This document shows positions 1 through 31,834 of a DNA stretch of 31,834 nucleotides, one piece after another (the first letter of the stretch is position 1; each line of letters starts with the position of its first letter). The DNA comes from a virus, in IMG/VR virus record IMGVR_UViG_3300021416_000075, positions 1 to 31,834 of that record. One strand, written 5' to 3'. The translations under genes were made by a program, and so were the position numbers. The notes beneath the pieces were generated by a model, which saw only the letters and a program-made list of their open reading frames with translations, did not search any database and was not told the DNA's origin.

Positions 1-1311
1 TCAGAGCTGTTTAGCGAACCGTTCCACCGCGCCCACGACTTCGCGTGCCCCTGCCTGGATCTCCAAAATCACACTCCCGGCTTGCTGAGCGAGATTCAAC
101 CCTTGCTCTGCCTGAGAGCGACTGCTGCCCATGCCTGAGACGGCCTGGTTGACCAACAGTTGGTTGTCCTGGACTACCGTCACGATTTCATCAGTGGCTG
201 CGCTGGTGCGTGCGGCGAGCTGCCTGACCTCATCCGCCACTACAGCAAAACCTCGACCTTGCTCACCTGCGCGCGCCGCCTCGATAGCAGCATTGAGCGC
301 CAACAGGTTCGTCTGCTGGGCGATGCCCCCAATCGTTTGCACAATCGAACTGATCAGCAGCGACTGTTTACCCAGCGCTTCAATGCTGGTCGACGCCGCG
401 GTTACCTGGTCAACGATCAGATTCATCGTTGCAACGGTTTCTTTAACCACATCAGCGCCTCGATTGGCGGTGTTGTCTGTGCTCTGAGAAATTTCATACG
501 CCGTGCTCGCGCCGTTCCTGACCTCCTGCTCGCGCTTTACCTGATCGGTAATCGGTGTGGCGAACTTGGCGATCTTGTAGAGATTTCCCTCGTTGTCGAG
601 AACCGGGTTATAGGTCGCTTCGAGCCAGATATCGTTGCCATGACTGTCGATCCGCTTGAACCGATCGGCCACGAATTTCCCCGTACGCAGAGTGCTCCAG
701 AATTTTTCATACTCTGGCGAGCTGACGTAGGACGGTTCACAGAACATGCTGTGGTGACGTCCTACAATCTGACTTAGCGAATAGCCCATAGCTCTCAAGA
801 AATGGTCGTTGGCTTTGACCACCTTGCCTGAGAGATCAAACTCAATGACGGCGGTTGACCTGTGAAGCGCCTGGATAAGCGCATCGTTCTCTCTCGATTT
901 ATCGACAGCCTCCGTAACGTCAAAGCCGTAACAGGTCATGTGGGTCACTTGGCCTGAAGCGTCCTTGACAGGAGCCCATACGGCCCGTGCCCAGACCATG
1001 CTGCCGTCAACCCTCACAAACCGGTAGTCATCAGAGGTCGTGGTGCCCCTGTTCATTGCGGTGACGAAGTTTTTATAGCAAGGCAGATCCCGGACGTAAG
1101 ACGGCGTGTAGCGGCCCAGGGATTGGCCAAGGATCGAGGATGGAGGATTGCCCAGGAACTCCAAAAACTTCGGCCCCGCCGAAGTGATATTCATGTCCCT
1201 GTCCACCGTCAGCGAGATGGTCTCCTCAGCCAGTATTTCCTGAGCTTGCTGGAGGGATTTCAGTTCCTCTTGGAGCACAGCGATGTCGCGTTTAAGCCTT
1301 TTGTTGAACAT
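1..1311 (-). CDS. Soluble two-PAS methyl-accepting chemotaxis transducer, BdlA-like
   Basis: A 436-aa cytoplasmic sensor. A short N-terminal coiled coil (residues 5-30) is followed by two PAS domains (about 30-135 and 150-260) and a short methyl-accepting signalling domain (about 265-430) with the conserved hairpin tip containing [18 protein letters not shown]. There is no transmembrane segment, so it should sense an intracellular ligand or redox state and signal to CheA/CheW-type partners. The PAS-PAS-MCP architecture and length resemble Pseudomonas BdlA, a biofilm-dispersal regulator; the orthology is inferred, not shown. The stop codon lies at bases 1-3, so the gene is complete. It is probably chromosomal flank rather than phage cargo, because it is ordinary high-GC Pseudomonas coding sequence next to decayed mobile DNA. 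Confidence 0.9.
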
Positions 1312-1415
1312 GTGCTCACCGTTGAGAAATTGAGAACTATCAAAAGTATCGGCTGCGGCGACCTAAAGCTTAAACCTGACTGAGAGAATATTTAGTTGTA
1401 TGGCTTGCTATCTAT

Positions 1416-1604
1416 TTACGAGGTCTTAGCAACTTTTTTATCCCACATAGCCTCGGCCTTTGACTCAGCATTCGCGCCGGCCCACGGCACCCACCGGTCA
1501 GGCGCCCGTGCGATCATCGTCCCGTCGCCGTGCCCCATCTGCTGCGCGACGCTACCGAACCATTCAATGACCCTCAAACGCCAAACCGGTCGTTTTATGA
1601 TGCC
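1416..1604 (-). pseudogene. C-terminal remnant of a phage tyrosine integrase
   Basis: An open reading stretch of 62 codons with no plausible start, ending in TAA. Its translation contains VAQQMGHGDGTMIARAPDRW, which lines up with VAQQMGHTDWTMIARVYGRW of the intact integrase at 7707-8894. The box with the conserved GH is kept, but the catalytic tyrosine (Y360 in the intact protein) is a proline, so this piece could not recombine DNA. The N-terminal and central catalytic regions are absent. It marks a former integration event. The rest of the 1312-1680 gap shows nothing else recognisable. Confidence 0.8.
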
Positions 1605-1680
1605 TCACGATTCGGGCCACTAGCCAGCTACAAGCTATTTCTGATAGCTATTCTGATAAACAGACTGGGGGTATTTCATA

Positions 1681-2478
1681 GTGGTCGAAGGAACGGGTGA
1701 TGTGGAAACGCTCTATAGGTATAAGTATTTGCCGTTCAATGAGGGCAGCTTGAAAATGGTGACTGAGGGAACGCTAAAATTCACCTGCCCTCTGGAATTT
1801 AATGACCCGTTTGACTGCATGCCGGCCTATGATTTGGACAGCATCGACAACCTGCACCTGAGCAGACCTGACCTGATTCAGAGGGTTGCCGATTATCATG
1901 GTGTCTCAATTGAGGAGGCTCGTTCAATCGGTGTAACGAACGCCCGAAAAGGCGTTGTGTCAGGAGATTTCGCAAAAGGTCTAGTCTCAACGTTAGGGGT
2001 GTTTTCACTCAGTCGAGATCCAACCAATATCCTCATGTGGTCGCATTACGCTGATCACCACAAAGGGTTTGTGGTTGAGATGCGGATCGCGATGGATGCT
2101 CCAATGCACCTACTGGAGCGATTCATGCCGTTCCCCGTCGAGTATCGAGTGGAGAGGCCCGTAGTCGACTGGGCTTCGGGTTGTGACATCACACAGTACT
2201 TTTTGACTAAGAGCCCTGATTGGAGATATGAACAGGAAGAGCGCATGTTGACCACTTGGGAGGGGCCTGGAATACACGCTTACCCACGGGTACATTTTTT
2301 GTGGGCAGTAATCGCAGGGGGGAGAATGAGTGCCGAGAGCTATCACTCGCTCAAAGAAGCTGTTGATCAAGCGGGTCGTGAGATCGGTCGTCAAATTCCG
2401 CTGTATAGGGCGGAGTTGGCCAAAACGAAGTACCAGGTGCATGTCCCCGGCCACCGTTTCGTCGGAAGTCAGTCCTAG
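1681..2478 (+). CDS. DUF2971 domain protein
   Basis: A 265-aa soluble protein with the hallmarks of DUF2971: an N-terminal LYRYKYL stretch, the NDPFDC motif near residue 41, and the FSLSRDPTNILMWSHYADHH block followed by KGFVVEM. The biochemical function of the family is not established; members are often found in mobile and defence-rich regions. The start is GTG at 1681; a second GTG at 1702 is also possible, with AAGGA upstream of it. The gene lies 9 bp before the DUF6338-like membrane gene and shares a terminator with it and a micro-ORF, so the three probably form one operon. GC is visibly lower than in the flanking prophage. It is on the strand opposite to the integrase remnants on both sides. 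Confidence 0.8.
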   Translation: MVEGTGDVETLYRYKYLPFNEGSLKMVTEGTLKFTCPLEFNDPFDCMPAYDLDSIDNLHLSRPDLIQRVADYHGVSIEEARSIGVTNARKGVVSGDFAKGLVSTLGVFSLSRDPTNILMWSHYADHHKGFVVEMRIAMDAPMHLLERFMPFPVEYRVERPVVDWASGCDITQYFLTKSPDWRYEQEERMLTTWEGPGIHAYPRVHFLWAVIAGGRMSAESYHSLKEAVDQAGREIGRQIPLYRAELAKTKYQVHVPGHRFVGSQS

Positions 2479-2487
2479 GGGGAACAA

Positions 2488-3120
2488 GTGGAAAATCTAG
2501 CGAAACCTGAAAATTTTCTTTTTTTTATGGCATTCGTGGTACCTGGATTCGTGGCTATGAAGTCCTACTCGATGGTCATAGAGGCGAGTTTGGAGAAAAG
2601 CGCAGCTACGCTGTTGATTGAGTCAATCATCTATAGCGTGATGCTTTTCGTGCCCTTGAGTGCCGGCTATTCTTGGGCTGAAGGAACAATGAAAAGCGGA
2701 GAGCTGGTTGAAGGGGTGATGGCTTGGATGGCTTTAACGTTTCTCGTTCCCGCCGTCCTTGGTTATGGGCTTGTCCAGGCAAGGCTGCGGATGGCCGGTA
2801 AGGGCTGGGGAAGGCATCCAATCTCCAACGCTTGGGACTATATATTCTCGGAGAAGTCGCAAAGCAAAGACGGCGTGTTCTTGAGGGTTCGAACAGTGGA
2901 CGGGCGATGGTTGGGAGGTGCTTATATGGCTGGAAGCTTAGCTTCGGCGCAACGTTCTGAAAAGTCATTGTGTATCGCCAGAGCTTACGACTTTGACGAG
3001 AGTGGCCTTGTGAGGCGGGAGGTTCCCGTGAGTCGATCTGTGCTAGTCGAATCCAGCGCTATCAGCTCTATCGAGTTTTTTTCATACAATGACATTCCCT
3101 ACAGGAGAGCGGATGCATGA
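2488..3120 (+). CDS. DUF6338-like membrane protein
   Basis: A 210-aa protein with three predicted transmembrane segments in its first half (about residues 9-27, 42-62 and 76-98) and a soluble C-terminal domain (about 115-205) rich in short beta-strand-like stretches. This layout and the RHPISNAWDYIF segment fit the DUF6338 family, whose function is unknown. The start is GTG at 2488, preceded by a strong AGGGGGA ribosome site. Its stop overlaps the ATG of the next micro-ORF (ATGA), indicating translational coupling. Pairing a soluble DUF2971 protein with a membrane partner suggests a two-component cargo system, possibly defence; that role is inference. Confidence 0.7.
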   Translation: MENLAKPENFLFFMAFVVPGFVAMKSYSMVIEASLEKSAATLLIESIIYSVMLFVPLSAGYSWAEGTMKSGELVEGVMAWMALTFLVPAVLGYGLVQARLRMAGKGWGRHPISNAWDYIFSEKSQSKDGVFLRVRTVDGRWLGGAYMAGSLASAQRSEKSLCIARAYDFDESGLVRREVPVSRSVLVESSAISSIEFFSYNDIPYRRADA

Positions 3121-3248
3121 GTAGCGATGACAAGAAAAGACCACCACCAGCCCCAGCGCCGAGCCGACCAAATGACGACGTAGAGCGCAGGAGCTGGAAT
3201 CCGATTTACCGGGAACCGCCACCACCGCCCCCTACAGACCCTTCATAG
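3117..3248 (+). CDS. 43-aa proline-rich, charged peptide
   Basis: A micro-ORF that starts at ATG 3117, overlapping the stop of the membrane-protein gene by ATGA, and ends at TAG 3246-3248. It encodes 43 residues: a charged start (MSSDDKKR), a PPPAPAP run, an acidic/basic middle (NDDVERR), a SWNPIYREP segment and a second proline run (PPPPPP) near the end. No known domain is recognised. The ATGA coupling, the in-frame hydrophilic composition and the terminator seven bases downstream support its being translated as the third gene of the cassette. Proline runs of this kind can bind partner proteins, but no function is assigned. Confidence 0.55.
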   Translation: MSSDDKKRPPPAPAPSRPNDDVERRSWNPIYREPPPPPPTDPS

Positions 3249-3254
3249 TAAGAA

Positions 3255-3280
3255 GCCCGGCCCAGTGCCGGGCATTTTGT
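3255..3280 (+). terminator. Rho-independent terminator of the DUF2971 cassette
   Basis: Perfect 7-bp stem GCCCGGC/GCCGGGC (3255-3261 and 3267-3273) with a 5-nt loop, followed by ATTTTGT. It lies just after the micro-ORF stop and before the 3' end of the opposing integrase pseudogene. Confidence 0.75.
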
Positions 3281-3294
3281 AAATGCATCTGAGG

Positions 3295-5098
3295 CTAAGC
3301 CAATCTAGGGTGCTTCCGTCGATGGCCTTGTACGCTCTCTATCAAAATATTGCCGAAACGGTCCGCAAAATCTACTTGATAGCTTGTGAGGGATTGGAGG
3401 GCTTTAGGCATCGGCAGAAGCAGTAAAGCGTTTAGTTTTTGCTGGATCGTAGCCCCTTCATCGTAGTGCTTGCCGGCGATTGTCTGGGGCAGATGGCCAG
3501 TGATTGCATCGATGATAGAGCGATCTAACGGTTCGCCATTGCGCCTCGCATTACTCAGATTTGTCTCTAGGGTGTGCCGGAATGAGTAGAGACTTTTGCC
3601 ATCGTTTGGTTCATGAACTCCGATTCGCACCAAGTAGCCTCTAGGTGCTTCGTTGAAAAATTTGCTGGCGCTTTTTGCCCAACCCTCTTTGTTGTGATCG
3701 GTTTTTCCTTCTCGTGGTGGAAGGTACGTTAGGCCATCACCAAAAGCTTTTTCTGTTTCGACTCCCGCTGACTCTCGACGGATTCCAGAAATCCAAGCTG
3801 AATCAGGCGCGGATGGATTGGAACTAATCGTGCCTCTCCAGTCTTCATTCTCTTAGCCTCGAACGTATTGGGTGGGTCTGGACAAAATTCAAAGCATGGA
3901 CAATTTTCAATCATCCGGGTATCAGCTGTATCGAGTTGAGCGATTTCCTTGTCCTCGCGCCAGTGAAGTAGCCGACCAGCGGCAGCCAGAGCCAAATTGG
4001 ATAGGCTTTAGTTTTGTCTTCTGGTAGTGCGCCAAGGTAAATGAAGCCGTCGAATATCGCATCTACATCATCAGCAGTGAATGCTCGGCCACCCCGTGTA
4101 CGGCGTGTGCTTCTCTTTTCCACCGGTTTGATCTTGAGGTCGGCCGTGCGGAGGGTAGTTAAGTCAAAAAAGCGAGCATGGGCTTGGATTTGCTTCATAG
4201 AGTTAATGAGGGAGCTCACACGTTCGTGGCCGGCCATCTCCTCGCGGTCCTCCGTTAGAATTTCGCTTAGAGGGGTAGGCGGGCTTATAGAGGCCATCGC
4301 CCCTGCTTTCATTACTCGGGCGGCATTGTAAGCAGCTTGCCAGTCATTTTTTGTTAATAACCGCACTGGTTTGTGCTGAGTGAGTACGGTCATCACTCGC
4401 GCCCTGCGTTCTCTTTCTTCCAGAGTACTCCCGTGGTTTGCTTGTCCGCCTTCCGATGAAAGATCGGCTCTGTCGCAATCCAACTGATGCTGCCAAACCT
4501 GGTATAGGGTCCAATCAGACATCAATGGGTCGTGCCTAGAGGCGCTATGAATATCGCGTTGCCCTCCTGCTCCCCGCGTTAATGCTAAATTTTTTAGGAC
4601 CAACTCATCTCCCAGTGTTGGCAAAACCATCCGCAGCTGGGTGGCTAGATACGGTTGGGAAAGCTCCAGCAATTGCTCAGCTAAAGGCTCCAGTTTCTCC
4701 GGAATACGACGCCCGTAGGCCCCCTGTTAGAAGACGTTCAACCTCCCTGCGACGCAGGCGTGCCTCAATTTCATCATTTGAGAGGATTGGCTCAGCAGAC
4801 TAATCCGGATCTTCGGGATCTGAGAAATCCGGAAACAATTCCATGAGTTCTTGCTAGTCCTGCTCAGAGATACCCAGGTCGTCACGCTCTACCACGCTCA
4901 TCACCCTATCAAAGGCTGCTCATACCGGGCAGCATACTGACGAGCGCGTTTTTGGGCCAAGCGGTAGCTATCAGTTTTCAACGTACGCCGCACCTCACGC
5001 TGCCTCTTGAGCAAAGCTCGAAGCGGGTGGGGGATAACCATGCGGAAATAGTATGTGCCGTGTCGGTTAAGCGTCAGATAGGAAGGGGCTGGTTTCAT
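3295..5098 (-). pseudogene. Degenerate large phage/island integrase (DUF6538-type N-terminus)
   Basis: Pieces of one tyrosine recombinase of about 590 residues can be followed on the minus strand. The N-terminus starts at ATG 5096-5098 (MKPAPSYLTLNRHGTYYFR, the DUF6538-like arm). It reads to a TGA at 4901-4903, and the 4673-4900 stretch has further in-frame TAGs (4854-4856 and 4800-4802). The middle resumes to 3911, holding the box I arginine in YFTGAR. A one-base frame change near 3947-3955 leads into the EIAQLDTADTRMIENC segment. A second, at a short T run at 3742-3745, leads to the C-terminus with SFRHT, ITGH and the catalytic tyrosine in GKHYDEG. The catalytic residues survive, but the frame is destroyed. 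It is the decayed integrase of an older element next to the tmRNA-type att site at 5211-5242. Confidence 0.85.
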
Positions 5099-5177
5099 GC
5101 TAGGCACCGAGTGATGCACCACAGGAATGTGACACGTCAGTGGCACACCGGCAAAAATGCAAGGTCCAGATAGCACA

Positions 5178-5198
5178 AAGCCCCATAAAATGGGGCTT
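5178..5198 (-). terminator. Hairpin terminator downstream of tmRNA 3'-end fragment
   Basis: Inverted repeat AAGCCCCA/TGGGGCTT (5178-5185 and 5191-5198) with a 5-nt loop. On the minus strand it begins 12 bases after the CCA end of the tmRNA-like fragment and is followed by TTGTG, as expected of the old ssrA terminator left in place. Confidence 0.6.
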
Positions 5199-5210
5199 GT
5201 GTTAGGAAGG

Positions 5211-5242
5211 TGGTGGAGCCGGGGGGATTTGAACCCGCGTCC
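5211..5242 (-). other. tmRNA (ssrA) 3'-end fragment, prophage attachment site
   Basis: Read on the minus strand, these 32 bases give the T-arm and acceptor end of tmRNA: GGACGCGGGTTCAAATCC, then the CCCCCGGCTCCACCA tail. The base sequence upstream on that strand does not continue into the tmRNA body, so it is a 3' fragment and not the gene. Integrases of many islands and prophages use the 3' end of ssrA and leave such a duplicate at the distal boundary. The fragment separates the prophage (higher coordinates) from the older integrase pseudogene (lower coordinates). The intact ssrA and second att copy should lie beyond the right edge. The identity as tmRNA is from memory of Pseudomonas ssrA. 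Confidence 0.8.
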
Positions 5243-5289
5243 AATCCCCGGATTTCGGGGCTAGGAGCTTTAAGGCTGTCATAACGCTG

Positions 5290-7608
5290 TCATTTCGACG
5301 AACTCAATGCCGCGGCCGGAGCATACGTCTGCTTGTCACTAGCTGATTTAGTCTTCAATTGCTCCGTGATCGGTACATAATAGAGCTTATTGATTATCTC
5401 GCGAGCACTTCCCGATGACCTAATCTGCTTAGCTAGTCGTTTGTTGAACTTTGACAAGACTAGTGATTCTGTGCCTTCTTGGGACTCATGTCTGATTGCA
5501 AACTTAATGTACATAGGAATCGAGTCTTCGTACTGCTCAAGCATGCCGTCGAAAGCAGTCTCTTCTCCTAGCTCCAAGCAGGTATTCCTCAAAAGAAAGA
5601 GTTGAAGAAAGTCCTCTTCGCTCGGGTTGGTCGTATATGTTATCTGTAGAGCTGCATCACTCAAAGCCTCTTTAAAGTAGTCATACCTGAAACTGTCATT
5701 CAAGCATTTCGTTATCAAGTATAGAGTATGCATCTTGGTAAGTTTTGACAGAGTGCTCGTGATCTTTCCGCTAAATATTTCGCTCAAATATCTTGCGGCA
5801 TCTGCATAGGACTTAGCAACGCCTTGTTGAATGAAGTTGTATGGAGTTAAATACGCAGCTAGAAGATAGTTACCATTATTGACAATTCTCATCAGTCTAG
5901 GCAGTTCATTTACGATGTCAATTTTATTTATGGCGTCTACCAGCTCAGGACAATCTCTCTTTAGGCCCACGAAGAAGAAATAAGGTGTGCTCCAGTACGC
6001 ATGGTAGATTTTCTCATCAATGACCGCAGTGTTGTACTTCGCCATGCTCTTTGCGTAGAAAAATTCGGCAAACGTGCGGTGCTTAAACTGGAAACAGTTT
6101 GTTCGCTCGTTGATGATTGCTATTTCTTTTTTTGAAACGAATTTTTCGAACAAGTCACTTGCGTTCAACTTGAGGTTTCGAGTACGAATATAATCTTGAA
6201 AAAAACCTTTTGCTTCGTCTAGTGATATTTGTTGCAAATTATGATCAATGACATATCTTGCGATTTCAATAGCCGAGTTTTCAATAACTTCGTATTCTTT
6301 TTGAGATTGTAATCCCTTACTGATATCCCATCTGCCGAGTACTAGCTCCATATATTTCGCGTACAGCTCGGTCATCGTCGATGGTATTTCCTTAGCATCC
6401 TCATTTAGGAGTTTGGCTAGAAGGATAGCCGCAATGGGGGTTCTAGGGAGAACCTTGAACAGGCTGGAGTTTCGTAGGTCATTCTGGATACGAGTTTTTA
6501 ATGATGCACCTTGACAGACCTTTTCAATCAGCGTGATAACTTGCCCAAGGGTAAATGGTAAAATACGATAGCGTGAGAACTGTTTCGAAAGTGCTGACGA
6601 TTCTTCAGGATCGTCAATACCGCGGCTAACGCAGACAAGCTTTACACCGAGCTCACGCGCTTTCTGCGCTGCAGATGTCAAATAATCAATACGGTCTTTA
6701 CTTTCCAAATCAATTTCGTCGATGGCATCGATGGCAACGATGAAGTCATGTTCTTCGCTGGTTACCTTTGCTTGGTCGCAAACCTCTGCAATTACCCGCT
6801 CTATCGACCGGCCATATACATTGATAAACTCGTTAAATGTGATAAGCACGGGTATGCAGTTATCTATTCGGATAGCGTCTTCAGACGCCATGTCTTCCAT
6901 TACCTTATTTATCAGGCTGGACTTTCCTGTACCCATTGATCCTTCAATCAGCAGGCAGGACTCTGAATCCATAACTGCGCTGATTGTAAAGGTTTCTTGC
7001 TTGGAATTGTGTTTCTTGGAGTATTTGTTAGATATTTTTCCTAGACGCTGCTCAATGTAGTACTTGGTTCCATCGATGAGTGAGGAATTTTTTATTGAGG
7101 TAGCTATCTGCGTATGTATCGAGTTAACGTAATCGGCAAGATGTTTGTTCGTGTTTGCCCAATAATCAGGATAATATTTGTCGATTAATTTTACTACCTT
7201 ATCCTGATCGATAAACTTAATGTTCTGAGTTTTGTAGTTGTTGTTTATTTTTATTTGGGCGTTGTTTGTTATGTTTTCGTTGGTTATGATCCAGATCTCA
7301 TTAATATTGATCGTGCTCTTGCCGCCGTGAAAGTGCCTTGGAATAGAGCATTCGTCTATCTGTCTTTCAATTTCACTATGGTTTTGAAGGATTTTTCCAA
7401 CCTTAACGATTACACCGATATAGGTTTTTTCATCTAGTATCGTATCGTTTTTTTCCAAAACGAAGTCTGCGCCCATTTCGTGCGGACCTTGCTTGTACTC
7501 AAGGTTTGAGATGTCAGGCAAGTTGGTGAACAAAGTCCTCAAAACGGGATGAAAATCGTTGACCTCATGCTTTAGTGCACGGATTTTGTCTAGTTTGAAC
7601 TGCTCCAT
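5290..7608 (-). CDS. Nuclease-like / NACHT-type STAND NTPase (putative antiphage protein)
   Basis: A protein of 772 aa from ATG 7606-7608, which has AGGGAT upstream. An earlier ATG at 7710 overlaps the integrase stop as ATGA and would add 34 unlikely-looking residues. The N-terminus (about 1-150) resembles a restriction-endonuclease fold, with GAD around Asp48 and GVIVK ending at Lys69, though the usual Glu/Gln two residues before the Lys is replaced. A P-loop NTPase follows: Walker A GSMGTGKSS (about 223-231), Walker B IVAIDAIDEID (about 290-300), and a VSRG sensor near 327-330, as in NACHT/STAND proteins. The C-terminal 400 residues are helical with no recognised repeats and could be the sensor. 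It lies between the phage integrase and att, and is much richer in A+T than the phage, so it looks like recently acquired cargo. An antiphage role is inferred from similarity to Avs/bNACHT architectures. Confidence 0.75.
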   Translation of the reverse strand: MEQFKLDKIRALKHEVNDFHPVLRTLFTNLPDISNLEYKQGPHEMGADFVLEKNDTILDEKTYIGVIVKVGKILQNHSEIERQIDECSIPRHFHGGKSTININEIWIITNENITNNAQIKINNNYKTQNIKFIDQDKVVKLIDKYYPDYWANTNKHLADYVNSIHTQIATSIKNSSLIDGTKYYIEQRLGKISNKYSKKHNSKQETFTISAVMDSESCLLIEGSMGTGKSSLINKVMEDMASEDAIRIDNCIPVLITFNEFINVYGRSIERVIAEVCDQAKVTSEEHDFIVAIDAIDEIDLESKDRIDYLTSAAQKARELGVKLVCVSRGIDDPEESSALSKQFSRYRILPFTLGQVITLIEKVCQGASLKTRIQNDLRNSSLFKVLPRTPIAAILLAKLLNEDAKEIPSTMTELYAKYMELVLGRWDISKGLQSQKEYEVIENSAIEIARYVIDHNLQQISLDEAKGFFQDYIRTRNLKLNASDLFEKFVSKKEIAIINERTNCFQFKHRTFAEFFYAKSMAKYNTAVIDEKIYHAYWSTPYFFFVGLKRDCPELVDAINKIDIVNELPRLMRIVNNGNYLLAAYLTPYNFIQQGVAKSYADAARYLSEIFSGKITSTLSKLTKMHTLYLITKCLNDSFRYDYFKEALSDAALQITYTTNPSEEDFLQLFLLRNTCLELGEETAFDGMLEQYEDSIPMYIKFAIRHESQEGTESLVLSKFNKRLAKQIRSSGSAREIINKLYYVPITEQLKTKSASDKQTYAPAAALSSSK

Positions 7609-7706
7609 ACGAGATCCCTTCGTTGACTGCTGGCATACGGCGCGAGAAGGCGCGTGTGATCTCCGCATCATCATGAATCGCAGTCTCCATGGCAAGAGTG
7701 ATGATG

Positions 7707-8894
7707 TCATTTTGGTGTCTTCACAAGATGATCTGCTGGACTATCTGGAGCAAACCTAAACGCCCGCTCCGCTCGGCCGCCTGCATCGTCATCAGACGAA
7801 GGCATCCATCTGCCGTACACTCGGGCAATCATAGTCCAGTCTGTGTGTCCCATCTGCTGGGCTACCCACATCGGATGCTCCCCAGATGAAAGCATCATCG
7901 AGGCGTAGGTGTGCCGCGTCTGGTAAGGGCGCCGGTAACGAACGCCTGCCTTCTTCACCGCATGTGCCCACATTGTCTTCCTGATCGGCCCGTCACCGGC
8001 CCAGCGCTCGAGCGTGCGTGGGTTCTGGAATACCTCACTCCCGGACAGATAGGTGTGATCCTTTTGCGCCTTCAGTGCGGCCAAGGCTGGTCCCAGTAGC
8101 TTCACGGCTCGCCGACCGGCTGCCGTCTTGGGTATCTCCGCAATTCCTTTCGACGCCTGGGTCATTGCTCGGGTGATCATCACCTCGCCGCGAATCCAAT
8201 CCACATCACCCCAGTCCAGCGCTACCAATTCGCTCGTGCGCAACCCTGTCCACAGCGCGAACTGAATCAGATTCGCTGCCTGTCCGCTCGCAGCCGCGAT
8301 GATCGCGCGCTGCTCTTCCGTGGTGAACGGGTCAACGTCGTCATCATCTGTTGGCGCGGCCTTCCGCTTGTAGGTCCATCCCGCCATCGGGTTGTTCTCG
8401 ATCAACTCCTCGTCGATGGCCTCCGTCATCGCTGAACGCAAGCAGCTCTGAATGTTGCTCAGCGTCTTATTGCCGATCTCCAGAGTGTCGAGCCAGTCCT
8501 TGATCATCTTGCGCTTCAGATCGACCATCATGTGCGTGCCCAGCGCGGGCACAAGCCGATGCTCGACCAGTTTGCGATAGCCGTCGTAGGTGCTGCTGGA
8601 AAGGTGCTTCTTCTTCGACGCGAGCCACCTGGTTAGGAATCCGGCGACGGTTTCATGCGAGGCCTCGGGTGCGAACTTCGCCGCCCTGGCCGAGCCAGGG
8701 AAGGTGACGGAGTAATCGAACGTCCCGATCGAAATCGCGTGCTCGATCGCCGCCTTGTGCTGCTCGGCCTTCTTCAGATTAGTGGCGGTGGGCTTGAGCG
8801 TGATGCGCTCGCGGCACCGGACGCCCCGATACATGAACGTGATTTCGATGCTCGAATCGGAGATCGCCCGAACTCCCCGCCCGTCTCTACCCAT
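7707..8894 (-). CDS. int: Phage tyrosine integrase
   Basis: A 395-aa site-specific recombinase. The first 70 residues form an arm-type DNA-binding domain (GVRCRERITLKPT), residues 80-170 the SAM-like core-binding domain, and 185-385 the catalytic domain. The visible catalytic set is R219 (TGLRTSEL), R327 (YQTRHTYAS, with Tyr replacing the usual first His), H350 (QQMGH) and Y360 (IARVYGRW). It should carry out integration and, with the excisionase, excision at the tmRNA 3' end. The gene overlaps the excisionase ORF by about 120 bp, is the second-to-last gene of the leftward operon and is intact. The tmRNA site is separated from it by the NACHT cargo gene. Confidence 0.92.
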   Translation of the reverse strand: MGRDGRGVRAISDSSIEITFMYRGVRCRERITLKPTATNLKKAEQHKAAIEHAISIGTFDYSVTFPGSARAAKFAPEASHETVAGFLTRWLASKKKHLSSSTYDGYRKLVEHRLVPALGTHMMVDLKRKMIKDWLDTLEIGNKTLSNIQSCLRSAMTEAIDEELIENNPMAGWTYKRKAAPTDDDDVDPFTTEEQRAIIAAASGQAANLIQFALWTGLRTSELVALDWGDVDWIRGEVMITRAMTQASKGIAEIPKTAAGRRAVKLLGPALAALKAQKDHTYLSGSEVFQNPRTLERWAGDGPIRKTMWAHAVKKAGVRYRRPYQTRHTYASMMLSSGEHPMWVAQQMGHTDWTMIARVYGRWMPSSDDDAGGRAERAFRFAPDSPADHLVKTPK

Positions 8895-9049
8895 GATTCA
8901 TATCCCTGTGTGTCTATCAGCGTCCGGCCGTCCGGAGCCCTGAACCAGATTTCGCCCAGCCGCCAAATTCCATCACGGATCTTCGAGCGGATAGCGTCCT
9001 CGCTGTAGCCAGACTCGCTGGCGAATTTCCTGATGGTCATGTAGCGCAT
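8774..9049 (-). CDS. xis: Excisionase-like small DNA-binding protein
   Basis: A 91-aa basic protein whose N-terminal half (TIRKFASESGYSEDAIRSKI, then IWRLGEIWFRAPDGR) is the winged-helix pattern seen in Pseudomonas phage excisionases; the GYESWVE segment ends the conserved part. It would bend att DNA and steer the integrase towards excision. The start at 9049 has AGGAG nine bases upstream. The C-terminal 40 residues overlap the integrase start in another frame and are low-complexity, so the functional domain is likely residues 1-55. Adjacency to int supports the assignment. Confidence 0.75.
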   Translation of the reverse strand: MRYMTIRKFASESGYSEDAIRSKIRDGIWRLGEIWFRAPDGRTLIDTQGYESWVETGGEFGRSPIRASKSRSCIGASGAASASRSSPPPLI

Positions 9050-9101
9050 TCGGTCTTACTCCTGACTCGTCAGGTTTTGCGTTTGTGTTGGCCCTGGCGC
9101 G

Positions 9102-9341
9102 TCAGGCGCCTTTGGTGGGGAGAGCAGGCTTGGACTCGATAAAGGCGCTGCCTTCGACCAGGCCGCCGACGTGGCGCATGTAATCCACCTCGACCTTCGC
9201 ACTCTCCACGATGACCTTGGCCACGTTGCTGACCGCATCGGCTTTTTTGACGGCTTTTTCCAGGTCTTCACCCTCGGCCTCGGCCAAGTTTTCCAGCGCG
9301 ACGAACAGGTGATCACGCAGATCGGAGAGCTTATTTTTCAT
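9102..9341 (-). CDS. 79-aa phage early protein of unknown function
   Basis: Starts at ATG 9339-9341, 11 bp inside the end of the HNH gene. It encodes MKNKLSDLRDHLFVALENLA, then an acidic linker (EAEGEDLEK) and a long amphipathic helix, so it is probably an all-helical oligomeric protein. Proteins beginning MKNKLSDLxDHLF are common next to HNH genes in Pseudomonas and Burkholderia temperate phages; no function is known. It lies in the leftward operon between the HNH protein and the excisionase. Confidence 0.65.
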   Translation of the reverse strand: MKNKLSDLRDHLFVALENLAEAEGEDLEKAVKKADAVSNVAKVIVESAKVEVDYMRHVGGLVEGSAFIESKPALPTKGA

Positions 9342-9894
9342 TGCGGCGTTTCCTTTTGATGGTTTTGCGGATCTCGTTCTGCAGGTGCAGGATGTCCAGC
9401 ACCTCATCGGGGAGGCCGCGATAGTTGAAGTTGGTGCGCAGATGGATCTCGGCCAAGGTGCTGAGCGTCAGGTTTTCCAGCGCTACGTTTCGCGGGTTAC
9501 CGTCTTTCGCCCACACCTGCATTCCTTCCGGAACCGGTCCGTGCTCCTGCTCCCAGGTGTGGATGTGCAGCGGCTTCCACACGTCCGGCTGCGCGACCTT
9601 GACCATCGTGTAGCGGCCTTTTTTGTGCGTGGCGCCTATTGGCCTCGGCTGCGTGCCTGGCTTCACACCGCGCCGCTCGCACAGTGCGAGGAAGCTACGA
9701 CGTGATGAGGCGCTACGGTGCTCGTGGGTTTTGCTGATTCCCATTCCTCCGGCTCGCTGACAAATCGCTTGGAGCGTGCGCCCCGGCAGCAGGGCAAGCA
9801 TGAATTCGTTGCTCCGGTCCTTGTAAAACTGGCGAACCAGCGCATCTTCGGCCGGGGTCCACCGTTTCACGCCTTTGCGAGACCTGCTACTCAC
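9331..9894 (-). CDS. HNH endonuclease-family protein with N-terminal Myb/SANT-like helix domain
   Basis: A 187-aa protein. The N-terminus (about 10-55, RWTPAEDALVRQFY) looks like a SANT/Myb-type DNA-binding segment. The C-terminal half carries an HNH-type core, HIHTWEQEHGPVPEGMQVW, then KDGNPRNVALENL, the usual H...N...NLE pattern of phage HNH nucleases. It probably nicks or cleaves DNA, perhaps as a homing-type or early phage function. It is in the leftward early operon; its start overlaps the end of the 66-aa gene by 8 bp. A second, different HNH protein sits beside the terminase at 22917-23249 and is more likely the packaging one. Confidence 0.8.
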   Translation of the reverse strand: MSSRSRKGVKRWTPAEDALVRQFYKDRSNEFMLALLPGRTLQAICQRAGGMGISKTHEHRSASSRRSFLALCERRGVKPGTQPRPIGATHKKGRYTMVKVAQPDVWKPLHIHTWEQEHGPVPEGMQVWAKDGNPRNVALENLTLSTLAEIHLRTNFNYRGLPDEVLDILHLQNEIRKTIKRKRRNEK

Positions 9895-10087
9895 GATCAG
9901 TGCTCTCGGCGGACTCAGCGACCGTGCGCAGCTTCAGCGCGATCCCGCAAGAGCTGGCAAGCGCAGTCAGTTGGCCAACAGTCGTTTCCGGGTTCTGGAG
10001 CGCTTGACCGAAGCGGATCAGCCGCGCGCCTAGGTTGCCGAGGTCAGTCTGCAGTTGCATGCGGCTGCCATTGGCTTGCGGCGTCAT
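9887..10087 (-). CDS. 66-aa phage protein of unknown function
   Basis: A small soluble ORF ([20 protein letters not shown]...) with a central helical region and a QLTALASSCGIAL segment that resembles a short helix-turn-helix start, though too weakly to call. Its start overlaps the end of the signal-peptide gene by 4 bp (ATGA) and its own end overlaps the HNH gene, a tight early-operon layout. No family is recognised. Confidence 0.55.
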   Translation of the reverse strand: MTPQANGSRMQLQTDLGNLGARLIRFGQALQNPETTVGQLTALASSCGIALKLRTVAESAESTDRE

Positions 10088-10341
10088 AGCTGAACCCTCT
10101 CGTCGTGCGGGCGCGGGGTAGGGGCGCTCGCTGGCGCAGGTGCCCCCTTAATGTGATCAGGCGTTACATTTGGCGGGCGCTTGAGCTGGCTGTCGGGTAG
10201 GCAGCTGATGCCAGTGCTAGGAATGATCCAGCACGTCGCGCCGCGACGATCGTCGTGCTGCACATCGATCACCTGCTGGGACTGATCGGCATGGGCGAAG
10301 CTGGCCAGGGTGACCAGCAGGATGAGGATCAGTCCGCGCAT
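10084..10341 (-). CDS. 85-aa secreted phage protein
   Basis: The N-terminal 18 residues ([18 protein letters not shown]) form a clear Sec signal peptide with an AHA/D cleavage site. The mature part contains [20 protein letters not shown], then a second cysteine in ISCLPDSQL, so one disulfide is possible in the periplasm. The tail is Pro/Ala-rich. Similar small exported proteins occur in Pseudomonas temperate phages with unknown function; an envelope-level role such as lysogenic conversion would fit. Start at 10341 lies within the end of the CsrA-fusion gene. Confidence 0.65.
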
Positions 10342-10712
10342 GCTTGACTCTCCAAGGCTGCGTTGTAACCGGCCAAAAACAGCACGTAGGCGCTCTGTGC
10401 ATACTTGTCAGTGAAGCCGGTGCCGTCGTACTCCAGATCCTCTGGCGCGAACCCCGCTGGGTTCAGTTGCGCGAAAGCCCGACGTGGGTCGGTGTCCGCG
10501 GCTGCTTGCTTGATACGGTCATCGATGTGAGCAGGTCCGGCGGCGCCCAGCTCGCGCTGAATGCGGGCGTAAACCTCTTCGCGGTGAACCTGAACGCTAG
10601 TGGGCGCCTGAATGCCGATGCGAGCTTGCTGGCCCTGAACGCCCAGCAGGGTTACGGTGATCTCATCGTCGAGACGGATGGATTCGCCTGCGCGGCGGGT
10701 GAGGATGAGCAT
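10329..10712 (-). CDS. CsrA/RsmA-domain fusion protein
   Basis: Residues 1-58 are a full CsrA/RsmA RNA-binding domain ([12 protein letters not shown] start, [10 protein letters not shown], and [11 protein letters not shown] with the RNA-contacting Arg and the C-terminal helix). CsrA/RsmA normally ends near residue 60-65; this protein continues to 127 aa with an acidic/aromatic extension ([10 protein letters not shown], then [17 protein letters not shown]) like a short domain seen in other phage proteins. A strong AAGGAGAT site precedes the ATG. It should bind GGA-containing mRNA or small RNAs and could reprogram host Gac/Rsm regulation or time phage translation. Second gene of the leftward operon. 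Confidence 0.85.
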
Positions 10713-10847
10713 TAGAATCTCCTTATTTCAGGCCGAACGAATCCCGGCCGCGTTGTTGGCTTTCGCAAAATTGAGTTGGGTTGTGGGTCAGCTTTGCCTG
10801 ATCACCGGACTGCGTCCCCGCTGGAGGCGCACGCCGCTGGGTCGGCG

Positions 10848-11159
10848 TTACGCTATCAGAACGCCGTCATGTGACTCGTCACGCTGGTGTTGCGGGTCTG
10901 GATCAGCAGGTGAGGCCATTGCGCCTGAGTAGATGAGCCCCAGTTTAATAGCCTCGGCAACCATCGCTGCCTGCCTGTGAACGCCTAATTTGTACATGGC
11001 GCTAGCGATTCGTTTTGCCGTAGTTGAAGGCGATACGCCCAGTGCTCGAGCTGCCTCTTTCACGGTTTTTCCGCTGGCGATAGCCAGCACACACTGCAAC
11101 TCCCGTGGAGCAAGTCCGCGGTTGGTGAATCCTTTCCAGCCACACAATTCTAGAAACAT
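10848..11159 (-). CDS. Small LuxR-type HTH regulator, first gene of leftward operon
   Basis: About 103 aa from ATG 11157-11159, chosen because GGAG lies seven bases upstream; the longer reading (to 11171 or beyond) runs over the promoter and an operator. Residues about 15-75 form a GerE/LuxR-family helix-turn-helix: LAPRELQCVLAIASGKTVKE, then ALGVSPSTTAKRI and YKLGVH. No receiver or autoinducer-binding domain is present, so it should be a constitutive DNA-binding protein or a competitor of larger regulators. It is the first gene behind the left operators, the position held by N in lambda. Targets are unknown. Confidence 0.75.
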   Translation of the reverse strand: MFLELCGWKGFTNRGLAPRELQCVLAIASGKTVKEAARALGVSPSTTAKRIASAMYKLGVHRQAAMVAEAIKLGLIYSGAMASPADPDPQHQRDESHDGVLIA

Positions 11160-11171
11160 GGTCGACTCCAT

Positions 11172-11185
11172 AGCCGCGGGTGAAT
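11172..11185 (+). promoter_or_regulatory. Left operator copy 3 (imperfect)
   Basis: AGCCGCGGGTGAAT matches the operator AACCGCAGGTGAAT at 12 of 14 positions. It lies between the -10 of the leftward promoter and the LuxR-type gene, so a bound repressor would block the start of that transcript. Confidence 0.5.
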
Positions 11186-11199
11186 CTGACGTTGAGTAG

Positions 11200-11228
11200 A
11201 ATCTACCTGCGGTTATAAAACGTGTCAA
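11200..11228 (-). promoter_or_regulatory. Leftward early promoter (PL-like)
   Basis: On the minus strand TTGACA (11223-11228) is followed after exactly 17 bp by TAGATT (11200-11205). It faces the LuxR-type, CsrA and integrase genes. One operator overlaps the -35 from upstream and another fills the spacer, so the phage repressor should shut it off in the lysogen. Confidence 0.7.
11201..11214 (-). promoter_or_regulatory. Left operator copy 2
   Basis: Minus-strand AACCGCAGGTAGAT, core ACC-GCA-GGT, centred at 11209 within the spacer and -10 of the leftward promoter. Confidence 0.7.
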
Positions 11229-11239
11229 CACCTGCGGTT
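11226..11239 (-). promoter_or_regulatory. Left operator copy 1
   Basis: Minus-strand AACCGCAGGTGTTG, core ACC-GCA-GGT, centred at 11234 and abutting the TTGACA -35. Same core and same placement relative to the -35 as the right operator at 12213-12226. Confidence 0.7.
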
Positions 11240-11296
11240 ATTAAATCCTAAGAAACCCGTCACTCTGAAAACCATCGATGAACGGCGTGCACAAAA

Positions 11297-11317
11297 AAGC
11301 CCGCTCGTAGCGGGCTT
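11297..11317 (-). terminator. Repressor-gene terminator
   Basis: Perfect 9-bp stem AAGCCCGCT/AGCGGGCTT with a 3-nt loop; on the minus strand it is followed by TTTTTT. It lies 20 bp after the repressor stop and upstream of the leftward promoter, insulating the two minus-strand transcripts. Confidence 0.85.
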
Positions 11318-11336
11318 ATCGGATGTTCAATCGGTA

Positions 11337-12176
11337 TCAGAAGCTACGTCCATTCCACCAGTAAATGATCTGTGCAAGCACCTGGATATCTGCCTCGCGA
11401 TTTCCGGGAACATCGATCTCACGATATTGGGAGTTGTCGGAGATGATAGTCAGTCCATCCAGATTCCGCTGTATCCGCTTCACATGATGCTGGCCGCGCA
11501 TCATGAAGAAATAGATCGCGTCAGCTTCGACCGAAGTGACTCCAGAATCGACTAGCAGGGCATCTCCATTGCGGATGGTGGGGGACATGCTGTCGCCGCG
11601 GCCGCAGATCAATTTCAGGTTTTCAAGCGACGTATATGCCAAGTTTTGCCGCACCCATCCTGCATCCAGGCGCATGTGCTCGACAACCATGTTCATTTCT
11701 GGAGGCTCCGTGCCAGGCCCCATAGAAGCCGAGATATCGTACCTCGGCACCTCAACAACAGGGCGATAGCTTCTGATCTTATCGGCTAGCGCAGTTGGCA
11801 GGCCATCTACGTTGATGGGCGACGTATCGTATCGGCCCCTGACCTCAGCTAAGAAATTATCCATAGGAATCTGTTTGGAATCGTCCCAGATTTCTCCCAG
11901 CAGCTTGGTCAGCCCGCCAGGGGCATTGAGTTCCTGAGCAATCCTAGGGCTGAACTCGCTGATGCTCACGCTCAGCGCACGAGCGATCTTGATAGCGAAC
12001 TCCATGTTAAGAGCGTTCACGCCGTTCAGATACATGGAGAGTCCAGCTTGCGACATCTCAAGATCCTGAGCTAGCGCTTCTTGCGTAAGTCCGAGTTCCC
12101 GGCGTTTGCTGGTGTAAATGGCCTTAAGCTTCGAGCACTCGGCTTTTTCTTCATCAGTGAGGGGGCGCTTTTTCAT
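11337..12176 (-). CDS. cI: Phage CI-like repressor, S24 peptidase family
   Basis: A 279-aa repressor. The N-terminal HTH (about 22-75: LGLTQEALAQDLEMSQAGLS, then MYLNG) binds the operators; a linker of about 80 residues leads to a LexA/UmuD-type S24 domain with catalytic Ser196 (CGRGDSMSPT) and Lys233 (HHVKRIQ). It should maintain lysogeny and self-cleave when RecA is activated. The linker contains DISASMGPG near residues 147-155 and no clear Ala-Gly site before the catalytic domain core, so the cleavage point is uncertain. AGGA lies eight bases before the ATG. It is divergent to the Cro-like gene; three operators lie in the gap and three more beyond its own terminator. Confidence 0.93.
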   Translation of the reverse strand: MKKRPLTDEEKAECSKLKAIYTSKRRELGLTQEALAQDLEMSQAGLSMYLNGVNALNMEFAIKIARALSVSISEFSPRIAQELNAPGGLTKLLGEIWDDSKQIPMDNFLAEVRGRYDTSPINVDGLPTALADKIRSYRPVVEVPRYDISASMGPGTEPPEMNMVVEHMRLDAGWVRQNLAYTSLENLKLICGRGDSMSPTIRNGDALLVDSGVTSVEADAIYFFMMRGQHHVKRIQRNLDGLTIISDNSQYREIDVPGNREADIQVLAQIIYWWNGRSF

Positions 12177-12189
12177 CTGCTCATCCTAT

Positions 12190-12203
12190 AACCGTCGGTG
12201 AAT
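12190..12203 (+). promoter_or_regulatory. Right operator copy 1, nearest repressor gene
   Basis: AACCGTCGGTGAAT, 12 of 14 matches to the consensus, with the dyad ACC-GTC-GGT centred at 12195. It sits 14 bp before the repressor start codon, so it probably serves autoregulation. Confidence 0.6.
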
Positions 12204-12212
12204 CCATTCAAA

Positions 12213-12226
12213 AACCGCAGGTGTTT
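12213..12226 (+). promoter_or_regulatory. Right operator copy 2
   Basis: AACCGCAGGTGTTT, dyad ACC-GCA-GGT centred at 12218, overlapping the -35 of the rightward promoter. Together with copy 3 it forms an 11-bp inverted repeat with a 13-bp gap. Confidence 0.7.
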
Positions 12227-12252
12227 ACTTTTTATTCACCTGCGGTTATTTT
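12224..12252 (+). promoter_or_regulatory. Rightward early promoter (PR-like)
   Basis: TTTACT (12224-12229) and TATTTT (12247-12252) separated by 17 bp, about 30 bp before the Cro-like start codon. Both hexamers are imperfect, but operators flank and overlap them exactly as at the leftward promoter. Confidence 0.6.
12234..12247 (-). promoter_or_regulatory. Right operator copy 3
   Basis: Minus-strand AACCGCAGGTGAAT, the best consensus copy, centred at 12242 inside the spacer of the rightward promoter. Confidence 0.7.
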
Positions 12253-12282
12253 GTGCGGTAATAGCCATCCTCAGGTGAGCAC

Positions 12283-12579
12283 ATGACTCCAATCCCCCTG
12301 AGCGCTTTCGTTGACGACAAAGGTCAGGACGAAGCCGCTAAATCGCTTGGTTCTAGCCAGGCTGCGATCTGCAAAGCTCTGAAGTCCGGTCGGGTCATTC
12401 TCGTTAATGAGGATGAGCCAGGCGTTTACTCAGCTCTTGAACTTAAAGGCTTTCCATCTAGCGGACCGAGCCAGAAGCCTCGGCCAAATCTTGAACAAAT
12501 TGTGGAGCAGATTGCGCGATTCGGGCAGGGGCTTGGTGTAGCTGTGATTTCATCCAGTGCTTCCGGAGGTGTGTCGTGA
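12283..12579 (+). CDS. cro: Cro-like regulator
   Basis: A 98-aa protein whose first 50 residues form a short Cro-type HTH: LSAFVDDKGQDEAAKSLGSS, then QAAICKALKSGR. It is divergent to the repressor and is the first gene of the rightward transcript, as cro is in lambda; AGGTGAG precedes the ATG. It should bind the same operators and favour lytic growth by lowering repressor synthesis. The C-terminal 45 residues are unusual for Cro (Pro/Gly/Ser-rich with one helix, LEQIVEQIARFG). Its stop overlaps the next start (GTGA). Confidence 0.85.
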   Translation: MTPIPLSAFVDDKGQDEAAKSLGSSQAAICKALKSGRVILVNEDEPGVYSALELKGFPSSGPSQKPRPNLEQIVEQIARFGQGLGVAVISSSASGGVS

Positions 12580-12749
12580 AAAACATCACTTTCACGGCGG
12601 ACTCGTCATCAAACACGGCGGGCTTGACGTCATGTGCACCTGGTTGGCTGTTGCCGCTGATGCTTGATGTGCATCATATCCAAACCGAGGCCCTGCACAG
12701 GCACTTCCAACTATTGGCGTTTGCCGATTTGATTGAGACCCATAAATGA
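12576..12749 (+). CDS. 57-aa early protein, translationally coupled to cro
   Basis: Starts at GTG 12576, overlapping the cro stop by GTGA, and ends at TGA 12747-12749. The product begins MKNITFTADSSSNTAGLTSC and ends in a His-rich helical segment (DVHHIQTEALHRHF). No domain is recognised. The coupling to cro and an open frame filling an otherwise empty gap support it. Confidence 0.5.
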   Translation: MKNITFTADSSSNTAGLTSCAPGWLLPLMLDVHHIQTEALHRHFQLLAFADLIETHK

Positions 12750-12799
12750 ACAAGCGCCCACTCCAGTATTTGTTGTCCGGCTAAATCGCGGGCAACAAA

Positions 12800-12823
12800 A
12801 AGGCCAGCTGTCGAGGCTGGCCT
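12800..12823. terminator. Hairpin after the cro transcript start
   Basis: Stem AAGGCCAGC/GCTGGCCTT (12800-12808 and 12815-12823). No T run follows on the plus strand, but TTTTTG follows on the minus strand. On the plus strand it could act as an early attenuator comparable in place to lambda tR1; on the minus strand it could block antisense transcription into the cro region. Confidence 0.5.
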
Positions 12824-12892
12824 TCGTAAAACCTGTCGCTTGTGTCGAGCAAGCAACTTTCGAAACTTCTTCGTCTGTAGGAGGACGATTTC

Positions 12893-13225
12893 ATGCACCC
12901 AAAAAATACCACCGGTATCGCATCAACGCAACAGCTACTGACTATAGAAACAAACTTCAGTAATACCCCAATCGACAACCGTGGACTCATGGTCTTCAAC
13001 GTCGCCGCCGGAACAAACATCGAGGACGCGCTCCAGACTGCCAAGACTCTTTCGTCCGGCCTGGGGCAAATCTGCGATCACATGCACGACTCGCTGAACA
13101 TGGGGGAATTGGCCTACTGCGACGGCGTGAAGACGCTGGCATTCATCGCAGAGGCAGTCAGCGCTCTCGTCTGGTCGGTGCAGCGGGGTTTGAAGCCGGT
13201 CACGGACGGGGAGGCACGCCAGTGA
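12893..13225 (+). CDS. DUF3077-like small protein
   Basis: A 110-aa protein. The segment FNVAAGTNIEDALQTAKTLS, then the helix before YCDGVKTLAFIAEAVSALV, follows the DUF3077 pattern common in Pseudomonas genomes and phages (V-x-A-G-x-x-x-E-D-A-L). It is probably an all-helical cytoplasmic protein of unknown function. A perfect AGGAGG precedes the ATG. First gene of a tightly overlapping block that runs to the replication genes. Confidence 0.7.
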   Translation: MHPKNTTGIASTQQLLTIETNFSNTPIDNRGLMVFNVAAGTNIEDALQTAKTLSSGLGQICDHMHDSLNMGELAYCDGVKTLAFIAEAVSALVWSVQRGLKPVTDGEARQ

Positions 13226-13515
13226 ATACCCCTAATCCAACTGCTCACCAGATCGCGGCAGAGGCTGAATTTCAGCTCCTCGCCGCAACGGACATGCTCA
13301 ATTGGCTGACTGCGTTGTCCAGCGCGATTCAGATCGACCACGTGCACAACCGGGGGAAGTTCGCCAAATACCTCGCTGAACTCGCGGGCTTTTTGAGCGA
13401 CACCGGTTTCAGCGGTGTTGAATCAGCTACCGAGGAGTTTAAGAAGCTTCAGCAATCCGCGCCACAAAACGACCAAGCGCCGAATCGTGGCGCAGCAACG
13501 GAGAGTACTCAATGA
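13222..13515 (+). CDS. 97-aa phage protein of unknown function
   Basis: GTG start overlapping the previous stop (GTGA). It is helical (AAEAEFQLLAATDMLNWLTA) with a disordered Gln/Asn/Thr-rich tail and no recognised domain. It is coupled at both ends to its neighbours, which supports expression. Confidence 0.6.
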   Translation: MNTPNPTAHQIAAEAEFQLLAATDMLNWLTALSSAIQIDHVHNRGKFAKYLAELAGFLSDTGFSGVESATEEFKKLQQSAPQNDQAPNRGAATESTQ

Positions 13516-13802
13516 ATGCTCTCCCTGCTGTCGTCGCCATTGAAGGCGAGATCCTGGCCGACCTCACGGTCAGCGCTGAGCAAATGGCCCGCCTGAACGC
13601 GGCCCGCGAAACCTTCCGTGAGCTGCGCTCCATTTTGCTGGGCCAGATCGTCCCATCGCTCGAAGGCGGCTGGAAGAACTCGCTCGCGACTGAAATCGAA
13701 AGCCGACTTGAGTCTATCACCTTCGCAACCGGCAACTTCCTCTGGAAGGGGCGTCACGCTGGCGCTTCGCACGACGCGGTAAGTGTCGGGGGTGGGAAAT
13801 GA
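13512..13802 (+). CDS. 96-aa phage protein of unknown function
   Basis: ATG start overlapping the previous stop (ATGA). Predicted mainly helical (LTVSAEQMARLNAARETFRE). No domain is recognised. It ends by ATGA overlap with the Rha-type gene. Confidence 0.6.
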   Translation: MNALPAVVAIEGEILADLTVSAEQMARLNAARETFRELRSILLGQIVPSLEGGWKNSLATEIESRLESITFATGNFLWKGRHAGASHDAVSVGGGK

Positions 13803-14581
13803 CCATCGTCATCATCAAAGACGGCGATGCCGTCACCACCACCCTGGCAATCGCTGAAGGCTGCGAAGTCGACCACGCCAGTGTGATCAAGCTCGTCCGC
13901 ATCTATCAGTCGGATTTGGAGGAGTTCGGACTTCTGGATTTCAAATCCGAAAGTACCGGAGGGCGACCGACCGAGTACGCGTTTCTCAGTGATCAGCAAT
14001 CGACTCTCCTGCTGACCTACATGCGCAATACCGAGATCGTCCGAAGCTTCAAGAAAAAGCTGGTGCGCGAGTTTTGGGAGATGGTGCGGCAGCGCAACCA
14101 AGCCCGGCCGGCGTTGCCCGAAGACCTCCCTGGCGCACTACGTCTCGCCGCCGATCTGGCCGAGCAGAAGGCCGCGCTGGCGCTGGAAAACCAGCAACAG
14201 GCCGCGAAGATCGAGAGCCTTGAAGATTTCTTCATGGCTGGCGAGACGCCCTTTCAGTTCGTAAAGCGGCTGAACGGTGTGAATTGCTCTCTGATCTCTC
14301 ACACCCTCATGGAGATGCGCTGGGTGTTCAACGATGCAGAGCCCGAGGCTCGTCCGCACTACCGGGTGTACAGCAGATCGCGCGAGAAGAAATGGCTCAC
14401 TGAAAAGCCACGGACCATTCGCGGTGAAGGGCAGTCGACTTTCATTCGCTACGACCTGGTGCTGCTCATCGACGGCGCCAAAAAACTGCACGACCTCTAC
14501 ATGAGCCAGAAGCTGCCCATGAAGAAGACCTGGGACGGTCGCTTTTCCTACATCAAATTCACGCCGGAGTCGTCCCTGTGA
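13799..14581 (+). CDS. Rha-family phage regulatory protein
   Basis: A 260-aa protein. The N-terminal 95 residues match the Rha/pRha domain (VDHASVIKLVRIYQSDLEEF, FLSDQQSTLLLTYMRNTEIV, then the FWEM region). A coiled coil (about 115-140) joins it to a C-terminal KilA-C/ANT-like domain (about 145-260) containing FVKRLNGVNC and YDLVLLIDGAKKL. Proteins of this type act as phage antirepressors or early regulators; in P22-like phages Rha interferes with growth in IHF-negative hosts. It lies in the rightward early operon between small unknown genes and the replication block. Confidence 0.8.
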   Translation: MTIVIIKDGDAVTTTLAIAEGCEVDHASVIKLVRIYQSDLEEFGLLDFKSESTGGRPTEYAFLSDQQSTLLLTYMRNTEIVRSFKKKLVREFWEMVRQRNQARPALPEDLPGALRLAADLAEQKAALALENQQQAAKIESLEDFFMAGETPFQFVKRLNGVNCSLISHTLMEMRWVFNDAEPEARPHYRVYSRSREKKWLTEKPRTIRGEGQSTFIRYDLVLLIDGAKKLHDLYMSQKLPMKKTWDGRFSYIKFTPESSL

Positions 14582-14979
14582 TCAAGAAGCCAACGCAAAA
14601 ACAACTCAAGGCACAGATCGTCGAACTCTCTATTGCGCACCTTCGTGCCCATCTTGCTGTTCAGCGTCGCCGAGCTGAGCTCAATGATGAGTATCGGAAG
14701 TACTTCAGCGTTCATGGCGAGCCTGAGCCTAATTTCCGTGGTATTCGCTGGGATGATCCTCGCTATCAGGGCGTTATCGGTCATACCAATGAGTCGTACG
14801 ACCGGCTCCGCGTGGCGAAACAGAAGCGCTACAGCGCGAAGCGCCGTCTCGATACAGCCGTGCGGCGCTTAATGGTTCTGTCCGGCACCTCCTTCACTGT
14901 TCCCACAGAGCCGGCTGTATCACGTAAAGCCGCGCAGCCAGTTCGGCGGTTCACGGCTGCAGGAGAGACCCTGCAATGA
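14578..14979 (+). CDS. 133-aa basic phage protein of unknown function
   Basis: GTG start overlapping the previous stop (GTGA). A highly basic, mostly helical protein (KKPTQKQLKAQIVELSIAHL; LRVAKQKRYSAKRRLDTAVR) that may bind nucleic acid. No domain is recognised. It ends by ATGA overlap with the replication initiator gene. Confidence 0.6.
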   Translation: MIKKPTQKQLKAQIVELSIAHLRAHLAVQRRRAELNDEYRKYFSVHGEPEPNFRGIRWDDPRYQGVIGHTNESYDRLRVAKQKRYSAKRRLDTAVRRLMVLSGTSFTVPTEPAVSRKAAQPVRRFTAAGETLQ

Positions 14980-15725
14980 GCATGGATCTGATGGTCAAGG
15001 CCTTGAAGACCAAAGTCGGCAATCCGTTGCGCAAGCTTGTGCTGATCAAGCTTGCGGACAACGCCAGTGATCAGGGCGAGTGCTGGCCGTCCTACCAGCA
15101 CATTGCCGATCAGTGTGAAATCGGCCGCTCCACAGTGAAGCTCCACATTCGCGAGCTCGAGAAGGCTGGGTTTCTTCGTCGGGAATTCCGCCGGAAGGGT
15201 GAGCTGAATCAGTCCAACCTCTTTCACTTGTCCCTTGATAGTGGGGCAGCAAATGCCCTAGGGGGTGGGGCAGGAGGTAACCCACCTCGGGCAGGAGATA
15301 ACCCAGGGGGTGGGGCAGGAGCTGCCCCCAGAACCAGTCACCTTTCTGAACCAGTCAATGAACCTAAACCTATGGGCAAACAGGACTCCCTGGAAGGGTT
15401 CGATCAATTCTGGAAGCTGTACCCGAAGAAGAAGGGGCGCAAGGACGCCGCCAAGGCATGGGAGAAGCTGAAACCGGACAAAATCCAGCGCGCAGTCCTG
15501 ATCGCCTCGCTGGCCAAGCACTGCGTCTCTGCTGACTGGACCAAGGATGGCGGCCGCTACGTTCCGAACCCTGCGACCTGGCTCAACGGTGAGCGTTGGG
15601 AGGACGTTCTGACGCCCGCCGGCGGCAAGCCATCGACCCACACCAATCTGGACCAGATCGACTACACGGACGGGCTCGAGCTGGACGAACACGGCAACTA
15701 CCGAATCGCGGGGAGCGACCGATGA
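14976..15725 (+). CDS. HTH replication initiation protein (O-like)
   Basis: A 249-aa protein. The N-terminus (about 15-85) is a winged HTH (CWPSYQHIADQCEIGRSTVK, then LHIRELEKAGFLRREF) typical of phage O-type initiators. A Gly/Pro/Ala linker (about 88-120) joins it to a C-terminal domain (about 135-210: FDQFWKLYPKKKGRKDAAKA, then TWLNGERW) seen in many phage replication proteins. It should bind the origin and recruit the DnaC-like loader and helicase encoded next. The linker DNA carries four GGGCAG-containing repeats, so the origin may lie inside the gene as in lambda. Confidence 0.85.
   Translation: MSMDLMVKALKTKVGNPLRKLVLIKLADNASDQGECWPSYQHIADQCEIGRSTVKLHIRELEKAGFLRREFRRKGELNQSNLFHLSLDSGAANALGGGAGGNPPRAGDNPGGGAGAAPRTSHLSEPVNEPKPMGKQDSLEGFDQFWKLYPKKKGRKDAAKAWEKLKPDKIQRAVLIASLAKHCVSADWTKDGGRYVPNPATWLNGERWEDVLTPAGGKPSTHTNLDQIDYTDGLELDEHGNYRIAGSDR
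15240..15325 (+). repeat. Iteron-like G-rich repeats within the initiator gene
   Basis: Four GGGCAG motifs at 15244, 15268, 15289 and 15313 (spacing 24, 21 and 24 bp), three of them in GGGCAGGAG, with AACCCA or GCCC tails. They encode the initiator's flexible linker. Possible replication origin. Confidence 0.5.
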
Positions 15726-16504
15726 GCATCAAATTCACAATCCAAACCGCTCAGCGCGAATGCGAGGTCCACGGCCAGTTCACCGACTCTCTGGTCGAGC
15801 AGTTCGGCGCGAATCCGGTTTGGTACGGCTGCCCGCGCTGCCAGTTCGACAAACGCCATGCGCTGGAATACGAAACCCGCACAGCTGGCGTGACCATTCA
15901 CCGTGATCGATTGATGAACGAGCGCCTTCTTGAGGCCGGCATCCCGCCGCGCTTTCAGAACTCCTCGCTCGATACCTGGGCCGCTGGCAGTAACGAGGAG
16001 AAGTTGCGGGCCTGGCACACCGCGACCGGCTTCGTCGACGCGTTCAGCGACAACTTCCGGGTCGGCCGCTCGATGATGCTGCTGGGGAAGGTCGGCACCG
16101 GCAAGACTCACCTGGCCACGGGCATCCTGCAGCAGGTCATCCGTAATTTCGGCTCTCAGGGGCTGATCGGTCGATACACCACGGCGGGCGGCATCATTCG
16201 CGCAGTGAAAGAGACGTTTGGCTCCCACAGCAAAACCGAGTCGCAGGTCTACGCCGATCTGGTCGAGCCTCACATGCTGGTCATCGACGAGGTCGGCGTT
16301 CAGCACGGCACTGATTTCGAACGCACCGTGCTGTTCGAGGTGATTAACGGGCGGTATGAGCAGTTGAAACCCACGATCGTGGTCAGCAACCTGGGCATGG
16401 GCGATCTGCGGCAGTGCCTCGGCGACCGCGCGGTGGACCGGCTGCGCGACAAGGGCGGCCTCGCCGTGCTGTTCCGTTGGGAATCCGCGCGAGGTGCCGC
16501 ATGA
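15722..16504 (+). CDS. DnaC/IstB-like helicase loader ATPase
   Basis: A 260-aa AAA+ protein from ATG 15722, which overlaps the initiator stop (ATGA). The N-terminus carries a possible zinc site (C14, H17, C37, C40: CEVHG...CPRC). The AAA+ core follows, with Walker A GKVGTGKT at about 122-129, Walker B LVIDEVG near 180-186, and a conserved VVSNLG sensor. It should load the hexameric helicase encoded next onto the origin. The longer upstream reading of this frame is only the initiator gene in another frame. Confidence 0.9.
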   Translation: MSIKFTIQTAQRECEVHGQFTDSLVEQFGANPVWYGCPRCQFDKRHALEYETRTAGVTIHRDRLMNERLLEAGIPPRFQNSSLDTWAAGSNEEKLRAWHTATGFVDAFSDNFRVGRSMMLLGKVGTGKTHLATGILQQVIRNFGSQGLIGRYTTAGGIIRAVKETFGSHSKTESQVYADLVEPHMLVIDEVGVQHGTDFERTVLFEVINGRYEQLKPTIVVSNLGMGDLRQCLGDRAVDRLRDKGGLAVLFRWESARGAA

Positions 16505-17877
16505 GTCGAGAGCTATTCAACATCGACGCTGAATACGGGCTGCTCGGCGCGCTGTTCGTGGACCCCACGCTGGTGGATGAAATCAGCTCCAAGGTCGACG
16601 TCGCCGACTTCTACGAGACCCAGAACGCGGCGCTGTACCGCGCGATCCTGGACTGTCATGAGGCGGGCGACCCTGTGGACGTGGTGATGGTGAGTGAGCA
16701 TCACCAGTACCTTCCGGACGGTGGCAGCATGCTGGGCTACGCGGCGACCATCCACACGAACGCTCAGGGCACGTCGAGCTGGAAGACCTACGCCCGGGTG
16801 ATTCGCGAGCGCGCGGTGCTGCGCAAGGTCGTGGAGACGGCGTTTGCCATCAGCGAATCCGCGAACGACGACCTGCCGGTGGCGGAAATCATCGCTCGTG
16901 GCCAGCAGGCCATGGCTGACCTGCGCGATCTCGACGACGGCGAGCCTGATTATCACAAGGTCAGCGATGTGCTGAGCACGGTTATCGACACCATCGACGC
17001 CAAGTACTCCAAGACGGCGCCAAAGGGGCTTTCCACTGGGCTTGCGGACCTGGACAAGCTGATTCGCGGGCTGCGCCCCGGCAACATGGTCGTGGTTGCA
17101 GGCCTGCCCGGTTCCGGCAAGACCATTCTCGGCGTTCAGATGGCCCAGTACGCCACCTGCCAATTGGAGGGAGCAGGGCTGGTGTTCAGCCTGGAGATGA
17201 CCAAGGAGGAGTTGGTCACCCGAAATATCGCCTCGCTGGGGCAGGTTAACCTGACCAGACTCGATGAAGGCGACACGCTACAGGACGAGGACTGGCCACG
17301 CATCACCAGCGCAGTGGCCCAACTTCACAAGGCGCGGCTGTATGTCAGCGATCAGGCCGGGATGACGGTCGCGCGCATCCGTTCGATCGCGCGGCAGTGC
17401 CAGCGCCGGGAAGGGCTGGACGTGATCGTGGTGGACTACATCACGCTCATCACCGGTGAGGGTGGCCAGAACCGCACGCTGGAAATCGGCAAGATCTCGA
17501 CCGCTCTGAAGAATCTCGCCAAGGAGCTCAAAGTTCCGGTGATTGTGCTGGCGCAGCTCAATCGCGGCTCAACCAACCGGCCCGACAAGCGCCCGCGCCC
17601 GAGCGATATCCGCGACAGCGGCCAGATCGAGCAGGATGCCGACGTCGTCATCCTCGTGCACCGCGATATGGACAGCGAGGAAGGCGAGAACGGCGTGACG
17701 GAGCTGATCGTGGGCAAGTGCCGCCACGGCAAGCCCGGCACCTGCCTTGTGCAAGCCCAGGGGCAGTACGTGCGGTTTGTCCCCTTCGGCGGAAAGGCGC
17801 CGAGCGACGAGGAGGTCGAGATGGGCCGCGTGCTGAAGTTCACTAGCCGTTCGAAGGGGAGACCTGAGCATGAGTAA
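16501..17877 (+). CDS. dnaB: Replicative DNA helicase DnaB
   Basis: A 458-aa DnaB-family helicase from ATG 16501 (ATGA overlap with the loader). The N-terminal domain covers about 5-110 (EYGLLGALFVDPTLVDEISS), followed by a linker helix and a RecA-like motor domain (from about 175) with Walker A GLPGSGKT (201-208), Walker B DVIVVDYITLI and the QLNRGSTNRPDKRP region. It is full length for the family. The phage thus brings its own helicase and loader rather than borrowing host DnaB. Its end overlaps the second recombinase gene by 8 bp. Confidence 0.95.
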   Translation: MSRELFNIDAEYGLLGALFVDPTLVDEISSKVDVADFYETQNAALYRAILDCHEAGDPVDVVMVSEHHQYLPDGGSMLGYAATIHTNAQGTSSWKTYARVIRERAVLRKVVETAFAISESANDDLPVAEIIARGQQAMADLRDLDDGEPDYHKVSDVLSTVIDTIDAKYSKTAPKGLSTGLADLDKLIRGLRPGNMVVVAGLPGSGKTILGVQMAQYATCQLEGAGLVFSLEMTKEELVTRNIASLGQVNLTRLDEGDTLQDEDWPRITSAVAQLHKARLYVSDQAGMTVARIRSIARQCQRREGLDVIVVDYITLITGEGGQNRTLEIGKISTALKNLAKELKVPVIVLAQLNRGSTNRPDKRPRPSDIRDSGQIEQDADVVILVHRDMDSEEGENGVTELIVGKCRHGKPGTCLVQAQGQYVRFVPFGGKAPSDEEVEMGRVLKFTSRSKGRPEHE

Positions 17878-19219
17878 CGCTCTCAAGACCCTGACGGTGT
17901 CGCTGACCGACGCCGAGATTCGGCGGCACGCTCAGAGCGGGCATGTACGTGAGTTGCGCGATGCCCGTCACCCTGAGCTGCACTTTCGATACTCGACAGT
18001 CGATCGGTCGCGCGGGTCGTGGCACGTCGTTGTCTCGGGCAAGTGGGGCAAGGCGGGCAGCTATCCAGGCATTGGCGCCAAGCTGATGCAGTCGACGCTG
18101 CCGGAGATCCTTGCACGCCGCGCCGTGGATGCTGACGCGGCTTCGACGACCAGCAGCTGGCGCACGATCGGCGACGTGCTGACCTGGTACACCGACCGGA
18201 TGACCCGTGATCGCGGGCTGTCCCTCAAGCGCAAGTCGAGTGCTCAGTCGGCCCTGCGCTGCCACCTGGTGCCGCGCCTGCATGATCTGGAGTTGGCCGC
18301 TGTCGACCGTTCCACGCTGGATCGGCTGCTGATGTGGCCCATGCAGGAGCGTTACGCGCTGTCATTCGTGCGCTCGGTCTACGGTGTGCTGGCTGCGGCT
18401 TTCCGTCAGGCCGCGCGGCTGAAGATGGTAGAGGTCAACCCTATGGCCGACCTCAAGTTCACCGACTTCGTCCGGACGCGGATCAGGCCAAAGCCCGCCC
18501 GGCTGCGCGGTGACGACCTGCCGAGCTTGCTGAACACCCTGTGGGAGCGCATCGAGGCCTCGCCGATCGAGGCCATGCTGCCATTGATGATGCTGTGTCA
18601 CGGCACCCGCCTGAGCGAAACGCGGCTGGCCCGCTGGAAGAGCATCAACCTGGCAACGCGGCAGTGGTTCGTCCCGGCCGCCGACACGAAGACCAAGGCC
18701 GAGCACACCCTGCCGCTGACTGATCAAGTCTGCGCGCTCCTGCAGGCCTACCGCGACCGGCAGACCGCCCGTGGCTACACCGGGCCGTTCCTGTTCCCCG
18801 GCACCAACGGTCGCGCTCTGAGCGCCAGCAAGGCGTGCACCGTGTTCAGCAGCATCAGCCAAGGGGACTGGTCGAGCCATGACCTGAGGAAGGTTGCCCG
18901 CACAATGTGGACCGATCTGGGCGTGGATTACATGGTGGGGGAGATGCTGCTCAACCACGCGATGAAGGATCTCGACGCGACCTACATCCACACCACCGCC
19001 GAGGGCATGAAGCGCAAGGCGTTGGAGAGCTGGCATCAATACCTCGACCAGCAGGGGCTGGGGCGCATCAGCACCGAGACATTTCCAAGACGCGAAGCCA
19101 TAGGCAGTGGCGCGCAGCCCAGTGAGACCGGGGCTTGCAGCGTTAATCAATATCCATCCCAAGGGAGGAGCCAAAACGAAAAAGGCGCCTCCGCTCAGCC
19201 AGGAGACAGCAATGAATAA
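17870..19219 (+). CDS. Second tyrosine recombinase in the replication module
   Basis: A 449-aa protein with an N-terminal arm-like region (about 1-80), core-binding domain (95-195) and catalytic domain (210-395). All key residues are present: R247 (CHGTRLSETR), H337 and R340 (SHDLRKVART), H363 (LNHAMKD) and Y372 (DATYIHT). It is translationally overlapped with dnaB and the next small gene, so it is expressed lytically from the rightward operon, unlike the leftward int. It may resolve multimers or circularised genomes, or handle a second target; no function is proven. A disordered 55-residue tail is unusual for integrases. Confidence 0.88.
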   Translation: MSNALKTLTVSLTDAEIRRHAQSGHVRELRDARHPELHFRYSTVDRSRGSWHVVVSGKWGKAGSYPGIGAKLMQSTLPEILARRAVDADAASTTSSWRTIGDVLTWYTDRMTRDRGLSLKRKSSAQSALRCHLVPRLHDLELAAVDRSTLDRLLMWPMQERYALSFVRSVYGVLAAAFRQAARLKMVEVNPMADLKFTDFVRTRIRPKPARLRGDDLPSLLNTLWERIEASPIEAMLPLMMLCHGTRLSETRLARWKSINLATRQWFVPAADTKTKAEHTLPLTDQVCALLQAYRDRQTARGYTGPFLFPGTNGRALSASKACTVFSSISQGDWSSHDLRKVARTMWTDLGVDYMVGEMLLNHAMKDLDATYIHTTAEGMKRKALESWHQYLDQQGLGRISTETFPRREAIGSGAQPSETGACSVNQYPSQGRSQNEKGASAQPGDSNE

Positions 19220-19496
19220 CGTGACTGCGGCATTGCCGCGCAAGATCCTGACCTCTGGAGAGCGGGACTTTCTGAAGCAAGGCAACCGATTGTTGCTGGA
19301 CAAGCCCAACGGCCGTATCGGCGCCGCTGCGCTGATGGACTTGGTCGCTGACTGGGGGAATCATCGGGGGAGCCTCGGCTTCCAGGATTACGCGCGCCGG
19401 TGGATCACCGAGGGCCACGCAAAGAACAAGATCGCGGATCAGCTGCTGAAAGAGCTGTTCGGCCTGAATGAACCAGATCCGAGGAAGGCGGCATGA
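19212..19496 (+). CDS. 94-aa phage protein of unknown function
   Basis: ATG 19212 lies 8 bp inside the end of the recombinase gene. A soluble helical protein (ILTSGERDFLKQGNRLLLDK; a short GAAALMDLVADWG helix). No family is recognised. Its end overlaps the Q gene (ATGA). Confidence 0.6.
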   Translation: MNNVTAALPRKILTSGERDFLKQGNRLLLDKPNGRIGAAALMDLVADWGNHRGSLGFQDYARRWITEGHAKNKIADQLLKELFGLNEPDPRKAA

Positions 19497-19879
19497 AGAA
19501 GCGAACGTACACAGACAAGCCGCTGGGCGACACGGAATACCTGCTGGAGCAGTGGGGAAGCTGGCGGATGTCGGGAATGGGAGTGCCGCGCTATGTCTCG
19601 CCACTGGCAGCGCTTAAGAACCACTGCTGCCCTGAGCCCAGCACTATGAGCTGTGTGATCACCGACGACGCTGCAATGGTCGTTGACTCGATTCTTGCGC
19701 GCCTTATCAAGCGCAATCAGCAGATGGGTGAATTCATCTGGTGGTACTTCGGCGCCAAGTGGACGATGGTTCGCATCGGTGAGGCTCACAAGATGTCAGA
19801 GCGTTCAGCCCGCGAAGTCGTGCGGCAAGGTGTGGCGTGGGTGGATGCGGCTTTGGAACATTTTCGCGAAGCTGCGTAA
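19493..19879 (+). CDS. Late-gene antiterminator Q-like protein
   Basis: A 128-aa protein. LLEQWGSWRMSGMGVPRYVS, IKRNQQMGEFIWWYFGAKWT, and the C-terminal HTH (MSERSAREVVRQGVAWVDAAL) follow the small Q-type antiterminator family of Pseudomonas and enterobacterial phages. It should modify RNA polymerase at the late promoter and let it read through terminators into lysis and head genes. It is the last gene of the rightward early operon, the position of Q in lambda; the expected target leader lies about 1.4 kb downstream, beyond a reversed cargo block. Confidence 0.8.
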   Translation: MKKRTYTDKPLGDTEYLLEQWGSWRMSGMGVPRYVSPLAALKNHCCPEPSTMSCVITDDAAMVVDSILARLIKRNQQMGEFIWWYFGAKWTMVRIGEAHKMSERSAREVVRQGVAWVDAALEHFREAA

Positions 19880-19972
19880 AAAGTTCTTTCAGGCCGGATA
19901 AACACCTGTTTTCATGGCACGGTGTTCAACGCATTCAGCGCGACACCCCTGAAACATCGGCATTGATGATTT

Positions 19973-20005
19973 CACAGAACCCAGTAACGCAGTCTGGGTT
20001 CTGTG
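19973..20005. terminator. Strong stem-loop after the Q gene
   Basis: Perfect 12-bp inverted repeat CACAGAACCCAG/CTGGGTTCTGTG (19973-19984 and 19994-20005) with a 9-nt loop, no T run. It separates the plus-strand early operon from the opposing cargo genes and probably ends or slows both transcripts. Confidence 0.5.
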
Positions 20006-20026
20006 CGACAACGCTTCTGTGTCTCA

Positions 20027-20494
20027 TCAAGAACTTTTTGGTGGTTCGATTAATCTTTGCGCAAAATCACGCAGCTGCTCTGCTGAGTCCGCACGCATCT
20101 GAGCCCTAAGTCTTTCCTCTCTCGCGTCAAGTATCTCTTCTGATAGCCGAGCGGCTTCTTTTTGCAACGCATCAATCCTAGCCTTGTCAGCCATACTGAT
20201 TCTGCGTTTGACATGGGTCACAACTAAGTCTGCGTACAGAAGTACGTTGACCAAATCTAGTGCAAACAACCCAATTTCTGGCCGGGAAAGTGGCGCTGAG
20301 GACGTGGTAAATAAAACGCACTGGTAGCAAAACCAGGCAAGAATTCCGCAGGCGGCGATGAAAAGGACAAGTTCTAATACCCAAGCCATCACCTGTCTGT
20401 TGTGCTCCGGGTTTGACTCCGCTGCTTTGTACATCAGCATGATTAACGCAATGACCAAGCTGCCAAATGGAAGATATCTCAAAGCAGTATCCAT
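20027..20494 (-). CDS. Membrane protein with C-terminal coiled coil (phage cargo)
   Basis: A 155-aa protein with three likely transmembrane helices (about 4-22, 36-58 and 72-92) and then a long charged coiled coil (about 100-150: DALQKEAARLSEEILDAREE). No family is recognised. It lies on the strand opposite to the late genes, right behind hicAB, so it is probably expressed in the lysogen. An envelope role such as superinfection exclusion is possible but unsupported. Its start abuts the hicB stop. Confidence 0.6.
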   Translation of the reverse strand: MDTALRYLPFGSLVIALIMLMYKAAESNPEHNRQVMAWVLELVLFIAACGILAWFCYQCVLFTTSSAPLSRPEIGLFALDLVNVLLYADLVVTHVKRRISMADKARIDALQKEAARLSEEILDAREERLRAQMRADSAEQLRDFAQRLIEPPKSS

Positions 20495-20919
20495 TATGCA
20501 GCCTCTACCGATACTGTCAGTCGCTTGCCCAGCGCGGCCAAAGCAGCTTCGACCTGCTCCATCTTCGATGTGTGCAGGAAGTCGACCAGCCGATCACCTT
20601 GCACCTGGTGCACGCCCAGCAGGCGGCGCAGATCGGCCTTGCGCATATCGCGCTCCATCATGGCATTCCAGAGAACGATCTTCGCCACGGTAACGGCTGG
20701 CAAGTGGATGACCCGTTCACCTGGCTGCGCTGGGGTGGCCTCTGGAATCGCCCGACGCTCGTCGACGTAGATCGAGAGGGTTGTCTCGATGGCGTCAGCA
20801 GCCTCACGAACGGCATGGGCTTCGTCATCGCCGTAGCTGTTGAGTTGTGGCAGGTCGCGGCAGAACACTGCCAGCCCTGGTGTTTCCTCCCGCTCAAAGC
20901 GGATTGCATAGTCGTACAT
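20494..20919 (-). CDS. hicB: HicB-family antitoxin
   Basis: A 141-aa antitoxin. The N-terminal partial RNase H-like HicB fold (about 1-70: YDYAIRFEREETPGLAVFCR; HAVREAADAIETTLSIYV) blocks the toxin. The C-terminal HTH (about 95-130: MRKADLRRLLGVHQVQGDRL) binds the operator upstream of hicA. AGGAG lies nine bases before the ATG. It follows hicA by 48 bp in the same transcript. Confidence 0.9.
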   Translation of the reverse strand: MYDYAIRFEREETPGLAVFCRDLPQLNSYGDDEAHAVREAADAIETTLSIYVDERRAIPEATPAQPGERVIHLPAVTVAKIVLWNAMMERDMRKADLRRLLGVHQVQGDRLVDFLHTSKMEQVEAALAALGKRLTVSVEAA

Positions 20920-20967
20920 GGTCTCTCCTGGAGGTGATGGTCCAGCGTGCAGAGGCGAAGGGGGCTC

Positions 20968-21150
20968 TCAGAGCCCCAGTTGTTTGATTATCGCCTTGCG
21001 GGTTCCTTCGGGCATTTCCTTAGCCCCGTGGTCCGCGAAGGTTGTCCTGTTGCCGTTTGGGGCGGTTACTTTGAAGTGGCTTCCTTTAGCTGCTTCGAAG
21101 GTTACCCCCTGGGCCTTCAACCATCGTCTGAACTCGCTGAACTTCATCAC
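20968..21150 (-). CDS. hicA: HicA-family mRNA interferase toxin
   Basis: A 60-aa toxin with a double-stranded-RNA-binding-like fold: FSEFRRWLKAQGVTFEAAKG, with the catalytic His at about residue 25 (GSHFKV), and the C-terminal EGTRKAIIKQLGL. Full length for the family. It would cleave mRNA if HicB is lost, stabilising the prophage or aborting infection by other phages. It is first in the operon, directly behind an ACAA-N5-TTGT operator pair. Confidence 0.92.
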   Translation of the reverse strand: MMKFSEFRRWLKAQGVTFEAAKGSHFKVTAPNGNRTTFADHGAKEMPEGTRKAIIKQLGL

Positions 21151-21175
21151 CTCGCCTCGTTGTTTGGGTGATCCT

Positions 21176-21203
21176 ATTATACAACACTTTTGTTTTAATA
21201 CAA
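21176..21203 (-). promoter_or_regulatory. hicAB promoter
   Basis: On the minus strand TTGTAT (21198-21203), 16-bp spacer, TATAAT (21176-21181). The -10 matches consensus exactly. It overlaps both HicB operator candidates. Confidence 0.75.
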
Positions 21204-21212
21204 CATATTTGT
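21181..21212. promoter_or_regulatory. Paired HicB operators
   Basis: Two copies of the dyad ACAA-N5-TTGT (21181-21193 and 21200-21212), 19 bp apart, covering the -10 side and the -35 of the hicAB promoter. Likely sites of HicB autoregulation. Confidence 0.6.
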
Positions 21213-21388
21213 TATGCTTGCCATGCAGTGGTACGCCATAGCCAGGGTGGGCCTTCGGGCAGGGCCTGGACGCGGTAAAGCCGGATAGTCACGCGTTGCT
21301 AAAGAACACCGGCAGTCAAAGAGCCTTGATCCTCAATGTGTGCAGGAGGCGGCTTTGACGGACTGATGGAGAGACATCGCCAAATTCG

Positions 21389-21416
21389 AGCCTCGGCAGT
21401 TGTCGGGGCTTTTCGT
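21389..21416 (+). terminator. Late-leader terminator (putative Q target)
   Basis: Stem AGCCTCG/CGGGGCT (21389-21395 and 21404-21410, one G-T pair) followed by TTTCGTTTT. It lies about 90 bp before the holin gene on the plus strand. Confidence 0.65.
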
Positions 21417-21419
21417 TTT

Positions 21420-21466
21420 CAGCCCCGCCACACCCATCGCTCCGAGCTGGGAGTGCTGCGGGGCTG
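21420..21466 (+). repeat. Long-loop inverted repeat in late leader
   Basis: Perfect 9-bp arms CAGCCCCGC (21420-21428) and GCGGGGCTG (21458-21466) around a 29-nt loop, just upstream of the holin start. Could be part of the same termination control. Confidence 0.45.
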
Positions 21467-21500
21467 ATTCATTTCCGATCCCGAAAGGGTGGACTGTCGG

Positions 21501-21827
21501 ATGCATCCAATGCCTGAGAAAAATCCTGACTTCTGGGCGCAGGTCTGGCTGATCATCACGACGCCGCTCTGGCAAGGAGCGATCATGGCCGCAACCATTT
21601 CAATGCTTCGTGTGCTGTACGAGGGCAAGGAAGCGAACAAGTGGCGCGTCGTGCTTGAGGCGCTGATGTGCGGTGGCCTTAGCCTGTCGGCCAGCAGCGT
21701 AATTGAGTGGATGGCTTGGCCGTCCAGTCTGTCTGTCGGCGCCGGCGGCGCGATCGGCTTTATCGGCGTGACGGCGATTCGGGAGCTGATCATCAAGTTC
21801 CTGGGCCGTAAGGCGGAAACGCCATGA
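21501..21827 (+). CDS. Phage holin
   Basis: A 108-aa small membrane protein from ATG 21501; ATG 21510 is an alternative, and a dual start would be typical of holin timing. Three hydrophobic segments are visible (about 14-32 around WAQVWLIITTPLWQ, 48-66 and 75-95 around SVGAGGAIGFIGVTAI) with a basic C-terminus (FLGRKAETP), matching the three-helix holin family of Pseudomonas phages. It forms the inner-membrane lesions that trigger lysis. Its end overlaps the spanin gene; no endolysin gene follows, so that enzyme is probably encoded outside the window. Confidence 0.8.
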   Translation: MHPMPEKNPDFWAQVWLIITTPLWQGAIMAATISMLRVLYEGKEANKWRVVLEALMCGGLSLSASSVIEWMAWPSSLSVGAGGAIGFIGVTAIRELIIKFLGRKAETP

Positions 21828-22255
21828 GCCTCGACCCGGTTGGAGCCGTTTCGAAGACGGCGGCGACGATGAGAATCATCGCGGTCGCCGTCGTTATCAC
21901 CATCGTCATGTCGCTGCTGATCGCTCTACAGCAGATCAGAGTGGTGTCGCTGACCGCAGCCGTCGGCGTCGAGGCCAAGGCCAAACAGGACGCCCTCGAC
22001 GCCAACAAGGAAAGCCAGGCCACGATCACCACTCTTCGCGCCGAAGCGAAGCGCAACGCGGACTATCAGGCTGACCTCAACAAGCGGCTCAAGGCCAGCG
22101 AGCAAAAAGCCCAGAAGGCGAGGAAAGACTTTGAAGACCTCAAGAACCACAGTCCTGCTGTTCGCAAGTGGGCTGATCAGCCTCTGCCTGACGGGCTGCG
22201 CGGCAAGCCAGCCAGCACCAGTAAAAACAACAACGGTAAGGCTCGAGCCCCCTGA
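21824..22255 (+). CDS. Inner-membrane spanin Rz-like
   Basis: A 143-aa protein with one N-terminal transmembrane helix (about 17-38) and a long periplasmic coiled coil (about 50-110: VEAKAKQDALDANKESQA; KASEQKAQKARKDFEDL), then a Pro-rich end. This is the i-spanin layout; it links to the outer-membrane partner to disrupt the outer membrane at lysis. The start overlaps the holin stop (ATGA). Confidence 0.85.
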   Translation: MSLDPVGAVSKTAATMRIIAVAVVITIVMSLLIALQQIRVVSLTAAVGVEAKAKQDALDANKESQATITTLRAEAKRNADYQADLNKRLKASEQKAQKARKDFEDLKNHSPAVRKWADQPLPDGLRGKPASTSKNNNGKARAP

Positions 22256-22403
22256 GCTGGTCCCGTGCGAGCGCATCACCACCAGTGACGATGACTTGGC
22301 ACTTAACGGCGACCTTTGGGCGTTGAAAGATCGGGCCATCAACCTGCTCGACACTTGCGCCGATCAGGTCGACGCGCAGATCCAGCGCAGTAAAAGCAAA
22401 TGA
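22131..22403 (+). CDS. Outer-membrane spanin Rz1-like lipoprotein, nested in Rz
   Basis: A 90-aa lipoprotein encoded in the +1 frame inside the end of Rz and extending beyond it. TTG start at 22131 with AGGA six bases upstream. The signal sequence (about 4-22) ends in the lipobox LTGC, making Cys23 the lipidated residue. The mature part is short and Pro-rich, then extends through DLALNGDLWALKDRAINLLD. It pairs with Rz. The partial overlap is the usual Rz/Rz1 arrangement. Confidence 0.85.
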   Translation: MKTSRTTVLLFASGLISLCLTGCAASQPAPVKTTTVRLEPPELVPCERITTSDDDLALNGDLWALKDRAINLLDTCADQVDAQIQRSKSK

Positions 22404-22528
22404 AGAAGTCTTGGTACGTCACAGTGCCGGGCTATCCATCGTTCCCCATGATCCTTCAGCAAGACGCCGACTATGCGGCAGCATTGGCTGCGGCGCGACT
22501 CGTCTGGCCAACCTGCACAGTAGAGTAG
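22400..22528 (+). CDS. 42-aa conserved-looking phage micro-protein
   Basis: ATG 22400 overlaps the Rz1 stop (ATGA); TAG at 22526-22528. MKKSWYVTVPGYPSFPMI with a following alanine-rich helix and a WPTCTVE end. Similar short proteins follow Rz1 in Pseudomonas phages; the function is unknown. Confidence 0.6.
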   Translation: MKKSWYVTVPGYPSFPMILQQDADYAAALAAARLVWPTCTVE

Positions 22529-22533
22529 ATCCC

Positions 22534-22914
22534 ATGACTGATATATCGAGCCATCCACTATTGCAGCAGGCATACGACCTCTGCCAAGCAATCGAAGAGT
22601 GCGGCGCTTCGGTTCAGCTGACGCAAGCAGTAGGGCGCGCCAGTGAACTGCTGCGCTCTATCGACGATCATCTGCGCGCTCTGCCGAAACCGGCCAAGAT
22701 CGAAGCCATTCAGGGGGAGGCGCTCAGCTTCATGCTTGACCCGCTCGAGCAGGCCATAGAGTCGACTGCTCGCGTGCTGCGAGATGAGCATGAACACTTG
22801 GCGCAGATCAACATAAGCCGAGATGGTGAGATCCGGCTGAGCCCGCTGTACAGGCGCATGAGTTCCCACTTCGAGGCGCTACTTGCGGCTCAGTTGAAGC
22901 GGGTGTCGGCCTGA
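22534..22914 (+). CDS. 126-aa phage protein of unknown function
   Basis: From ATG 22534; the open frame extends upstream but only over the micro-protein gene. An all-helical soluble protein: SHPLLQQAYDLCQAIEECGA, then a second helical segment (ALSFMLDPLEQAIESTARVL). The first 25 residues resemble proteins near the Rz and HNH genes of other Pseudomonas phages. No function is known. Confidence 0.65.
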   Translation: MTDISSHPLLQQAYDLCQAIEECGASVQLTQAVGRASELLRSIDDHLRALPKPAKIEAIQGEALSFMLDPLEQAIESTARVLRDEHEHLAQINISRDGEIRLSPLYRRMSSHFEALLAAQLKRVSA

Positions 22915-22916
22915 TC

Positions 22917-23249
22917 GTGGTTCGATTGAAGACCCTCGGTAACCGGGTCAGCACCCAGTCGAGCGCGGTGCCGATCACTCAGCCTGGATCGTGGAGAACT
23001 GACAAAGCCACGTCGGGCCAGCGCGGTTACACCTACGCATGGCAGAAGGCGAGCAAGGCATTCCTGCTTCAGCGTCCGCTGTGCGCCATGTGCGAGAAGC
23101 GTGGTCGCGTCACTGCGGCGACGCTGGTGGACCACATCGAGCCGCACCGAGGTGACATGACGGTGTTCTGGGATCGCGCCAACTGGCAGCCGCTGTGCAC
23201 CACCTGTCACTCGTCTGTGAAGCAGCGGGAAGAGGCGGGGCGGCTGTAG
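22917..23249 (+). CDS. HNH endonuclease next to terminase
   Basis: A 110-aa HNH nuclease. Zinc-binding pairs CAMC and CTTC flank the active site VDHIEPHRG and NWQPLC, the classic HNH layout. Start is GTG 22917, two bases after the previous stop. HNH proteins beside small terminase subunits are known in HK97-type phages to take part in cos cleavage during packaging; that role is inferred here from position. A 155-bp non-coding gap before the terminase is the likely cos region. Confidence 0.88.
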   Translation: MVRLKTLGNRVSTQSSAVPITQPGSWRTDKATSGQRGYTYAWQKASKAFLLQRPLCAMCEKRGRVTAATLVDHIEPHRGDMTVFWDRANWQPLCTTCHSSVKQREEAGRL

Positions 23250-23404
23250 CACGTCAGTTCCCCAGATCAGGAATGCACCGATCTGGTGCGGCACGCTGTT
23301 GGCGTGCAGCAGGAGCAGGGGTGCCTCGAGAGTTCGGAGCTTTCTTGCTCTAGACCACCTGGGCCCGCATTCAGAGTTTTTTTCCTCCCATACGGTTTTT
23401 GTTA
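23250..23404 (+). other. Candidate cos region
   Basis: 155 non-coding bases between the HNH nuclease and small terminase genes, including a GC-rich stretch CCACCTGGGCCCGCATTC and a T7 run. The place where cos lies in related phages; the cleavage site itself cannot be seen. Confidence 0.4.
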
Positions 23405-23923
23405 ATGGCTTTAACATCCAAAAAGCGCCTATTTATTGACGCTTTGAGGGGAGGTGCGTCCAACAAAGACGCAGCCATTGCGGCCGGATGTCCAGAGAAA
23501 TCGGCAGCTTCAGCCGGATCTCGCATGGCAAAAGACCCCGATGTCATGGCCGAGCTGCACAAGCTCAACGCACTGCAACCTGTTAAAGCCGGTGTTAAAG
23601 GTTCTGTTAAAGCGAAGCAGAGTAAAGAGCCCGCCGAGGCAACGCCTGATGCCGATTCAGAGCCCGATGATGAGCATGTAAACGGCTCGTTCGATCTGAG
23701 CAAGGCGCTGCACTACTCGGACCCGAAAGCGTATCTGCTGGCCGCCATGAACGACCCCGAGACTGAACCGAAGCTGCGGATCGATGCAGCCAAAGCACTG
23801 ATGCCGTTCGTTCACCAACGCAAAGGCGAGACCGGGAAGAAAGACGCCAAGGTCGATGCGGCCAAGACTGCAGCGGCTGGTCGATATGGCACCGGCAAGC
23901 CACCGCTTAAGGTGGTTCGGTGA
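23405..23923 (+). CDS. terS: Small terminase subunit
   Basis: A 172-aa protein from ATG 23405. The N-terminal HTH (about 3-45: KKRLFIDALRGGASNKDAAI, then AAGCPEKSAAS) recognises packaging DNA. A disordered acidic linker (about 65-95) leads to a short helical C-terminus (about 100-140: DPKAYLLAAMNDPETEPKLR; IDAAKALMPFVHQRKG). Last codons overlap the large-subunit start. Confidence 0.88.
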   Translation: MALTSKKRLFIDALRGGASNKDAAIAAGCPEKSAASAGSRMAKDPDVMAELHKLNALQPVKAGVKGSVKAKQSKEPAEATPDADSEPDDEHVNGSFDLSKALHYSDPKAYLLAAMNDPETEPKLRIDAAKALMPFVHQRKGETGKKDAKVDAAKTAAAGRYGTGKPPLKVVR

Positions 23924-25605
23924 TGGAGTGGTCTACCGCGTGCCCGGACTGGGAGCGGCGGATTCTTTCTCGTCAGTCGCTGATCCCGTTTCCGCCGCTG
24001 TTCCGCAGTGAAGCAGAAGAAGCGCTCGATCTGTTCAAGTCGCTCAAGGTCGTGGACGTTCCAGGCCAGCCAACGTTTGGTGAGTGCTGCGAGCAGTGGG
24101 TGTTCGATTTCGTGTCGGCGGTCTTCGGCGCGTATGACGCCGAGACCGGGCAACAGAAAATCCGCGAGTTCTTCCTGCTGATCAGCAAGAAGAATTCAAA
24201 ATCGACCATCGCGGCTGGGATCATGGTCACTGCCCTAGTGCGGAACTGGCGGGAGAACGAAGAGCTGCTGATCCTGGCGCCGACGATCGAGGTTGCGCAA
24301 AACAGTTTCAAGCCAGCTGCCGCGATGGTGCGAGCTGATCCGGTACTGGAACAGATGATGAACGTGCAGGACCACCTGCGGACCATCACACACCTGAACA
24401 CAAAGGCTTCCTTGAAGGTGGTCGCTGCTGACTCCGACACGGTGTCCGGTAAGAAATCCGGCAAGATCCTCATCGACGAACTCTGGGTGTTCGGTAAGCG
24501 GCCCAACGCCGACGCGATGCTGATGGAAGCTACCGGCGGTCTCATCTCGCGTGACGAAGGGTTTGTGATCTTCCTGTCCACGCAAAGCGACGAGCCGCCG
24601 GCGGGAGTTTTCAAGGAAAAGCTCGACTACTACCGCGATGTCAGGGACGGGAAGGTCAAGGACAAGAAGTCCTTGGGCGTTCTGTACGAATTCCCCAAGG
24701 CGATGATTGAGTCTGAGGAATACCTGCTCCCCCACAATTACTACGTCACAAACCCCAACATGGGGAGGTCTGTCAGCGCGGAATGGCTGGAAGACCAGAT
24801 GATCAAGGAAAGCCAGAAAGAGCCTGGCAGTCGGCAAAAATTCCTCGCGAAGCACCTGAACATCCAGATCGGTATGAACCTGCGGGCGAATCGCTGGCCC
24901 GGCACGGATTTCTGGGAGCAACAGGCCAAGCTCAAGACGCTGACGCTCAAGCAATTGATCAAGCGCTGCGAGGTCATTGACGTCGGTATTGACGGTGGCG
25001 GCCTCGACGACCTGCTGGGCCTGGCCGTGGTGGGGCGCGATGCAATTACCCGGGAATGGCTGGCTTGGACAAGGGCCTGGGCGCACCCGTCGGTGCTGGA
25101 GCGCCGGAAAAGTGAGGCACCTCGATTCCATGACTTCGCCAAAGACGGTGACCTGATTCTTGTCGAGCGGATCGGCGAAGACGTCGAGCAGGTTGCTGAG
25201 CTGGTGCTGGAAATTTACGAGTCCGGCCTGCTGGACATGATCGGCGTTGACCCGGCTGGCGTCGGCGCGATTCTCGACGCGCTGATCTCGCTGGGCATCC
25301 CTAAAGAGCTGGTGATCGGCATTTCTCAAGGCTGGCGCCTCTGCGGAGCGATCAAGACTGCAGAACGACGGCTCGCCGAAGGCGGCTTGGTCCACAGCGG
25401 CCAACCGTTGATGGCCTGGTGCTGCGGTAACGCGAAGGTAGTGCCCGCTGGTAACGCAATCCTGATCACCAAGCAGGCGTCAGGCACCGCAAAGATTGAC
25501 CCCTTGATGGCGCTGTTCAACGCAGTCGAACTGATGTCCCGCAACCCAGTGGCGCGCGGCAACGTCGACGATTTCTTCGATGATCCGATAATGGCAGGGC
25601 TCTGA
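23920..25605 (+). CDS. terL: Large terminase subunit
   Basis: A 561-aa HK97-type packaging motor. Start is GTG 23920 or ATG 23923, both overlapping the terS stop. The ATPase domain (about 50-260) has a Walker A variant in SKKNSKSTIAAG (about 88-99) and Walker B KILIDELWVFG (about 183-193). The nuclease domain (about 340-540) carries conserved acidic residues, e.g. DVGIDGGGLDDLLGL and GVDPAGVG. It packages DNA into the prohead together with TerS and probably the HNH protein. It overlaps the portal gene by one base. Confidence 0.93.
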   Translation: MMEWSTACPDWERRILSRQSLIPFPPLFRSEAEEALDLFKSLKVVDVPGQPTFGECCEQWVFDFVSAVFGAYDAETGQQKIREFFLLISKKNSKSTIAAGIMVTALVRNWRENEELLILAPTIEVAQNSFKPAAAMVRADPVLEQMMNVQDHLRTITHLNTKASLKVVAADSDTVSGKKSGKILIDELWVFGKRPNADAMLMEATGGLISRDEGFVIFLSTQSDEPPAGVFKEKLDYYRDVRDGKVKDKKSLGVLYEFPKAMIESEEYLLPHNYYVTNPNMGRSVSAEWLEDQMIKESQKEPGSRQKFLAKHLNIQIGMNLRANRWPGTDFWEQQAKLKTLTLKQLIKRCEVIDVGIDGGGLDDLLGLAVVGRDAITREWLAWTRAWAHPSVLERRKSEAPRFHDFAKDGDLILVERIGEDVEQVAELVLEIYESGLLDMIGVDPAGVGAILDALISLGIPKELVIGISQGWRLCGAIKTAERRLAEGGLVHSGQPLMAWCCGNAKVVPAGNAILITKQASGTAKIDPLMALFNAVELMSRNPVARGNVDDFFDDPIMAGL

Positions 25606-27035
25606 TGGCGAGCGATAAAAAACCGGGACGGATTCGCTCCGCGCTGCAGAGTTGGCTGGGTGTCCCGATCGGCCTAACGAATGAGGCGTTTTGGCAAGAG
25701 TGGTTCGGCAGCTCCACCAGCGGGAAGAACGTCACCGTCGACGGATCGATCCGGCTCTCGACGGTCTGGGCGTGTGTGCGCCTGCTGTCCGAGTCGGTAT
25801 CGACACTGCCGCTCAAACTCTATCGCCGCATGCCCGATGGTTCCCGCGAGTCGGCGAAGGACCATCCGCTGTTTCGTGTGCTCTGCCGTTCGCCAAATGC
25901 TGAGATGACCCCGCAGCGCTTCATGCTGATGGTTGTGGCCAGCATCTGCATGCGTGGCAATGCTTTCGTCGAGAAGAAGTTCATCGGTAGCTGCATCGTT
26001 GCGCTTGATCCGCTGCTGCCTCAGTGCATGACGGTCAAGCGGCAAACCAATGGTCGGTTGAAGTACACCTACACCGAGAACGGCGTCGAGCGGGACATTC
26101 CTGAAAAGAATTTGATGCACATCCGAGGCTTCGGCCTGGATGGCGTCTGCGGGATGCTGCCGGTCACCACCGGGCGTGATGTGATCGGCGCCGCGCTGGC
26201 GGCAGAAGAGGCAGCCGCCAAGGTGTTTGCCAACGGATTGCAGGCTTCCGGTTTTCTTACCGTGGAAGGTGGTGCCGCGCAGGGCGCTGGCACACTGACG
26301 CCCAAGCAGCGCGAGCAGCTGAAAAAGGCACTGGCTGCATTCAGCAGCTCGAAGAATGCTGGCAAGACAATGGTTCTTGAGGCTGGCCTGAAGTACCAGG
26401 GCATCACCATGAACCCCGAAGCGGCTCAGATGCTTGAGACGCGCGCTTTCAACGTTGAGGAAATTTGCCGCTGGTTCCGCGTGCCGCCGTTCATGGTTGG
26501 GCACATGGACAAGCAGTCGAGCTGGGCGGCCAGTGTCGAGGCGCAGAACCTTCACTTTCTGACGAACAGCTTGCGCCCGTTGCTTGTGAACATCGAGCAG
26601 GAAATCACTCGCTGCCTGATAGGAGAGGCGGATGCCGACGAGTTCTTCGCGGAATTCTCGGTTGAAGGCTTGTTGCGAGCGGACAGCTCCGGCAGAGGCG
26701 CCTGGTACAACACGGCACTGATGAATGGCTGGATGAGTCGCAACGAGGTTCGGCGGCTGGAGAACCTGCCTCCGATACCTGGCGGCGACACCTACACCGT
26801 TCAGTCGGCCATGGTCTCGCTGGAAAGTTTGGGCCAGACCGACGACGTCTCGGCCAAGTTCAACCGGTTCATGTCCAAGGCGCTCACCGCGCACAAGGAC
26901 GGCGACACCCATGCCACGCGGCAGCTGCTGCAGGACATCTGCATGGCGCTGGATGGTGGTGACCCGGATGCGCCCGCGATGGCTCACGCCCTTCTCTCGG
27001 TAACACGGCTCAAAGTCACTGAGCCTGCGGAGTAA
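25605..27035 (+). CDS. Portal protein, HK97 family
   Basis: A 476-aa portal. The conserved blocks are visible: SIRLSTVWACVRLLSESVST, LPLKLYRR, PNAEMTPQRF and EEICRWFRVPPFMVGHMDK, then SNxLRP-like NSLRPLLVNIEQEI. Twelve copies form the DNA-entry vertex. Position between terL and the protease is standard for HK97-type head modules. Confidence 0.95.
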   Translation: MASDKKPGRIRSALQSWLGVPIGLTNEAFWQEWFGSSTSGKNVTVDGSIRLSTVWACVRLLSESVSTLPLKLYRRMPDGSRESAKDHPLFRVLCRSPNAEMTPQRFMLMVVASICMRGNAFVEKKFIGSCIVALDPLLPQCMTVKRQTNGRLKYTYTENGVERDIPEKNLMHIRGFGLDGVCGMLPVTTGRDVIGAALAAEEAAAKVFANGLQASGFLTVEGGAAQGAGTLTPKQREQLKKALAAFSSSKNAGKTMVLEAGLKYQGITMNPEAAQMLETRAFNVEEICRWFRVPPFMVGHMDKQSSWAASVEAQNLHFLTNSLRPLLVNIEQEITRCLIGEADADEFFAEFSVEGLLRADSSGRGAWYNTALMNGWMSRNEVRRLENLPPIPGGDTYTVQSAMVSLESLGQTDDVSAKFNRFMSKALTAHKDGDTHATRQLLQDICMALDGGDPDAPAMAHALLSVTRLKVTEPAE

Positions 27036-27037
27036 TC

Positions 27038-27922
27038 ATGACGATCAAGAACCTTCCGGCCGCGCCGGCGGATCGCCCGCGCGTGAGCGCTTCATCTGAT
27101 CTGCTGCCAATGGCGCTCGAGCGCTGGAACCCGGACATCCGCGCCGCGGCAGACGATGAAAACACCATTTCGATGTTCGATCCCATCGGCTACGACTACT
27201 GGTCTGGCGACGGAGTGACTGCCAAACGCGTCGGCGCAGTGCTGCGCAACCTTGGCGGCGCTGACGTCACGGTGAACATCAATTCACCTGGTGGCGACAT
27301 GTTCGAAGGGCTGGCCATCTACAACCAGTTGCGCGAGTACAAGGGCAAGGTAACCGTTCAAATTCTCGGCCTCGCCGCCTCTGCAGCTTCGATCATCGCC
27401 ATGGCGGGCGATGAGGTCCGCATGGGCCTCGGCGCCTTTCTGATGATTCACAACTGCTGGGTCGGGATCGCAGCCAATCGGCTCGGACTGCGCGAGATGG
27501 CAGACTCGCTGGAACCTTTCGATAAGGCCATGGCAGGCATCTACGCAGCGCACACCGGCGGCGATATCGCCGTGATGCAGACGCTCATGGATGCAGAAAG
27601 CTGGATCGGTGGAAGTGACGCCGTCGATCAGGGGTTTGCTGATGCGTTGCTGGACAGCGCGAAGCTCAAAGAAGACCCGAAGGCTTCCACCCCGCAGCAA
27701 ATCGCTGCCCGCCGGCTCGACGTAATCCTGGCGAAGCAGGGCATGCCCCGCTCAGAGCGGCGGGCAATGATTCAAGAACTCAAAACCGGTACGCCTGGCG
27801 CTACCGGCTCTGGTACGCCGAGCGCTACCGACCCCCCGGCCATCTCGGCCTCCGTAATCGCTGATTTCGAAAAGGCCCTGGCCTCGTTCAAGTCGGCAGC
27901 CTCTACCGTACCTGGAGTTTGA
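27038..27922 (+). CDS. ClpP-like prohead maturation protease
   Basis: A 294-aa protein. The N-terminal 200 residues are a ClpP-type serine protease: VTVNINSPGGDMFEGLAIYN, GLAASAASIIAMAGDEV (nucleophile Ser), and LMIHNCW (catalytic His). The C-terminal third is a low-complexity Thr/Pro/Gly linker plus a helical end, as in proteases that also carry a scaffold function. It would cleave the N-terminal delta domain of the capsid protein next in line. Confidence 0.92.
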   Translation: MTIKNLPAAPADRPRVSASSDLLPMALERWNPDIRAAADDENTISMFDPIGYDYWSGDGVTAKRVGAVLRNLGGADVTVNINSPGGDMFEGLAIYNQLREYKGKVTVQILGLAASAASIIAMAGDEVRMGLGAFLMIHNCWVGIAANRLGLREMADSLEPFDKAMAGIYAAHTGGDIAVMQTLMDAESWIGGSDAVDQGFADALLDSAKLKEDPKASTPQQIAARRLDVILAKQGMPRSERRAMIQELKTGTPGATGSGTPSATDPPAISASVIADFEKALASFKSAASTVPGV

Positions 27923-27925
27923 CCC

Positions 27926-29137
27926 ATGACTGATACAAACGAACTGCTCAAGAGCGTGTCCGCTGAACTGGCCAAGGCCACCAGTGAATTCAGCACCAAG
28001 GCCGAGGCCGCTCTTGCTGAAGCCAAAAAGGCAGGCAGCTTGTCTGCTGAAACCAAAGCGACCGTCGATGAGCTGGCGCTGAAATTCAACTCGCTGACCG
28101 AAGCTGAAAAGCAGCTGAAGGCGAAGCTGGGCGAGGTTGAGCAAGAGTTTGCCCGCCTGCCATCGGCAAGCGCTCCGCAGATCCGTGACAGCCTGGGTGG
28201 TGTCGTCATCAAGAGCGAGGCCCTGAAACAGTTTGCGGCCAGCATCGAAGGCGGCAAACGGGTGAACATTCCTGTAAGCGCCGCGCTGCTGTCCACGGAC
28301 GTGGCGCAGGGCGTGGTGGAACCGCAGCGTCTGCCTGGCATTGACGTTGCGCCGAAGCAGCGCCTGTTCATCCGCGACCTCATCGCGCCGGGCCGAACCA
28401 CTTCACCGGCCATCTTCTGGGTCCAGCAAACCGGTTTCGTCAACGCTGCGAAAGTGGTTGCCGAAGGCACTGCAAAGCCTTATTCGAACATCAGCTTCGC
28501 GTCGAAACTGACGGCGGTCTCCACCATCGCGCACATGTTCAAGGCCTCCAAGCAGATCCTCGATGACTTCGCGCAACTGCAATCGACCATCGACACAGAG
28601 ATGCGTTACGGCCTGAAATACGCCGAAGAGCAAGAGATTCTTTTCGGCGACGGTACCGGGGTTCATCTGCACGGCATCGTGCCGCAGGCCTCGGCATTCG
28701 ACCCTGCTTTTGAGGTCGAGAACCAGTCCGGTATCGATGATCTGCGCTTGGCCATGCTCCAGGCACAGTTGGCGCGCCTGCCGGCTTCCGGTCACGTCCT
28801 GCACTTCATCGACTGGGCGAAGATCGAGCTGACCAAAGACTCCCTCGGCCGTTACATCCTGGCTAACCCGCTCGGCCTGGCTGGTCCAGTGCTGTGGGGC
28901 TTGCCGGTGGTCGCCACCGAAGCGGTCGGCTTCGAAGGCAAATTTCTGACCGGCGCGTTCCAGACCGGTGCGCAGCTGTTCGACCGTGAAGACGCCAACG
29001 TGGTGATTTCCACCGAGAACGCCGACGACTTCGAGAAGAACTTGATTTCGGTACGTTGCGAAGAGCGTGCCGCCCTCGCGGTGAAGCGTCCGGAAGCGTT
29101 CATCTACGGTGCATTCACCGCTCCGACCACCCCGTAA
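27926..29137 (+). CDS. Major capsid protein, HK97 fold
   Basis: A 403-aa protein. The first about 110 residues are a charged coiled coil (LLKSVSAELAKATSEFSTKA; AKKAGSLSAETKATVDEL), the delta/scaffolding domain removed by the protease. The remainder is the HK97 fold (RLPGIDVAPKQRLFIRDLIA; IWVQQ-like FWVQQTGFVNAAKVVAEG; IAHMFKASKQILDDF; LFGDGTGVHLHGI). It builds the icosahedral head. Confidence 0.95.
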   Translation: MTDTNELLKSVSAELAKATSEFSTKAEAALAEAKKAGSLSAETKATVDELALKFNSLTEAEKQLKAKLGEVEQEFARLPSASAPQIRDSLGGVVIKSEALKQFAASIEGGKRVNIPVSAALLSTDVAQGVVEPQRLPGIDVAPKQRLFIRDLIAPGRTTSPAIFWVQQTGFVNAAKVVAEGTAKPYSNISFASKLTAVSTIAHMFKASKQILDDFAQLQSTIDTEMRYGLKYAEEQEILFGDGTGVHLHGIVPQASAFDPAFEVENQSGIDDLRLAMLQAQLARLPASGHVLHFIDWAKIELTKDSLGRYILANPLGLAGPVLWGLPVVATEAVGFEGKFLTGAFQTGAQLFDREDANVVISTENADDFEKNLISVRCEERAALAVKRPEAFIYGAFTAPTTP

Positions 29138-29146
29138 CCTAATGCT

Positions 29147-29167
29147 GGGCCGTCCGCGCGGCGGCCC
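29147..29167 (+). terminator. Weak hairpin after the capsid gene
   Basis: Arms GGGCCG (29147-29152) and CGGCCC (29162-29167) with a 9-nt loop and no T run. It could trim read-through or stabilise the abundant capsid mRNA. Confidence 0.35.
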
Positions 29168-29180
29168 ATTGGAGGTAATC

Positions 29181-29432
29181 ATGAAGCTGAAGACTTTGAA
29201 GCCGCTGTATCTGGGCGGTCAAACCTTGGTCGAGGGTAAATCCTTCGAAACCATTGAGCAGCACGGCCGCGAGCTGATCCAGAAAGGTTACGCCGAGCCT
29301 GATGCTGGAGACGGCGAATCAGCAGTGGTGCTGGGCGAGGAAGATGCCGCTGGTGCTGGTGTTCTGACCAGCGACCTGGTGGCAGCTCCGTCGAAGACCG
29401 AAAAGCCGCCAAAGCCCAAAAAAGGCGAATGA
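29181..29432 (+). CDS. Small head-region protein with Lys/Pro tail (DUF7210-like)
   Basis: An 83-aa protein from ATG 29181, with GGAGG seven bases before. The N-terminal 45 residues (MKLKTLKPLYLGGQTLVEGK, then ELIQKGYAEPD) form a small beta-rich domain found in short proteins near phage head genes. The C-terminus is disordered, ending KPPKPKKGE. It resembles the 64-aa protein at 30104-30298. Function unknown; perhaps a head-assembly accessory. Confidence 0.65.
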   Translation: MKLKTLKPLYLGGQTLVEGKSFETIEQHGRELIQKGYAEPDAGDGESAVVLGEEDAAGAGVLTSDLVAAPSKTEKPPKPKKGE

Positions 29433-29433
29433 C

Positions 29434-29775
29434 ATGTCGGTCATCGATATCGACGTGGCAATGAAGCACTGCCGGGCCGAGGAAGTCGACCGCGATGACG
29501 TGCAGCTGAAGCTGGACGCCGCGGAAGAGTCGGCGGCTTTGTTCCTGAACCGGTCGTTCTACGCCGATGCTGACGCATTGGCCGCAGCGGTGCTGGATGG
29601 CAGCGCCGGGGATGATCCCATGGTGATTACCAAGTCCATTATATCGGCCTGCCTGCTCATTCTCGGCAACCTGTATGCAAATCGTGAAGATGTGGTGGTG
29701 GCCACCAACGTGTTCGAACTGCCCCAAGGATCGCGCTCGCTGTTGAGCCCTTATCGCGTATCACTGGGGGTCTGA
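29434..29775 (+). CDS. Head-tail connector protein (gp6-like)
   Basis: A 113-aa, mostly helical protein (MSVIDIDVAMKHCRAEEVDR; a C-terminal helix with SIISACLLILGNLYANRED, and a LLSPYRV end), the standard features of HK97 gp6-type adaptors that dock under the portal. Its stop overlaps the next start. Confidence 0.85.
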   Translation: MSVIDIDVAMKHCRAEEVDRDDVQLKLDAAEESAALFLNRSFYADADALAAAVLDGSAGDDPMVITKSIISACLLILGNLYANREDVVVATNVFELPQGSRSLLSPYRVSLGV

Positions 29776-30095
29776 TGAGAGCCGGCCGATTGCGTCACGA
29801 ATTGTCGCTCCAGTCAAAACAGCGCGTACCTGATGGCATGGGCGGAGGCGTTGACGGCTGGGTCGAGCTTCGCAAGATACGGGCGGAAATCACCACTCCG
29901 ACAGGACGCACGTCACCTGTCTCACAACAGCTGACCGCGCTGGTGACAGCCGAAATCATCGTCCGGCCAGCCGGTGATGTTGTTGCAGGCCTGCGCTTGG
30001 TCAGCGCGACCACCACTTACCTGATCGAAGCCGCGTTGCCGGACAACGAAGGCTCGCTGCTTCGGTTGCTGTGTTCGAACGTTCCCCATCCTTGA
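29775..30095 (+). CDS. Phage head closure protein
   Basis: A 106-aa beta-barrel protein of the SPP1 gp16 / HK97 gp7 type (MRAGRLRHELSLQSKQRVPD; GGVDGWVELRKIRAEIT; FxLR-like IIVRPAGDVVAGLRLV). It stops DNA leaking from the filled head and joins head to tail. Confidence 0.85.
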   Translation: MRAGRLRHELSLQSKQRVPDGMGGGVDGWVELRKIRAEITTPTGRTSPVSQQLTALVTAEIIVRPAGDVVAGLRLVSATTTYLIEAALPDNEGSLLRLLCSNVPHP

Positions 30096-30103
30096 GGTGA
30101 AAC

Positions 30104-30298
30104 ATGAAAGTGAAAGCATTGGCGAGTCTGTCCACGGCGAGCGGCTGGAAAGAACCTGGTGAAGAGTTCACGGTCAGCGCAGCTGAGGCGGATGCCTTGG
30201 TGGAGCGTGGCCTGGTTGAGCGTTCTGGTGCTGAGCCTGAGCAAGCAGTCGATTCTGCCCCTCCCAAGGCACCCAAAGCGCCGAAATCGAAGAGCTGA
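30104..30298 (+). CDS. 64-aa small protein (DUF7210-like), related to 29181-29432
   Basis: MKVKALASLSTASGWKEPGE, then AEADALVERGLVE and a Lys/Pro/Ala tail (PKAPKAPKSKS). The same layout as the 83-aa protein 0.7 kb upstream. Function unknown. GAGGTG lies six bases before the ATG. Confidence 0.65.
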   Translation: MKVKALASLSTASGWKEPGEEFTVSAAEADALVERGLVERSGAEPEQAVDSAPPKAPKAPKSKS

Positions 30299-30300
30299 TC

Positions 30301-30726
30301 ATGGCTAGACGCTCGAGCATTCAAGGCGATTTCAAGTTGCGCGGTCTGTTGCGGCGGATCGGCAACGAGATCGAAAGCGACCTGCGGCCCGCGATGGTGG
30401 AGGCCGCTGACCTGGTGTTGGAGACGCAGACATTTCTGATTCCGCGCGACACTGGCGACGCCGCCGAGTCGCTTACGGCCTTTGTCTCGAAAAGCGGGTT
30501 GGATGCCGAAATCGGTATCCGCGGCAAGAAGAACAACACTCGGTACTTCTATACGAAGTTCCTCGAGTACGGCACCAAGGGGTACGCCCGTGGCGAAAGC
30601 GAAGTTCCTGCACGTCCAGCGCATCCTTGGCTTCGCCCGTCCTACGACCTGAATCGTGAGCAGATCATTCTGCTGATCAGCAGAGCGATCGACTCCACTT
30701 TACGCAAGGCTGCGGAGGGCAGATGA
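30301..30726 (+). CDS. HK97 gp10-like tail-completion protein
   Basis: A 141-aa protein with the gp10 family layout: an N-terminal helix, LIPRDTGDAAESLTAFVSKS, YFYTKFLEYGTKGY and PARPAHPWLRPSYD. It helps close the tail end that meets the head. It overlaps the next gene by ATGA. Confidence 0.88.
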   Translation: MARRSSIQGDFKLRGLLRRIGNEIESDLRPAMVEAADLVLETQTFLIPRDTGDAAESLTAFVSKSGLDAEIGIRGKKNNTRYFYTKFLEYGTKGYARGESEVPARPAHPWLRPSYDLNREQIILLISRAIDSTLRKAAEGR

Positions 30727-31109
30727 GCAACCCAGGCTTGGCGCTGCAGAAGGCGCTCTTCGAAAGACTCTCTGCCAGCCTGTCGACGCCGGTGTTCGAT
30801 GCCGTGCCGGCCGGAACGCCTTACCCCTATGTGACGCTGGACTACGAAATAACCGACAACACGACGCCGGTGAGCGGGAAGAAGCGTGAGAACCGCCTGT
30901 TCTATCTTTCGGTCTGGTCGAGTTATCAGGGACAGGCCGAGGTTAAGCGTATCAATGGCGAAATCGCGGATGCCCTTGACGAAGTCGCACTGCCATTGGA
31001 GACAGGTGCCGCCGTTTCTGTTCGCGTGCTGCGGACCGAAACAAGCCGAGAGCCGGACGGCAAGACTTACATGGGATCGGTGACTCTTCGGATCATCACC
31101 CAACACTGA
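30723..31109 (+). CDS. DUF3168 tail terminator protein
   Basis: A 128-aa protein with the DUF3168 pattern: LQKALFERLSASLSTPVFDA, PYPYVTLDYEITDN, LFYLSVWSS and VTLRIITQ. Equivalent to lambda gpU-type tail terminator. A terminator follows its stop. Confidence 0.88.
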   Translation: MSNPGLALQKALFERLSASLSTPVFDAVPAGTPYPYVTLDYEITDNTTPVSGKKRENRLFYLSVWSSYQGQAEVKRINGEIADALDEVALPLETGAAVSVRVLRTETSREPDGKTYMGSVTLRIITQH

Positions 31110-31130
31110 CACCGCCGAGCAACACCAACA

Positions 31131-31152
31131 CCCGCCATCGAGCGGGTTTTTT
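31131..31152 (+). terminator. Rho-independent terminator before tail tube gene
   Basis: Stem CCCGC/GCGGG (31131-31135 and 31142-31146) followed by six Ts. It would raise or set the dosage of the downstream tail-tube message unless Q-modified polymerase reads through. Confidence 0.7.
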
Positions 31153-31188
31153 ATTGCTTGAAAACCACCCGCGCCCTGGAGGGCAACC

Positions 31189-31668
31189 ATGACTATTCAA
31201 ACTTCCGCTGGCGTTCGCTGCCTGATCGGGCCCGCCCACAATGTCACCTACAAAGAAGACGCCACCGGTCGTGCCGCTGCACTGACCGCGCTGAAGGCGC
31301 TGACCTACGTCGAGCTGGGCGAGGTCGAAGATGCTGGCGAACTGGGCGACGAGGCCAGCACCGCTGATTTCACTGCCCTGTCCAATCGCCGTAAGCGCAA
31401 GGTCAAGGGTACGTTCGACGCCGGTACCCAGCAGCTGACGCTGGGCCAAGACCCTAAGGACGCCGGCCAGAAGGCGGTTAAAGCCGCAGTGGCCAGCGAC
31501 AGCAACTACGCCTTTCAGATCGACTACGGCGACGGCACTGCGGATTACTACCTCGGCCAGGTGCTGAGCTTCCGCAAGCAGATCGGCACCGCTGAATCGA
31601 TCCGCAAAGCCACCGTTTCCGTCGCGATCAACTCGGCGATTTACGAGCAGGAAGCCCCGGCGACCTGA
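31189..31668 (+). CDS. Major tail tube protein
   Basis: A 159-aa beta-rich protein: CLIGPAHNVTYKEDATGRA, LTYVELGEVEDAGELGDEAS, KRKVKGTFDAGTQQLTL, and YAFQIDYGDGTADYYLGQVL. It matches the lambda gpV-like tube protein family by pattern and position after the tail terminator. GGAGGG lies eight bases before the ATG. Confidence 0.85.
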   Translation: MTIQTSAGVRCLIGPAHNVTYKEDATGRAAALTALKALTYVELGEVEDAGELGDEASTADFTALSNRRKRKVKGTFDAGTQQLTLGQDPKDAGQKAVKAAVASDSNYAFQIDYGDGTADYYLGQVLSFRKQIGTAESIRKATVSVAINSAIYEQEAPAT

Positions 31669-31694
31669 TTTCGCGATCACCAGCCACACCCAAG

Positions 31695-31710
31695 CGCCGC
31701 GCTCGCGGCG
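31695..31710 (+). repeat. GC-rich hairpin after tail tube gene
   Basis: Arms CGCCGCG and CGCGGCG with a 2-nt loop, followed by TTTGCC. It could moderate transcription between the tube and the next gene. Confidence 0.35.
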
Positions 31711-31750
31711 TTTGCCTCAGCATTTTTCCCACCATTAGGAATATTGATCC

Positions 31751-31834
31751 ATGTCGAAGACTGACCACGGCGCAACTGATGTAACGATCGGCTCTGAAGT
31801 CTACAGCCTCGCCTTCACCCTGAAGGCCGTGAAG
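31751..31834 (+). CDS. Partial gene, tail assembly chaperone candidate
   Basis: Begins at ATG 31751 and runs off the window after 28 codons (MSKTDHGATDVTIGSEVYSL...). The IGSEVYSLAFTLKAVK pattern resembles small tail-assembly chaperones that follow tube genes and precede the tape-measure gene. Too short to be sure. Confidence 0.45.
   Translation, partial: MSKTDHGATDVTIGSEVYSLAFTLKAVK

Follow-up and report, generated by a model that had tools for sequence, protein, structure and literature searches.

The minus-strand gene at nt 5290–7608 of the viral DNA analysed here (the window, 31,834 nucleotides) very probably encodes a diverged clade-6-type bNACHT defence protein, the cargo of a temperate phage in the slot between its integrase and the ssrA attachment site. 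The reading frame is intact with 772 codons (7608–5290), and the protein is a bacterial relative of the human NLR immune sensors. The features concerned, all on the minus strand, are:

5290–7608, bNACHT gene, 772 aa, with PD-(D/E)xK-like nuclease, NACHT/STAND and NCH1
7159–7608, N-terminal restriction-endonuclease-fold effector, aa 1–150 (AlphaFold topology, Foldseek, alignment)
6553–6984, NACHT nucleotide-binding core, aa 209–352 (Pfam, alignment, Foldseek)
6034–6552, NACHT helical/winged-helix part, aa 353–525, containing FKHRTFAEFFYA (alignment, domain identities)
5362–5871, NCH1 C-terminal helical domain, aa 580–749, presumed sensor (PF22728, E 4e-39)
5275–5294, conserved att-arm repeat AATGACAGC...ATGACAGC, whose first TGA is the bNACHT stop codon
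5211–5299, tmRNA (ssrA) 3′-end fragment/att site (Rfam tmRNA, E 6.7e-6)
7707–8894, tyrosine integrase of the prophage, upstream of the bNACHT gene (phrog_1, E 1e-63)
8774–9049, excisionase (phrog_9668, E 1e-33)

The gene and its position

The ATG at nt 7608 coincides with the starts of the relatives in the alignment, while the mechanically called reading frame extends back to nt 7710. The gene has a G+C content of 41.3%, against 59.2% for nt 7707–31834 (the integrase onwards), and no other 2.3-kb stretch in the window is as poor in G+C. The tmRNA fragment includes an exact T-arm/acceptor match at nt 5211–5236, overlaps the 3′ end of the bNACHT coding sequence and is common to the att sites of related phages up to nt 5294. 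Since this tmRNA 3′ end lies downstream of the bNACHT gene, the attachment site of the prophage is ssrA, and the gene is located between the integrase (nt 8894–7707) and att (nt 5299–5211), as the original prediction had placed it. The C-terminal tail, residues 756–772, is modelled with low confidence, and its coding sequence enters the att site. A reading of this tail as a tmRNA tag was dropped after inspection by eye, which showed no likeness to the tag.

At the integrase region there is a 75% match to Pseudomonas phage Hali, and at the ssrA end there are matches to several P. aeruginosa phages. Judged by likeness only, the probable host is Pseudomonas.

Relatives and clade

Tblastn identified a P. 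putida plasmid protein with 42% identity and an Enterobacter kobei plasmid protein with 38% identity. Single-sequence scans of viral and genome contigs with the window protein gave no match, and neither did phage records and E. coli DNA at the "distant" sensitivity; an alignment including the two plasmid relatives was needed to reach prophage copies and the E. coli chromosome. Sampling of 274 genomes from the same class as the E. coli genome and of 398 from the same phylum yielded almost no further relatives.

The E. coli copy (L021, nt 6001–8259) is annotated WP_001702659.1, which is the accession given for bNACHT25 (PMC12169576), and the L019 copy is a 100% match to the bNACHT25 gene. Over almost its full length the window protein displays 37–39% identity to bNACHT25, which resides in an E. 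coli prophage. The E. kobei gene adjoins vapC and vapB (WP_057688291 and WP_057688290), accessions consecutive with that of bNACHT32 (WP_057688292), and on this ground is probably an allele of bNACHT32. Both bNACHT25 and bNACHT32 belong to clade 6, which combines NCH1 with PD-(D/E)XK (PMC12169576).

In our tree, which sets the NCH1 group against the Malaciobacter, L121 and Deinococcus proteins and is not the original multi-clade NACHT tree, the window protein, the P. putida plasmid protein, L015 and the bNACHT25 group are joined with support of 97/99. The window protein is sister to the P. putida plasmid protein and falls in another sub-branch than bNACHT25.

The bNACHT25 copies in L019 and L021 lie in a Rac-like prophage segment, with ydaE, kilR, sieB, ydaT and ydaV upstream. 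Of 5426 complete E. coli genomes, 18 contain copies with at least 95% identity, and some copies are split or partial (L023, H23). Another bNACHT relative (L010, nt 3513–8772) is found among phage structural genes, beside resolvase-like and tail-fibre-assembly-like genes, a position reminiscent of the cargo site in the P2 tail region.

The NACHT module and the NCH1 domain

The Walker A motif GSMGTGKSS (about residues 221–230) and the Walker B motif IVAIDAIDE (about residues 290–298) align with those of the relatives. Pfam NPHP3_N scores above its cut-off (31.6 versus 24.8 bits) and Pfam NACHT (PF05729) below (18.6 versus 26.7). The full-length model is of moderate quality (pLDDT 74, pTM 0.47), and the arrangement of domains relative to one another is unreadable from it. 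Its top Foldseek matches in the PDB are NOD2 and NLRP3, with NLRC4 lower. The aligned motifs, the NPHP3_N score and these structural matches agree with the P-loop NACHT module that had been predicted.

The helical end had been described as lacking clear repeats and as a possible new type of sensor. The new sensor type is not supported: residues 580–749 match Pfam NCH1 (PF22728) with 134.5 bits against a cut-off of 27 (E 4e-39), and bNACHT25 carries NCH1 in the same register (E 2e-38). PADLOC and NCBIfam offered no useful name for the protein and PHROGs none, the only PADLOC matches being mad8 (P-loop region, E 3e-4) and PDC-M49B (E 0.02).

The trigger of bNACHT25 is indirect and broad, and requires the host DnaJ (PMC12169576). 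Whether the window protein, with the same architecture and nuclease, responds to a different trigger than chaperone disturbance linked to DnaJ, such as a phage protein that it binds directly, is close to an even question, leaning slightly towards the published trigger. With the L019 copy as reference, identity to bNACHT25 is 56% in the effector, 33% in NCH1 and 23% in the NACHT core, so that among the folded parts conservation is lowest in NCH1 and the NACHT core, and the host lineage also differs from that of bNACHT25. However, NCH1 is still clearly homologous, and a trigger of the indirect and broad kind needs no sequence-specific ligand binding. An overall identity of 37–39% leaves room for another trigger.

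The N-terminal nuclease domain

The AlphaFold model of the effector domain (pLDDT 84, pTM 0.81) exhibits the restriction-endonuclease core order, with strands at residues 33–38, 49–55 and 60–69, a helix at 78–87, a strand at 104–109, and a further helix and strand. Foldseek ranks MspJI and AspBHI first and FokI lower. The Mrr_cat match is weak, and no sequence-level match exceeds a curated cut-off. Structure prediction therefore recovers the nuclease fold as well as the NACHT fold, as had been expected from the original reading.

The residues of note are Asp48, Lys69, Glu79, Glu81 and Gln83. Asp48 aligns without gaps with Asp48 of bNACHT25, and the strand carrying Lys69 reads GVIVK in the window protein, GVICK in bNACHT25 and GVVCK in the E. 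kobei protein. The canonical Glu/Gln two residues before the lysine is indeed absent, Ile67 being in its place. Ile or Val occupies this position in nine of ten proteins, the window protein included, and Gln only in the Deinococcus protein. Because bNACHT25 departs from the canonical motif too, Glu/Gln at this position does not define the bNACHT group.

The isoleucine raises the question of whether catalysis was lost with the Glu/Gln, leaving the N-terminal domain as a DNA-binding or scaffolding part. We consider this very unlikely, since Ile in bNACHT25 and Val in the bNACHT32-like E. kobei protein stand at the same position, and DNA degradation that depends on D48 has been reported for bNACHT25 and bNACHT32, with D48A abolishing both defence and DNA degradation on MS2 infection (PMC12169576). 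The effector is also the best conserved region of the protein, as would be expected of a working enzyme. The earlier suggestion that the effector activity may be altered is thus weakened: bNACHT25 cuts DNA with the same motif, and so the missing Glu/Gln gives no support to altered activity.

All ten proteins have an acidic Glu or Asp at residue 79, eight have Glu at residue 81, and Gln83 is invariant. We tentatively suggest that in the whole NCH1-bNACHT clade, with the active bNACHT25 and bNACHT32 among its members, the third ligand may have shifted from two residues before the lysine to the next helix (Glu/Asp79 or Glu81). Asp48 and Lys69 would then stay in place, perhaps with the invariant Gln83 beside the moved acid. 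The Malaciobacter protein has Val67 but Thr81, which weakens Glu81 alone as the moved acid, and residue 79 is acidic even in the Deinococcus protein with Gln67 and is hence not diagnostic; the covariation of residue 67 with residues 79 and 81 covers ten proteins only. A permuted PD...K...D/E site is known from the CCGG-family restriction enzymes (PMC6344858), and the shifted site might be an independent parallel to that of Cfr10I-type enzymes.

The cargo slot between integrase and att

In IMG/VR, the integrase has relatives at 80 loci, with up to 95% identity. The bNACHT gene was found in none of the 80 by blastn or tblastn, with some of these loci ending before att, so that in them the slot is seen only in part. 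Nucleotide similarity to the relatives runs through int to about nt 7768–7801 and resumes at nt 5294 in att; hence about 2.5 kb has been replaced, the final codons of int included.

The int–att interval of the relatives harbors a bSEFIR protein, DarTG, a GmrSD-like HEC-06 protein, OLD/AriA-like ATPases, a RelA/SpoT-domain protein (PDC-S33, in five loci), PDC-M18A (in three), a SocA-like antitoxin and a zeta toxin. The window has the same layout of int, variable cargo and tmRNA 3′ end. The prediction of an AT-rich swap-in defence cargo at the att end, and not a core gene of these phages, is upheld by the absence of the gene from the related loci and by the other defence genes in the slot. That it is instead an ordinary phage gene for lysogeny or integration control is most improbable: it follows int at a distance of 98 bp in the same orientation and no convincing promoter of its own was found, but it is missing from all 80 related loci, its base composition is foreign to the phage, its relatives occur on plasmids and in unrelated phages, and defence genes occupy the same slot in the relatives.

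The conserved repeat at the att end, AATGACAGC...ATGxCAGC, begins where the cargo ends. Among 25 intervals with a forward reading frame, the last cargo stop is at most 10 bases from the repeat in 18, and the TGA of the repeat is itself the cargo stop codon in nine, the window included. Cargo stops at or inside the att-arm repeat, seen in many of the related phages (window nt 5275–5294; att ends of L027–L082), mark a sharp boundary between cargo and att. The slots of L026–L105, taken from the integrase stop to the tmRNA T-arm, hold unnamed genes as well, for instance in L050, L051, L061, L082 and L085.

A core defence hotspot flanked by ssrA, cDHS2, has been described in P. aeruginosa (PMC10250203). 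A description of the int–ssrA att slot was not found in the literature searched, which is weak evidence of absence.

Other features in the window

Just beyond the att site, nt 3301–5110 (minus strand) contain a frame-broken second integrase-like gene, the pieces of which are 61–70% identical to a 618-codon frame in L032. It suggests that elements are stacked at ssrA. A short remnant of an integrase C-terminus (VAQQMGHGDGTMIAR) is located at nt 1485–1550 (minus strand), with 73% identity over 22 aa to the intact integrase. Between the integrase remnants, at nt 1681–3120 (plus strand), are neighbouring DUF2971 and DUF6338 genes, a possible cargo of an older element. A Proteo-phage-1 RNA, a small structured phage RNA (Rfam RF03044, E 1e-11), is found at nt 21236–21317 (plus strand).

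Proposed mechanism and comparison with known systems

The defence function, DNA degradation, trigger and switching of the window protein are proposed by homology with bNACHT25 and bNACHT32. Before infection of the lysogen, the protein would be kept inactive by its NACHT module, in a nucleotide-bound state. The C-terminal NCH1 would register infection, which in bNACHT25 happens indirectly via the host chaperone DnaJ, and the NACHT protein would then switch state and oligomerise. The oligomer would activate the N-terminal PD-(D/E)xK-fold nuclease, using Asp48, Lys69 and possibly an acidic residue that has moved. The activated nuclease would degrade DNA, sacrificing the cell but halting phage growth, thereby protecting the lysogen population and hence the prophage.

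The window protein shares with bNACHT25 and bNACHT32 the N-terminal Asp48 nuclease of PD-(D/E)xK fold, the central NACHT and the C-terminal NCH1, the hydrophobic-x-Lys in place of E/QxK (read directly for bNACHT25), and carriage on mobile elements. It differs in being 37–39% identical, in its position at the integrase–ssrA att slot and in the low-confidence tail that runs into the att site. With the Mrr-like and MspJI-type nucleases (PD-(D/E)xK, QxK), its best Foldseek matches, the effector has in common the alpha-beta-beta-beta-alpha-beta core, with Asp starting strand 2 and Lys ending strand 3; unlike them, it lacks Glu/Gln two residues before the lysine and is fused to a NACHT regulator. 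Avs (AVAST) proteins are STAND NTPases, some types of which have an N-terminal nuclease. The PADLOC Avs profiles did not match the window protein, which has NCH1 and not a long repeat sensor.

The CCGG-family enzymes Cfr10I and NgoMIV (PMC6344858) resemble it in that an acidic residue possibly comes from after the Lys strand, an analogy of active-site layout only, with no relationship claimed. As in cDHS2 of P. aeruginosa (PMC10250203), defence genes are gathered at ssrA, whereas the slot described here belongs to the prophage itself, with int on one side and the att arm on the other, and recurs in many related phages.

Significance

The protein is of a mostly known kind, and it extends the bNACHT25/32 type to a probable Pseudomonas prophage. 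As a diverged relative, it lets one ask which surfaces of NCH1 matter in chaperone-linked sensing. Since the odd motif occurs in enzymes of demonstrated activity, a reading of the nuclease as degenerate is corrected. Two points are modestly new: the variant active site common to the family, in which an acid may have moved, and the defence slot, where the stop codon of the cargo gene often lies inside the att-arm repeat. The int–ssrA att slot holds many known and candidate defence genes, and the unnamed genes in it are therefore worth screening.
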